Under the pieces are notes generated by a model. That model did no database searches. It was not told the origin of the DNA and saw only the letters and a list, made by a program, of their open reading frames with translations. The translations under genes and the position numbers were made by a program. Below are positions 1 through 53,486 of a stretch of DNA of 53,486 nucleotides, one piece after another (the stretch's first letter is position 1; each line of letters opens with the position of its first letter). Source of the stretch: an uncultured Clostridia bacterium (lineage in GTDB: Bacteria > Bacillota > Clostridia > Oscillospirales > Oscillospiraceae); the NCBI GenBank assembly GCA_946412355.1, contig CAMKGX010000008.1, forward strand, positions 1 to 53,486. Direction: 5' to 3'.

Positions 1-1697
1 TTGCGGGTGATGTCGCCGCCGTAGCACTTGGCCAGCACGTCCTTGCGCATGGCCTTCACCGTCTCCCGGGCGATGATGCGCCCGCCGATGGCGGCCTGGA
101 TGGGCACCTCGAACAGCTGCCGGGGGATGTTCTCCTTCAGCTTTTCGCACAGCCGCCTTGCCCGGGCGTAGGCCTTGTCCTTGTGGGCGATGAAGCTGAG
201 GGCGTCCACGCCGTCGCCGTTTAAGAGCAAGTCCACCTTCACCAGCTCGCTGGTGCGGTAGCCGGACAGCTCATAGTCCAGGCTGGCGTAGCCCTTTGTG
301 TTGGCCTTCAAGGTGTCGAAAAAGTCGTAAATGATCTCGTTCAGCGGCATCTGGTAATGGAGCTCCACCAGATGGGTGTCCAGATACTGCATGTCCTTGA
401 ATTCGCCCCGCCGATCCTGGCACATGGGCATGATGTTGCCCACGAAGTCCTGGGGCGTGATGATGGACACCTTCACGTAGGGCTCCTCGGCGTGCTCAAT
501 GGTGCCCGGGTCGGGGTAATTGTGGGGGTTGTCCACCCGCACCATGGTGCCGTCGGCCTTGTACACATGGTAAATGACGTTGGGCAGCGTGGTCACCAGG
601 TCAAGGTTGAACTCCCGCTCCAGCCGCTCCTGAATGATCTCCATGTGGAGCATCCCCAAAAAGCCGCACCGGAAGCCGAAGCCCAGGGCCACCGAGCTCT
701 CCGGCTCAAAGGTGAGGGAGGCGTCGTTTAATTGCAGCTTTTCCAAAGCGTCCCGCAGGTCAGGGTACTTGCTGCCGTCCTCGGTGTAAATGCCGCAGTA
801 CACCATGCTCTGGGCGGGCCGATAGCCCGGCAGGGGCTCCGCCGCCGGGGCGGCGGCGTCGGTGATGGTGTCGCCCACCTGGGTGTCCTTCACGTTCTTG
901 ATGCTGGCGGTGAAATAGCCCACCTCACCGGCCTGCAAGGCCTCCGTGGGCTCGTTGCCCAGAGGCTTTAAGTAGCCGCATTCCAGAATGGTGTACTCCG
1001 CGCCGCTGGCCATCAGACGGATGGTCTGCCCCCGGCGGATGGTACCCTGCTTGATGCAGAAATACACCACCACGCCCACGTAGGGGTCATACTGGCTGTC
1101 GAACACCAGCGCCTGCAAGGGGGCGTTGGGGTCGCCGTGGGGGGCGGGGATGTTCTGCACGATGTCCTCCAGCACGGCGTCGATGTTCTGCCCCAGCTTG
1201 GCGGAGATCTCCGGCGCCTCCAGGGCGGGCAGGCCGATGATGTCCTCCACCTCCTGCTTGGCCTTCATGGGGTCGGCGGCCGGCAGGTCGATTTTGTTGA
1301 ATACGGGTAAAATCTCCAGGTCGTGCTCCATGGCCAGGTACGTGTTGGCCAGGGTCTGGGCCTCCACACCCTGGGTGGCGTCCACCACCAGCACCGCCCC
1401 CTCGCAGGCCGCCAGGGACCGGCTCACCTCGTAGTTGAAGTCCACGTGGCCCGGGGTGTCGATAAGGTTCAATGCGTAGGTCTCGCCGTCCTTGGCGGTG
1501 TAGAGCAGATGCACCGCCCGGCTCTTGATGGTGATGCCCCGCTCCCGCTCCAGGTCCATGTTGTCCAACAGCTGGTCGGCCATCTCCCGCTCCGTCACGG
1601 CGTTGCACTTCTCCAAAAGCCGGTCGGCCAGGGTGGACTTGCCGTGGTCGATGTGGGCGATGATGGAAAAATTACGGATCTTGCTCTGGTCAAACAT
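1..1697 (-). CDS. lepA: Elongation factor 4 (LepA), 3' end cut by window edge
   Basis: Ribosome-associated translational GTPase that back-translocates stalled ribosomes. The 565 visible codons read through the left edge; the family is about 600 residues, so only the C-terminal tail is missing. The N-terminus carries the G1 loop AHIDHGKS (residues 14-21), then DTPGHVDF (G3) and NKID (G4). The end of the visible part contains the LepA-specific C-terminal region finishing KCYGGDITR. The ATG at 1697 has GGAGG just upstream and lies 3 bases after the stop of the XRE regulator gene, so the two are co-transcribed. Pairing of lepA with a regulator gene is a local feature; no functional link is implied. 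Confidence 0.97.
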
Positions 1698-1700
1698 GGT

Positions 1701-2360
1701 TTAATCCTCCAGTCGCGCCTTGGCGCGTTCATCGGTATTGTGCAGCACCTGGGCCACGCTCTGGCCCACCCCCGGCGCGTCGGTGAGGGTGTGGGAGCTC
1801 ATGTCGGGCACGCTGTCGCATTGCGCCAGTGCCCGGCTGAACTTCACCCGGCTTAAATACATATCCGCCGCCACCGCGCCGCCGTCAAAGGCGGGGCCGT
1901 CCAGGGCGAAAAGGTCCTCGTTGCCGCCGCCCCGGCGGTAGAGCTGCCGCAGCAGCTGGTAGAGCGCCGCGCTCAAATAGTCGCCCGCGGCGGTGACGGC
2001 CTCCCGGCTGCCGCTGCGGCCCAGCAGGTCGAACAGCACCCCGGCGGTGTTCACCACAAGCTTCTTCTGCAGCGTGGCCATGATGCTGCCCCGCAGGGTG
2101 CTCTTCTCGTCGCTGGCGTCATACAGGTCGCCCGCCTCGATCATGGCCCCGTCCCGGCTGGACGTGCGGCCCAGCAGATAGTCGGCGGACACGTGGTAAA
2201 AGTCGCACACCTTGGCCACAAACGCCAGACCCGGCTCCCGGATGCCGTTTTCATAGTGGCTCAAAAGAGCCTGGGAGATGCCCAGCTCCCGGGCAGCCTT
2301 CCGCTGGGAAATCCCCGTCTCCTGCCGCAGCAGGCTCAGCGTGCGGGAAAAATCTGTCAT
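1701..2360 (-). CDS. XRE-family helix-turn-helix transcriptional regulator
   Basis: DNA-binding regulator of 219 residues. Residues about 5-60 form a Cro/C1-type HTH with QRKAARELGISQALLSHYENG as the recognition region, followed by the usual DFYHVSADYLLGR segment. The remaining 150 residues are not recognised and look mostly helical; they may be a dimerisation or ligand domain. I chose the ATG at 2360 because AGGTGA lies 6 bases before it; an in-frame GTG at 2369 is possible. A near-perfect sigma-A promoter lies directly upstream, and lepA follows 3 bases downstream. Autoregulation is typical of the family but no clear operator is visible. Target genes unknown. Confidence 0.9.
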   Translation of the reverse strand: MTDFSRTLSLLRQETGISQRKAARELGISQALLSHYENGIREPGLAFVAKVCDFYHVSADYLLGRTSSRDGAMIEAGDLYDASDEKSTLRGSIMATLQKKLVVNTAGVLFDLLGRSGSREAVTAAGDYLSAALYQLLRQLYRRGGGNEDLFALDGPAFDGGAVAADMYLSRVKFSRALAQCDSVPDMSSHTLTDAPGVGQSVAQVLHNTDERAKARLED

Positions 2361-2402
2361 GTCAGTCACCTGATTTCTCTCTATATTGAATACAGTGAGT
2401 AG

Positions 2403-2431
2403 ATTATAGCAAAGATATTACCGTTTGTAAA
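2403..2431 (-). promoter_or_regulatory. Sigma-A promoter for XRE regulator-lepA
   Basis: Read on the minus strand: -35 TTTACA (2426-2431), 17-bp spacer, -10 TATAAT (2403-2408). It lies about 43 bases before the chosen start. Confidence 0.85.
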
Positions 2432-2442
2432 CAGAAATGACC

Positions 2443-2799
2443 TTAAAATGGTGTGCGTTTGCGAAAGTGTACTCTGCCTCGTAGGGGCGATTCACGAATC
2501 GCCCACATTCCACGCGGCGGCAACCGCCAAGGCCGGATAAACGCCACCTGGCCTCGTCCAACACCGTAGGGGCCGACGACTACCCCAAGGGTACTGGCTC
2601 CACAAGCCGCTCGTTCCTCGCGGTGTGTCGCTGGCGCCCGGCGGCCCGGTTGCCCAAGCATCGACCACCGCAAGGGCCGGGTGAATGGAAAAGGATGTCA
2701 TAATGCTCCGTAGGGGCGGGGCTCTGCTCCGCCCTTACCTCGGCGAAATACGGAAAAAGGGCGGAGCAGAGCCCCGCCCCTACAGCAGACGCCTTGTTT
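2443..2799. repeat. Gene-free stretch of GTAGGGGC hairpin elements
   Basis: No credible gene lies here. The motif GTAGGGGC occurs three times on the plus strand (2481, 2566, 2710) and once inverted (ending 2783). The 2481 copy forms a palindrome with arms GGGCGATTC/GAATCGCCC. The 2710 copy begins a perfect 27-bp inverted repeat (2710-2736 against 2757-2783) with a 20-nt loop. Short related units (CCGGCC-TTG-CGGT type) recur between them. The pattern resembles REP/MITE-like intergenic repeats common in gut clostridia; that identification is from memory, the repeats themselves are directly visible. The last hairpin may also end tatD transcription. Confidence 0.7.
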
Positions 2800-3576
2800 T
2801 CAATTCTCCATCTGAAACAGCCGACACCCGTTTTCCCACGTGGCCCGGATGACCTCCTCCACGGCCAGTCCCCGGATGGCGGCGATGCGCTCCGCCACCA
2901 GGCGGACGTAGCCCGAGTCGTTCCGCTGCCCCCGGTAGGGCACCGGGGTGAGGTAGGGGCTGTCGGTCTCAATGACCAGCCGGGAAAGGGGCGCGTCGGC
3001 GATGACCTCCGGCGCCTTCCGGGCGTTTTTGAAGGTGGCGGCCCCGTTGAAGCCCAGATACCACCCCATCTCCACCAACTCCCGGCCCATCTCCACGGAG
3101 CCTGCGAAGCAGTGGAACACCCCCGTCACCTGGGGGAATTCCCGGACGATGGCCAGGGTGTCGGCGTGGGCGTCCCGGTCGTGGATGATGACGGGCAACT
3201 CCAATTCCGCCGCCAGGGCCAGCTGGTCACGCAGCACCCGGTGCTGTAATTCCCGGGGCGGGTTCTCCGCCCAGTAGTAGTCCAGCCCGATTTCCCCGAT
3301 GGCCACCACCTTGGGCTGTTTTGCCAGCGCGCGCAATTCGTCGATGAACGACGGCTGATAGTCGCCGCAGTTCTCCGGGTGGATGCCCACGGCGGCGTAC
3401 ACGTGGTCAAACCGCGCCGCCAGCGCCACCGCCTGCCGTGACGATGCCACGGTGCAGCCGGGGTTGACGATGCGGCCCACGCCCCGGCCGGGCATGGCTG
3501 CCAACAGGGCCTCCCGGTCGCCGTCAAAGGCGTCGTCGTCGTAGTGGGCGTGGGTGTCGAACAGCAGCGGCACCAT
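2800..3576 (-). CDS. tatD: TatD family metal-dependent deoxyribonuclease
   Basis: Two-metal hydrolase of the TIM-barrel amidohydrolase superfamily (258 residues, normal length), implicated in DNA end trimming and repair. Seen: the metal-binding FDTHAHYD near the N-terminus, GEIGLDYY, PVIIHDRDA, GVFHCFAGS and the C-terminal ETDSPYL metal motif. The ATG at 3576 lies 6 bases after the metG stop; an in-frame GTG at 3588 overlaps metG and cannot be excluded. Co-transcription behind metG is a common arrangement in Firmicutes, so it is expected to share the T-box control of metG. Confidence 0.95.
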   Translation of the reverse strand: MVPLLFDTHAHYDDDAFDGDREALLAAMPGRGVGRIVNPGCTVASSRQAVALAARFDHVYAAVGIHPENCGDYQPSFIDELRALAKQPKVVAIGEIGLDYYWAENPPRELQHRVLRDQLALAAELELPVIIHDRDAHADTLAIVREFPQVTGVFHCFAGSVEMGRELVEMGWYLGFNGAATFKNARKAPEVIADAPLSRLVIETDSPYLTPVPYRGQRNDSGYVRLVAERIAAIRGLAVEEVIRATWENGCRLFQMEN

Positions 3577-3581
3577 ATCCG

Positions 3582-5543
<1,962 letters not shown>

Positions 5544-5617
5544 AAACGTCTCCTTTTCTGCCTGGGGCAAAATGTATTATCTTTATCATGCGCCGGGGAA
5601 GGGGGGATGATACCCGC

Positions 5618-5652
5618 AAAAAAACCGCCCCCGACGCCATCGTCAAGGGCGG
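5618..5652 (-). terminator. T-box regulated terminator
   Basis: Minus-strand hairpin with outer arms CCGCCC (5647-5652) and GGGCGG (5625-5630), inner 4-bp GACG/CGTC stem, and a run of seven Ts at 5618-5624. The T-box sequence immediately upstream can form the competing antiterminator. Confidence 0.88.
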
Positions 5653-5881
5653 CAAACGCCGCGATACCACCTTGCTTCGCCCCCGCCTCGCGGCAAAGGG
5701 CCTCACGGAGTGCTGCCACACTCCCACGCTGTAACGGGCGCACCCGACCCGACCTTGCCTGCGCTCAGCCGGGCGGCTCCGGGGCCATGTTCACCGGCTT
5801 CCTCCGCGTCCGCTTCCACCGCGCCGGACTCTCTGTGGCGTCGCCCACCGGTTACTCTTCCCATCATTGCCTTTCACTCGT
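5618..5881 (-). promoter_or_regulatory. T-box riboswitch leader of metG (probable Met specifier)
   Basis: Read on the minus strand, the leader begins with an AGAGAG-type stem I base and ends with the conserved T-box sequence AAGGTGGTATCGCGG (5659-5673). This is followed by a terminator with arms CCGCCC/GGGCGG and inner GACG/CGTC, then seven Ts (5618-5652). In stem I the stretch GTGAACATGGCC contains ATG, the expected methionine specifier. Specifier position is inferred from the flanking GAA and the downstream gene, not from a folded structure; the alternative in-register triplet CAU (His) would not fit metG. Confidence 0.88.
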
Positions 5882-5887
5882 TTCCGT

Positions 5888-5916
5888 ATCATATCGCAAA
5901 GCCAAACTTTTGTCAA
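5888..5916 (-). promoter_or_regulatory. Sigma-A promoter of metG-tatD
   Basis: Minus strand: -35 TTGACA (5911-5916), 17-bp spacer, -10 TATGAT (5888-5893). It directly precedes the T-box leader. Confidence 0.9.
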
Positions 5917-5978
5917 TAAATCCGTGTACTTTTGCCCCGAAATGTGATAGCATAGCGGGGAAAAAGGAGGGCTTGCCC

Positions 5979-6728
5979 ATGAAATTCGTATCCTGGAACG
6001 TCAACGGTCTCCGCTCCTGCCTCAATAAAGGCTTTCTGGACTACCTGCGCTGGGAGTCGCCGGACGTGATCTGCCTGCAGGAGACCAAATGCACCGCCGA
6101 CCAGGTGGCCCTTGACCTGCCGGACTACCATCTCTATTTCCACAGCGCCGACAAAAAGGGCTATTCCGGCACCGCCGTCTTTACCCGTGAAGAGCCCCTT
6201 GCCGTCACCTACGACTTCGGTGACGACCAGCACCGCCACGAGGGCCGCCTCATCACCTGCGAGTACCCGGACTACTACCTGGTCTGCTGCTACACCCCCA
6301 ACAGCAAGGACGGCCTTGCCCGCCTGCCCTACCGGATGCAGTGGGAGGACGATCTGCGTGCATATCTGCTGTCCCTGGACGAAAAGAAGCCGGTCATCTA
6401 CTGCGGCGACCTGAACGTGGCCCACGAGGAGATCGACATCAAAAACCCTAAGACCAACCGCATGAACCCCGGCTTTTCCGACGAGGAAAGGGCCAAGATG
6501 ACGGAATTGCTCCAAAGCGGCTTCACCGACACCTTCCGCTACTTGAATCCCGACGCCGTGTGCTACTCCTGGTGGAGCTTCCGCTTCAACGCCCGGGCCA
6601 ACAACGCCGGCTGGCGCATCGACTATTTCCTCACCTCCGATTCCCTCCGTCCCCGCCTTGCCGCCGCCCATATCCGCACCGAGGTCATGGGCAGCGACCA
6701 CTGCCCCGTGGTGCTGGAGCTGGCGTAG
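5979..6728 (+). CDS. xth: Exodeoxyribonuclease III (AP endonuclease)
   Basis: Mg-dependent 3'-5' exonuclease and abasic-site endonuclease of base excision repair (249 residues, normal length). Motifs of the exonuclease-endonuclease-phosphatase fold are present in order: WNVNGLRS, the metal-binding QETKC, YCGDLNVAHEEID, WWSFRFNAR and the C-terminal catalytic GSDHCPV. The same frame is open for 2.3 kb upstream across metG, but AAGGAGG (5964-5970) and the family N-terminus fix the ATG at 5979. Transcribed away from metG. A weak promoter (TGTACT, 17 bp, TAGCAT) is the best candidate upstream. Confidence 0.97.
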   Translation: MKFVSWNVNGLRSCLNKGFLDYLRWESPDVICLQETKCTADQVALDLPDYHLYFHSADKKGYSGTAVFTREEPLAVTYDFGDDQHRHEGRLITCEYPDYYLVCCYTPNSKDGLARLPYRMQWEDDLRAYLLSLDEKKPVIYCGDLNVAHEEIDIKNPKTNRMNPGFSDEERAKMTELLQSGFTDTFRYLNPDAVCYSWWSFRFNARANNAGWRIDYFLTSDSLRPRLAAAHIRTEVMGSDHCPVVLELA

Positions 6729-6731
6729 CCC

Positions 6732-6760
6732 TTGCAACCGGCGAACGAATCATGTATAAT
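6732..6760 (+). promoter_or_regulatory. Sigma-A promoter of butyrate kinase gene
   Basis: -35 TTGCAA (6732-6737), 17-bp spacer, -10 TATAAT (6755-6760), immediately after the exonuclease III stop codon. Confidence 0.75.
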
Positions 6761-6817
6761 ACCCTATATTTATGATTGATATATCGCATACCCAACCCGC
6801 ATAAGGAGGAGTTCCCC

Positions 6818-7876
6818 ATGTCCCATTACATCCTTGTGGTCAATCCCGGCTCCACGTCCACCAAAATCGGCGTGTTTGCCGACGAGACCCTGCTCTTTGA
6901 CAAAACCCTGCGCCACACCGCCGCCGAAATCAGCGCCTTTGCCTCCATCCCGGAGCAGAAGACGTGGCGCCGCGGCCTGGTGCTGGACGCCCTGGCGGAA
7001 AACGGCTTCGACGTCCATACCCTCAGCGCCGTCTGCGGCCGGGGCGGCATGCTGGCCCCCGTCAGCGGCGGCACCTACCGCACCACCGACGCCCTGCTGC
7101 GTGACTGCGTGGCCGGGGCCCAGGGCCAGCACGCCTCCAACCTGGGGGCCCTCATCGCCCGGGAGATCGGCGACGAGCTGGGCATCCCCTCCTTCGTGGC
7201 GGACCCCCCTGTGGTGGATGAGCTGTGGGACGTGGCCCGACTCTCCGGCCATCCGGCGGTGCCCCGCCGCTCCAAGTTCCACGCCCTCAACCAGAAGGCC
7301 GTGGCCCGGCGGTACGCCCGGGAGGCAGGTCGGCCCTATGAGGAGCTGAACCTCATCGTCTGCCACATGGGCGGCGGCGTCAGCGTAGGCGCCCACGTGG
7401 GCGGCCGGGTGGTGGACACCCAGAACGCCCTGGACGGCGAGGGCCCCTTCTCCCCGGAGCGGTCCGGCAGCCTGCCCTGCGGCGACCTGGTGGCGCTGTG
7501 CTTCTCCGGCAAGTACACCCATGAGGAGATTCGCCATATGCTCACCGGCGGCGGCGGACTGGTGGCCTACACCGGCTCCACCGACGTCCGCGCCCTGCAG
7601 CAGCGCACCGACCCCGATACCCGCCTGGTGATGGACGCCTTCCATTACCAGATCGGCAAGGAGATCGGCGCCATGGCCGCCGCCATGAAGGGTAAGGTGG
7701 ATCAGATTATCCTCACCGGCGGCATCGCGTACAGCGAAAAAACGGTGCAGGCCCTCACCGCCATGGTGGGCTGGATTGCTCCCATCACCGTCTACCCCGG
7801 CGAGGACGAGCTGCTGGCCCTGGCCCAGGCCGCCCTCCGTGTCCTCCGTGGCGAGGAGCAGGCGAAATCCTACTGA
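6818..7876 (+). CDS. buk: Butyrate kinase
   Basis: ASKHA-fold acyl phosphate kinase that makes ATP and butyrate from butyryl phosphate (352 residues, normal length). Seen: N-terminal phosphate loop [14 protein letters not shown], the CGRGG segment, [12 protein letters not shown] (adenosine/phosphate loop), the [13 protein letters not shown] signature of butyrate kinases and LTGGIAYS near the C-terminus. Acetate kinases are longer and differ at these sites; branched-chain fatty acid kinase is the nearest alternative. AAGGAGGA (6803-6810) supports the ATG at 6818. A phosphotransbutyrylase gene is not adjacent. The gene is monocistronic, with its own promoter and strong terminator. Confidence 0.95.
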
Positions 7877-7901
7877 AATAATGGCATGAAAATAGCATGG
7901 C

Positions 7902-7935
7902 ATCGCCCCCGGCAACAGTGCCGGGGGCGATTTTT
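7902..7935 (+). terminator. Rho-independent terminator after buk
   Basis: Perfect 13-bp stem (7902-7914 with 7919-7931), ACAG loop, then five Ts. Confidence 0.93.
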
Positions 7936-7958
7936 GCCGTTTTTAGTATAATTTTGCA

Positions 7959-7987
7959 TTGTGTCCGGCGGAAAATCGTGGTACAGT
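7959..7987 (+). promoter_or_regulatory. Probable promoter of the deoxyribosyltransferase-family gene
   Basis: -35 TTGTGT (7959-7964), 17-bp spacer, -10 TACAGT (7982-7987). Moderate match; position 44 bases before the start is suitable. Confidence 0.55.
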
Positions 7988-8030
7988 AAACACCGGCAAG
8001 CACACAATCCCCATTAAGGGAGGAACGAAT

Positions 8031-8462
8031 ATGGATCTCTATTTCGCCGGCTCCATCCGGGGCGGCCGGGTGGACGCGGCCCTCTATCAGCGGCTCATCG
8101 CCTATCTCCAGCGCACCGACACCGTCCTCACCGAGCACGTGGGCCGTCCGGAGCTGAATCTTTTGGAGCAGGGCAGGGCGGGGGACGGCGCCATCTACGA
8201 CCAGGACACCGCCTGGCTCCGCCGCAGCGCCGCCGTCATCGCCGAGTGCACCTGCCCCTCCCTGGGGGTGGGCTACGAGCTGGCCTACGCCGAGGCCCGT
8301 GGCATTCCCTGCCATATTTTCTATGACCGCACCAAGACCCAGCTCTCCGCCATGCTCACCGGCGACCCCTATTTCCACATCCACCCCTATGAAAAAGAGG
8401 CGGACATCTACCCCGCGCTGGACGAGATTTTGTCCGCCCTGCGCTCCACACAAAAGGATTGA
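8031..8462 (+). CDS. Nucleoside 2-deoxyribosyltransferase / 2'-deoxynucleoside 5'-monophosphate N-hydrolase-like protein
   Basis: Protein of 143 residues with the flavodoxin-like fold of this superfamily: N-terminal FAGSIRGG (phosphate/sugar loop), DTAWLRRSAAVIAECTCPSLGVGYELAYAEA with the catalytic-type ECTCPS and GxGYE glutamate, ending FHIHPYE. The GSIRGG start and SLGVGYE motif favour the DNPH1/RCL-like hydrolases, which cleave the N-glycosidic bond of deoxynucleoside monophosphates, over classical transferases. Exact substrate is not determinable. GGGAGG 8 bases upstream fixes the ATG. It is 12 bases from the E2-like gene and probably co-transcribed. Confidence 0.85.
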   Translation: MDLYFAGSIRGGRVDAALYQRLIAYLQRTDTVLTEHVGRPELNLLEQGRAGDGAIYDQDTAWLRRSAAVIAECTCPSLGVGYELAYAEARGIPCHIFYDRTKTQLSAMLTGDPYFHIHPYEKEADIYPALDEILSALRSTQKD

Positions 8463-8474
8463 GAGGATTATGAT

Positions 8475-9362
8475 ATGAGTGAGACAAAAAAGCGCAAGTG
8501 GGGCGACCGGCGGGACGGCCGCTGGGTGAAGGCCCCCGGCCTCCAGACCGTCATGGCCTACCTGATGCCCAAGCGCACCGACTGCGAGGTGTACTTAAAC
8601 GACAAGCTGGACGCCACGGAGCTGCTCCAATATCTGGAACAGAAAAACGCCCAACACCCGGAGTATAAGACCACCGTGTTCCACTGCATGATTATGGGCA
8701 TGGCCCGTATGGTGAAGGAGCGGCCCAAGATGAACCGCTTCATCCAGGGCTACCGCATGTACGAGCGGGACGATATCAGCATCAGCTTCGTGGTGAAGCG
8801 CCGCTTTGCCGACGGCGGCGAGGAGTCGCTGATGGTGCTGGTGCCCAAGGATGAAGACACCCTGGACACCGTCTCCCGCAAGATCGTGGGGGACGTGAAG
8901 GAGACCCGCAAGAGCGAGACCTCCACCGGCGGCGTAGACGCGCTGCTGGACGGCTTTGCCAAGCTGCCCCGACCCATCCTGATGCTGGCCATCCGCATCA
9001 TCCGCTACCTGGACTTCTGGGGCATCAACCCCAAGGTGCTCACCCAGGGCGACCCCAACTACACCACCATCCTCTGCTCCAACCTGGGCAGCATCAAGGC
9101 CCCGGCGGTGTACCACCATCTCAATAACTACGGCACCAACAGCGTCATGGTCACCATCGGCACCCTCCACAAGGAGGAGCTGGTGATGCCTGACGGCACC
9201 AAGGCCATCCGCGACGTCATCGACTTCGGCGCCACCCTGGACGAGCGCATTGCCGACGGCTTCTACTTCGCCCGCAGCCTGCGGCTTCTCAAGCACATCT
9301 TCGCCCACCCGGAGCTGCTGGACCAGCCCCTGGGCCAGCCCAGCGGCTTCCAATATGAATAA
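8475..9362 (+). CDS. E2-type (2-oxo acid dehydrogenase) acyltransferase-like protein, no lipoyl domain, catalytic His absent
   Basis: The 295 residues correspond to the chloramphenicol acetyltransferase-like core of 2-oxo acid dehydrogenase E2 subunits, with no lipoyl or subunit-binding domain. Family signals are FVVKRRF in the middle, ILCSNLGSIKAPAVYHHLNNYGTNSVMVTIG, and DFGATLDERIADGFYFARSL at the end. The last matches the DHRxxDG catalytic motif, but the His position is Glu257 (DERIADG), so ordinary acyl transfer is doubtful. A paralogue with the same loss is at 26986-27879. No E1 or E3 genes are nearby. Function unknown; the family assignment is fairly firm, the loss of activity is inference. 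Confidence 0.82.
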   Translation: MSETKKRKWGDRRDGRWVKAPGLQTVMAYLMPKRTDCEVYLNDKLDATELLQYLEQKNAQHPEYKTTVFHCMIMGMARMVKERPKMNRFIQGYRMYERDDISISFVVKRRFADGGEESLMVLVPKDEDTLDTVSRKIVGDVKETRKSETSTGGVDALLDGFAKLPRPILMLAIRIIRYLDFWGINPKVLTQGDPNYTTILCSNLGSIKAPAVYHHLNNYGTNSVMVTIGTLHKEELVMPDGTKAIRDVIDFGATLDERIADGFYFARSLRLLKHIFAHPELLDQPLGQPSGFQYE

Positions 9363-9367
9363 AAACG

Positions 9368-9398
9368 AATCTGCGGAGCGCCCCTCCGCAGATTTTTT
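9368..9398 (+). terminator. Terminator after first E2-like gene
   Basis: 11-bp perfect stem (9368-9378 with 9384-9394) followed by a T run to 9398. Confidence 0.92.
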
Positions 9399-9526
9399 CA
9401 AAAAAATTTCTCCGCGACCCCACTTTTTCCCGCCCCGCCTCCGTAATCATAGGTGAAACGGCAAAACGAAACCGTCACCCACGCGGAGCCCCCGGGCCCC
9501 GCCCACCATACAAGGAGGTACTCATT

Positions 9527-11002
9527 ATGAAAAAGAAATGGATTGCTGCATTTTGCGCCGCCGCCGTGCTGTGCGCCGCCACCGTCCCCGCCCTGGCGGA
9601 GACCGCCACCAACGCGACTACCGGCACCACCGCCCCCCAGCAGCAGATGGGCGGCCCCATGGGCCAAATGGGCCCCATGGGCCAAATGGGCCAGATGGGC
9701 CGGAGGGGCCCCGGCGGTATGGGCGGCCAGATGGGCCAGATGCCCTCCGGCGAAATGCCCCAGATGGACGGCCAGATGCCCGGCGGCATGGGCGGCCAAA
9801 TGGGCGGCATGATGGGCGGCATGGGCCAGTACACCACCGCCGACAGCCCCAGCGAGGTAGTGTCCGGCGAGACCACCAACTCCGCCGCCGATCTGGCGGT
9901 GAACCGCGCCGCCGCCACCAAGATCACCGTCTCCGACACCAACAGCGACATTAAGATCACCGAGCCCGGCACCTATCTCATCACCGGCAAGGCCGCGGAC
10001 GGCAACATCACCGTCAAGAAGGGCGTCACCGGCGTGGTGCTGATTCTGGAAAATCTGGACCTCACCAGCACCACCGGCGCCACCCTCTCCATCAATAAGG
10101 AAAGCCAGGTAAAGGTGGTCATCTCCGGCACCGTCAAGCTCACCGACAACGAAAACCCCGACGATGAAACTTCCACCGATACCGCCGTGGCCGACGCCTT
10201 CGACGGCGCCGCCATCAAGGTAAAGGCAGGGGCCGACTGTGTCATCACCGGCACCGGCACGCTCACTGTGAATGGCAGCGCCAAAAACGGCATCAAGTCC
10301 GGCGACGAAACCGTGCTGGTCATCGACGGCCCCGCCGTCACCGTAAATGCCACCAATGACGGCATCAACGGCAACTACGACGTGGCCCTGCTGTCCGGCG
10401 CCGTCACCGTCACCGCCGGGGACGGCGCCATCCACGCCGACCGCATCCTGACCCTGGGCAAGGACGGCAGCGGCCCCGACGTCACCGTTACCCAGTGTAC
10501 CGAGGGCCTGGAGGGCACCGTGGTCAACCTGGCCGGCGGCACCGTCACCGTCAACGCCTCCGACGACGCCGTCAACGCCGCCAACTCCGACGATCTCTTT
10601 GCCGACACCCTGACCTACGCCATCAACGTCACCGGCGCCAAGGTCACCATCAACTCCCGGGGCGACGGCCTGGACTCCAACGGCGACATCAACCTCATCT
10701 CCGGCAGCGCCGTTATCACCAGCGCCGCAAACGGCGGCGAGGCGGGCCTGGACTTCATGGGCAGCTACTACGTGTCTGACGACTTCGACCTGACCAACAA
10801 CAGCGGCGTGGCCTTTGACGCCGGCATGGGCGCCATGGGCGGACAGATGGGCGGTCAGATGGGCGGCCGTGGCCAGATGGGCCAGAATGGTGACCTGGGC
10901 CAGAACGGCCCCATGGGCACCCAGCCCCAGGCCGAGACGCCCCAGCCCAACTTCTTCCAGCGCATCGCCAACTGGTTTTCCAATCTGTTTTCCAAAAAAT
11001 AA
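9527..11002 (+). CDS. Secreted carbohydrate-binding beta-helix protein (Cthe_2159-like) with Met/Gly/Gln-rich segments
   Basis: Exported protein of 491 residues. Residues 1-25 are a signal peptide ending ALA. Residues about 38-105 are low complexity, rich in Met, Gly and Gln (GGQMGQM, GPMGQMG units). From about residue 130 the chain is a run of short beta-strand repeats with VTVNAxxDGIN, AVNAAN and GDGLDSNGDI turns, typical of the right-handed parallel beta-helix carbohydrate-binding family founded by C. thermocellum Cthe_2159, which binds polygalacturonate and calcium. A second Met/Gly/Gln stretch and an amphipathic NFFQRIANWFSNLF tail end the protein. AAGGAGGT precedes the ATG. It lies immediately upstream of sigI-rsgI. 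Ligand unknown. Confidence 0.82.
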   Translation: MKKKWIAAFCAAAVLCAATVPALAETATNATTGTTAPQQQMGGPMGQMGPMGQMGQMGRRGPGGMGGQMGQMPSGEMPQMDGQMPGGMGGQMGGMMGGMGQYTTADSPSEVVSGETTNSAADLAVNRAAATKITVSDTNSDIKITEPGTYLITGKAADGNITVKKGVTGVVLILENLDLTSTTGATLSINKESQVKVVISGTVKLTDNENPDDETSTDTAVADAFDGAAIKVKAGADCVITGTGTLTVNGSAKNGIKSGDETVLVIDGPAVTVNATNDGINGNYDVALLSGAVTVTAGDGAIHADRILTLGKDGSGPDVTVTQCTEGLEGTVVNLAGGTVTVNASDDAVNAANSDDLFADTLTYAINVTGAKVTINSRGDGLDSNGDINLISGSAVITSAANGGEAGLDFMGSYYVSDDFDLTNNSGVAFDAGMGAMGGQMGGQMGGRGQMGQNGDLGQNGPMGTQPQAETPQPNFFQRIANWFSNLFSKK

Positions 11003-11053
11003 ACGCTGATTTCAGATAGATTTCAGCTTACCCCTCTATCATAGCCCACAACA

Positions 11054-11081
11054 GGGGGGCGGAGAATCGCCTCCGCCCCCC
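11054..11081 (+). other. Strong GC hairpin just upstream of sigI
   Basis: Perfect 11-bp inverted repeat with arms GGGGGGCGGAG and CTCCGCCCCCC around AATCGC. There is no T run, so it is not a canonical terminator. It ends 9 bases before the SD of sigI and could limit read-through from the beta-helix gene or affect sigI translation. Confidence 0.6.
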
Positions 11082-11104
11082 AAGCTATGAAAGGAGGGAG
11101 CGGT

Positions 11105-11842
11105 GTGGAAAATACCGTCAACGCCATGGATAACGCCGTCAACGCCCTGGCCCTGCGGGCCGCCGATGACCGCCAGGCCCGGGAAGAGCTGATTCGGGAG
11201 CATGAGGCCCTGATTCTCCGCACCGCCAGCGTGGCCTGCCGCCGCTTCGTCACCCGTAGCGACGACGAGTGGTCCATCGCCCTGTGGGCCTTCTCCCGGG
11301 CGGTGGACGACTATTCCCCCACCCGGGGCGACTTTCTCCCCTTTGCCGCCACGCTGATCCGCCGGGATCTCATCGACTACTACCGCCACACCCGCCGCTA
11401 CCAGCAGGAGGTGTCCGTCTCCCCCTATGCCTTCACCGGCGACGCGGAGGAGGACACCCTGGGCGTGGCCGCCGCCGTGGCCCGGGACAGCCGGCAAAAC
11501 GACCCCACCGAGCTGCGCCGTGAGATTGCCGACGTCAGCCGTGAGCTGGCGCAATACGGCTTCCGCTTCTTCGACCTCACCGACTGCTCCCCCCGGCAGG
11601 AAAAGACCCGGCAAAGCTGCGCCCGGGCCATCCGCACCATTCTGGAAAGTCCCCTGCTGCTGGCCCAGCTCCGCCACAGCCGCACGTTGCCGGTGAAGGC
11701 CGTCAGCGAGCAGAGCGGCGTGGATAAAAAGACACTGGACCGCTACCGCAAATACATCCTCATGGCGGTCACCGTCCTGGCCGGCGACTATCCCGGCCTG
11801 GCGTCCCATCTGAAATTCATCACCCGGGAGGCGGAACAATGA
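11105..11842 (+). CDS. sigI: RNA polymerase sigma factor SigI
   Basis: Alternative sigma factor of the SigI (sigma-70-like) family, 245 residues. Recognisable features are the region 2 segment EWSIALWAFSRAVDDYSPTRGDFLPFAATLIRRDLIDYYR and the SigI C-terminal DNA-binding domain with LPVKAVSEQSGVDKKTLDRYRKYI. The apparent ATG at 11087 overlaps the AAAGGAGGG ribosome site itself, so GTG 11105, correctly spaced from that site, is taken as the start. Its stop overlaps the rsgI start by 4 bases (ATGA), the standard sigma/anti-sigma arrangement. In clostridia SigI factors are activated by extracellular polysaccharide or envelope signals through RsgI. Confidence 0.92.
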   Translation: MENTVNAMDNAVNALALRAADDRQAREELIREHEALILRTASVACRRFVTRSDDEWSIALWAFSRAVDDYSPTRGDFLPFAATLIRRDLIDYYRHTRRYQQEVSVSPYAFTGDAEEDTLGVAAAVARDSRQNDPTELRREIADVSRELAQYGFRFFDLTDCSPRQEKTRQSCARAIRTILESPLLLAQLRHSRTLPVKAVSEQSGVDKKTLDRYRKYILMAVTVLAGDYPGLASHLKFITREAEQ

Positions 11843-12558
11843 AAGGAATCGTCGTAGACCGGCAGGGCCCCTATGCCGCCGTGCTGGATGACCGGGGCGC
11901 CGTCCGCCGCGTCAGGGACAGGCACTACGCCATCGGCCAGCAGGTGTCCCTTGCGCCCCGCATGACCCGCCGCAGCGTGGCCGCCCTGGCGGCGGCCCTC
12001 ACGCTGCTGCTGAGCCTGGGCACCGTGGCCTATGCCACCCCCGCCGGCACCGTCAGCCTGGACAGCGCCGGCGCCGTGGAGTATACCATCAACTGCTTCG
12101 ACCGGGTCCTGTCCGTCCAGGCGGTGGACGAGGCCGGCGCCGCCACCCTCCGCCAGGTAGGGGAGGGGAGCCTCCGTCACCGCAAGGTGTCCGACGCCGT
12201 GTCCGCCACGGTGGAGGCGCTGCAGCAAAGCGGCAAGGTGGCCCCCGAGGGCGTGCTCATCAGCGCCTCTTCCGGCGGCGAGACCCACGCCGAAACGCTG
12301 TGCCGCCAGCTCCGTGACACGGTGGAGGCCCAGAACGGCGTCCCCGCCGCCGCGGTGGCCGTCACGCCCCGGCAGGTGGAGGAGGCCCACGCCCACGGCG
12401 TCACCGCCGCCCGCCAGTGGGCCCGGGACAACGCCCCCAATCCCCCCATGGCAAACGATTTCGCCCAAAACGATTTCGGGCAAACCAATATGGGGCCAAA
12501 TGATTTCGGGGTCAATCCCCCCATGGGGGCCAATTCCCCCGTCCCGCCCCAGCCGTAA
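11839..12558 (+). CDS. rsgI: RsgI-family transmembrane anti-sigma factor
   Basis: Membrane-spanning anti-sigma partner of SigI (239 residues). Residues 1-45 match the RsgI N-terminal sigma-binding domain (KGIVVDRQGPYAAVLDDRG). One membrane span covers about 46-66. The conserved extracytoplasmic domain starts TVSLDSAGAVEYTIN (71-85). In characterised RsgI proteins this segment reads LDxNPSxE and is cleaved between Asn and Pro; here the pair is Ala77-Gly78. The C-terminal 40 residues are low complexity (NDFGQ, NPPMGANSP) with no carbohydrate-binding module, unlike C. thermocellum homologues. Translationally coupled to sigI. Confidence 0.88.
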   Translation: MKGIVVDRQGPYAAVLDDRGAVRRVRDRHYAIGQQVSLAPRMTRRSVAALAAALTLLLSLGTVAYATPAGTVSLDSAGAVEYTINCFDRVLSVQAVDEAGAATLRQVGEGSLRHRKVSDAVSATVEALQQSGKVAPEGVLISASSGGETHAETLCRQLRDTVEAQNGVPAAAVAVTPRQVEEAHAHGVTAARQWARDNAPNPPMANDFAQNDFGQTNMGPNDFGVNPPMGANSPVPPQP

Positions 12559-12579
12559 TAGACCCGTTTACCCTCTCTC

Positions 12580-12625
12580 AAAAGGCAGCCATCGCCCGGT
12601 GCGACGGCCGCCTTTTCCCATTTTT
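12580..12625 (+). terminator. Terminator after sigI-rsgI
   Basis: Extended stem: AAAAGGC (12580-12586) with GCCTTTT (12610-12616), continuing through GCC/GGC and TCGC/GCGA with two mismatches, followed by CCCATTTTT. Confidence 0.8.
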
Positions 12626-12636
12626 CGCCCGCCATC

Positions 12637-12665
12637 TTGCCCCTTTCGCCCCGCCGTGGTATACT
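12637..12665 (+). promoter_or_regulatory. Promoter of tldD-tldE
   Basis: -35 TTGCCC (12637-12642), 17-bp spacer, -10 TATACT (12660-12665), 66 bases before the tldD start. Confidence 0.7.
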
Positions 12666-12730
12666 GTCCGGGAAAAGACCCGCCCTGTCCTGTTTTTTCG
12701 GGGCAGGAGTATCACCAAAGGAGATTCGCC

Positions 12731-14116
12731 ATGCTCACTGACATCATCACCCCCCAGGCCGCCTGCTTCGCCGATGGCGTCCAGACGGTGCTGCGGGGCC
12801 ACGAGAACCGCAGCCGCCGCGTCATGCTGCTGCAGGGCAACCTGGTGCAGAACGCCCGCAGCGAGAGTCGGGGCGTCAGCGCCCGGGTGGCTAAAAACGG
12901 GGCCTATGGCTTCGCCTCCACCGCCCTCTACACGGCGGAGGACGCCCGTGCCGTCCTCCGCGCCGCCACGGACAACGCCGTCTTCCTGGCCCACCGTGCC
13001 GCTGTCCCCGGCGTCGTCTATCCCGCCCTGTCCCCTGCGTCCATTCCCCCCTGCCGCCCCATCGTGGACTGCGACCAGAAGCGCATCATCGACCTGTGCC
13101 GCCGCGTGGACGACCATCTTGCCAAGACCTACCCCAACCTCATCAGCCGCCGGGTCATCTACACCGAGGACTCCCAGGATAAGATCATCTGCGCCTCCGA
13201 CGCCGCCTCCGGCCACGTCACCTATCCCCGCTGCTATCTCTACGTCTTCCTGACGGCGGAGAGCACCGACGGTGCCCCGGTGGAGCTGTTCCGTGCCTTC
13301 GGGGGCTGCGGCAGCTTCGAGGACCATTTTGCCGATGAAACCGTGTATTATGAGGCCATCGACGCCCTCTATCAGCACCTCATGGCCAAGCGGGAGGGCG
13401 TCTACGCCGAGGCCGGGGAAAAGACCGTGATTTTAGGCGGCATGATGGGCGGCATGCTGGCCCATGAGGCCGTGGGCCACACCGTGGAGGCCGACCTGGT
13501 CCAGGGCGGCAGCGTGGCCGGCCCCATGCTCCATAAGCGCGTGGCCTCCGACCTGGTGACGCTGGTGGACTTCGCCCACACCGCCTTCGGCGCCCCCACG
13601 CCCCTGCCCGTCTACCTGGACGACGAGGGCACCCCCGCCTCCGACGCCGTGCTCATTGAAAACGGCATCCTCACCGGCTACATGAACAGCCGCCAGAGCG
13701 CGGCGCGCTACGGCGTGGCCCCGGCGGGCAACGCCCGGGCGTGGCTCTACAACGACGAGCCCCTCATCCGCATGCGAAACACCTGCATTCTCCCCGGCAA
13801 GAGCAAGCTGGAGGACATGATCGCCTCCATCGACGACGGCTATTACCTCATCGACAGCTCCAACGGCCAGGCCGATTTGACCGGCGAGTTCATGTTCGGC
13901 GTGTCCCTGGGCTACGAGATCAAGAGGGGCAAGCTGGGCCGCGCCCTGCTGGACACCACCGTGTCCGGCGTGGCCTTCGACATGCTGCGCACCGTGGACA
14001 TGGTGTCCGACAATATCACCTGGTCGTCCAGCGGCTTCTGCGGCAAAAAGCAGCCTATGCCCGTGGGCATGGGCGGCCCGGAGATGCGCTGCCGCATCCT
14101 CATCGGCGGCCGATAA
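12731..14116 (+). CDS. tldD: TldD metalloprotease subunit
   Basis: Zinc protease subunit of the TldD/TldE heterodimer, which degrades unfolded or modified peptides (461 residues, typical). The catalytic motif HEAVGH (H245, E246, H250) is intact, and the C-terminal region includes the conserved GQADLTGEFMFGVSLGYEI and SGFCGKKQPMPVGMGGP zinc-ligand-containing segments. GGAG lies 7 bases before the ATG at 12731; the frame is open farther upstream through rsgI but that is not coding. It is followed after 15 bases by tldE, so the pair forms an operon. Confidence 0.95.
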   Translation: MLTDIITPQAACFADGVQTVLRGHENRSRRVMLLQGNLVQNARSESRGVSARVAKNGAYGFASTALYTAEDARAVLRAATDNAVFLAHRAAVPGVVYPALSPASIPPCRPIVDCDQKRIIDLCRRVDDHLAKTYPNLISRRVIYTEDSQDKIICASDAASGHVTYPRCYLYVFLTAESTDGAPVELFRAFGGCGSFEDHFADETVYYEAIDALYQHLMAKREGVYAEAGEKTVILGGMMGGMLAHEAVGHTVEADLVQGGSVAGPMLHKRVASDLVTLVDFAHTAFGAPTPLPVYLDDEGTPASDAVLIENGILTGYMNSRQSAARYGVAPAGNARAWLYNDEPLIRMRNTCILPGKSKLEDMIASIDDGYYLIDSSNGQADLTGEFMFGVSLGYEIKRGKLGRALLDTTVSGVAFDMLRTVDMVSDNITWSSSGFCGKKQPMPVGMGGPEMRCRILIGGR

Positions 14117-14131
14117 AAGGAGGGTCATACA

Positions 14132-15430
14132 ATGGTTGATTTGAAAAAGACATCCGACGCCCTGTGCCGTCTGGCGGCCGAAACCGGCGCCCAGGGCTTC
14201 AGCGCCACCGTCTTCACCCGGGAAAAGCAGGAGCTGAACACGGAGAACGACCAGTTCTCCCTCTACCGCACCACCTTTGACCACGGCGCTGCCCTCACCG
14301 TGCTGACGGAGGGCCGCAAGGGCGCCGCCTCCGGCAACGATTTGAGCGACGAGGGCCTTTCCGCCCTGGCCCAGAGCGCCATGGCCTCGGCGGCGTCCTC
14401 CCAGGCCGACGAGGCCAACGCCATCGCCCCCGGCCAGGGCAGCCACACCTTCCATAACGGCCCCTTCGCCCCGGATATGCCCCGGTTCTACGACCGGCTC
14501 ACCGAGTTCCTCGCCGCAGTGGCGCGTGACTACCCCCGGGTGAAGCTGATGGCCATGATTGCCGACCATACCGCCACCCACACCCTCTACGCCAACCACA
14601 ACGGCACCGCCTTTGAGAATTTCGACGGCGTGTACCACGTGGTGTTGGAGTTTGCCGGCAACGACGGCACACGCACCACCGGCTTCCACGACGCCGCCGT
14701 GGCCTTCCGTGACCTGGACACCCCCATCATGGCCCTGGGCAACGTGGCCCAGGCCCTCCGGGACGCCCAGGACAGCCTGACCACCGCCGCCACCCCGGAC
14801 AAGTTCGTGGGCCCCATCATCATGACCCCCGCCCTTGCCCAGTACGCCGCCGCCATGCTGGTGGACGTGGCCATGAGCGGCAACGTCATCATGGCCGGCA
14901 CCAGCCTCTGGCGTGACAGTATCGGCAAATCCGTGGCCTCCGACAAGGTGACGCTGCGCCTGGCGGTGGACGATGACCGCCTCGCCGAGCGGGACCCCTT
15001 CACCTCCGACGGCTTCCTAAGCCGGGAGGTCAAGCTCATCGAAAAGGGCGTCCTCCGCAGCCATTGCCTGGATTTGTATGCCGCCAATAAGTCGGGCCGC
15101 CCCGTCACCCCCAACGACGGCGCCACCCCCATCATGGAGCCCGGCGACGATAGCCTTTCCGACATGATTGCCTCCATCGACTGCGGCCTGCTGGTGGGCG
15201 GCTTCTCCGGCGGCCATCCCGGTCCCAACGGCGAGCTCTCCGGCGTGGCGAAGAACAGCTTCCTCATCCGCCACGGTAAAATCGTGGGCGCCGTCAACGA
15301 GACCATGATTTCCGCCAATCTGCTGGAGTTGTTCCGCTCCGTCACCGCCGTCAGCCGCGAGGCGGTGTGCAGCGGCGACAGCGTGTTCCCCTACGTGAAG
15401 TGCGAGGGCGTCACCGTCTCCGGCAAATAG
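14132..15430 (+). CDS. pmbA: TldE/PmbA subunit (non-catalytic partner of TldD)
   Basis: The 432-residue partner of TldD. It shares the fold (DMIASIDCGLLVGGFSGGHPGPNGELSGVAKNSFLIRHGKIVGAVNETMIS matches the family C-terminus) but lacks the HExxxH motif, as TldE proteins do. AAAGGAGG precedes the ATG at 14132. The complex cleaves small peptides and matures some modified peptides; no such peptide precursor is seen here. The downstream hairpin with a C(UUCG)G loop closes the operon. Confidence 0.94.
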   Translation: MVDLKKTSDALCRLAAETGAQGFSATVFTREKQELNTENDQFSLYRTTFDHGAALTVLTEGRKGAASGNDLSDEGLSALAQSAMASAASSQADEANAIAPGQGSHTFHNGPFAPDMPRFYDRLTEFLAAVARDYPRVKLMAMIADHTATHTLYANHNGTAFENFDGVYHVVLEFAGNDGTRTTGFHDAAVAFRDLDTPIMALGNVAQALRDAQDSLTTAATPDKFVGPIIMTPALAQYAAAMLVDVAMSGNVIMAGTSLWRDSIGKSVASDKVTLRLAVDDDRLAERDPFTSDGFLSREVKLIEKGVLRSHCLDLYAANKSGRPVTPNDGATPIMEPGDDSLSDMIASIDCGLLVGGFSGGHPGPNGELSGVAKNSFLIRHGKIVGAVNETMISANLLELFRSVTAVSREAVCSGDSVFPYVKCEGVTVSGK

Positions 15431-15446
15431 AAAAACGTGTTCCGAT

Positions 15447-15472
15447 GGGCGGGATGCTTCGGCGTCCCGCCC
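15447..15472 (+). terminator. UUCG-loop hairpin after tldE
   Basis: 11-bp stem with one G-T pair (15447-15457 with 15462-15472), closed by a TTCG tetraloop flanked by C and G. The following T content is low (TTGCCATTCC), so termination is likely but may be incomplete. Confidence 0.65.
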
Positions 15473-15500
15473 TTGCCATTCCCGCCTGCGGTGCTATAAT
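15473..15500 (+). promoter_or_regulatory. Promoter of D-aminoacylase-like gene
   Basis: -35 TTGCCA (15473-15478), 16-bp spacer, -10 TATAAT (15495-15500). Confidence 0.75.
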
Positions 15501-15523
15501 GGTGAAAAAAGGAGATGAACGCC

Positions 15524-17095
15524 ATGTGGGACATTCTGATACGGGGCGGCACCGTCTATGACGGCTCGGAAAAGGACGGCTTCGCCGCCGACGTGGCGGT
15601 GGCAGACGGCACCATCGCCGCCGTCGGCCCCCATCTTAATGGCAACGCTGCCCGGGAGATAGACGCCCGGGGCATGGCGGTGACCCCCGGCTTCATCGAC
15701 GTCCACCGCCACGGCGACCTGGCCGCCCTGCGCCCCGGCTTCGGGGAGATAGAGCTGCGCCAGGGCCTCACCACCGTTATCAACGGCAACTGCGGCATGT
15801 CCGCCGCCCCCTTCGGCCCCGCCCACCGCCGGGAGATTCTGGACTATCTCGCTCCCATCATCGGCCAGGGCGACGCCCCCACCCACACCGTGGCGGCCTA
15901 TCGCGCCGCCCTGCCGCCACTGCCCCTCAACGTGGGCACCCTGGTGGGCGGCGGCGTGCTCCGGGCGGACGCGGCGGGCCTGGCGGACGGCCCCCTGTCG
16001 GATGACCAGTACCGCCAACTCCACCGCCAAATGGAAGCCGCCCTCTCCGACGGTGCGCTGGGCGTGTCCCTGGGCCTGGGCTACGCCCCGGAGTGCTACT
16101 ATTCCACCGACGAATTGATCCGCGCCCTGGCCCCCCTCCAAAACACATCCATCCCCCTCACCGTCCACACCCGGGACGAGGGCACCCACGTGGACAAGTC
16201 CGTGGCGGAGATGCTCACCGTGGCCCGTGCCCTCCGCTGCCCCCTCCATATCAGCCACTTAAAGGCCATCGGCCGGGCCAACTGGGGCCAAAAAATCCCC
16301 GCCGTGCTGCAAATGCTGGAAGATGCCCGCCGCCGTGGCCTGGACGTAAGTTGGGACGTGTACCCCTACACCGCCGGTTCCACCCAGCTGCTCCACGTGC
16401 TGCCGCCGGAGGTGCTGCAAGGCGGGGCGGAGGCCATCTGCCGCCGTCTGGCGGACCCGGCCTGCCGGGCCCATGTGAAGCAGCGGCTCCAAACGGCGGA
16501 GGACTATAACAATATCGTCGCCCTCATGGGCTGGGAGAATATCTACCTCACCTCTCTCCAAAAGGCGGAAAACCAGCCCTTCATCGGCAAATCCGTGGCG
16601 GAAATCGCCGCCATCCAGGGCAAACCCGAGGCCGACTGCGCCTTCGACCTGCTCATCGCCGAGGGCGGCGACATCGCCATGGTGGACTTCATCGCCGCGG
16701 AGGAGGATATCGCCGCCATTCTCCGCTCCTCCGCCGTGTCGGTGATCTCCGACAGCACCTATCCCACCGCCGGACGCCCCCATCCCCGGCTGTACGGCGC
16801 CTTCGTCCGGGCCATCGAGAAGTACGTGGCGCAGGACCGGGTGCTGACCCTGCCCCAGGCCATCCACCGCATGACCGCCGCCCCCGCCGCCGCGCTGCAC
16901 CTGCAGGGCAGGGGAGAGCTGCGCCCCGGCTTCGCCGCTGACATCAATATCTTCGACCCCAAGCGGCTCCATGAAACGGGCACCTACGCCCATCCCGCCC
17001 AATATCCGACGGGCATAGACACCGTGGTGGTAAACGGCGCCATCGTCCTCCGCCGCGGCGCCCTCACCGGCGCCAAGCCCGGTAACATCCTGTAA
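15524..17095 (+). CDS. N-acyl-D-amino-acid deacylase family amidohydrolase
   Basis: Metal-dependent amidohydrolase of the D-aminoacylase type (523 residues), expected to remove acyl groups from N-acyl-D-amino acids or a related imide/urethane. Features: N-terminal beta-sandwich (DILIRGGTVYDG), GMAVTPGFIDVHRHGD metal site (H-x-H), GNCGMS, the conserved Cys/His barrel segment HTRDEG and HISHLKAIG, SVISDSTYP with the catalytic Asp, and the C-terminal sandwich GFAADINIFDP. An ATG at 15515 abuts the GGAG, so ATG 15524 is preferred. Substrate is not predictable; placement after TldD/E fits peptide or cell-wall amino acid recovery, which is inference. Confidence 0.88.
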   Translation: MWDILIRGGTVYDGSEKDGFAADVAVADGTIAAVGPHLNGNAAREIDARGMAVTPGFIDVHRHGDLAALRPGFGEIELRQGLTTVINGNCGMSAAPFGPAHRREILDYLAPIIGQGDAPTHTVAAYRAALPPLPLNVGTLVGGGVLRADAAGLADGPLSDDQYRQLHRQMEAALSDGALGVSLGLGYAPECYYSTDELIRALAPLQNTSIPLTVHTRDEGTHVDKSVAEMLTVARALRCPLHISHLKAIGRANWGQKIPAVLQMLEDARRRGLDVSWDVYPYTAGSTQLLHVLPPEVLQGGAEAICRRLADPACRAHVKQRLQTAEDYNNIVALMGWENIYLTSLQKAENQPFIGKSVAEIAAIQGKPEADCAFDLLIAEGGDIAMVDFIAAEEDIAAILRSSAVSVISDSTYPTAGRPHPRLYGAFVRAIEKYVAQDRVLTLPQAIHRMTAAPAAALHLQGRGELRPGFAADINIFDPKRLHETGTYAHPAQYPTGIDTVVVNGAIVLRRGALTGAKPGNIL

Positions 17096-17108
17096 TGATA
17101 CTCTAAAA

Positions 17109-17142
17109 AAACACCCTCTTTTCCGGAGAAAAGAGGGTGTTT
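17109..17142 (-). terminator. Bidirectional terminator between amidohydrolase and ptsI
   Basis: Perfect 14-bp stem (17109-17122 with 17129-17142). The minus-strand transcript ends in seven Ts, the plus-strand transcript in only three, so it is strongest for leftward transcripts coming from ptsI through the repeat. Confidence 0.85.
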
Positions 17143-17143
17143 G

Positions 17144-17336
17144 AGCCTGTCAAAAAACGGCTCCGCCGTTTTTTGACAATGAGATTGCAGTCTACTGCGC
17201 GCACGAATAGTGCGCCTCTGGCGCACTATTCGCACACTTCGTAGCCTGAGATGTGAAAAAAGTGACGCGCATGTCGTCACTTTTTTCGATTTTATGGGTT
17301 CGCGCCTGCGGGCGCGAAATCTGCGATGCTTTTTTG
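17144..17336 (-). repeat. MITE-like multi-hairpin repeat, copy A
   Basis: About 193 bp bounded by a 10-bp terminal inverted repeat, TGTCAAAAAA and TTTTTTGACA. Internal inverted repeats form at least four hairpins: a CAAAAAACGGC...GCCGTTTTTTG stem, GAATAGTGCGCC/GGCGCACTATTC, a GAAAAAAGTGACG/CGTCACTTTTTTC pair, and TTCGCGCC/GGCGCGAA. Copy B at 39596-39789 is about 93% alike by eye in the opposite orientation. No transposase is encoded, so it would need one in trans. Short open frames inside it are not credible genes. Confidence 0.85.
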
Positions 17337-17363
17337 ACAATCTGAAGCACCTTCTATGGGAGA

Positions 17364-19043
17364 TTACAGCGGAATAGCGTCGTTCATCAGATCGTCCACC
17401 ACCCGCTGCCGCACCTGGGACACGTCGGTGGCGCGCACCTTCTCCCGCAGGGGCAGCACCGCCGCCGGGACCACGGAGAACTGCTCGATGCCCAGGGCCA
17501 GGAAGGTCTCCGTCAGGTCTGCCTCCGCCGCCAGTTCGCCGCAGATGCTGCACCGAATGTGGTTGGCCTTTGCGTTTTCCGCCACCAGCTTCACCAGCCG
17601 CAGCACCGCCGGATGGCGGGAGTTGTAGAACCGGCCCAGGTCGCTGTTCTGCCGGTCACAGGCCAGGGTATACTGTGTCAGGTCGTTGGTGCCCAGGCAG
17701 AAGAAGTCCGCCACCTTGGCGAGCCTGTCGCTGACCAGTGCCGCCGACGGCGTTTCGATCATCACGCCCACCGCCACGTTCTCCGCAAAGGGCACGCCCT
17801 GGGCCCGCAGCTCGTCCGTCACCTGGCGGCACAGCTTCCGCGCCTCCTTCACCTCCCACACGGAGGTCACCATGGGGAACATGATGCTCAGCGTGCCGTA
17901 GGCTGAGGCCCGGTACAGCGCCCGCAGCTGGGTGCGGAAAAGGTCGGGCCGGTTCAGGCACAGCCGCAGCCCCCGGGTGCCCAGGGCGGGGTTGGTCTCG
18001 GCGGGCAGCACCATGCTGGGCGGGCACTTGTCTGCCCCCACGTCCAGCGTGCGTATCACCACTTCCTTGCCCCCCATGGCGGACAGCACCCGCTTGTAGG
18101 CGTCAAACTGCTCGTCCTCTCCGGGAATCTGGCTGCGGTGGAGGAACAGTACCTCGCTGCGGAACAGGCCGATGCCCTCGCCGCCGTTTTCCAGCACCGG
18201 GTACACGTCGGCGGGGGTGCCGATGTTGCAGCAGATCTGCACCTTCTGCCCGTCGGCGGTGACGGAGGGCAGGGCCTTCAACTGCCGCAGGGCCTGTAAT
18301 TTCTTCTGCTGCCGCTGCTGCCGCTTCAGCATCCGCTCCCGCATGGCCTCGTCCGGGTCCAGCACCAGTATGCCGCTGCCGCCGTCCACAATGACCTCCC
18401 GGCCCTCGTATTCCGGCCGCAGCCTGTCGCCGATGGCCACGATGGCGGGGATGCCCATGGTGCGGGCCAGGATGGCGGTGTGGCTGGCCCCGGAGCCGCC
18501 GGTGGTGACAAAGGCCAGGATCTTCCGCTTGTCCAGCTGCATGGTCTCGCTGGGGGCCAGGTCATCCGCCGCCAGCACCACCGGCCCGTCAAAGTCGGGC
18601 CGTGACCGCTCCACGCCGGTGAGGGCTGCCAATATTCTGTCGGACACGTCCTTCACGTCGGCGCTGCGCTCCCGGAGATAGGCGTCGTCCATGGCGGCGA
18701 ACATGGCGGCGAACTGCTCCGCCACGTCCGCCACCGCCGCCTCGGCGTTCAGCCGCTGGCTGTGGATCAGCTCCGAGATGGCCTGGGCGTAGTCCGGGTC
18801 CCGGGCCATGATCTGGTGAATTTCAAAGAACCGGGCGGCGTCGCTGCCGGCCTCATGCCGGGCCTGCTGCTCCAGCGCCGCCAGCTCCTCCACCGCCTGG
18901 TCCCGGGCGGCGGTAAACCGCAGCCACTCCCGGTAGGGGTCGCCCCCGGTGTGGCGCTCTACCGTCTGCTCCTCCCGGTGTAAAAATTGCAGCTGCCCCA
19001 CCGCGATGCCCACGCTGGCGCCTTTTCCCTGTATGGAGATCAT
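17364..19043 (-). CDS. ptsI: Phosphoenolpyruvate-protein phosphotransferase (PTS enzyme I)
   Basis: First enzyme of the sugar phosphotransferase system; it passes phosphate from PEP to HPr (559 residues, normal). Order: N-terminal HPr-binding helical domain, phosphohistidine loop TTGGSGASHTAILAR (His188; the usual RTSH reads GASH), then the PEP-binding barrel with GIGLFRSEVLFL, DVGADKCPPSM, MFPMVTSVWEV, FCLGTNDLTQYTLACDR and CSICGELAA containing the catalytic Cys. AAGAGG precedes the ATG. No HPr or enzyme II gene is in the window, so it acts with partners elsewhere. A small GC hairpin lies directly upstream. Confidence 0.94.
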   Translation of the reverse strand: MISIQGKGASVGIAVGQLQFLHREEQTVERHTGGDPYREWLRFTAARDQAVEELAALEQQARHEAGSDAARFFEIHQIMARDPDYAQAISELIHSQRLNAEAAVADVAEQFAAMFAAMDDAYLRERSADVKDVSDRILAALTGVERSRPDFDGPVVLAADDLAPSETMQLDKRKILAFVTTGGSGASHTAILARTMGIPAIVAIGDRLRPEYEGREVIVDGGSGILVLDPDEAMRERMLKRQQRQQKKLQALRQLKALPSVTADGQKVQICCNIGTPADVYPVLENGGEGIGLFRSEVLFLHRSQIPGEDEQFDAYKRVLSAMGGKEVVIRTLDVGADKCPPSMVLPAETNPALGTRGLRLCLNRPDLFRTQLRALYRASAYGTLSIMFPMVTSVWEVKEARKLCRQVTDELRAQGVPFAENVAVGVMIETPSAALVSDRLAKVADFFCLGTNDLTQYTLACDRQNSDLGRFYNSRHPAVLRLVKLVAENAKANHIRCSICGELAAEADLTETFLALGIEQFSVVPAAVLPLREKVRATDVSQVRQRVVDDLMNDAIPL

Positions 19044-19095
19044 ATTGCCGACCTCTTTCCGCCCCCTTTGGGGGCATTTTTATTAAAAATGTGAC

Positions 19096-20001
19096 TTATT
19101 GTGGGAGAAATTGTTCCCGCTCGGTGACGCAGTGGGTTTTCAATTCCGCCACCAGCGCTTCCAATGCCGACAGCACGTGGGGCCGTGTGTCGCCCCCTAC
19201 CAGCACGTACATGATGTCGTCGCCCACCTGGAGCTGCCCCCGGTTCATCCACCAGCGCACCAGGCCGATGCCGGGCAGCTGCCGGGCCTTCTCCGCCGCG
19301 GCCTCCGCCTTTTCCTCGTCGTAGTCGAACCACATCCCGGCCACGCCCGGGGCCTCCTGCCCTTCCCGCACGGCGGAGCGGGCCGTGGCCCGCACCACGC
19401 CGTTGTGGATAAGATACATGCCGATGCCCGCCGCTGCCGCCTCCGCCTTGGCCTGCCGCAGCCAATCGTCCGCCGAGGGCGGTGTGGGCCGTGGCTCCTG
19501 GGCCGGGGCGGCGCAGTCGGCGCTGCCCTGGGAGCGCAGCATCTCGATGCCGTGGCCCAGGGCGTCCAGCACGGCGGCGAGATTCTCCCTTGCCGCCTTC
19601 TCGCTGCCGGGGAGGTTTACCATGAGGCTGCGCTTCCGCAGGGCGGCCACGCCTCGGGACAGGCACCCCCTGGGGGTGATTTTCAGGCTCTCGGCGCGCA
19701 TGGCCTCGGCGATGCCGGGGCACAGCCGCTCCGCCACGGAGAGGGTGGCCTCCGGGGTAACGTCCCGGGGGGAAAACCCGGTGCCCCCGGTGGTGAGTAT
19801 CAAGGCCGCCTCCAACGTGTCGGCGCAGTAGGTGAGGGTGGCGGCGATCTGCGCCCCCTCGTCCGGCACCAGCGCCGTGTGTATCACCCGATATCCGGCC
19901 CCGGCCAGCATGGCGCAAAGCGCCGGTCCGCTGGTGTCCTGCCGCAGGCCCTGATATCCCTTGTCGCTGACGGTGATCACCGCCGCTGTGTAGCCGCTCA
20001 T
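19096..20001 (-). CDS. MogA/MoaB-type molybdopterin adenylyltransferase fused to a MoaE-like domain
   Basis: Two-domain protein of 301 residues. Residues 1-155 are a MogA/MoaB domain with ITVSDKG, LTTGGTGFSPRDVTPEA and MVNLPGSEKA, the molybdopterin-binding motifs. A proline-rich linker (167-178) leads to about 125 residues resembling MoaE, the large subunit of molybdopterin synthase (MYLIHNGVVRA, FDYDEEKAEAAAEKA, NRGQLQVGDDIMYVLVGG, ALEALVAELK). The MoaE catalytic Lys near the end (WKRE in E. coli) reads TERE, though the earlier LK lysine (288) is kept. ATG 20001 overlaps the moaC stop (ATGA). It is the last gene of the molybdenum operon. The MoaE assignment is good but not certain. Confidence 0.82.
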   Translation of the reverse strand: MSGYTAAVITVSDKGYQGLRQDTSGPALCAMLAGAGYRVIHTALVPDEGAQIAATLTYCADTLEAALILTTGGTGFSPRDVTPEATLSVAERLCPGIAEAMRAESLKITPRGCLSRGVAALRKRSLMVNLPGSEKAARENLAAVLDALGHGIEMLRSQGSADCAAPAQEPRPTPPSADDWLRQAKAEAAAAGIGMYLIHNGVVRATARSAVREGQEAPGVAGMWFDYDEEKAEAAAEKARQLPGIGLVRWWMNRGQLQVGDDIMYVLVGGDTRPHVLSALEALVAELKTHCVTEREQFLPQ

Positions 20002-20480
20002 ACCTGGTCCTCCCTCCGGTAGTCGCCGTGTACGCCGCCGGACTTTGCCAGCAGCCGCACGTCCGCAATCACCATGTCCCGCTGCACCGCCTTGCACATG
20101 TCGTACACCGTCAGCGCCGCGGCGGCGGCGCCGGTCAGCGCCTCCATCTCCACGCCGGTTTTGCCGTCGGTTGCCACGGTGGTTTCAATCTCCACGCTGC
20201 CTTTTTCCTCGTCCAGCCAGAGCCTTGCTTCGATTTTATCCAGCCCAATGGGGTGGCACAGGGGAATGAGGTCCGGCGTCCGCTTGGCCCCCATAATGGC
20301 GGCCAGCTGGGCCACCGTCAGCACGTCCCCTTTTTTCACGCCGCCGCGGCGGATGAGGGCAAAAGTCTCCCCGTTCACCAGCACCCGGGCCGCCGCCGTG
20401 GCGGTGCGGCGGGAGGGGGCTTTCTCCCCCACGTCCACCATCCGGGCGTTGCCCTGGGGGTCAAAATGGGTCAGTTCCAT
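19998..20480 (-). CDS. moaC: Cyclic pyranopterin monophosphate synthase MoaC
   Basis: Second step of molybdenum cofactor synthesis, forming cyclic pyranopterin monophosphate from the MoaA product (160 residues, normal). Conserved motifs: MVDVGEKAPSRRTATA near the N-terminus, LIPLCHPI, GVEMEALTGAAAAALTVYDMCKAVQRDM (with the catalytic Lys-Asp region) and KSGG near the end. It starts 4 bases after the moaA stop and overlaps the next gene by 4 bases, so translation is probably coupled. Confidence 0.97.
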   Translation of the reverse strand: MELTHFDPQGNARMVDVGEKAPSRRTATAAARVLVNGETFALIRRGGVKKGDVLTVAQLAAIMGAKRTPDLIPLCHPIGLDKIEARLWLDEEKGSVEIETTVATDGKTGVEMEALTGAAAAALTVYDMCKAVQRDMVIADVRLLAKSGGVHGDYRREDQV

Positions 20481-20484
20481 GGCG

Positions 20485-21435
20485 TTATCCTCCGATTTCG
20501 TTCATGGCCCGGCCTGCGCCGCTAAGGCAGCCGCAGGTCAGGTCGCCGTGGGCACGGGGCTTGGCATCGATGGCCCGGCGGAGCTGCTGCGCCATCTCCG
20601 CCTCCGTCAGCCCCTTTAAGGGGAACTCCCCGGGGCTGTGGAGGCAGGGCTTCACCATGCCGTCGGCCGTGATCCGCAGCCGGTTGCACCGGTCACAAAA
20701 GCTGTCGTGTACCGGGCTGATGAGGCCCACCCGGCCCGCCGCCCCGGGCAGGCGGTAGAGCTTGGCCACGCCGCCGTCGGCGCTCTCCTCCCGCAGCTCC
20801 GGCAGGGCCCGGAGCACCGCCGTCCCCGGCACGTAGCACGCCGGGGAAAAGGCGCCGTCCACCATGGGCATCAGCTCAATGAACCGCACGTCCACCCCCA
20901 GCGTTCTCGTCAGTTCCGCCAGGTCGGGTATCTCGTCGTCGTTGACGCCGCCCATCAGAACGGCGTTGATTTTCACCTGCCGAAACCCGGCCTTGACGGC
21001 GCTTTCCACGCCCGCCAAAGCCTCCCGCAATTCCCCACGCCGGGTGATGGCGCGGTAGCGCTCGGGCCGCAGCGTGTCCAGGCTGATGTTCACCCGGCTG
21101 ACCCCCGCCCGGCGCAGGGCCTCCGCCAGAGGCGGCAGCAGCGTGCCGTTGGTGGTGAGGCACACCTCTTCGATGCCCTCCACCGCGGCGCACCGGCGGC
21201 ACAGGTCCACGATGCCCGGCTTCACCAGCGGCTCGCCGCCGGTGAGCCGCAGCTTGCGCACCCCCAGCCGGGCCGCCGCCCGCACCGCCGCCACCATCTC
21301 GTCCTGGGTCAGCATCTCGCTGTGGGCCCGCTTTGCCACGCCCTCCTCCGGCATACAGTAGCGGCACCGCAGGTTGCACAGATCCGTCACCGAGAGGCGC
21401 AGATAGGTGATTTCCCGTCCCATCGAATCCTTCAT
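20485..21435 (-). CDS. moaA: GTP 3',8-cyclase MoaA
   Basis: Radical SAM enzyme of the first molybdopterin step (316 residues). Two Fe-S sites are visible: the N-terminal C20-x3-C24-x2-C27 (CNLRCRYC) for SAM chemistry and a C-terminal CDRCNRLRITADG...KPCL for substrate binding. The GTGGEP-type motif reads RLTGGEP, and the chain ends in the functional GG pair typical of MoaA. ATG 21435 lies one base after the stop of the MoeA-like gene. An upstream TTG at 21450 is in frame but unlikely. Confidence 0.97.
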   Translation of the reverse strand: MKDSMGREITYLRLSVTDLCNLRCRYCMPEEGVAKRAHSEMLTQDEMVAAVRAAARLGVRKLRLTGGEPLVKPGIVDLCRRCAAVEGIEEVCLTTNGTLLPPLAEALRRAGVSRVNISLDTLRPERYRAITRRGELREALAGVESAVKAGFRQVKINAVLMGGVNDDEIPDLAELTRTLGVDVRFIELMPMVDGAFSPACYVPGTAVLRALPELREESADGGVAKLYRLPGAAGRVGLISPVHDSFCDRCNRLRITADGMVKPCLHSPGEFPLKGLTEAEMAQQLRRAIDAKPRAHGDLTCGCLSGAGRAMNEIGG

Positions 21436-21436
21436 C

Positions 21437-22453
21437 TCAATACCTGCCAAAGGTGCAGTTGGGGTAATGGCACGCCGGGCAAAGCTGGCAAAGGCCGCCG
21501 TCCCCCAGCCGCAGCAAATCCTCTTTCGTAATGGGGTCGCCCGTAAAAATCTGGGGCAGCAGCACGTCCAGCACCGTGGTGGGCAGGCTGATGGCCGCCC
21601 CCGGCACGCCTAAAATGGGCACGCCGCCCAGGTAGGCCACCAGCGTCATGTTCCCCGGCTGGGCAGGCACGCCGTGGGTGATGATGTCCGCCCCCAGCTG
21701 CCGGATGGCGGTGGGGGTCAGGTCGTCCGGGTCCACCGACATGCCCCCTGTGAAGATGAGGAAATCCGCCCCCCGGTCCAGATAGCCCCGGGCAGCGCCC
21801 ACAATCATATCCAAATCGTCGTCGCAAACGGTGCAGCCCAGAATTGCCGCGTCAAACCGGGACAGCTTCTTCCGTATCACCGGCTGGAATTTGTCCTGAA
21901 TCCGCCCCGTGTAAATCTCCGACCCCGTGATGATCACGCCCACGTTCCTGTGTCCGTAGGGCCGCAGATCCAGCAGCTTTTTGCCCTTGCACAGCGCCTC
22001 GGCGTCGATGATCTGCTGCTCCTTCGTCACCAGCGGCACGATGCGCATGGAGGCCAGCCGCGCCCCCGGCCGCACCGGGTAGTGGTCGGGCAACGTGGCG
22101 ATGGTGATGTCGCCGATGTGGTTCACCGCGTCAAGGAGCGCCCGGTCCACCCGGAAAAGCCCCTCCCGGTCGGCGATCAGCAACATCTTTCCCTCGGAGG
22201 GCCCCTCGTAATGGGCTCCCTCCACCGGGGCCATGGCCGCCAATCGCGCCGCGCAGTCCTCCTCGTGGAGCTCCCCGGCCTCCGCCTCCCAGATGAACAC
22301 CGTCCGCTTGCCCAAATCCAGCAGCTTGGGCACGTCCTCCTCCGTAATCACGTGGCCCCGCCGGAAGGCGGCGCCCTTGAAGCCGTCCCGCATGGCGGTG
22401 ATGTCGTGGCAGAGGGTCATGCCCACCGCCTTTTCCACCTGTACCTTTTTCAT
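21437..22453 (-). CDS. Short MoeA-like molybdopterin-binding protein with C-terminal cysteine cluster
   Basis: Protein of 338 residues. The C-terminal half is a MoCF-biosynthesis (MPT-binding) domain: VGVIITGSEIYTGRI, ADFLIFTGGMSVDPDDLTP, GVPILGVPGAAIS. The N-terminal half (MKKVQVEKAVGMTLCHDIT, then RRGHVITEEDVPKLLDLGK) replaces the longer MoeA N-terminal domains. The last 20 residues hold four cysteines, CQLCPACHYPNC, suggesting a metal or Fe-S site. The operon has no standard moeA, so this may serve in molybdate insertion; that is inference. GGAGGAA precedes the ATG, which lies 2 bases after the modC stop. Confidence 0.82.
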   Translation of the reverse strand: MKKVQVEKAVGMTLCHDITAMRDGFKGAAFRRGHVITEEDVPKLLDLGKRTVFIWEAEAGELHEEDCAARLAAMAPVEGAHYEGPSEGKMLLIADREGLFRVDRALLDAVNHIGDITIATLPDHYPVRPGARLASMRIVPLVTKEQQIIDAEALCKGKKLLDLRPYGHRNVGVIITGSEIYTGRIQDKFQPVIRKKLSRFDAAILGCTVCDDDLDMIVGAARGYLDRGADFLIFTGGMSVDPDDLTPTAIRQLGADIITHGVPAQPGNMTLVAYLGGVPILGVPGAAISLPTTVLDVLLPQIFTGDPITKEDLLRLGDGGLCQLCPACHYPNCTFGRY

Positions 22454-22455
22454 GC

Positions 22456-23487
22456 TTATTCCTCCAGCAGCAGCAGCGCGTCCTTTGGCAGGTGCAGCGT
22501 CACGCTGTCCGCCCTGTGGTCGCGCCACCACGATTTGTCCACTTCCCAGCCCAGGGGCTTTTTTCCGCCCCGGGGCTGCACCATCACCGTGCAGGAGAAG
22601 GGGTTTTCCACCACCTCCGTCACCGCGCCGTGTATCTCGTTCTCCCCGGGGCCGTACTGCACCGCGTGCATCCGTATCCCCACGTACCGCGCCGCTTTCG
22701 GCACGTCGCCCGCCGCCAGGGTCACGCCCCAGTCGTCAGCCAACATCCGCCCGTCCGGCAAAAGGGTAATGGGGGAGAGGTTCTTGCAGCCCGTCAGCGC
22801 CGCGCCGGCGCGTGTGCGGGGATGGGCAAAAATGGCCTCCTTCGTCCCCCGGGCGGTGACGTGTCCATTTTCCACCAGGGCCATGGTGTCGCTCAATCGG
22901 TAGGCCTCGTCCCTGTCGTGGGACACCAGCACCACCGTCCTGCCAAAGTCCCGGATGGTGCGCCGCAGCTCCCCCTCCAATGCAAAGCGCAAATGGCTGT
23001 CCAGGGCGGAAAAGGGCTCGTCCAGCAATAGAATATCCGGCCCGTTCAGCAGTATCCGCCCCAGGGCGATGCGCTGCTGCTCGCCGCCGGAGAGCTGGGC
23101 GGGCAGCTTGTCCGCCGCCGCCGTCAGCCCCAGGGTAGCCAGCATACCGTCCGCCTTGGCCCCGGCCCCCTTTTTGTCGCCCCGCACGCCGCACAGCAGG
23201 TTCTGCCGAGCCGTCATGTGGGGGAACAGGGCGTATTGCTGAAAGAGATACCCCACCCGCCGCTGCTGGGGCGGCAGGTTGATGTGTTTATCCGAGTCAA
23301 ACAGCACCCGCCCGTCCACCTCGATATGGCCCCGGTCGGGGGTCACGATGCCGGCGATGCATTTGAGCGTCATGCTCTTGCCGCTGCCGGAGGCCCCCAG
23401 CAGGGCCAGGGTCTCGTTTTCGGCGGCAAACGCCATCTTCAGCGTGAAGCCGGGCAGCGTTTTTTCGATGTCTACCACAAGAGACAT
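22456..23487 (-). CDS. modC: Molybdate ABC transporter ATP-binding protein ModC
   Basis: ATPase of the molybdate importer (343 residues). Walker A GASGSGKS, Q-loop FQQYALFPHM, signature LSGGEQQRIALGR, Walker B DILLLDEP and the switch His in LVSHDRDEA are all present. The about 110-residue C-terminal extension fits a degenerate MOP-type regulatory domain. Identification as molybdate rather than sulfate rests on the ModA/ModB neighbours and the moa genes downstream. Its ATG directly abuts the modB stop. Confidence 0.92.
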   Translation of the reverse strand: MSLVVDIEKTLPGFTLKMAFAAENETLALLGASGSGKSMTLKCIAGIVTPDRGHIEVDGRVLFDSDKHINLPPQQRRVGYLFQQYALFPHMTARQNLLCGVRGDKKGAGAKADGMLATLGLTAAADKLPAQLSGGEQQRIALGRILLNGPDILLLDEPFSALDSHLRFALEGELRRTIRDFGRTVVLVSHDRDEAYRLSDTMALVENGHVTARGTKEAIFAHPRTRAGAALTGCKNLSPITLLPDGRMLADDWGVTLAAGDVPKAARYVGIRMHAVQYGPGENEIHGAVTEVVENPFSCTVMVQPRGGKKPLGWEVDKSWWRDHRADSVTLHLPKDALLLLEE

Positions 23488-24150
23488 TTACGCCGCCCCC
23501 TTTCGCCGCTCCAGCAGGTTTACCGCCAAAAGCACCGCCGCTGAGATGGCCACGTTCACCAGCACCCACCGCAGGGCCAGCGCGTCGTTGTCCGTCCGCC
23601 AGAGCTGGTACACCGTGGTGGACACGGTGGCCGTCCGCCCCGGGGTGTACCCGGCGATCATGCTGGTGGCGCCGTACTCCCCCAGGGCGCGGGCGAAGGT
23701 CAGCACCGTCCCCGCCAGAATCCCCTGGCGGCACACCGGCATTCGGATGCGCCAGAAGATGTAGGTGTTGGAAAGGCCCAACGTCTGCCCCGCCTGGGCC
23801 AGGGTCTCGTCAAAGGACTCAAAGGCCCCTCGGGCCGTGCGGTACATCAGCGGGAACACCACCACCGCCGTGGCGATGATGGCGGACCACCACGTCATGG
23901 TGAGCCGCAGCCCCAGCACCCGCAGCGCCCACGCGCCGAGAATGCGCCGCGGCCCCAGCAGCCGCAGCAGCAAATAGCCCACCACCGTAGGCGGCAGCAC
24001 CAGCGGCAGCGTGAGGATCACGTCCGCCACGCCCTTGATAAGCCGGGGCAGCCTTGCCGCGTAATAGGCCAGGGCGATGCCGGCGAAGAACACAATGGCC
24101 GTGCTGACCGCCGCGATCCGCAGCGAGTTCCAAAGGGGGAACCAGTCCAT
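23488..24150 (-). CDS. modB: Molybdate ABC transporter permease ModB
   Basis: Membrane subunit of 220 residues with about five spans. The EAA loop reads QAGQTLGLSNTYIFWRIRMP, contacting ModC, followed by ARALGEYGATSMIAGYTPGRT, highly typical of ModB. ATG 24150 follows AGGTGGG; the open frame upstream is not needed for the family length. Between it and modA is a hairpin with five Ts that probably lowers modBC expression relative to modA. Confidence 0.94.
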   Translation of the reverse strand: MDWFPLWNSLRIAAVSTAIVFFAGIALAYYAARLPRLIKGVADVILTLPLVLPPTVVGYLLLRLLGPRRILGAWALRVLGLRLTMTWWSAIIATAVVVFPLMYRTARGAFESFDETLAQAGQTLGLSNTYIFWRIRMPVCRQGILAGTVLTFARALGEYGATSMIAGYTPGRTATVSTTVYQLWRTDNDALALRWVLVNVAISAAVLLAVNLLERRKGAA

Positions 24151-24174
24151 ACCGCCCACCTGCCTTTCTTTACG

Positions 24175-24207
24175 AAAAAGGGCAGGCGGGAAAGCCCATA
24201 CCTGCCC
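24175..24207 (-). terminator. Attenuating terminator between modA and modB
   Basis: Minus strand: arms GGGCAGG (24201-24207) and CCTGCCC (24180-24186), an inner GGG/CCC pair around CTTT, then TTTTT (24175-24179). It lies inside the operon, so partial read-through is expected. Confidence 0.75.
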
Positions 24208-24238
24208 AATCAAATCATATCGCGGTTTTGCCCCGGTG

Positions 24239-25075
24239 TCAACCAAGAGGCGTAAAGCCCACGCCGGCAAATACCGCCCCCGCCTCCTCCGAGCGCAGGT
24301 AGTCCAGGAACGCCTGGGCCGCCTCGGGATGCTCTGACACGTTCAGCACCGCCGCAGGATAGATGACCTGGCCGCACATCTCCGCCGTGGCGGTGTCGGT
24401 GATGGGCAGCCCGGCGGAGAAGGCGTCCGTGGCGTAGATGATGCCGCAGTCCACCGCCGCCTCCGCCACCTGGGAGGTGACCTCCTTCACGTTGCTGCCG
24501 TAGGTCAGGCAGCCCGCCTCCGCCAATTCTTCCTCGTTCAGCCCGTAGTAATCAAAGATTTTTTGGGTGTACTGGCCCACCGGCACGTCGCTGTTGCCCA
24601 TGGCCAGCAGCACCGTGCCAGCCTCCAAGGCCGCCGCCAGGTCGTCAAAGGAGGCGATGCCCGCCCCCCGGCCCTCGGCCACCGACAGGGCCACCTTGTT
24701 CTCCAGCAGGTCCACCCGGCTGCCCTGCAGCACGAAGTCCAGCCCATCGGGGTTGCCGTGTTCCGCGTCCCGGGCGCCGTCCAGGGCGTTCATCTGCTTG
24801 GGGGCGGCGGAGATAAAGAGGTCGCACACCGCCCCCTCCTGTATCTGGGTCTTCAGCGTGCCGGAGGAGTCGAAGCTGCACACCACCGTCACCTCCGGGG
24901 CCACGGCCTTGTACATCTCCACGATCTCCGTCACCGTCTCCTGCAGCGACGCCGCGGCGAACACCGTCAGCGTCACCTGCTCTGGCAGCGCTTCCGTCTC
25001 TGCCTGCCGCGCCCCGCAGCCCGCCAGGGCCAGCACCATCACCAGCGCCATCATCCATGCCACACAGCGTTTCAT
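24239..25075 (-). CDS. modA: Molybdate-binding lipoprotein ModA
   Basis: Extracytoplasmic solute-binding protein (278 residues). Signal peptide with lipobox ALAGC (Cys20) anchors it in the membrane. The mature part begins with LTVFAAASLQETVTEI, the molybdate-binding signature, and continues with SFDSSGTLKTQIQEGAVCDLFISA and a C-terminal AAVLNVSEHPEAAQAFLDYL segment. The family would also bind tungstate; selectivity cannot be read. It is the first gene of the modABC-moe-moaA-moaC-mogA/E operon. Confidence 0.95.
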   Translation of the reverse strand: MKRCVAWMMALVMVLALAGCGARQAETEALPEQVTLTVFAAASLQETVTEIVEMYKAVAPEVTVVCSFDSSGTLKTQIQEGAVCDLFISAAPKQMNALDGARDAEHGNPDGLDFVLQGSRVDLLENKVALSVAEGRGAGIASFDDLAAALEAGTVLLAMGNSDVPVGQYTQKIFDYYGLNEEELAEAGCLTYGSNVKEVTSQVAEAAVDCGIIYATDAFSAGLPITDTATAEMCGQVIYPAAVLNVSEHPEAAQAFLDYLRSEEAGAVFAGVGFTPLG

Positions 25076-25119
25076 TGCTCCGTCCTCCTATTCATATTAT
25101 AATAGTACCCCTTGATATG

Positions 25120-25141
25120 GTTATTCTCGCATGAGAATAAC
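25120..25141. promoter_or_regulatory. Dyad operator in the molybdenum operon promoter
   Basis: Perfect inverted repeat, arms GTTATTCTC and GAGAATAAC separated by GCAT. It covers the -10 element and most of the spacer of the modA promoter, so a bound protein would block transcription. A molybdate- or tungstate-responsive repressor (ModE-like in role) is the obvious candidate, not proven. Confidence 0.7.
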
Positions 25142-25151
25142 GAAAAGTCAA
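25123..25151 (-). promoter_or_regulatory. Promoter of the molybdenum operon
   Basis: Minus strand: -35 TTGACT (25146-25151), 17-bp spacer, -10 GAGAAT (25123-25128) preceded by an extended TGC element. The -10 is within the dyad. Confidence 0.7.
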
Positions 25152-25231
25152 GCTTTTTCTACCGGCGGCTCTTTCCTTTTTTCGACAATGTGATAGAATA
25201 GGAAGGAATTTACACTGGAGGCGACCCACAC

Positions 25232-26893
25232 ATGGCAAAAAAACAGCCGGATTTCCGCTCCATGAGCTTCTATCAGATCTGGGTTCGCAGCTTCTGCGAC
25301 GGCAACGGCGACGGCATCGGCGACCTGTACGGCGTGTACGACAAGCTGGAGTATATCCAATCTCTGGGGGTGGACGCCATCTGGTTCAGCCCCCTCTATC
25401 CCTCCCCCAACGCCGACTACGGCTATGACGTGTCCGACTACCGCAACATCCACCCCGATTACGGCACCCTGGCACAGTTTCAAAAGGTGCTGGACAAGGC
25501 CCACGCCCTGGGCCTCAAGGTGATTATGGATCTGGTCATCAACCACACCTCCGATGAGCACTATTGGTTCCGGGAGAGCCGTAAGGGGGGCGACAACCCC
25601 TACCGGGACTACTATATCTGGCGCGACGGCAAAATGCGCCATGGCCGCCGCCTGCCCCCCAACAACTGGTACAGCCAGTTCGCCGGCTCGGCCTGGGAAT
25701 ATGACGAGGTCCGGGGCCAGTATTACCTCCACCTCTTCGACAAAAAGCAGGCGGATTTGAACATGGATAACCCCGCCGTGCGGCAGGAGATCTGCGACAT
25801 CATGCGCTTCTGGCTGGAAATGGGGGTGGACGGCTTCCGGGAGGACGTCATCACCTTCATCTCCAAGGACCCCCGCCTGCCCGACGGTCTGCCGGGGCTG
25901 CCGGTGATCAACGGCATGCCCTACTATAAGGACGGCCCCAACATCATCCCCTACCTCTCCCAGTTCCGGGCGGTGGCAAAGGAGTACGGCGCCATCCAGA
26001 TCGGCGAGGCCCCTATGACCGGCGTTCGCTCCGCCCTGCGGTATATCAAGGGCCGTGACCGTGTGCTGGATATGGTCATCCAGTTCGACGCCATGTCGGC
26101 GGACTGCTTTCTCACCGAGTATCTCCACCATCCCTTCTCCCTGCGCAAGCTGAAAAAGGCATTCTCCCGCTGGCAGTACGGCCTCAACGGCAAGGCGTGG
26201 AACTGCCTGTACCTGGAAAATCACGACCATCCCCGGGTCATCAGCCGCTACGGCAGCACCCTCTTCTGGCGTGAGTCCGGCACAGCCCTGGCGGCGGCCT
26301 ACCTCTTCCAGCAGGGCAGCCCCTTCATCTACCAGGGCCAGGAGATCGGCATGACCAACATCCACCTGGCCTCCATCGACCAGTATCTGGACGTGGCCTC
26401 CAAGAACATCTACCGTATGTTCCACCGCCACGAGCCGGAGGAGAAGCGGATGCACCGCATCCACGTCTCCTCTCGGGACTCCGCCCGCACCCCCATGCAG
26501 TGGACCGGCGGCCCCCACGCCGGCTTCTCCGCCGTCAATCCCTGGTTCTTCCTCAACCACAATTACCACCGCATCAACGTGGAGAGGGAGGAAAAGGACG
26601 GCGACAGCATTTTGAACTTCTACCGCGCCTGCTTAAAGCTCCGCAAGGAGAACCAGGCCCTCCTCTGGGGCAGCTACCGGGAGTATGACCCTCGCCACCC
26701 CCACATTTATATGTATGAGCGCGCCTACCGGGGGCAGCGGGTGCTGGTGGCGGTCTCCTTCTCCCACCTGCCCCAGCCCTGCGACCTGCCCGGCGACTGG
26801 CACAGCGCCGCCACCCGCCCCCTGCTGTGCAATTACCCCAACCCCCGCCTGGGCCTCCTGCGGCCCTACGAGGCACAAATCCTCACAAAATAG
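25232..26893 (+). CDS. GH13 alpha-glucosidase (oligo-1,6-glucosidase type)
   Basis: Cytoplasmic glycoside hydrolase family 13 enzyme (553 residues, no signal peptide) releasing glucose from alpha-glucosides such as isomaltose or panose. Barrel regions: DAIWFSPLYPSPNADYGYDVSDY (region with the subfamily QpDyGYDxxDY-like motif), DLVINHTSDEH, GVDGFREDV with nucleophile Asp205, IQIGEAPM with acid/base Glu259 and ENHDHPR with Asp332. The C-terminal beta domain is short. FREDV in place of the common FRMDV is slightly unusual. Trehalose-6-phosphate hydrolase or sucrose hydrolase are alternatives. GGAGG precedes the ATG; the promoter is not clear. Confidence 0.9.
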   Translation: MAKKQPDFRSMSFYQIWVRSFCDGNGDGIGDLYGVYDKLEYIQSLGVDAIWFSPLYPSPNADYGYDVSDYRNIHPDYGTLAQFQKVLDKAHALGLKVIMDLVINHTSDEHYWFRESRKGGDNPYRDYYIWRDGKMRHGRRLPPNNWYSQFAGSAWEYDEVRGQYYLHLFDKKQADLNMDNPAVRQEICDIMRFWLEMGVDGFREDVITFISKDPRLPDGLPGLPVINGMPYYKDGPNIIPYLSQFRAVAKEYGAIQIGEAPMTGVRSALRYIKGRDRVLDMVIQFDAMSADCFLTEYLHHPFSLRKLKKAFSRWQYGLNGKAWNCLYLENHDHPRVISRYGSTLFWRESGTALAAAYLFQQGSPFIYQGQEIGMTNIHLASIDQYLDVASKNIYRMFHRHEPEEKRMHRIHVSSRDSARTPMQWTGGPHAGFSAVNPWFFLNHNYHRINVEREEKDGDSILNFYRACLKLRKENQALLWGSYREYDPRHPHIYMYERAYRGQRVLVAVSFSHLPQPCDLPGDWHSAATRPLLCNYPNPRLGLLRPYEAQILTK

Positions 26894-26903
26894 CGGCAAA
26901 AAT

Positions 26904-26933
26904 TTGACACCGCCGCCCCGGTTGTGGTACATT
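26904..26933 (+). promoter_or_regulatory. Promoter of second E2-like gene
   Basis: -35 TTGACA (26904-26909), 18-bp spacer, -10 TACATT (26928-26933). Confidence 0.7.
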
Positions 26934-26985
26934 GTTGCCGTGTGAAACCGGCGGTGCGCCGCCGCAGAATAAGGAGAGAAACCGT

Positions 26986-27879
26986 ATGTTTGGAAGACGA
27001 CCCGACGGCCGCCGCGTCAAGGGCATTGACCCCATCGTGCAGATTACGCCCTATATCATGCCCATGCGCTGCGATGCCCAGGTGTTTTTGAAGCACAATG
27101 TGGATCTGGAACAGATGAACCGCTACATCCGCACCCACGCCGCGGACAATGGGGAGCGGTTTTCCCACATGAACGTCATCGTGGCGGCCTACGTCCGGGC
27201 CGTCAGCCAGAATCCCGAGGTCAACCGCTTCATTATGAATAAGCAGTATTATTCCCGCAACAACTGCTCCGTGGCCCTCACCATTCTGAAAAATCCCGCC
27301 GACGCCGACGAAGGCGAGAGCGTGGTCAAGTTCCGCTTCGACCTCACCGACACCATCTACGACGTCCGCGACCGCATGGAGGCGGCGGTGAACGCCGGCC
27401 GGGGCGACCAGCCCGCCGGGTTCCTGGACAAGCTGGTGGCGGCCCTGTTCAAGGTGCCCGGCCTGCCTACGGCGGTGGTGGGCGTCGTCCGCCTGCTGGA
27501 CCGCTACGGTCTGTGCCCCGCCGCCCTCATCGACGAGCTGCCCTTCCACGTGGGCATGTACATCACCAACACCGCCTCCATCGGCCTCCACGATGTGAAC
27601 CATCACATCTACAATTTCGGCAACGTCAGCATGTTTTTCAGCATGGGCCTTGCGGAGAAGATCGCCGTGGTGGAGGACGGCCAGGCCCGCATGAAGCGGT
27701 TCCTGCCCCTGGGCGCGGTGGTGGACGAGCGCGTCTGCTCCGGCGCCCACTACGCCCGGTTCTTCAACGATATGCGCCGCTGCCTGGAGCACCCGGAGAT
27801 GCTGGAGCAGCCCCCCCGTGAGGTCCGCTTCGACCCCGGCTGCGAGTACCACGTCCCCAAGCCGGAAAAAGAATCATAA
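26986..27879 (+). CDS. E2-type acyltransferase-like protein, second paralogue, catalytic His absent
   Basis: Protein of 297 residues, paralogous to the one at 8475-9362: both start with a DGRxVK segment and YxMPxRxDxxV, and both end with a VDERV/LDERI motif. The E2 core is complete (TNTASIGLHDVNHHIYNFGNVSMFFSMG, LPLGAVVDERVCSGAHYARFF), again without lipoyl domain. The catalytic DHRxxDG reads D247-E-R-V-C-S-G253, so both the His and the Asp are lost; it is more divergent than the first copy. AAGGAG precedes the ATG. It has its own promoter and terminator, so it is probably monocistronic. Function unknown. Confidence 0.8.
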   Translation: MFGRRPDGRRVKGIDPIVQITPYIMPMRCDAQVFLKHNVDLEQMNRYIRTHAADNGERFSHMNVIVAAYVRAVSQNPEVNRFIMNKQYYSRNNCSVALTILKNPADADEGESVVKFRFDLTDTIYDVRDRMEAAVNAGRGDQPAGFLDKLVAALFKVPGLPTAVVGVVRLLDRYGLCPAALIDELPFHVGMYITNTASIGLHDVNHHIYNFGNVSMFFSMGLAEKIAVVEDGQARMKRFLPLGAVVDERVCSGAHYARFFNDMRRCLEHPEMLEQPPREVRFDPGCEYHVPKPEKES

Positions 27880-27926
27880 AAACCGCCGCCCGGCCCTCCC
27901 CAAAGGAAAGCCGGGCGGCGGTTTTT
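27878..27926. terminator. Bidirectional terminator between E2-like gene and M18 peptidase
   Basis: Perfect 17-bp stem with arms containing ACCGCCGCCCGGC (ends 27894) and GCCGGGCGGCGGT (starts 27910), flanked by A and T runs on both sides. Confidence 0.92.
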
Positions 27927-27939
27927 ATTCATTATCTTT

Positions 27940-29214
27940 TCACACCCGATACCCGCCTTTGCCGTCGCTGACCAGCGCCGTTTCATACAGCGCCGTCAGC
28001 GCCTTTACCATGGCGTCGGTGTCGCTTGCCGCCGCCGTCTCCCAGGCGGAGTGCATGGCCAGCTGGGCGCAGCCCACGTCCACCGTGTTCAGGGCCACCT
28101 GGGTGTTGGCGATGTTGCCCAGGGTGGAGCCCCCCGCCATGTCGGCCCGGTTATTGTAATGCTGCACCGCCACCCCCGCCTTTTCGCAAATCAGGCGGAA
28201 AATGGCGTCGGACACGCCGTCGGTGGTGTAATGCTGGGCCGCGTTGTGCTTAATCACCACGCCGCCGCCCATCCGTGGGGCGTGGCGGCTGTCCGCCAGC
28301 TCCGGGTGATTGGGGTGCTGGGCGTGGGCGTTGTCGCAGGAGGCCATAAAGCTATTGGCCAGCCACGCCGTCAAATCCCGCTCCCCGCTCCACGCGGCGA
28401 TCCGCTCCGCCACGCTGCGCAGGAAGGGCGCCGCCGCCCCCTGCTTCGTCTGGCTGCCCACTTCCTCGTTGTCAAACAGGCAGCACACCGCCGCCGTGCC
28501 CTCCGCCGGCTCCGCCTCCAGCAAAGCCTGCAGCGCCGCGTAGGCGCACTGCAGGTCGTCCAGCCTGGGCGCCGACACCAGTCCGTTCCAGCAAACGCCC
28601 CTCTGGGGATTGTAGAGGAACAGATCGTCCCCCAAAATGTCCTTTTCCTCCGCCCCGGCGGCAGCGGCAATCCGCTCTTTCAGACTGCCGCAGCCCTCCA
28701 GCCCGTATACCGGCACCAGATCCACTGCCGGGTTCAGGGCGTTCTTCTCGTTCACCTGCCGGTTCATGTGAATGGCCACGTTGGGGATCACGGCGCAGGG
28801 CTCCCGGAGGTCCACCAGCCGGGTCTCCACGCCGCCCTCTGTCCGCACCAGCACCCGCCCGGCGATGCTCAGGGGCCTGTCCAGCCACGTGGCGTAGATG
28901 GAGCCGCCGTACTTCTCCACGCTCAGCCGCTCCACCCCCACGCCGGCAAACTGGGGGTCCTCGTTGAGCTTAAAGCTGGGGCTGTCGGTGTGGGCCGCCG
29001 CCATCATCAGCCGCGCCACCCGCCCCTCCGGCAGCCGGAAGGCGATCACCGATGAGCCGTTGCGCATCACGTAATACTTCCCGCCCGGGGTGAGGTGCCA
29101 TTCCTCCGTCTCCGCAAGCCGTGTGTACCCCGCCGCCTCCAACAGGGCGGCGCTGTGTCCGGCGGTGTGGAACGCGGTGGGGCATTGGGCGATATAGTCC
29201 AGCAGAGCTTCCAT
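27940..29214 (-). CDS. apeB: M18 family aspartyl-type aminopeptidase
   Basis: Dinuclear zinc aminopeptidase removing N-terminal residues, usually acidic (424 residues). M18 hallmarks: AAAHTDSPSFKL (metal His-x-Asp), NVAIHMNR, CCLFDNEEVGSQTKQGA (catalytic Glu-Glu), GVVIKHNAAQHYTTD and NRADMAGGSTLGNIANT, with the last metal ligand in MHSAWET. AAGGAG precedes the ATG at 29214. It faces the PepF-type gene across a divergent promoter region; both enzymes digest peptides in the cytoplasm. Confidence 0.94.
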   Translation of the reverse strand: MEALLDYIAQCPTAFHTAGHSAALLEAAGYTRLAETEEWHLTPGGKYYVMRNGSSVIAFRLPEGRVARLMMAAAHTDSPSFKLNEDPQFAGVGVERLSVEKYGGSIYATWLDRPLSIAGRVLVRTEGGVETRLVDLREPCAVIPNVAIHMNRQVNEKNALNPAVDLVPVYGLEGCGSLKERIAAAAGAEEKDILGDDLFLYNPQRGVCWNGLVSAPRLDDLQCAYAALQALLEAEPAEGTAAVCCLFDNEEVGSQTKQGAAAPFLRSVAERIAAWSGERDLTAWLANSFMASCDNAHAQHPNHPELADSRHAPRMGGGVVIKHNAAQHYTTDGVSDAIFRLICEKAGVAVQHYNNRADMAGGSTLGNIANTQVALNTVDVGCAQLAMHSAWETAAASDTDAMVKALTALYETALVSDGKGGYRV

Positions 29215-29297
29215 AATCTGGTCTCCTTACAAAAATTTCTTTGCCGCGTTGAAGCGATAAAGCGCCATATCTTGTGTGCGGCCTCTGTTTCGGCACG

Positions 29298-29326
29298 ATT
29301 ATATAGCGCGGCGCCGGCAAAGTCAA
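29298..29326 (-). promoter_or_regulatory. Promoter of M18 aminopeptidase gene
   Basis: Minus strand: -35 TTGACT (29321-29326), 17-bp spacer, -10 TATAAT (29298-29303). Confidence 0.9.
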
Positions 29327-29358
29327 TGTTTCCGCCCCCTTTCGCCGCCCCGGAGCCA

Positions 29359-29387
29359 TTGACTTGACGGCCCCTTTCCTATATAAT
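29359..29387 (+). promoter_or_regulatory. Promoter of pepF-like gene
   Basis: -35 TTGACT (29359-29364), 17-bp spacer, -10 TATAAT (29382-29387). It is divergent from the M18 promoter with only 32 bp between the two -35 boxes, so they may be co-regulated. Confidence 0.9.
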
Positions 29388-29448
29388 AATATTACAAATA
29401 TGCGCTATTTCAGTGATTTTCCAATAAATAACCCATAGGAGGCACAGC

Positions 29449-31143
29449 ATGAAATTTTCCGAAATGCCCTATACCCGTCTGGATATCGATGCATTGAAGC
29501 AGCAGCTCACCCAGGTCCGCGACGCTCTGCGCGCCGCCGCCTCGGTGGAGGACCAGATCGCCGCCATCGACCGGCTCAACGTCATCAGCGGCTGCGTCAG
29601 CACCATGAGCAACCTGGCCTACATCCGCCACACCATCGACACCCGTGACGAATTCTACGACAAGGAGAACGACTTCAACGACGAGAATCTCCCCCTCCTC
29701 CGTGAGCTGGAGCAGGAGATCAACGCCGCCATGCTGTCCTCCCCCTTCCGCCCCGCCCTGGAGGAGAAGTTCGGCAAGCTGCTCTTCACCAACCTGGAGA
29801 TCGAATTCCGCACCTTCAAGCCCGAGATGGTGGAGCTGATTCAAAAGGAGAATAAGCTCACCAGCGAGTACCAGAAGCTGTACGCCTCCGCCATGGTGGA
29901 GTTCGACGGCAAGACCATGCCCCTGCCCAAGCTGCGCCCCTACAAGGAGAGCGCCGACCGGGCCGTCCGCAAGGCGGCCACCGAGGCCGAGGGCCGCTTC
30001 TTCGACCAGCACCGTGAGGAGCTGGACCGGCTCTATGACGAGCTTATCCACGTCCGCACCGCCCAGGGCCGCCTAATGGGCTACGACAATTTCATCCCCC
30101 TGGCCTATGACCGCCTGGGCCGCAACTGCTACGACGCCGCCAAGGTAGCCGCCTTCCGCGATCAGATCGCCGCCGACCTGGTGCCCATCGTGGCCCGGGT
30201 AAAGGAGGCCCAGGCCCAGCGCATCGGCCTTGACAAGCTGAAGTTCTACGACGACCTGGTGCTCTTCCCCGACGGCAACCCCGTCCCCCAGGGCACCGCC
30301 GACGACATTCTGGCCGCCGGTCTGGAGATGTACCACAAGCTGAGCCCCGAGACCGCCGCCTTCATCGACCACATGTATGACAATGAGCTGCTGGACGTGC
30401 TCAGCAAGGACGGCAAGGCCCCCGGCGGCTACTGCACCGAGATTTACGACTACCATTCCCCCTTCATCTTCTCCAACTTCAACGGCACCTCCGGCGACGT
30501 GGACGTGCTGACCCACGAGGCGGGCCACGCCTTTGCCGGCTGGCGTGCCATGCGCAAGGGCATCATCCCCCAGCTTATGAGCCCCACCATGGAGTCCTGC
30601 GAGTGCCACTCCATGAGCATGGAGTTCCTCACCAGCCCCTTCCATCACCTGTTCTTCGGCCCCGCCACCCGCAAGTACGAGATCGCCCACTGCGAGGAGT
30701 CCCTCACCTTCATCCCCTACGGCTGCATGGTGGACGAGTTCCAGCACCGCATGTATGAAAATCCCGACCTGACCCCCGCCCAGCGCAATGAGGTCTGGAT
30801 GGCGCTGGAGCATAAGTACCGCCCCTGGAACGACTTTGAGGACCTGCCCTTCTACGGCCGGGGCGCCGGCTGGCAGCGCCAGCTCCACATCTACCAGCAC
30901 CCCTTCTACTATATCGATTACTGCATGGCCCAGACGGTGGCCTTCCAGTTCTGGATGGCCTACCTCCGTGACCGGGACGACGCCTGGCAGCGGTATCTGG
31001 CCTTTGTGGACAAGGGCGGCACCTGCACCTTCGAGGAGCTGGTCCACGGCGCCGGGCTGAAAGTGCCCTACGATCCCGGCTGCATGAAGGAAGTGGGCAG
31101 CGCTATTCAGCGCTGGCTTGCCGAAAATCCACTGAACGCATAG
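29449..31143 (+). CDS. pepF: M3 family oligoendopeptidase (PepF-like)
   Basis: Cytoplasmic zinc oligopeptidase cutting short peptides internally (564 residues). The active-site motif HEAGHAF (H356, E357, H360) is present, with the third ligand Glu in MESCECHSMSMEFL downstream, and the DYCMAQTVAFQFW region typical of M3B. It has no signal peptide. GGAGG precedes the ATG. The Opp importer genes lie downstream, so uptake and breakdown of peptides are encoded side by side, although each has its own transcription unit. Confidence 0.95.
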   Translation: MKFSEMPYTRLDIDALKQQLTQVRDALRAAASVEDQIAAIDRLNVISGCVSTMSNLAYIRHTIDTRDEFYDKENDFNDENLPLLRELEQEINAAMLSSPFRPALEEKFGKLLFTNLEIEFRTFKPEMVELIQKENKLTSEYQKLYASAMVEFDGKTMPLPKLRPYKESADRAVRKAATEAEGRFFDQHREELDRLYDELIHVRTAQGRLMGYDNFIPLAYDRLGRNCYDAAKVAAFRDQIAADLVPIVARVKEAQAQRIGLDKLKFYDDLVLFPDGNPVPQGTADDILAAGLEMYHKLSPETAAFIDHMYDNELLDVLSKDGKAPGGYCTEIYDYHSPFIFSNFNGTSGDVDVLTHEAGHAFAGWRAMRKGIIPQLMSPTMESCECHSMSMEFLTSPFHHLFFGPATRKYEIAHCEESLTFIPYGCMVDEFQHRMYENPDLTPAQRNEVWMALEHKYRPWNDFEDLPFYGRGAGWQRQLHIYQHPFYYIDYCMAQTVAFQFWMAYLRDRDDAWQRYLAFVDKGGTCTFEELVHGAGLKVPYDPGCMKEVGSAIQRWLAENPLNA

Positions 31144-31192
31144 TTGTTTTTCGCTGATTTTTGACAAATCCATCATAATTACGGATTTAGAC

Positions 31193-31222
31193 TTGTAATC
31201 TGCCCGGGGCTTATTGTATAAT
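31193..31222 (+). promoter_or_regulatory. Promoter upstream of the four-span membrane protein gene
   Basis: -35 TTGTAA (31193-31198), 18-bp spacer, -10 TATAAT (31217-31222). A TTGACA at 31161 lacks a good partner. Confidence 0.65.
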
Positions 31223-31303
31223 GTTCCATCATGGCGGCGCCTGCCCCTGCGGGATTGGGTGAACTGTATCCCTTCGGGGCTGCGCCGATGCGGGAGGACA
31301 GCG

Positions 31304-31840
31304 GTGCTATCCGGAAAATACAGCAAGGATTATACACTGCATGAGGCGTTGGACGAGCGTGGCCGTCTCCGCACGGTGGCGGACTACGTGGGCGATTATT
31401 ACCGCTACGTCCTGCCCCGTGACCGCCGCGGTCTGCCCCTGGCGGCAGCCCTTGTGGCGCTGTGCGCCGCATCGCTGCTGGTGCCGCTTTTGGCGGTGGC
31501 CCCCGTCCTCCGGGCGTGGTATGTGATGATTCCCCTGGCCCTGGCCATCGCGCCGGCGGTGCTGCTGGTGCAGTGGTGCGTCCGGCTGCTGACCCTGGGG
31601 GAGAAGCTGACCCACCAGCGGCGGGATCAAATCGACCGCCTGGCCCCCTGGAGCTTCCTGGCCGCCCTGCTGGCGGCGGCGAGCCTGGCCGGGCAGATCG
31701 TGCATGCCGCCACAGGCCAAGGCCCCCTCCATCTGCCCACCCTCTGCGCTACGGCGGCGCTGCTGGGCAGCGGCGCGGCTCTCTTTGCCCTCCGCCACCG
31801 CTTCGCCATGGAGGTCATCCCCGCCGAAACAACCGAATAA
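31304..31840 (+). CDS. Hypothetical four-span membrane protein
   Basis: Unrecognised protein of 178 residues. A soluble N-terminus of about 45 residues (KYSKDYTLHEALDERGRLRTVADYVGDYYRY) is followed by two close membrane spans (about 47-90), a charged cytoplasmic loop (LGEKLTHQRRDQIDRL) and two more spans, ending in a short charged tail. GTG 31304 is chosen because GGAGG sits 6 bases before it; an earlier ATG at 31214 would start within the -10 box. It precedes the opp operon but is separated by a hairpin region, so a functional link is only suggested by position. Confidence 0.75.
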   Translation: MLSGKYSKDYTLHEALDERGRLRTVADYVGDYYRYVLPRDRRGLPLAAALVALCAASLLVPLLAVAPVLRAWYVMIPLALAIAPAVLLVQWCVRLLTLGEKLTHQRRDQIDRLAPWSFLAALLAAASLAGQIVHAATGQGPLHLPTLCATAALLGSGAALFALRHRFAMEVIPAETTE

Positions 31841-31844
31841 AGGC

Positions 31845-31918
31845 GCGAAAGTGCCCAAACAGGGTACCCTGTTTCTATTTTCTTTCCCGCAGGGGAAAGA
31901 AAATAATGGAGCTTTCGC
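31845..31918 (+). other. Nested hairpins (three-way junction) ahead of oppA
   Basis: An outer 7-bp stem GCGAAAG/CTTTCGC (31845-31851, 31912-31918) encloses two hairpins: an 18-nt palindrome AAACAGGGTACCCTGTTT (31857-31874) and a 12-bp stem ATTTTCTTTCCC/GGGAAAGAAAAT with a 4-nt loop (31877-31904). The first hairpin plus the T-rich stretch after it could terminate the preceding gene. A further GCGGC/GCCGC hairpin follows near 31945. Confidence 0.65.
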
Positions 31919-31987
31919 CGCCTGTGCAAAGCGTTATTCCTTGCGGCTTGCCGCATGAAATAAAAATTTGAAAAAAGGAGATTTAAG

Positions 31988-34291
31988 ATGAACACCAAGA
32001 AGATTTTGTCTCTGCTCTTGGCGCTGGTGATGGTTGTCGCCCTGCTCGCAGGCTGCGGCCAGACCGCCACCCCCGGCAACGAGGGCGAAGAGGCTCCCGC
32101 CGAGGCCAAGACTCTGTCCGTCGGCTACAGCCCCTTCAACAGCAAGTTCTCCCCCTTTTTTTCCCAGACTGCGTACGATCAGGACGCTATGGCTATGACC
32201 CAGCTGGGTCTGCTGGCCTCTGACCGTACCGGCGCCATCATCCTCAAGGGCATCGAAGGCGAGACCAAAAACTATAATGGTACCGATTATACCTATTATG
32301 GTCCCGCTGACCTGACCATCACCGAGAATGCCGACGGCACCGTGGATTACGATTTCGTTCTGCGCGATGACCTGGTCTTCTCCGATGGCGAGCCCCTGAC
32401 CGTGGACGACGTGATTTTCTCCATGTACGTCCTGTGCGATCCTACTTATGACGGTTCCAGCACCCTGTATGCCCAGCCCATCGAGGGCATGGAGGCCTAT
32501 CGTTCCGGCATGGACACCCTGCTGAACCTGCTCTATGCCGCCGGCCGCGACAACACTGACTTCACCTATTGGACCGAAGAGCAGCAGACCGCTTTCTGGG
32601 GCAAGTATGACGCCGCTACCACCGCTCTGGCCCAGGAGATCGTGGACTACTGCGTGGGCGCCGGCTATGCCGCCGAGGGTGACATCAACGCCGCTGCTTC
32701 CGCCTGGGGCTTCGGCGGTGAGACCATCGAGGAGTTCGCTGCTGCTCTGGAGGCCGCTTACGGCGCTGACGTCGCCGGCATGATCAACACCGAGAACGCC
32801 GGCTCCACCGTCGAGGACCTGTTCCCCGGCCTGGACGAGTACGCCACCACCGGTATCCAGACCGGTGAGTCCGCCGCCAGCATCACCGGTATCCAGAAGA
32901 CCGGCGACAACAGCCTGCGCGTGCACATGACCAAGGTGGACGCCACCGCTATCTATCAGCTTGGCGTGTCCATTGCTCCTCTGCACTACTACGGCAACAA
33001 GGACCTGTATGACTACGACAACAACTCCTTCGGCTTCCCCAAGGGCGACCTGAGCTCTGTCCGTGCCAAGACCACCCAGCCCATGGGTGCCGGCCCCTAC
33101 AAGTTCATCAAGTTCGAGAACGGCGTCATCAACTATGAGGCCAACGAGAACTACTTCCAGGGCGAGCCCAAGACCAAGTACGTCAACTTCGTGCAGTGCA
33201 ACAGCGATGACGATAAGCTGAACGGTATCGTCACCGGCACCATCGACATCACCGATCCTACCTTCTCCGACAAGAACATCACCGCCATCGAGCAGACCAA
33301 CGGCGGCGAGCTGACCGGCGATAAGATCACCACCAACACCGTGGACAACCTGGGCTACGGCTACATCGGCCAGAACGCCATCAACGTGTCCGTGGGCGGC
33401 GACGGCGCTTCCGAGGCCTCCAAGAACCTGCGTAAGGCCTTCGGCACCATCTTTGCCGTGTATCGTGACGTGGCCATCGACTCCTACTATGGCGATCGCG
33501 CCTCCGTCATCAACTATCCCATTTCCAACACCTCCTGGGCCGCTCCCCGTCCCGCCGATGACGGCTACAAGGTAGCCTTCTCCGTGGATGTGAACGGCAA
33601 CGACATCTATACCTCCGATATGGACGCTGAGGCCAAGTACGCTGCCGCCAAGGCCGCTGCTCTGGGCTTCTTCGAGGCCGCCGGCTACACCGTTCAGGAC
33701 GGTAAGGTCACCGCTGCTCCCGAGGGCGCCAAGATGGAGTACACCTTCTGGATTCCCGGCGACGGCACCGGCGATCACCCCGCTTTCATGATCGTCACCG
33801 AGGCTGCCAATGCTCTGGAAGAGCTGGGCATCAAGCTGAACATCAAGGACCTGACCAACAGCTCCGATCTGTGGGATAACCTGGACGCCATCCAGGTCGA
33901 TATGTGGGCCGCCGCTTGGGGCGCCACCGTCGATCCCGATATGTATCAGATCTACTACTCTGACGTGGCCAACGCCGGCACTGCCCGCGACGGTCAGAAC
34001 CCCATGGGCGGCGCTGCCCAGGGCGGTTCCAACTATGAGTACTGCATCGCCGATCCCGAGCTGGATAAGCTGATCATGGACGCCCGCGCCACCACCAATC
34101 AGGAGTACCGCAAGGCCATGTACAAGGCCTGCCTGGACATCGTGGTTGACTGGGCCGTGGAGACTCCCACCTATCAGCGCCAGAACGCCATCATCTTCTC
34201 CACCGAGCGTGTGAACATGGCTACTGTTACTCCCGACATCACCACCTTCTATGGCTGGATGAGCGAGATTCAGAACCTGGAGATGAACTGA
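31988..34291 (+). CDS. oppA: Oligopeptide ABC transporter substrate-binding lipoprotein OppA
   Basis: Family 5 solute-binding protein (767 residues). Signal peptide and lipobox LLAGC (Cys23) anchor it on the outer membrane face. Typical elements are SVGYSPFNSKFSPFFSQTAYD, VDYDFVLRDDLVFSDGEPLTVDDVIFSM and the late YTFWIPGDG and DWAVETPTYQR segments. It is about 200 residues longer than usual; the extra material includes an Ala/Asp/Gly-rich insert around 180-280. Third positions use more T (GCT, GGT, GAT) than neighbouring genes, a sign of high expression. AAAAAGGAG precedes the ATG. Peptides are the likely cargo but other oligomers are possible. Confidence 0.93.
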   Translation: MNTKKILSLLLALVMVVALLAGCGQTATPGNEGEEAPAEAKTLSVGYSPFNSKFSPFFSQTAYDQDAMAMTQLGLLASDRTGAIILKGIEGETKNYNGTDYTYYGPADLTITENADGTVDYDFVLRDDLVFSDGEPLTVDDVIFSMYVLCDPTYDGSSTLYAQPIEGMEAYRSGMDTLLNLLYAAGRDNTDFTYWTEEQQTAFWGKYDAATTALAQEIVDYCVGAGYAAEGDINAAASAWGFGGETIEEFAAALEAAYGADVAGMINTENAGSTVEDLFPGLDEYATTGIQTGESAASITGIQKTGDNSLRVHMTKVDATAIYQLGVSIAPLHYYGNKDLYDYDNNSFGFPKGDLSSVRAKTTQPMGAGPYKFIKFENGVINYEANENYFQGEPKTKYVNFVQCNSDDDKLNGIVTGTIDITDPTFSDKNITAIEQTNGGELTGDKITTNTVDNLGYGYIGQNAINVSVGGDGASEASKNLRKAFGTIFAVYRDVAIDSYYGDRASVINYPISNTSWAAPRPADDGYKVAFSVDVNGNDIYTSDMDAEAKYAAAKAAALGFFEAAGYTVQDGKVTAAPEGAKMEYTFWIPGDGTGDHPAFMIVTEAANALEELGIKLNIKDLTNSSDLWDNLDAIQVDMWAAAWGATVDPDMYQIYYSDVANAGTARDGQNPMGGAAQGGSNYEYCIADPELDKLIMDARATTNQEYRKAMYKACLDIVVDWAVETPTYQRQNAIIFSTERVNMATVTPDITTFYGWMSEIQNLEMN

Positions 34292-34335
34292 GCGCAGGCT
34301 GAACGCCTGATCTGACACAGCGAAACGTCTGCCGT

Positions 34336-34420
34336 CCCCGCGGCGCAAGCCGCGGGGGCGGCGGCGACGCCGTATATCAAAGGGCAGCTCCCGGAAAGAG
34401 CCGTCTTTTGATATACGGCG
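34336..34420 (+). other. Two stable hairpins between oppA and oppB
   Basis: Hairpin 1: arms CCCCGCGGC/GCCGCGGGG with a GNRA-type GCAA loop (34336-34357). Hairpin 2: 14-bp arms CGCCGTATATCAAA/TTTGATATACGGCG (34368-34381, 34407-34420) enclosing 25 nt with further GCTC/GAGC pairing. No T run follows. Such structures after a binding-protein gene usually protect its mRNA and reduce expression of the permease genes. Confidence 0.7.
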
Positions 34421-34468
34421 ATTTGAGCATATCCCGGCGCCCTACCCTTGACGAATGGAGGTAAACCC

Positions 34469-35455
34469 ATGCATAAATACATCATAAAGCGTCTGCTTTA
34501 TTCCGCCCTCATCTTTTTCTTCGTGATGCTGGTCATCTATATCATCCTGCGCTGCCTGCCCACCTCTTATCTGGAGAACGTGGCCCGGCAGATGTCCCAG
34601 CGCCCCGGCTCCAAGACCTACCAGGAGTGGCTGGCCCAGCTGGAGGCCCAGTATGGTATGGATAGGGGCTATCTGGCCGGCTATTTCGGCTGGCTGGGCA
34701 ACTTCATCACCGGCAATCACGGCGATAGCTGGTTCTACACCGTGCCCGTCATCGAGAAGTTCCATGATACCGTGTGGCTGTCCTTCTGGATGGGCCTCAT
34801 CGTCATGTTCTTCGAGATCATTATCGCCATTCCCCTGGGTATCCTGGCGGCCACCAAGCAGTATTCCGTCACCGACTATACCGTGTCCATCGTGGCCCTG
34901 GCCGGCATCTCCCTGCCCACCTTCTTCTTCGCCTCCCTTTTGAAGCTGGTGTTCAGCGTCAAGCTGGGCTGGTTCGACCTGTTCGGCCTGGTGGGCCGCA
35001 ACTACGAGCGCCTGTCCGCCATGGGCCAGTTCCTGGATAAGGCCCACCATCTGGTGCTGCCCATCGTCACCCTGGTGGTGCTGTCCATCGGCGGCCTCAT
35101 GCGCTATACCCGCACCAATATGCTGGAGGTCATGAGCGCCGACTATATCCGCACCGCCCGGGCCAAGGGCCTGGATGAGCACACCGTCATCTATAAGCAC
35201 GCCTTCCGCAACACCCTCATCCCCCTGGTCACCATCCTGGGCGGCTCCCTGCCCGGCCTGTTCTCCGGCGCCCTCATCACCGAGACCCTCTATGCCATCC
35301 CCGGCATCGGCTACACGTCTTATAACGCCATGGTGGGCGGCGACATCCCGTTCTCCATGTTCTACCTGGCCTTTATCGCCATTCTCACGCTGCTGGGCAA
35401 CCTGATTGCCGACCTGCTGTACGCGGTGGTGGACCCCCGGGTCCGTCTGTCTTAA
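34469..35455 (+). CDS. oppB: Oligopeptide ABC transporter permease OppB
   Basis: Membrane subunit of 328 residues with six predicted spans. Typical N-terminus (YIIKRLLYSALIFFFVMLVIYIILRCLP), QYGMDRGYLAGYFGWLGNFITGNHGDSW, and the EAA loop YIRTARAKGLDEHTVIYKHAFRNTLIPLVT that docks the ATPases, then LITETLYAIPGIGYTSYNAM. ATG 34469 follows GGAGGT; an upstream in-frame ATG at 34448 lies before the SD and is rejected. Confidence 0.95.
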   Translation: MHKYIIKRLLYSALIFFFVMLVIYIILRCLPTSYLENVARQMSQRPGSKTYQEWLAQLEAQYGMDRGYLAGYFGWLGNFITGNHGDSWFYTVPVIEKFHDTVWLSFWMGLIVMFFEIIIAIPLGILAATKQYSVTDYTVSIVALAGISLPTFFFASLLKLVFSVKLGWFDLFGLVGRNYERLSAMGQFLDKAHHLVLPIVTLVVLSIGGLMRYTRTNMLEVMSADYIRTARAKGLDEHTVIYKHAFRNTLIPLVTILGGSLPGLFSGALITETLYAIPGIGYTSYNAMVGGDIPFSMFYLAFIAILTLLGNLIADLLYAVVDPRVRLS

Positions 35456-35473
35456 CGAGGGGAGGATGCCACG

Positions 35474-37081
35474 ATGAAATTCAACGATAAAGATAAAAAC
35501 GACATCCTTGCCGCCAAGCTCAACGAGCAGGCCGAGGCCCAGACTGCGGTGGACACCACCGCCGCCTCCGAGGAGGCGTATTCCCTCAATGACGACCGCC
35601 GCGTCAAGGTGCTGTCCCCCGGCGCCATGGTGGCCAAGCGTTTCTTCCGCAACCGCATCGCCGTGGTGGGCCTGGTGATTCTGGCCGCCATGTTCCTGTT
35701 CTCCTTCCTGGGCGGCGTCATCTCCCCCTATGAGGAGGACCAGCTCTTCTACACCGAGACCATCCAGAAGAAGGAGTACGCCGGCGCCGTCCGGAATAAC
35801 GACTTCCGCTTCCTGGCCTCCGGCGACGCCAAGTTCGACTCCGCCATCCAGGCCCAGGTGGTGCTGGCCGTTACCACCGGCCAGGACGCCGTCACCTACC
35901 GCGACACCACCTACCACGTCAACCGTGAGGGCGAGGATTTCTACTCCGTCACCACCGACGGCCAGGCCACCTTGGTGGGCATCGGCTACAAGGACGTGGT
36001 CACCTCCAGCGTGGAGGGCCAGAAGCTGCCCTTCGACCTGGTGTTCGCCACTCTGAAGGCCTACACCAACGACGAGGACGCCTTTGAGCTGGGTGGCGAG
36101 CAGTACACCATCGCCGAGGGCGGCGTGGTGGAAAAGGGCGGTGAGGAAGTGGCCTTCGTCAGCCGCTACGTCATCAACCCCATCTCCCCCGACATCTTCC
36201 TCAGCCGTGACTTCCAGGAGCAGCTCGTTATCGCCCTGGAGAGCGGCGCGGATAAGTTTACCTTCACCGATGAAAACGGCGAGAGCGAGTATTTCATCGA
36301 CTATAAGCCCGACGTAAAGAACTGGGTGGTGCGCCAGGAGACCGCCACCCGCACCTACGACCGCTACGCCGCCCCCTCCGCCAAGCACTGGCTGGGCACC
36401 GACCGTAACGGCATGGACATGCTGACCCGTCTGATGTACGGCGGCCGGGTGTCCCTGGTCATCGGCTTCATCGTGGAGCTGATCTCCCTCATCATCGGCG
36501 TGATCCTGGGCGGCCTTGCCGGCTACTTCGGCAAGTGGGTGGACTTCCTCATCATGCGTATCGTGGATATTTTCTATTGTATCCCCTCCACCCCCATCAT
36601 CATCATCCTGGGCGCCGCCATGGATACCATGGGCGTTGACCCCCAGATCCGCATGCTGTACCTGATGCTGATCCTGGGCTTCCTGGGCTGGCCCGGCATG
36701 GCCCGTCTGGTCCGCGGCCAGATTCTGGGCCTGCGTGAGCAGGAGTTCATGGTGGCCACCGAGGCCAGCGGCCTGCGGGTGTCCCGCCGCATCTTCAAGC
36801 ACCTGGTGCCCAACGTCATCCCCCAGCTCATCGTGTCCTGCACCATGGGCATCGGCAGCACCATCCTCATCGAGGCCACCCTCAGCTTCCTGGGCCTGGG
36901 CGTCAAGTTCCCCTTCGCCTCCTGGGGCAATATCATCAACGACGTGAATAACACCTTCGTCCTGCAGAACTACTGGTTCATCTGGATTCCCGCCGGTATC
37001 TGCATCCTGCTGACGGTGCTGGCGTTCAACCTGGTGGGCGACGGCCTGCGTGACGCCTTCGACCCCAAGATGAAGCGATAA
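35474..37081 (+). CDS. oppC: Oligopeptide ABC transporter permease OppC with large extracytoplasmic insertion
   Basis: Permease of 535 residues against the usual 290-330. After a charged cytoplasmic N-terminus (1-58) and the first span (about 63-86), some 225 residues intervene before the conserved KHWLGTDRNGMDMLTRLMYGGRVSLVIG. This insertion is soluble, has short repeats of tyrosine-rich strands (AVTYRDTTYHVNREGEDFYSV, EQYTIAEGGVV) and must lie outside the membrane. The remaining five spans and the EAA loop EQEFMVATEASGLRVSRRIFKHLVPNV are normal. The insert may contact OppA or the substrate; this is inference. Confidence 0.93.
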   Translation: MKFNDKDKNDILAAKLNEQAEAQTAVDTTAASEEAYSLNDDRRVKVLSPGAMVAKRFFRNRIAVVGLVILAAMFLFSFLGGVISPYEEDQLFYTETIQKKEYAGAVRNNDFRFLASGDAKFDSAIQAQVVLAVTTGQDAVTYRDTTYHVNREGEDFYSVTTDGQATLVGIGYKDVVTSSVEGQKLPFDLVFATLKAYTNDEDAFELGGEQYTIAEGGVVEKGGEEVAFVSRYVINPISPDIFLSRDFQEQLVIALESGADKFTFTDENGESEYFIDYKPDVKNWVVRQETATRTYDRYAAPSAKHWLGTDRNGMDMLTRLMYGGRVSLVIGFIVELISLIIGVILGGLAGYFGKWVDFLIMRIVDIFYCIPSTPIIIILGAAMDTMGVDPQIRMLYLMLILGFLGWPGMARLVRGQILGLREQEFMVATEASGLRVSRRIFKHLVPNVIPQLIVSCTMGIGSTILIEATLSFLGLGVKFPFASWGNIINDVNNTFVLQNYWFIWIPAGICILLTVLAFNLVGDGLRDAFDPKMKR

Positions 37082-37094
37082 GGAGGTACGCGAA

Positions 37095-38243
37095 ATGGCA
37101 AAGAAAAAGAATGACGGTTATCTCTCCGCAAAAGAGTCCCGGCGTATCTCCCGCGAGAACCGCAAGATCACCAACGCCTACGAAAAGGCCCGCAAGCGCA
37201 AGAACGTGCCCGAGTCCGAGTATCTCACCACGATGCACGACCCCAATAACGCCGTGGAGTTCGATAATCTCCATAGCTACTTCTTCACCGACACCGGCGT
37301 GGTCCGCGCCGTGGACGGCGTCAGCTTCAACGTGCCCATCGGCAAGACCGTGGGCGTGGTGGGCGAGTCCGGCTGCGGCAAGAGCGTCACCAGCCTGTCC
37401 CTGATGCAGCTGCTGCAGCGGCCCCAGGGCCAGACCGTGGAGGGCGAAATCCGCCTCAACATCGGCGGCGACAAGGCCTACGATGTCACCAAGGCCCCCA
37501 ACTCCGTTATGCAGAAGCTGCGGGGCAACTACGTGTCCATGATTTTCCAGGAACCCATGACCGCCCTCAACCCCGTGTTCCGCATCGGCGAGCAGATCGA
37601 GGAGGTGCTGAAGCTCCACGATGACGACCACCGCACCGAGGAGCAGTTCAAGGCCCGTACCATCGAGCTGCTGGAGATGGTTGGCATCGCCAACAGCGAG
37701 GGCGTGTACCGCATGTACCCCCACGAGCTGTCCGGCGGTATGCGCCAGCGCGTGGTCATCGCCATGGCCCTGGCCTGCAACCCCCGCATCATCATCGCCG
37801 ACGAGCCCACCACCGCCCTGGATGTGACCATCCAGGCCCAGATTCTGGACCTGCTCCGTCAGCTGAAGAATAAGACCAACTCCTCCATCATGTTCATCAC
37901 CCACGACCTGGGCGTCATCGCCGAGATGGCGGACTACGTGGTGGTCATGTACGCCGGCCGCGTGGTGGAAAAGGGCACCGCGGAGGACATCTTCTATCAT
38001 CCTGCCCATCCCTACACCATCGGCCTGATGAACTCCAAGCCCGTGGTAGGCAAAAAGGTGGATGAGCTCTATTCCATCCCCGGCAAGGTGCCCAATCCCA
38101 TCAACATGCCCAAGTACTGCTACTTCCGCGACCGCTGCGAGATGTGCGTGGAGCAGTGCAGCGGCGAATATCCCAAGGAGATTCAGATTTCCGACACCCA
38201 CTTTGTTAGCTGCTATCGTTTTGACGGGAAGGAGGCCAAGTGA
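37095..38243 (+). CDS. oppD: Oligopeptide ABC transporter ATP-binding protein OppD
   Basis: ATPase of 382 residues. Walker A GESGCGKS, Q-loop FQEPMTALNPVF, signature ELSGGMRQRVVIAMAL, Walker B IIIADEPTTALD and His switch ITHDLGVIAEMADYV are complete. The C-terminal oligopeptide/dipeptide domain carries CYFRDRCEMCVEQC, the cysteine cluster known from OppD/DppD proteins that bind an Fe-S cluster. A lysine-rich N-terminal 45 residues precede the ABC domain, longer than usual. GGAGGT precedes the ATG. Confidence 0.95.
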   Translation: MAKKKNDGYLSAKESRRISRENRKITNAYEKARKRKNVPESEYLTTMHDPNNAVEFDNLHSYFFTDTGVVRAVDGVSFNVPIGKTVGVVGESGCGKSVTSLSLMQLLQRPQGQTVEGEIRLNIGGDKAYDVTKAPNSVMQKLRGNYVSMIFQEPMTALNPVFRIGEQIEEVLKLHDDDHRTEEQFKARTIELLEMVGIANSEGVYRMYPHELSGGMRQRVVIAMALACNPRIIIADEPTTALDVTIQAQILDLLRQLKNKTNSSIMFITHDLGVIAEMADYVVVMYAGRVVEKGTAEDIFYHPAHPYTIGLMNSKPVVGKKVDELYSIPGKVPNPINMPKYCYFRDRCEMCVEQCSGEYPKEIQISDTHFVSCYRFDGKEAK

Positions 38244-38245
38244 CC

Positions 38246-39343
38246 ATGTCCAACACCAATCAGAATGACCTCCGGGAGAACCAGGCCATCCCCACCGTGG
38301 ACGGCGAGGATTATTTGCTGGAAGTAAAGAACCTGGTAAAATACTTCCCCATCAAGGGCGGCTTCTTCGGCCGCACCGTGGGCCAGGTCAAAGCGGTGGA
38401 CGGCGTCAGCTTCCACATCAAGCGGGGCACCACCATGGGTCTGGTGGGCGAGTCCGGCTGCGGCAAGAGCACCATCGGCCGCACCATCCTCCGCCTCCAC
38501 GACAAGACCTCCGGCCAGGTGCTGTTCAACGGCCAGGACATCTTCTCCCTCAGCAGCAGCGAGCTGCGCAAGCTGCGCCCCAAGCTGCAAATCATCTTCC
38601 AGGACCCCTATTCCAGCCTGTCTCCCCGCCTGCCCGTGGGCGAGATCATCGGCGAGGCTGTCCGTGAGCACAATATCGTGCCCGCCGCGGAGTTCGATGA
38701 TTATATCACCGACATCATGAAGCAGTGCGGCCTCCAGGAGTTCCACAAGGACCGCTATCCCCACGAGTTCTCCGGCGGCCAGCGCCAGCGCATCTGCATC
38801 GCCCGGGCCCTGGCGCTGAAGCCCGAGTTCATCCTGTGCGATGAGCCCGTGTCCGCCCTGGACGTGTCCATCCAGGCCCAGATCATCAACCTGCTGCGGG
38901 AGCTGCAGAAGAACTTCGGCCTGACCTACCTCTTCATCTCCCATGACCTGTCCGTGGTGGAGCACATCTCCGATACCGTTGGCGTCATGTACCTGGGCAA
39001 CATGGTGGAGTTTGCCGAGACCGAGAAGATTTTCGACCATCCCCTCCACCCCTACACCCAGGCTCTGTTCTCCGCCATCCCGGTGCCCGATCCCAACTAT
39101 AAGATGGACCGCATCGTGCTGGAGGGCAGCATCCCCTCTCCCGCCAATCCCCCTGCCGGCTGCAAGTTCCATACCCGCTGCAGTAAGTGCATGGAGGTGT
39201 GCCAGTACGCCGCCCCCCACTGGAAAGAGGTGGAGCCCGGCCACTTCTGCGCCTGCCATCTGTACAACGACGCCCAGGAGCAGGCCGAGGCCGAGCAGGC
39301 CATCCCCGCCAAGGCCCCTGCGGCCGACGGCAAGAAGGCGTAA
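38246..39343 (+). CDS. oppF: Oligopeptide ABC transporter ATP-binding protein OppF
   Basis: Second ATPase (365 residues). Walker A GESGCGKS, Q-loop FQDPYSSLSPRL, signature EFSGGQRQRICIARAL, Walker B FILCDEPVSALD, His switch ISHDLSVVEHISD, and a C-terminal CKFHTRCSKCMEVC cluster. ATG 38246 is 2 bases after the oppD stop; a GTG at 38240 overlaps that stop and is an alternative. The tail beyond the cysteine motif is alanine/glutamate-rich. Confidence 0.94.
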   Translation: MSNTNQNDLRENQAIPTVDGEDYLLEVKNLVKYFPIKGGFFGRTVGQVKAVDGVSFHIKRGTTMGLVGESGCGKSTIGRTILRLHDKTSGQVLFNGQDIFSLSSSELRKLRPKLQIIFQDPYSSLSPRLPVGEIIGEAVREHNIVPAAEFDDYITDIMKQCGLQEFHKDRYPHEFSGGQRQRICIARALALKPEFILCDEPVSALDVSIQAQIINLLRELQKNFGLTYLFISHDLSVVEHISDTVGVMYLGNMVEFAETEKIFDHPLHPYTQALFSAIPVPDPNYKMDRIVLEGSIPSPANPPAGCKFHTRCSKCMEVCQYAAPHWKEVEPGHFCACHLYNDAQEQAEAEQAIPAKAPAADGKKA

Positions 39344-39346
39344 CCC

Positions 39347-39592
39347 ATGGCCCGCCAGAAGCCCGAACTGCCCGAGGACGACGGCCGCACCTTTGCGGAG
39401 ATGAACGTGGAGGGCATGCCCTGGTATAACCCCTCCAAAGGGGAACGCCGCACCGGCGAAAAGCTGGACTTGACCCCCTCCCAGCGCCGCCGCATGATAT
39501 GGGGCGTGCTGTCCGCCGTCGGCGTCATCACCCTGGTGTTCGCCGTGGTCTATTTCCTGGTGATACTGGGCATGGATTTAGCATGGTCATAA
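39347..39592 (+). CDS. Small single-span membrane protein at the end of the opp operon
   Basis: Protein of 81 residues with a polar N-terminus containing DDGRTFAEMNVEGMPWYNP and one membrane span (about 51-75, WGVLSAVGVITLVFAVVYFLVIL). It starts 3 bases after the oppF stop. I do not assign a family; the DDGRxxAxMNVxGMPWY motif seems conserved in related clostridia from memory. Its place in the operon suggests an accessory subunit of the transporter, but no evidence is visible. The repeat element copy B begins 4 bases after its stop. Confidence 0.75.
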   Translation: MARQKPELPEDDGRTFAEMNVEGMPWYNPSKGERRTGEKLDLTPSQRRRMIWGVLSAVGVITLVFAVVYFLVILGMDLAWS

Positions 39593-39595
39593 ACC

Positions 39596-39789
39596 AAAAA
39601 AAGCATCGCAGATTTCGCGCCCGCAGGCGCGAACCCATGAAATCCGAAAAAAGTGACGACATGCGCGTCACTTTTTTCACTTCTCAGGCTACGAAGTGTG
39701 CGAATAGTGCGCCGGAGGCGTACTATTCGCGCGCGCAGTAGACTGCAATCCCAGTGTCAAAAAACGGCTATGCCGTTTTTTGACAGGCT
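39596..39789 (+). repeat. MITE-like multi-hairpin repeat, copy B
   Basis: About 194 bp, the inverted counterpart of copy A (17144-17336). All internal hairpins are retained with compensated or small changes (e.g. GAATAGTGCGCCGG / GGCGTACTATTC). The right terminal repeat TTTTTTGACA is intact; the left one is degenerate (CCAAAAAA in place of TGTCAAAAAA). It starts 4 bases after the stop of the small opp gene and ends 7 bases before a terminator. Confidence 0.85.
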
Positions 39790-39795
39790 AATAAA

Positions 39796-39830
39796 AAAGC
39801 TCTCCCGGATTTCCGGGAGAGCTTTCATTT
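39796..39830. terminator. Bidirectional terminator after the opp operon
   Basis: 13-bp perfect stem, AAAGCTCTCCCGG with CCGGGAGAGCTTT (39796-39808, 39813-39825), flanked by an A run on the left and CATTTTG on the right. Confidence 0.88.
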
Positions 39831-39841
39831 TGTAAAAAACC

Positions 39842-40252
39842 TTAAAAATGACTGTCCACGTAGCGGTTGAACTTCTGGCTGTCCATCACGTCCTTGAAGC
39901 TGTTGCGAAACCGCTGCACCGTCAGGCTGTTGAACTGCACCACCTTCCGGTACCGCAGGCACCCCAACCCCAGGCCGAAGGCCAGGCAGATGAAGCCGAA
40001 GGGCGGCACCTTGCTGGCGGCGAACACCAGCGCCCCCACCACGATGGCCGTCACCACCACGCCGCCCACCTGCTTGCCGGGGTACAGGCGCTTCACTTCC
40101 TCTTCGGGCACCACGCCCTCCTCCACCATCACCTTGGCAAAGGTCTTCTGCACGCCGAACAGGGAAATGGCGTTCAGCAGCACCGGCGCCGCCACGAAAA
40201 AGGAGAAAAACGTAATCACCGCGTTGATAATCAGCACTTTCATATCAGACAT
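39842..40252 (-). CDS. Hypothetical small membrane protein
   Basis: Unrecognised 136-residue protein. A first span at about 4-25 (VLIINAVITFFSFFVAAPVLL) is followed by a soluble stretch with VMVEEGVVPEEEVKRLYPGK, two more hydrophobic segments (GGVVVTAIVVGALVFA and FGFICLAFGLGLG) and a basic C-terminus (NRYVDSHF). GGAGG is 7 bases before ATG 40252. It is 14 bases downstream of the racemase-like gene on the same strand and probably in one transcript with it. No function is proposed. Confidence 0.75.
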   Translation of the reverse strand: MSDMKVLIINAVITFFSFFVAAPVLLNAISLFGVQKTFAKVMVEEGVVPEEEVKRLYPGKQVGGVVVTAIVVGALVFAASKVPPFGFICLAFGLGLGCLRYRKVVQFNSLTVQRFRNSFKDVMDSQKFNRYVDSHF

Positions 40253-40266
40253 AATGCATCCTCCCG

Positions 40267-41361
40267 TCAATCCGCCACAAACTGGAAGCGCACGTCGCTC
40301 CTGCCGGTGGCATACAGCATATGGCTGTAACATAGATGAAATTCCACAACGTCCCCCACCTGCAAGGGGCGGCAGGCCGTGGCGTCCACAATGCAGTGGT
40401 CAGAGCTGCCGCCGATGACGGTCATCCCCGCCTCGCAGCAAATGAGGCTCTCCACATCCCCCACGTCGGCCCGGCCAAAGCCGATAAGGGCCCGGATCTG
40501 TGGCCCCTTGTCCACGTACACCGGCTTGTGGCCGAAGGCGTCAATGGCAAATTCCCCCTGGGGATAGCTGGGCTTGCGCCGGATTTCCAGCACCTCGCCG
40601 CAGAGGGTAAAGGTGTCCATCCGCAGGTAGTCCATGTCGGTGATGCCCCAGTCCACCTGTAAATCCTTGGCCAGGAGAATCCCCTCGCCGATGCGCAGGT
40701 GGTTGATGCCCGCCGGCATGGTGCCGTCATGCACCAGCCGGTAGGAGCTGGTGGCCCCGCCGGACACCACTGCCAGCTGCCGCCCGATGCGGCCCTCCAC
40801 GTCCCGGGCGATGGCAAGCAGCTCCTCCATCTTCTCCGGTGTGGGCTTGATGGAGCCGTAGCACCCCAGGTTCACGCCCACGCCCTTGAGGTGGACGTGG
40901 GGCAGGTCCCGCTCCACGTGGACGCAGCACTCCGCCATCTCCTCCTTGTCCCAGAAGCCCTCCCGCAGGTCCCCCAGGTCCGCCATGATGATGACGCTGT
41001 GGCTCCTGCCCTGCCGGGCGCACTCCTGTTCCAAAGCGTCCAGGGTGGCCCGTTCCGATTGGAGGGACGTGTCGCACAGTGCCACCACGCCGCCCAGCTC
41101 CGTCAGCCCCGGCACCCGCAGCAGGAGATAAGGCCCTTCGATGCCCGCCTCCCGGCAGGCCGCCACCTGCTCCAGGCGGCTGGTGCCGATCTCATCGGCT
41201 CCCGCCTCCCGAAACAGCCGGGCCACCTCCGGCATCCCGCCGCAGCCCTTGATGACGCCGCACACGCTCACGCCGAGCCGATGGCACCGGGAGACCACCT
41301 CCCGGGCGTTCTGCCCCAGCCGCGCCGTGTGTATTTTCACGCAGGGATATTGCCGTTCCAT
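40267..41361 (-). CDS. Alanine/ornithine racemase family PLP-dependent enzyme
   Basis: Fold-type III PLP enzyme (364 residues). The barrel begins after VKIHTARLGQNA; the PLP lysine is in VCGVIKGCGG (about residue 38). GADEIGTSRLEQV, DLGDLREGFW, GVGVNLGCYG and VSGGATSSYRLVHDGTMPAGINHLRIGEGILLA are typical of the ornithine/alanine racemase (Orr) group, and a C-terminal beta domain follows. Substrate could be ornithine, alanine or another basic amino acid. GGGAGGG precedes the ATG. It may supply D-amino acids, consistent with the D-amino-acid hydrolase elsewhere in the window, but no direct link exists. Confidence 0.85.
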   Translation of the reverse strand: MERQYPCVKIHTARLGQNAREVVSRCHRLGVSVCGVIKGCGGMPEVARLFREAGADEIGTSRLEQVAACREAGIEGPYLLLRVPGLTELGGVVALCDTSLQSERATLDALEQECARQGRSHSVIIMADLGDLREGFWDKEEMAECCVHVERDLPHVHLKGVGVNLGCYGSIKPTPEKMEELLAIARDVEGRIGRQLAVVSGGATSSYRLVHDGTMPAGINHLRIGEGILLAKDLQVDWGITDMDYLRMDTFTLCGEVLEIRRKPSYPQGEFAIDAFGHKPVYVDKGPQIRALIGFGRADVGDVESLICCEAGMTVIGGSSDHCIVDATACRPLQVGDVVEFHLCYSHMLYATGRSDVRFQFVAD

Positions 41362-41446
41362 GCCGTTCCCTCCCGCCGTTTTTTCTGCCCATCAGTATAC
41401 CACACTTTCCGCCTTATCGCCACCCCATTTTTCCCGGGAAAAGCGG

Positions 41447-41474
41447 TTGCACTTTTCCTGCCTTTGGGTATAAT
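41447..41474 (+). promoter_or_regulatory. Promoter of DHHW lipoprotein-aldo/keto reductase-prsW unit
   Basis: -35 TTGCAC (41447-41452), 16-bp spacer, -10 TATAAT (41469-41474). Confidence 0.75.
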
Positions 41475-41516
41475 GGTCGTATACACGCGCCAATCCATTT
41501 CTATGAGGTACATTCC

Positions 41517-42848
41517 ATGAAAAGAATCCTTTCCCTTGCCCTTGCGGCGGCCCTGGCATGCAGCCTCACCGCCTGCCATAAACACACCCCCGGCCCTGAG
41601 GCCACCTGCACCGCCGACCAGGTCTGCACCGAGTGCGGCGAGGTCATCGTGGCGGCCCTGGGCCACGAGCCCGGCCCCGAGGCCACCTGCCTTGCCGCCC
41701 AGGTCTGCCTGCGGTGCGGTCAGGAGCTGTCCCCCATCCTGCCCCATACCCCCAGCGGCCCCGTGAGCTGCACCGTGGATCAGACCTGCACCGTCTGCGG
41801 CACCGTGCTCCACCGCGCCGAGGGCCACCGGGTAGGGGAGGACGGCGTCTGCGCCGTCTGCGGAGAGCAGGTAGTCCCCGCCGGGCGGAACTATATCGCC
41901 CCCGGCATGGGTGACGCCCAGTCCGACACCCCCGACGGCGTGGTGGCGGAGACCGTCCCCTCCGGCCACTACACCAACGACCTGGCCTCCTACTATGCCG
42001 GCGCCGTGCTGATCTGCGGCGACTACGGCGTGGAGTATTTCACCCCCGACCCCACCGGCAGCTCCGGTTACGCCCAAATCGTCAACGATTTCGCCGCCAA
42101 ATACCCCTCCCTCAACGTGACTGCCCTGCTGGTGCCCAAGTGCTGCGCCTTTGAGAGCCCCTCCGACCGCACCGACGCCCACGACAGCATCCGCGACTTC
42201 ATCCGCAGCACCTACGCCATGATGGACGCCTCCGTCCATACCGCCGACTGCTTTGGCGCCATGGAGCCCCACGCCGGCGAGTACATGTTCTACCGCACCG
42301 ACCACCACTGGACGTCTCTGGGCGCCTACTACGCCTCCCAGGCCTACTGCCAGGCCAACGGCATCGAATGCCGCCCCCTGGAGAGCTATGACACCGTCTA
42401 CCGGGGCGACGTCACCGGCACCCTCTATATGTACGGCAACCACGACGCCAACCTGAAGCGCAACGCCGACTATACCGCCTGCCATTTCCCCGCCACGGGC
42501 TACTCCATGCGCTGCTATAACGGCGGCTGGTACAACGCCCTGGCCATCAACCCCAAGTACCACGACTACGCCTCCGTCTTCATCAACGGCGACAACCCCC
42601 TCACCGAAATCACCACCGACAATAAGAACGGCAAAACCCTTCTGGTGTTCAAGGAGTCCTACGGCAACGCCTTCGTCCCCTATATGATCGACTACTATGA
42701 GCAGATCATCGTGGTGGACATCCGCTCCAATACCGACAGCGTAGCCGACCTCATCAGCCGCTACCATGTCACCGACGCCCTGTTCATCAACAACTGTCAG
42801 GCCGCCATCGGCTTCCAGAGCGACATCCGCAGCCAGTGCATGAGCTGA
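41517..42848 (+). CDS. DHHW-family lipoprotein with four cysteine-rich modules
   Basis: Surface lipoprotein (443 residues): signal peptide with lipobox LTAC (Cys20). Residues about 29-125 contain four similar modules of 22-30 residues, each with a lone Cys followed by a CxxCG pair (QVCTECGEV, QVCLRCGQE, QTCTVCGTV, GVCAVCGEQ), resembling secreted zinc-ribbon-like repeats. From about 130 a DHHW/SGNH-type esterase or acyltransferase-like domain follows, with VLICGDYGVEYF and the defining FYRTDHHWTSLGAYYA (D262-H-H-W265), and KTLLVFKESYGNAF near the end. The family is linked to polysaccharide O-acetylation. The next gene starts 34 bases downstream. Confidence 0.85.
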   Translation: MKRILSLALAAALACSLTACHKHTPGPEATCTADQVCTECGEVIVAALGHEPGPEATCLAAQVCLRCGQELSPILPHTPSGPVSCTVDQTCTVCGTVLHRAEGHRVGEDGVCAVCGEQVVPAGRNYIAPGMGDAQSDTPDGVVAETVPSGHYTNDLASYYAGAVLICGDYGVEYFTPDPTGSSGYAQIVNDFAAKYPSLNVTALLVPKCCAFESPSDRTDAHDSIRDFIRSTYAMMDASVHTADCFGAMEPHAGEYMFYRTDHHWTSLGAYYASQAYCQANGIECRPLESYDTVYRGDVTGTLYMYGNHDANLKRNADYTACHFPATGYSMRCYNGGWYNALAINPKYHDYASVFINGDNPLTEITTDNKNGKTLLVFKESYGNAFVPYMIDYYEQIIVVDIRSNTDSVADLISRYHVTDALFINNCQAAIGFQSDIRSQCMS

Positions 42849-42882
42849 CCCAATCCCCGCACAATAGAGAAGGGAGAAGGAT

Positions 42883-44061
42883 ATGTATTATAACAACGTC
42901 TGCGGACACGACCTGTCCGCCCTGGGCTTCGGCCTGATGCGCCTGCCCACCGCCCCCGACGGGGCCATCGACAAGGCCCGGTTGCAGGCCATGGTGGACT
43001 GCGCCATGGCCTCCGGCGTCAACTACTTCGACACCGCCTGGCCCTACCACGCCGGCAAGTCGGAGACCGCCATCCGTGACGCCCTGGCCCAGTACCCCCG
43101 GGAGAGCTATTTCCTGGCGGACAAGTTCCCCGGCCACCAGATTGCCGACAGCTACGACCCCGCCGCCGTCTTCGAGAAGCAATTGAAAAAATGCGGCGTG
43201 GACTATTTCGACTTCTACCTGCTCCATAACGTCAACGAGACCTCCCTCAAGGTCTATCTGGATGAGCGCTGGGGCATCATCCCCTACTTCCTGGAGCAGC
43301 GCCGCCTGGGCCGCATCCGCCACCTGGGCTTTTCCTGCCACGGCCGTCTGCCCCTGCTGCGGGAATTTCTGGACAAGTGGGGCCATGAGATGGAGTTCTG
43401 CCAGATTCAGCTCAACTATCTGGACTGGACGCTCCAGGACGCCAAGGCGAAATATGAATTGCTGACGGAGCGCAATATCCCCGTCTGGGTCATGGAGCCG
43501 GTGCGGGGCGGCAAGCTGGCCAATTTGCCGGCGGAGGACGCGGAGGCCCTGTCCCGCCTTCGCCCCGGCGACTCCGCCGCCTCCTGGTGCTTCCGCTGGC
43601 TCCAGGGCCTTGACAACGTGAAAATGGTGTTAAGCGGCATGACCACCCTCCCCCAGATGGAGGACAACATCGCCACCTTCGCCGCCCGCCGCCCCACCAC
43701 GGCGGAGGAAAACCAGGTCCTGGCCGCCATCGCCGAGAAGATGAGCCACGCCGTGCCCTGCACCGCCTGCCGCTACTGCTGCGACGGCTGCCCGGTGGCG
43801 CTGAACATCCCCATGCTCATCAATATGTATAACGACCTGTCCGTCTATGCCAGCACCAACGTGGCCATGCTGCTGGACGCCATGGATAAATCCCAGTGGC
43901 CCACCGCCTGCGTGGGCTGCGGCCAGTGCGCCGCCATCTGCCCCCAGGGCATCGACGTGCCCGGCACCATGACGGCCCTTTCCGAGAAGATTGCCTCCAT
44001 GCCCACCTGGGCGGAAATCAGCCGCCAGCGCGCCCTGGAGGCCGCCCAAAACCCCGACTGA
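42883..44061 (+). CDS. Aldo/keto reductase with two C-terminal 4Fe-4S motifs
   Basis: Protein of 392 residues. The N-terminal 270 residues form the aldo/keto reductase barrel (LGFGLMRLP, NYFDTAWPYHAGKSE, DYFDFYLLHNVN, VWVMEPVRGGKLANL). The C-terminal part holds two ferredoxin-like clusters, C293-TACRYCCDGCP and C343-VGCGQCAAICP. This architecture is common in anaerobes and points to electron transfer from ferredoxin or to another Fe-S partner. Substrate unknown. GAAGGGAG precedes the ATG. It follows the DHHW gene closely and precedes prsW by 29 bases. Confidence 0.93.
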   Translation: MYYNNVCGHDLSALGFGLMRLPTAPDGAIDKARLQAMVDCAMASGVNYFDTAWPYHAGKSETAIRDALAQYPRESYFLADKFPGHQIADSYDPAAVFEKQLKKCGVDYFDFYLLHNVNETSLKVYLDERWGIIPYFLEQRRLGRIRHLGFSCHGRLPLLREFLDKWGHEMEFCQIQLNYLDWTLQDAKAKYELLTERNIPVWVMEPVRGGKLANLPAEDAEALSRLRPGDSAASWCFRWLQGLDNVKMVLSGMTTLPQMEDNIATFAARRPTTAEENQVLAAIAEKMSHAVPCTACRYCCDGCPVALNIPMLINMYNDLSVYASTNVAMLLDAMDKSQWPTACVGCGQCAAICPQGIDVPGTMTALSEKIASMPTWAEISRQRALEAAQNPD

Positions 44062-44090
44062 TTCCCATAAAACCAAGGAAGTGAAGAAAA

Positions 44091-44831
44091 ATGCTCCGCT
44101 ATTTGTTTGACACCAACCCCATTCTCATCATCGCCGCCATAGTGCCCGCTGTGGTGCTGCTGGTGCAGGTCTACCGTGCCGACCGGCTGGAAAAGGAGCC
44201 CCGTGGCCTGCTGGTGAAGCTGCTGCTGATGGGCCTGCTGTCCACCGCCCTGGCCGCCGCCACCGAGCAGATCGGGGAGGGGCTGCTGGTTTCCTGGCTG
44301 GACCCCGACTCCCTGGCCCACCGCTTTTTGCTGTTCTTCGTGGTGGTGGCGGTGTCGGAGGAGGGGTTCAAATACCTGCTGCTCCGCCGGGCCACCTGGC
44401 GCCATCCCGCCTTCAACTGCCAGTTTGACGGCGTGGTCTACGCGGTGTTCGTGTCCCTGGGCTTCGCCCTGTGGGAGAACATCGGCTACGTGGCCATCTA
44501 CGGCTTCTCCACCGCTCTCGTCCGGGCCGTCACCGCCGTGCCGGGCCACGCCTGCTTCGGCGTGTTCATGGGCGCGTGGTACGGCCAGGCCAAGCGCTAC
44601 GCCCTCCGGGGCGACGAGGCCGCCTCCCGCCGCAGCCGCCACAAGGCCCTGTGGCTCCCCATGCTGCTCCACGGCACCTACGACTTCGTGGCCTCCTCGG
44701 GCAGCGAGCTGTCCGCTCTCGTCTTTCTGGCGTTCATCGTCATCCTATACGTGGTGGCCATCCGCAAGGTCCGCCGCCTGTCCCGGGAGGACGACTATAT
44801 CACCCCGCCGGAAAACGACTGGCTGGTGTAA
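44091..44831 (+). CDS. prsW: PrsW family intramembrane metalloprotease
   Basis: Polytopic protease of 246 residues with seven or eight spans. Family motifs are VSEEGFK (E90, E91, K94), FALWENIGY (E129-N130), PGHACFG (H153) and LLHGTYDF. B. subtilis PrsW cleaves the anti-sigma factor RsiW in response to envelope stress; here no RsiW homologue is adjacent. The RsgI protein elsewhere in this window lacks its normal self-cleavage site, so a link could be imagined but is unsupported. GGAAG precedes the ATG. Confidence 0.88.
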   Translation: MLRYLFDTNPILIIAAIVPAVVLLVQVYRADRLEKEPRGLLVKLLLMGLLSTALAAATEQIGEGLLVSWLDPDSLAHRFLLFFVVVAVSEEGFKYLLLRRATWRHPAFNCQFDGVVYAVFVSLGFALWENIGYVAIYGFSTALVRAVTAVPGHACFGVFMGAWYGQAKRYALRGDEAASRRSRHKALWLPMLLHGTYDFVASSGSELSALVFLAFIVILYVVAIRKVRRLSREDDYITPPENDWLV

Positions 44832-44845
44832 AGCGCCGCCATATC

Positions 44846-44879
44846 AAAAAAGAACTGCCCCCAAGGGCAGCTCTTTTTT
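44846..44879. terminator. Bidirectional terminator between prsW and msrA
   Basis: AAAAAAGA-ACTGCCC stem paired with GGGCAG-TCTTTTTT (one bulge) and a four-base loop; A and T runs serve both strands. Confidence 0.88.
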
Positions 44880-44894
44880 GCGTAAAAATGGGCG

Positions 44895-45440
44895 TTATTC
44901 CCCCAAAAGCACCTTGGCCGGCCGGTCATACACGCCATCGTAATACCGAAATGATGCCACCTTCGCCATCTCCATGGGGGACACGTGGCAGTAGCCCCCC
45001 GGGTTTTTCTCCAGATACCGCTGGTGGTATTCCTCCGCCGGATAGAAGTTCTCCAGGGGCTTCAGCTCCACCATAAAGGCCGCCGCCCCCGCCTTTTCCA
45101 TCTCTGCGATGCGCAAAATCTCCTCCCGGTCGCCCTCGTCGCTCCAGTAGATACCGCTCTGGTACTGGTCGCCCACGTCGCCGCCCTGGCGCTTCGCCAC
45201 CGTCACGTCCACCACGGCGAAAAAGGCCAGCAGAATCTGCCCCAGGGGCAGCCGTTCCGGGTCGTACCGGAGCTGCACCGCCTCCCGGAAGCCGGTGTCC
45301 CCGCCGCACACGGTGGGGTAGTTGGCGTGTTCGGCGCTGTCGCCGTTGGCGTAGCCCACGGTCACGTCCTCCGCCCCCAGCGTGCGATACAGCCTCTCCA
45401 TGCCCCAAAAGCAGCCCCCGGCCAGCGTGATGGTCTTCAT
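44895..45440 (-). CDS. msrA: Peptide methionine sulfoxide reductase MsrA
   Basis: Repairs methionine-S-sulfoxide in proteins (181 residues, typical). The catalytic Cys is in AGGCFWGMERL; GYANGD, GDTGFREAVQLRYDP and GDVGDQYQSGIYW follow, with the C-terminal YHQRYLEKNPGGYC holding a probable resolving Cys. GGGAGGG fixes ATG 45440. Methionine-rich exported proteins are encoded nearby, but MsrA has no signal peptide and acts inside the cell. Confidence 0.96.
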   Translation of the reverse strand: MKTITLAGGCFWGMERLYRTLGAEDVTVGYANGDSAEHANYPTVCGGDTGFREAVQLRYDPERLPLGQILLAFFAVVDVTVAKRQGGDVGDQYQSGIYWSDEGDREEILRIAEMEKAGAAAFMVELKPLENFYPAEEYHQRYLEKNPGGYCHVSPMEMAKVASFRYYDGVYDRPAKVLLGE

Positions 45441-45470
45441 AGTCCCGCCCTCCCGCGTCTCATTTTTGCC

Positions 45471-45499
45471 ATCATACCACATATTTTAATAGGTGACAA
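45471..45499 (-). promoter_or_regulatory. Promoter of msrA
   Basis: Minus strand: -35 TTGTCA (45494-45499), 17-bp spacer, -10 TATGAT (45471-45476). Confidence 0.82.
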
Positions 45500-45631
45500 C
45501 CGGGGCAGGGGAGAGGCTGAAAAAACTTAAAAACTTTTTTATTTTTTCAGTTTCCGTTAAGGTATGCCGGGTAATATACAGCCATCGAAAGGGAAACACC
45601 CCTTCGCAAACGACGAAAGGAGGAGCCAACC

Positions 45632-46369
45632 ATGAAGCGCTCTGCCAACATCTTCCAGCGCGTGGAAAAGAAATACCTGCTCACCCGTGAGCAGCAAGCC
45701 GCCCTGATGGCGCGTATCGGCAGCTATCTGGCTCCCGACCCCTTCCCCCACGCCACCATTTGCAGCCTGTATTTAGACACACCCGACCACCGCATCATCC
45801 GCCATTCCCGTGAGGCGGTGGACTATAAAGAGAAGCTGCGGCTTCGCAGCTACGGCACCCCCAACGATGACAGCACCGTGTTCCTGGAGCTGAAAAAGAA
45901 GTTCGGCGGCGTGGTGTATAAGCGCCGGGAGGCCATGCCCCTCCGTGAGGCCCTCCAATACCTCTCCGGCGGCCCCGCCCCCCGGGACACCCAGATCATG
46001 CACGAGCTTGACTACGCCATGCAGTTTTACAACCAGCCCGCCCCCGCCATGTTCATCGCCTACGAGCGGGACGCCTGGTTCGTCCGGGACGACGAGCAGG
46101 TCCGCATCACCTTCGACAGCAACGCCCGCTACCGCGCCACGGGGTTAGACCTCCGCGCCGGCTCCGGCGGCACGGCCCTCCTGCCCGAGGGCACCGTGAT
46201 TTTGGAGGTCAAGACCATCGGGGCCATGCCCCTGTGGCTGGCAGACGCGTTGTGCGACTGCCGCATCCTCCCCGGTTCCTTTTCCAAATACGGCGCCGCC
46301 TACGAGCGCACCCAGCGCCGAGCCATCACTATGACACAAGGAGAGTACGATCATGTCAGCAATTTTTAA
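45632..46369 (+). CDS. VTC-domain (CYTH-like tunnel) polyphosphate polymerase-type protein
   Basis: Protein of 245 residues with the triphosphate-tunnel fold of yeast Vtc4. Expected tunnel residues are present: RVEKKY at the start, SLYLDT, KEKLRLRSYG (K68, R70, R72), FLELKKKFGG (E86, K88-90), AYERDAW, RITFDSN, ILEVK (E192, K194) and GSFSKYGAAY (S218-K-Y). It is soluble, so polymer would need the membrane partner encoded next for any export or anchoring. AAAGGAGGA precedes the ATG. The next gene overlaps it by 17 bases. No clear promoter; TTCCGT-17-TATACA ending 45580 is the best. Catalysis is inferred from the family. Confidence 0.88.
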   Translation: MKRSANIFQRVEKKYLLTREQQAALMARIGSYLAPDPFPHATICSLYLDTPDHRIIRHSREAVDYKEKLRLRSYGTPNDDSTVFLELKKKFGGVVYKRREAMPLREALQYLSGGPAPRDTQIMHELDYAMQFYNQPAPAMFIAYERDAWFVRDDEQVRITFDSNARYRATGLDLRAGSGGTALLPEGTVILEVKTIGAMPLWLADALCDCRILPGSFSKYGAAYERTQRRAITMTQGEYDHVSNF

Positions 46370-47021
46370 TTCCATCCTCACCACCGAGGTCACCCTGACC
46401 ACCTTCCTCACCGCCCTGGGCGTGTCCGCCGCCTGCGGCGTGCTGACGGCCCTGGCCAGCAGCTATAAAAACCGCGTTTCCCGCAGCTTTTTCATCTCCC
46501 TCATCGTCCTGCCCATGGTGGTGGCCACCGTCATCATGATGGTCAACGGCAACGTGGGCACCGGCGTGGCCGTGGCGGGCGCCTTCTCCCTGGTGCGCTT
46601 CCGCAGCGCCGCCGGTCGGGCCAGCGACATCACCGCCATCTTCCTGGCCATGGCCGCGGGCCTTGCCTGTGCCGCCGGGTATGTGGCCATCGCGCTGCTG
46701 TTCACCGTCATCGTCTGTGCCGTGCTGCTGGTGCTGAACCGCCTGCCCTTGGGCAGCGACGCCCCCATGGAGCTGCACATCACCGTCCCTGAGGATTTGG
46801 AGTATGCCGGGGCCTTCAACGATCTCTTTGACAAATACACCCGCCAGTGCCGCCTGGTAAAGGCAAAGACCTCCAACATGGGCAGCCTCTATAAGCTGAC
46901 CTACCGTGTGGACTTGAAGGACACCGCCCAGATGCAGGAATTCATCGACGCCCTCCGCTGCCGTAACGGCAACCTGGAGATCGCCATCAGTGAAGCCTTG
47001 GAAGGAGCTGATACACTGTGA
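46353..47021 (+). CDS. DUF4956 membrane protein
   Basis: Protein of 222 residues: about four spans in the first 130 residues (TFLTALGVSAACGVLTALAS; FFISLIVLPMVVATVIMMV; GAFSLVRFRSAAGRASDITAIFLAMAAGLACAAGYV; LLFTVIVCAVLLVL) and a cytoplasmic C-terminal domain of 90 residues. The GAFSLVRFRSAxGxxxDI signature is diagnostic of DUF4956, almost always found beside VTC-type proteins. It overlaps the gene on either side (17 and 4 bases), so the three proteins are likely made together. Suggested role: membrane anchor or channel for polyphosphate or a polymer; unproven. Confidence 0.9.
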   Translation: MSAIFNSILTTEVTLTTFLTALGVSAACGVLTALASSYKNRVSRSFFISLIVLPMVVATVIMMVNGNVGTGVAVAGAFSLVRFRSAAGRASDITAIFLAMAAGLACAAGYVAIALLFTVIVCAVLLVLNRLPLGSDAPMELHITVPEDLEYAGAFNDLFDKYTRQCRLVKAKTSNMGSLYKLTYRVDLKDTAQMQEFIDALRCRNGNLEIAISEALEGADTL

Positions 47022-48775
47022 AACACCGTAAATTCACCGCCTTTGTGGCGCTGACCCTGGCCGCCGCCCTGGCCTTCACCGGCTGCGGCGCCGCCCAGAG
47101 CAATACCACCGACACCCCCACCATCACCGCCGTGGAGATCGTCTCCGACGACAGCGATACCGCCAAAACCGTTACCACCGTAGACAGCGTCTACGACCTG
47201 GACATCTCCGACCGTGACGAGTCCGGCGACTATGACGCTGCCTCCACCGTCACCCTTGACCCCAATGGCGACTTGACCATCACCGCCGCCGGCACCTATC
47301 TCCTCACCGGCACGTATAGCGGCACCATCGTGGTGGCCGCCGCCGAGGACGCCAAGGTGCAGCTGGTGCTGTCCGACGCCACCATCGCCGTGTCCGACGG
47401 CCCCGCCATCTACGTCCAGTCCGCCGACAAGGTGTTCCTCACCGCCGCCGACGGCACCACCAACGCCATCTCCGACGGCAGCAGCTATACCTACACCGAC
47501 GGCGACACCGACGTAGACGCCGCCGTGTTCAGCAAGGCCGACCTGACCATCAACGGTTCCGGCGCCCTCACCATCACCGGCAGCGCCAAGCACGCCGTGG
47601 TGTCCAAGGACGACCTGGTCGTCACCGCCGCCAACCTCACCGTCACCGCCGCCAACGTGGCCTTGAACGGCAAGGACAGCGTGAAGATTGTGAACGCCAC
47701 CGTCACCGCCACCGCCGGCAGCGACGCCATCCGCTCCGACAACGACGAGGACACCTCCCGCGGCTATATCTACGTGGCCAGCAGCACCCTGACCCTCACC
47801 GCGGCCAGCGACGCCCTCCAGGCGGAGACCGGCATCGTCCTGGTGGATGCCACCATCGACGCCACCGCCGCCGGGGGCCACACCGCCCGCAGCGACGAGT
47901 CCGGCAAGGGCCTGAAGGCCGGGGCCGACATCACCATCGCCGGCGGCACCTACACCTTCGACACCCTGGGCGACGCCGTCCACTCAGGCGGCAGCGTCAC
48001 CGTCACCGACGGCGCCATCACCATCGCCACCGCCGACGACGGCATCCACGCCGACAATACCGTTACCATCGCCGGCGGCACCGTCACCGTTACCACCAGC
48101 AACGAGGCCATCGAGGGCGTCAACGTCACCCTCTCCGGCGGCACCACCTACCTCACCTCCTCCGATGACGCGGTCAACGCCACCTCCGGCGGCACCCTTA
48201 CCGTCTCCGGCGGCTACCACGTCCTCACCTGCGGCGGCGACGGCCTGGACGCCAACGGCACTATTAATGTCACCGGCGGCGTCACCCTCATCAGCGGCCC
48301 CACCAACAACGGCAACGGCAGCCTGGACTACGACGCCACCGCCACCGTCACCGGCGGCGTGGTCATCGCCCTGGGCAGCACCGGTATGGCCATGAGCTTC
48401 TCCTCCGCCGAGAACCAGGGCGCCATCCTGGCCTCCGTGGGCAGCCAGTCCGCCGGCACCAGCTTCGCCGTGGTGGACGAGAGCGGCAACGTGGTGGCCT
48501 CCTTCACCTCCACCGTCAGCTACGCCTGCGCCCTGGTTACCGCCCCCGGCATCCAGTCCGGCAGCAGCTACACCCTGGTGTGCGGCGGCGCGGTGTCCGA
48601 TGCCGACGAGTACGGCTTCGCCACCTCCGGCACCGTCTCCGGCGGCACCGCCGTCACCACCGTGGACATGACCTCCAACCTGTACGCCACCTCCGGCCTC
48701 TCCATGGGCGGCCAGATGGGCGGCATGGGCCAGATGAGCGGTATGGGCGGCCACGGCGGCCCGGGCCACAACTGA
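47018..48775 (+). CDS. Beta-helix carbohydrate-binding lipoprotein (Cthe_2159-like)
   Basis: Lipoprotein of 585 residues; GTG start overlaps the DUF4956 stop, with AAGGAG upstream. Signal peptide and lipobox AFTGC (Cys22). Residues about 60-470 are a repeated beta-helix with turns such as GDAVHSGGSVTV, DDGIHADNTVTI, NEAIEGVNVTL, DDAVNATSGGTLTV and GDGLDANGTINV, like the protein at 9527-11002. A C-terminal globular part (ILASVGSQSAGTSFAVVDESG) is followed by a Met/Gly/Gln tail (SMGGQMGGMGQMSGMGG). Asp-rich turns suggest calcium binding. Expected to bind an acidic polysaccharide at the surface, by family analogy. Confidence 0.85.
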   Translation: MKHRKFTAFVALTLAAALAFTGCGAAQSNTTDTPTITAVEIVSDDSDTAKTVTTVDSVYDLDISDRDESGDYDAASTVTLDPNGDLTITAAGTYLLTGTYSGTIVVAAAEDAKVQLVLSDATIAVSDGPAIYVQSADKVFLTAADGTTNAISDGSSYTYTDGDTDVDAAVFSKADLTINGSGALTITGSAKHAVVSKDDLVVTAANLTVTAANVALNGKDSVKIVNATVTATAGSDAIRSDNDEDTSRGYIYVASSTLTLTAASDALQAETGIVLVDATIDATAAGGHTARSDESGKGLKAGADITIAGGTYTFDTLGDAVHSGGSVTVTDGAITIATADDGIHADNTVTIAGGTVTVTTSNEAIEGVNVTLSGGTTYLTSSDDAVNATSGGTLTVSGGYHVLTCGGDGLDANGTINVTGGVTLISGPTNNGNGSLDYDATATVTGGVVIALGSTGMAMSFSSAENQGAILASVGSQSAGTSFAVVDESGNVVASFTSTVSYACALVTAPGIQSGSSYTLVCGGAVSDADEYGFATSGTVSGGTAVTTVDMTSNLYATSGLSMGGQMGGMGQMSGMGGHGGPGHN

Positions 48776-48786
48776 TACACTATTAT

Positions 48787-48817
48787 AAAAAAGAACCGCC
48801 CCCGGGCGGTTCTTTTT
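48787..48817 (+). terminator. Terminator after the VTC/DUF4956/beta-helix cluster
   Basis: 13-bp perfect stem (48788-48800 with 48805-48817), CCCG loop, five Ts. Confidence 0.93.
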
Positions 48818-48847
48818 CTGCCCCCGGAAAAAAATTTGCCATTTACC

Positions 48848-48877
48848 GGGACAAGGGCAGGGGAGATGTGTTATACT
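48848..48877 (+). promoter_or_regulatory. Promoter of yhaM-like gene
   Basis: -35 GGGACA (48848-48853), 18-bp spacer, -10 TATACT (48872-48877). The -35 is weak. Confidence 0.55.
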
Positions 48878-48908
48878 GTGAAAAAACACGTCAACGGGAG
48901 GAACGACT

Positions 48909-49862
48909 ATGATCTGCAACGCCCCGATTTCCACCTGGCAAAAGGGCGACGAGGTGGAGGGCTTCTACCTGCTGTCCGACGCTGCTCTCAAGACCTCCAA
49001 CGCCGGCAAGCCCTTTTTGAGCGCCACCGTCCGTGACGCCACCGGCGCCATCGCCCTGAAGGCGTGGGACTACGCCGGGCCCATCGGTGAGCAGGACAAC
49101 GGCGCCGTGGTGAAGGTGCGGGGCCGGGTCCAGGACTATAAGGGCACGCTGCAATTTGTGGCGGACAGACTCCGCCTGGCCGAGCCCACCGACGACTATG
49201 ACCTGGGCGCCATCGTCCCCACCGCCCCCATCGACCGGGAGGCCGCCTGGCAGCAGGTGCTGTCCCTGGTGGATACCATGACCGACCCGGACTTCCGTGC
49301 CGTGGCCCGTGAGGTACTGCGCCGTCACGAGGCCACCTTCCGTGCCATTCCCGCCGCCAAGTCGGTGCATCACGGCTTCGTGGGCGGCCTGCTGATGCAC
49401 ACCTCCCGCATGCTGTCCATCGCCGACTTCCTCACCCGGCTCTATCCCGGCGTGGTGAACCGTGACCTGGTGCTCACCGGCACCCTCTGCCACGACATGG
49501 CCAAGGATGCCGAGTTCGCTTTCTCCCCGGCGGGCCTGGTGACGGACTATACCATCCCCGGCCGCCTGCTGGGCCACTCCGTCATGGAGGCCCGGGAGAT
49601 TGCCGAGCTGTGCGAAGCGCTGTCCGTCCCGGCGGAGAAATCGGTGCTGCTGCAGCATCTGATCCTTTCCCACCACGGCCAGCCGGAGTTCGGCGCGGCG
49701 GTGATTCCCCAGTGCGCCGAGGCGGAGCTGCTGCACCACATCGACCTCATCGACAGCCGCATGGAGATCTACGCCGAGGAGCTCTCCCGGCTGGATAAGG
49801 GCGGCGTCAGCGGCCGCGTCTACGCCCTGGACAAGCGCATCTACCGTCCCGACCTGGATTGA
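48909..49862 (+). CDS. yhaM: YhaM-like 3'-5' exoribonuclease (OB-fold plus HD domain)
   Basis: Protein of 317 residues. The N-terminal 95 residues are an OB-fold nucleic-acid-binding domain (GFYLLSDAALKTSNAGKPFLSATVRDATGAIALKAWD). The HD phosphohydrolase domain follows, with metal ligands in KSVHHGFVGGLLMHTSRM, LTGTLCHDMAK (HD) and LILSHHGQPEFG. This order is that of B. subtilis YhaM/CbF1, which degrades RNA and single-stranded DNA from the 3' end. GGGAGG precedes the ATG. Monocistronic with its own terminator. Confidence 0.92.
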   Translation: MICNAPISTWQKGDEVEGFYLLSDAALKTSNAGKPFLSATVRDATGAIALKAWDYAGPIGEQDNGAVVKVRGRVQDYKGTLQFVADRLRLAEPTDDYDLGAIVPTAPIDREAAWQQVLSLVDTMTDPDFRAVAREVLRRHEATFRAIPAAKSVHHGFVGGLLMHTSRMLSIADFLTRLYPGVVNRDLVLTGTLCHDMAKDAEFAFSPAGLVTDYTIPGRLLGHSVMEAREIAELCEALSVPAEKSVLLQHLILSHHGQPEFGAAVIPQCAEAELLHHIDLIDSRMEIYAEELSRLDKGGVSGRVYALDKRIYRPDLD

Positions 49863-49887
49863 CGGCCCCAGTTTTTCACGCCATCGG

Positions 49888-49919
49888 AAAAAAGCATCGG
49901 CAGTTAGCCGGTGCTTTTT
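49888..49919 (+). terminator. Terminator after yhaM
   Basis: 12-bp stem with one G-T pair (49890-49901 with 49907-49918), AGTTA loop, ending in a T run. Confidence 0.9.
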
Positions 49920-49941
49920 CAAAATATTGTGCCAATCCCCA

Positions 49942-49970
49942 TTGACAACCCCTCCATTCAGTGCTACATT
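49942..49970 (+). promoter_or_regulatory. Promoter of the nrdD-nrdG operon
   Basis: -35 TTGACA (49942-49947), 17-bp spacer, -10 TACATT (49965-49970). Confidence 0.85.
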
Positions 49971-50009
49971 TAGTGTTAAGCACGATAAAATATACACAAT
50001 ATATTGATT
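49961..50009 (+). promoter_or_regulatory. Tandem NrdR-box-like operators
   Basis: Box 1 GTGCTACATTTAGTGT (49961-49976) overlaps the -10; box 2 ACACAATATATTGATT (49994-50009) lies downstream, 33 bp start to start. Both match the published NrdR consensus (acaCwAtATaTwGtgt) at the C, A, AT, T and G core positions. NrdR represses ribonucleotide reductase genes when dATP is high. nrdR itself is not in the window. Confidence 0.82.
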
Positions 50010-50033
50010 ATATACGAGAGAGAGGAACCGACC

Positions 50034-52313
50034 ATGATTCAGTTAATCGTCAAGCGTGACGGCCGCGTGGTGCCCTATGACCGTGAGAAGATTGCCCTTG
50101 CCGTGCTGTCCGCCATGAAGGCCGCCGCCGAGGGCACGGTGGCGGATGCCGCCCGTGTGGCCGAGTCGGTGGAGCAGGCGCTGGAGAGCCGCTGCGGCGC
50201 CGAGCCGCCCCAGATTGAGCTGATTCAGGACATGGTGGAGCAGGAGCTGATGCAGCGGGAGTTCCATTCCGCCGCCAAGGCCTATATCCTCTATCGCGCC
50301 AAGCGCACCCGGGCCCGTGAGTCCAACACCACCTTGATGAAGACCATCGACGAGATCGCCAGCAAGGACGCCCGCCTCTCCGACTTAAAGCGTGACAACG
50401 CCAACATCGACGGCAACACCGCCATGGGCGCCATGCTGCAAATCGGCTCCGCCGGCGCCAAGGCCTACAACGAGGCGTACCTCCTGCGGCCCGAGCACGC
50501 CAAGGCCCACCGGGAGGGCGACATCCACATCCACGACTTCGACTTTTACGCCCTCACCACCACCTGCACCCAGATCGACATCATCCGTCTGTTCAAGGAC
50601 GGCTTCTCCACGGGCCACGGCTTCCTGCGGGAGCCCCAGTCCATCATGAGCTACGCCGCCCTGGCCGCCATCGCCATCCAGTCCAACCAGAACGACCAGC
50701 ACGGCGGCCAGTCCATCCCCAACTTCGACTACGGCATGGCCATCGGCGTGGCCAAGACCTTCCGCAAGCAGTACGTGAAAAAGCTCACCGACATTGTGGA
50801 GGACGCCCTGGACGCCGAGGATTTGGCCGACAAGGTAAAGGACATCGTGTCCGCCACCGTGGCCGACAAGGGCGAAAACGGCCTGGAGCCCCCTGCTGGC
50901 TTTGACGACGCCGTGTCCGCCCGCCTGACCGCCCATCTGGGCATCGACGCCGCCCAGGCCGCCCATCTGGTGGCCCGTGCCCGCCGCCGTGCCGAGGCCC
51001 AGACCCAGCGGGAGACCTACCAGGCCATGGAGGGCTTCGTCCACAATCTCAACACCATGCACTCCCGCGCCGGCGCCCAGACGCCCTTCTCCTCCATCAA
51101 CTACGGCACCGACACCACCCCCGAGGGCCGCATGGTCATCCGCAATATCCTCATGGCCCTGGATGCGGGCCTGGGCCACGGCGAGACCTGCATCTTCCCC
51201 ATCCACATCTTCAAGGTCAAGGAGGGGGTCAACTATAACGAGGGCGACCCCAACTACGACCTGTTCCGCCTGAGCTGCCAGGTGTCCGCCAAACGGCTGT
51301 TCCCCAACTATGTGTTCCTGGACAGCCCCTATAACCTGCAATACTACAAGCCCGGCCATCCCGAGACCGAGGTAGCCACCATGGGCTGCCGCACCCGCGT
51401 CATCGGCAACGTCTACGACCCCTCCCAGCAGATTTCCTACTCCCGGGGCAACCTGTCCTTCACCTCCATCAACCTGCCCCGCATCGCCATCGAGAGCCAC
51501 GGCGACGAGGCGGTGTTCTACCGCAAGCTGGACGACATGCTGGAGCTGGTGGCCCAGCAGCTGATGGATCGCTTCGAGATCCAGGCCAAGAAGCGGGTGT
51601 ATAACTACCCCTTCCTCATGGGCCAGGGCGTGTGGCTGGACAGCGACAAGCTGGGCCCCTACGACGAGGTCCGTGAGGTGCTGAAGCACGGCACCCTGTC
51701 CATCGGCTTCATCGGCCTGGCCGAGACCCTGACGGCCCTCTACGGCAAAAACCACGCCCAGGACCCCGCCATCCAGGAAAAGGGCCTGGCCATCATCAGC
51801 CACATGCGCCAGTTCTGCGACGAGCGCTCCCAGCAGGTGAAGATGAACTACACCCTGCTGGCCACCCCCGCCGAGGGACTGTCCGGCCGCTTCACCCGGG
51901 TGGACCGCCGCCGCTACGGCAAGATCCCCGGCGTCACCGACCGGGAGTATTACACCAACTCCTTCCACGTCCCCGTGTGGTATCCCATCAGCGCCTTCGA
52001 TAAGATCCGCATCGAGGCCCCCTACCACGCCCTGTGCAACGCCGGCCACATCAGCTACGTGGAGCTGGACGGCGACACCGCCAAGAACGTGGAGGCCTTT
52101 GAGAGCGTGGTCCGCTGCATGCACGACGCCGGCATCGGCTACGGCTCCATCAACCACCCCGTGGACCGGGACCCCGTCTGCGGCTACGTGGGCGTCATCG
52201 GCGACGTGTGCCCCCGCTGCGGCCGCCGGGAAGGGGAGGCCGTCTCCCAAGAGCGCATGGAGGAGCTGCTGAAAAAGTTCCCCCAGATCAAGAGCTTCAT
52301 CGGAATCGAATAA
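50034..52313 (+). CDS. nrdD: Anaerobic ribonucleoside-triphosphate reductase, catalytic part, lacking the C-terminal glycyl loop
   Basis: Class III enzyme reducing NTPs to dNTPs (759 residues). Residues 1-95 are an ATP-cone regulatory domain (IVKRDGRVVPYDREKIA). The barrel shows GDIHIHDFDFYALTTTCTQIDI, GHGFLREPQSIMSYAALAAIAIQSNQNDQHGGQSIPNFDYG and HAGxQ-like segments. The C-terminus has PVDRDPVCGYVGVIGDVCPRCGR (zinc region; the first of the usual four Cys is Asp) followed by an unusual 28-residue tail. The ITGYLVG-type glycyl-radical segment that ends fused NrdD proteins is absent here and occurs in the next gene. ATG 50034 follows GAGAGAGG; the upstream in-frame ATG lies in operator box 2. 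Confidence 0.93.
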   Translation: MIQLIVKRDGRVVPYDREKIALAVLSAMKAAAEGTVADAARVAESVEQALESRCGAEPPQIELIQDMVEQELMQREFHSAAKAYILYRAKRTRARESNTTLMKTIDEIASKDARLSDLKRDNANIDGNTAMGAMLQIGSAGAKAYNEAYLLRPEHAKAHREGDIHIHDFDFYALTTTCTQIDIIRLFKDGFSTGHGFLREPQSIMSYAALAAIAIQSNQNDQHGGQSIPNFDYGMAIGVAKTFRKQYVKKLTDIVEDALDAEDLADKVKDIVSATVADKGENGLEPPAGFDDAVSARLTAHLGIDAAQAAHLVARARRRAEAQTQRETYQAMEGFVHNLNTMHSRAGAQTPFSSINYGTDTTPEGRMVIRNILMALDAGLGHGETCIFPIHIFKVKEGVNYNEGDPNYDLFRLSCQVSAKRLFPNYVFLDSPYNLQYYKPGHPETEVATMGCRTRVIGNVYDPSQQISYSRGNLSFTSINLPRIAIESHGDEAVFYRKLDDMLELVAQQLMDRFEIQAKKRVYNYPFLMGQGVWLDSDKLGPYDEVREVLKHGTLSIGFIGLAETLTALYGKNHAQDPAIQEKGLAIISHMRQFCDERSQQVKMNYTLLATPAEGLSGRFTRVDRRRYGKIPGVTDREYYTNSFHVPVWYPISAFDKIRIEAPYHALCNAGHISYVELDGDTAKNVEAFESVVRCMHDAGIGYGSINHPVDRDPVCGYVGVIGDVCPRCGRREGEAVSQERMEELLKKFPQIKSFIGIE

Positions 52314-52341
52314 TAGAAACAATCATAAGGAGGATACGACC

Positions 52342-52500
52342 ATGACAGTGGCAACGAAAGAGAGCAAAATGGGCAAGGGCGTGGGCTTTGAACGCATCCG
52401 CCGTATCACCGGCTACCTGGTGGGCACCATGGATAAGTGGAACGACGCCAAGAAGGCCGAGGAGCGTGACCGTGTCAAGCACGGCCTCAACCAGAAATGA
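52342..52500 (+). CDS. Separate NrdD glycyl-radical domain protein (52 residues)
   Basis: Small gene with AAGGAGGA (52327-52334) and ATG 52342, 28 bases after the nrdD stop. The product contains GFERIRRITGYLVGTMDKWN...AKKAEERDRVKHG, which aligns with the end of standard NrdD proteins (E. coli ...RTCGYLG...RVKHL). Gly24 in RITGY is therefore the predicted radical-carrying glycine. It has its own start site and is not reachable from nrdD by a simple frameshift. Its stop overlaps the nrdG start (ATGA). It should dock on NrdD and be activated by NrdG. Databases may list such short proteins simply as ribonucleotide reductase. Confidence 0.88.
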   Translation: MTVATKESKMGKGVGFERIRRITGYLVGTMDKWNDAKKAEERDRVKHGLNQK

Positions 52501-53012
52501 TGATCCGCATGGCCGGCGTGGCCGGTGACTCCATCGTGGACGGCCCCGGCATCCGCACCGCCTACTTCTGCCAGGGCTGCCCCCACCACTGTGAGGGCTG
52601 CCACAATCCCGAGACCTGGGATTTTGCCGGCGGCACCCCTGTGGACACGGCGGAGCTGGCGGACATCGCCCGCCGCAACCCCCTGTGCCGGGGCGTCACC
52701 TTCTCCGGCGGCGAGCCCTTCGCCCAGCCGGAGGGCTTCGCGGAGCTGGCCGACATGCTGAAACAGGACGGCTACGAGATCGCCAGCTATACCGGCTACA
52801 CCTTCGAGCAACTCCGGGACAGCGGTACCCCCGCCCAAAAGGAACTGCTGCGCCGCCTGGACGTGCTGGTCGACGGCCCCTTTGTGCTGGCGCAGCGCAG
52901 TCTGGACCTGGTGTTCCGTGGCAGCGCCAACCAGCGCATCATCGACGTGCCCCGCAGCCTGGCCTCCGGGGAAGTGGTCCCCGCCCCCAAGCGCTGGCAG
53001 GGAGAGTATTAA
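52497..53012 (+). CDS. nrdG: Anaerobic ribonucleotide reductase activating protein
   Basis: Radical SAM activase (171 residues) that generates the glycyl radical in NrdD. The cluster motif is CPHHCEGC (C-x3-C-x2-C) in the N-terminal third, preceded by VDGPGIRTAYFCQGC, with FSGGEPF as the SAM-binding GGE. ATG 52497 overlaps the stop of the small glycyl-domain gene by 4 bases; a second ATG follows immediately. Tight coupling suggests the activase and its small substrate protein are produced in step. Confidence 0.95.
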   Translation: MMIRMAGVAGDSIVDGPGIRTAYFCQGCPHHCEGCHNPETWDFAGGTPVDTAELADIARRNPLCRGVTFSGGEPFAQPEGFAELADMLKQDGYEIASYTGYTFEQLRDSGTPAQKELLRRLDVLVDGPFVLAQRSLDLVFRGSANQRIIDVPRSLASGEVVPAPKRWQGEY

Positions 53013-53015
53013 CAC

Positions 53016-53052
53016 AAAGCCTGCTTTTGGCTCGGCCAAAAGCAGGCTTTAT
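53016..53052 (+). terminator. Terminator after the nrd operon
   Basis: Perfect 16-bp stem (53016-53031 with 53035-53050) and a short loop, followed by TTTATCTC. Confidence 0.88.
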
Positions 53053-53159
53053 CTCGCGCCCACCGGGCACCATAATGCCGCCGCAGGCGGCAAATTATGC
53101 GCTGCGCGCAAATCATGGAGCGCAGCGAGAAATCATGCCGCGAAGCGGCAATTCATCGC
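53053..53159. repeat. Degenerate 18-22-nt tandem repeat with GC hairpins
   Basis: Four or five successive units, each a GC-rich, often self-complementary head followed by an AATTATG/AAATCATG/AATTCATC tail: 53078-53099, 53100-53117, 53118-53137 and 53138-53157, with a related partial unit before. No gene is seen here. Confidence 0.7.
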
Positions 53160-53160
53160 A

Positions 53161-53197
53161 AAAAAGAAGTACGCCTCAGCGGCGTACTTCTTTTTTA
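53161..53197. terminator. Bidirectional terminator-like hairpin
   Basis: 16-bp perfect stem (53161-53176 with 53182-53197) with A run on one side and T run on the other. Confidence 0.85.
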
Positions 53198-53213
53198 GCA
53201 TAATGCAATCCTA

Positions 53214-53246
53214 TTGGCAGAAAAACGACCCAGTCGTTTTTCGCCA
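53214..53246 (-). terminator. Terminator after enolase
   Basis: Minus strand: GGCGAAAAACGAC pairs with GTCGTTTTTCTGCC around TGG, 5 to 37 bases after the enolase stop, and the second arm contains TTTTT. Confidence 0.75.
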
Positions 53247-53250
53247 GTTT

Positions 53251-53486
<236 letters not shown>

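Follow-up and report, generated by a model that had tools for sequence, protein, structure and literature searches.

Class III ribonucleotide reductases (RNRs) described in the literature carry, in the sections accessible to us, the radical glycine on the catalytic chain. The window analysed here (the whole stretch of 53,486 nucleotides, from an uncultured Clostridia bacterium) involves an nrdD gene whose product ends before this element, and a neighbouring gene encodes a 52-residue protein that resembles it. The locus raises the question whether a class III RNR can function with its glycyl-radical loop as a separate protein. Sequence homology, recurrence of the arrangement, selection and genomes with the split enzyme as the only RNR catalytic subunit found make this reading well supported, and we consider it highly likely that the locus encodes a two-subunit class III RNR composed of a NrdD large chain, a 52-residue glycyl-radical protein and NrdG. 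The features of the locus are the following:

50034..52313, + strand: nrdD large subunit, 759 aa, with ATP-cone (residues 5-92) and NRDD barrel to zinc region (residues 121-733)
51387..51389, + strand: codon of Cys452 (MGCR), aligned with Cys416 of P. copri NrdD (8p23)
52179..52220, + strand: predicted zinc region CGYVGVIGDVCPRC (Cys716, Cys726, Cys729); P. copri NrdD has an equivalent region
52227..52310, + strand: 28-residue tail after CGR, which stands where the glycyl-radical loop would be and is modelled with one helix (739-748)
52327..52333, + strand: Shine-Dalgarno sequence AAGGAGG of the small gene, 8 nt 5' of the ATG
52342..52500, + strand: gene of the small glycyl-radical subunit, 52 aa, ATG start; residues 16-47 correspond to NRDD 533-562
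52411..52413, + strand: codon of Gly24, the predicted radical glycine (RRITGYLVG), aligned with the P. copri radical glycine
52497..53012, + strand: nrdG, radical-SAM activase, 171 aa, with a 4-nt overlap with the small gene

The original prediction held that the large nrdD product ends in its zinc region and a 28-residue tail that is devoid of a glycyl-radical motif. This description was correct: the protein spans positions 1-531 of the 562 positions of Pfam NRDD (PF13597, 2.3e-184), where the match stops, and no match of its tail to the radical loop was found. Thus, the NrdD barrel, the ATP-cone and the radical cysteine as hallmarks of class III RNRs (NrdD, PF13597/TIGR02487) are present, but the C-terminal glycyl-radical loop is missing from this chain. 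Cys452 is invariant across 46 split large subunits and also across 50 split and fused rows; the gene is intact and all residues that are invariant in the 46 split large subunits are kept. Structural alignments with fused P. copri NrdD (8p23, 8p2s) indicated 42-45% identity, and the two systems are alike in ATP-cone, barrel, MGCR cysteine, zinc region and RITGYLVG loop. However, the radical loop and the zinc region of the P. copri enzyme form one C-terminal domain on a single chain (PMC11226230, according to the accessible text), whereas in the window they are cut apart. Since the zinc region is retained on the large chain, the cut falls between the zinc site and the radical loop. Tails of 28 or 29 residues were observed at 35 of the 54 split loci in the 81-locus set introduced below. 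As a separate observation, a radical-loop-like tail motif (GYxGD..EE.DR.PNP) recurs at the ends of several large subunits (L085, L113, L231, L235, L236, L238), and the tail of this type in L236 gave no convincing match in Pfam models or PDB chains.

NRDD positions 533-562 are found in the small protein (1.2e-8, which passes the family cut-off), and the large and small proteins represent a complementary partition of this family. NRDD was its sole match at E-values up to 1, and the Gly_radical domain (PF01228) of the pyruvate formate-lyase (PFL) type was not detected. Residues 16-47 align with residues 707-738 of P. copri NrdD (chain 8p23_A), and with the chain offset seen in the alignment of the large subunit to 8p23, Gly24 falls on Gly711. 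In the accessible part of the structural work (PMC11226230), Gly711 is the radical glycine and Cys416 the cysteine beside it. The RITGYLVG segment had been expected to match the C-terminus of fused NrdD enzymes, and this alignment confirms it. Gly24 is invariant in 27 aligned small proteins, with the motif having been selected for by the scan itself. Since Gly24 aligns with the P. copri radical glycine and no tail glycine is invariant in the 46 split large subunits, it is the best candidate for the radical glycine as judged from the alignments. The large and small open reading frames lie in different frames with 28 nt between them. The ribosome site and the 4-base nrdG overlap claimed for the small gene are both seen, and the nrdG product scored 136.6 bits with TIGR02491 (NrdG) at a cut-off of 126.1.

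In the proposed enzyme, the large NrdD would provide ATP-cone, barrel, substrate and allosteric sites, the thiyl-radical cysteine and the zinc region, and the 52-residue protein would contribute the glycyl-radical loop and a C-terminal arm in trans. NrdG would place the radical on Gly24 of the small protein, the loop of which would enter the barrel of the large subunit next to Cys452. During each turnover the radical would move from Gly24 to Cys452, on to the ribose and back. We infer the radical site, the docking, the activation by the window's NrdG, co-transcription, coupled translation and benefits such as replacement of an oxygen-cut piece. An AF2 model of the read-through relative L047, calculated from a shallow alignment, left the small part unplaced (pLDDT about 30). 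A precedent for action in trans is the E. coli PflB-G734A mutant, which is unable to hold the radical but makes formate in vivo with GrcA (PMC12338860, accessible text). The arrangement suggests that the oxygen-sensitive radical piece can be provided independently of the large chain and perhaps also exchanged. Swap-out of oxygen-damaged radical subunits is, by analogy, plausible and becomes more so because free-standing copies are present in other genomes and in phages.

When the genomes of 84,980 species were scanned with exact peptide patterns of the small protein, at least 555 stretches were confirmed. The best 80 of these were kept and constitute, together with the window, the 81-locus set. 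This set involves 54 split loci, 15 fused loci, nine stand-alone frames of more than 90 aa and three small frames, the last two groups being without NrdD in the DNA fetched around the locus. Split means that a loop-less NrdD is located upstream; L049 has only a remnant of it, and a few others are interrupted by a contig end. Since the split arrangement recurs in 53 other loci (including L049 with its large-gene remnant), it is not due to chance. The source records of the split loci, mostly MAGs, are named as Oscillospiraceae, Lachnospiraceae, Butyricicoccaceae, Acutalibacteraceae, Peptococcaceae, Erysipelotrichaceae and others. At the 54 split loci the gap between the large and the small gene varies from 0 to 483 nt (median 43), and the frame relations 0, 1 and 2 occur 18, 20 and 16 times. 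The original prediction had proposed to survey the order nrdD, small gene, nrdG in relatives; nrdG lies not more than 150 nt from the small gene at 44 of the 54 split loci. Shine-Dalgarno-like sequences precede the small genes listed for the 81-locus set, but the start-picking script favoured such starts. Two loci deserve separate mention: in L054 (2926-3556) one loop-less nrdD is followed by two tandem small radical genes, and in L049 (3790-4655) the small gene and nrdG are kept, the large subunit is a short remnant and the genome (G130) has two fused NrdD matches.

Among 120 genomes of the window's family, at least three have complete large and small genes in split form (the window's genome G000, G033, G049), and a further one (G062) has them at a contig edge. 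In G033 the large subunit first appeared without a small partner; the small gene was then located (L219). In the window's order, 25 of 147 genomes carry a free-standing frame whose match to the small-protein profile begins in its first six positions, a count that leaves out the orphan-type G321. For 15 of the other 24 genomes the regions were fetched, and in all 15 a loop-less large NrdD adjoins the small gene; the fetched DNA of 12 of them had a nrdG match (L225 is the contig of L054). The other fetched regions were split in G033 and G062 and fused in G337, and those from G401 were two additional copies of the orphan type. Of 149 genomes drawn from across the phylum, only that of the window showed the split type, and ten others had short frames of 85-102 aa, which are orphan-like by length. 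Because of this result the distribution must be called patchy: the split type is recurrent, yet concentrated in the window's order and some Bacilli. A plasmid search yielded 28 matching records. A quick tree of 91 NrdD cores was built without the loop region; it has some long branches and places the window together with 14 further split rows. The fused and split states need six changes on this tree, at least five of which are forced by well supported branches. Thus, the two states interconvert or arose repeatedly; the tree fits both repeated fission and re-fusion, which cannot be told apart on this basis.

Purifying selection acts on the small gene. For its 31-codon core we obtained a pN/pS of 0.13 at a pS of 0.86 (54 loci); synonymous sites are near saturation. 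Between the window and L050 there are 10 synonymous and no non-synonymous differences, and between the window and L051 nine and none. Since the loci were chosen by exact peptide patterns, motif conservation is partly built in, also in this selection test. The original view of the small gene as functional and not a break agrees with the 54 of 81 loci split alike, with all three frame relations and with this selection.

We searched 48 genomes for RNRs, 43 of which have the split enzyme (G130 as a remnant only); most of them are MAGs of unstated completeness. No other NrdD match was found in 26 of the 43 split genomes, and in 21 of the 43 neither another NrdD nor a class I or II large subunit was found. 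The other 22 had a second RNR match of some kind. PF02867 was detected in eight of the 48 genomes (three times weakly) versus 11 of 14 control genomes. G135 has its large gene spread over two contigs, and the pieces of G143 were read through an in-frame stop. The 21 genomes with the split enzyme as only RNR catalytic subunit found include that of an isolate, Massiliimalia timonensis (L075, G144). Because the split enzyme is the only RNR found in such genomes, it is very probable that some living bacteria obtain their deoxynucleotides from it. Besides the split operon, the window's genome (G000; 2.06 Mb, completeness 96.5%) encodes a full-length fused NrdD of 724 aa with the loop RRTCGYIGTQFWNQGRTQEI:

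G000:C18:26953-29323 (L001): second class III RNR operon, in which the gene of the fused NrdD (724 aa) precedes an nrdG of its own

No class I or II large subunit was found in G000, which leaves the split operon as one of two class III enzymes, and the small-protein profile found no further copy there. The one other genome of the window's genus that was searched (G036) has one NrdD match, which is full length, and no split NrdD. The small protein had been predicted to be obligatory, and a second complete nrdD in the genome, together with a dispensable small gene, had been named as an observation against this. The first half of this, a second complete nrdD with its own nrdG, is indeed present in the window's genome, so the small gene may or may not be dispensable in this organism; in 21 of the 43 split genomes the split enzyme is the sole RNR catalytic subunit found.

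The fused NrdD in the window's genome leads to another explanation, according to which the small protein is a spare part for another NrdD (as YfiD/GrcA is for PFL), and the split operon would be a secondary product or in decay. Other genomes do encode glycyl-radical proteins that stand alone next to an intact NrdD, and L049 retains the small gene and nrdG although its large subunit is a remnant. However, the fused enzyme of the window's genome has a very different loop (RRTCGYIGTQFWNQGRTQEI), the large gene of the window is intact with the residues invariant in 46 split large subunits present, and 21 of the 43 split genomes offer no other RNR found that might be repaired. We therefore regard this explanation as improbable. 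Even less probable is that the large protein bears its own radical glycine, either Gly717 (VCGYVG) or a tail glycine, and that the small protein is an accessory. The GYxGD motif of some split large-subunit tails (L085, L113, L235, L236, L238 and others) would fit this idea, but the window's tail lacks GYxGD, neither this tail nor that of L236 matches the radical domain, and none of the tail glycines that follow CGR is invariant among the 46 split large subunits. Gly717, the alternative site named at the outset, is located in the zinc region that is common to fused enzymes; it is similarly conserved in an alignment that includes them, and in these enzymes the radical glycine follows later in the chain.

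The fused relatives (15 of 81 loci) would be compatible with an ordinary fused nrdD that was interrupted by a sequencing or assembly error or has recently become a pseudogene. For this reading, the different frames, the small gene's own Shine-Dalgarno sequence, a 28-residue tail unlike the loop and the recurrence in 53 other loci (one a remnant), including isolates, at a pN/pS of 0.13 leave practically no probability. The recurrence, the tail and the selection rule out the break or frameshift reading. We also rejected read-through of an in-frame stop to a fused product: with frame relations of 18/20/16 for 0/1/2 and gaps of 0 to 483 nt, such mixed frames and variable gaps mean that read-through is no general mechanism. 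The last alternative concerns why the split exists and is compatible with the two-chain reading. Here, a two-piece enzyme works and the split brought no benefit (neutral fission), for which the at least five forced fused/split changes (quick tree, long branches) speak; free phage copies and extra copies (tandem in L054, three in G401) suggest, on the other side, that a mobile radical piece has a use of its own. We consider neutral fission possible but rather doubtful. The two-chain enzyme remains our preferred reading.

Related radical proteins exist apart from split operons. At nine loci (L067, L073, L074, L089, L090, L094, L096, L103, L106) an N-terminal region is combined with the RNR radical loop, and orphan-type proteins were also noticed at L122, L124, L126, L128, L130, L132 and L135. 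The N-terminal region gave no convincing Pfam match in the two proteins scanned (L074, L128). All five genomes of this type that were searched (G163-G167) have a NrdD with its own radical loop elsewhere (four full length, one cut by a contig end). In the order survey, eight of 11 genomes with orphan-length short frames also have a long one, as sorted by frame length; the frames of five of these eight were read. For 11 genomes with orphan and NrdD, the mean loop identity was 0.849 for the own versus 0.797 for other partners (permutation 0.007); this value was 0.08 without G217, in which orphan and NrdD have the altered loop GYLS in common, and 0.17 without G217 and G404, which makes the co-variation weak. 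The orphan proteins are candidate RNR spare parts.

The best 80 of 242 viral loci comprised 66 with a frame but no NrdD match in the locus, 10 fused and four split ones. Of the 66 frames, 39 are shorter than 90 aa from stop to stop and 27 are longer. These free viral radical genes (66 of L138-L216; for instance L142:3001-3123, L149:3001-3129 and L156:3001-3120) often encode about 45-60 aa, and several lie near lysis genes. In 50 of 50 whole viral contigs searched (4.3-94.6 kb, possibly fragments) the radical piece was the only NRDD match, three of these matches being under the cut-off. Among 20 neighbour proteins from six viral contigs, endolysin was found in five of six, terminase in L142, integrase in L156 and L162 and a tail fibre in L156. 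When 73 of 108 neighbour ORFs were scanned, endolysins were the commonest families (top family 7 of 73). The viral versions are under similar selection, with a pN/pS of 0.135 over 53 distinct cores from motif-chosen loci; five of the 66 loci lacked a full core and were excluded. The cultured Eggerthella phage EL753P1 (L217:3676-7131) encodes a loop-less NrdD that is interrupted at its radical-cysteine loop by an intein-like insert. A small radical gene follows 364 nt downstream, and in the record its frame breaks off inside the motif. In L166 and L178 the open frame stops inside the radical motif. There is about an even chance that gut and rumen Bacillota and their phages share exchangeable RNR radical parts, which would serve as obligate subunit, as orphan spare and as free phage versions that complete or repair the host reductase. 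If true, these parts would be the RNR counterpart of YfiD and T4 Y06I.

E. coli YfiD/GrcA and phage T4 Y06I are small glycyl-radical proteins that act in trans with an activase and a larger enzyme (PMC8683613, PMC12338860; accessible sections). Their partner PFL has its own radical domain, whereas the window's small protein matches NRDD and its operon partner, unlike that of GrcA, is without a radical loop; the genomes of the orphans G163-G167 do have a loop-bearing NrdD. The predicted role of the small protein is GrcA-like, yet it is no member of the GrcA family. NrdJa/NrdJb of Pseudomonas aeruginosa is an RNR catalytic chain distributed over two genes, but it belongs to class II (PMC9669993, accessible text). 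According to the available sections of one phage survey (PMC3653736), nrdD occurs in pieces in six phage cases, that of Aeromonas phage phiAS4 without known cause, and most phage RNR splits are tied to introns, inteins or homing endonucleases. These phage genes share with the window a nrdD in pieces, and a cut at the radical loop is possible there too.

In the accessible open-licence literature (PMC) we found no description of a class III RNR whose radical loop is a separate protein; subscription journals could hold one. The parts are known, and the two-chain arrangement is, within these sources, undescribed. Family surveys can overlook such small radical proteins, since one of them dropped sequences under 400 residues (PMC9531940, available text). 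Andorfer et al. (2021) stated, in the accessible part of their paper, that spare parts have been shown for PFL only and that other glycyl radical enzymes may have them too (PMC8683613). The split genes make this idea directly testable for RNR. With a natural enzyme in two pieces, labelling, titration, mutation and exchange could be directed at the radical subunit alone, which is relevant to activation, half-site behaviour and oxygen damage.

Short GC-rich repeat units were noticed by eye in the intergenic stretch that follows nrdG (window positions 53040-53210). The gene beyond these repeats lies on the - strand and presumably corresponds to the end of an enolase.
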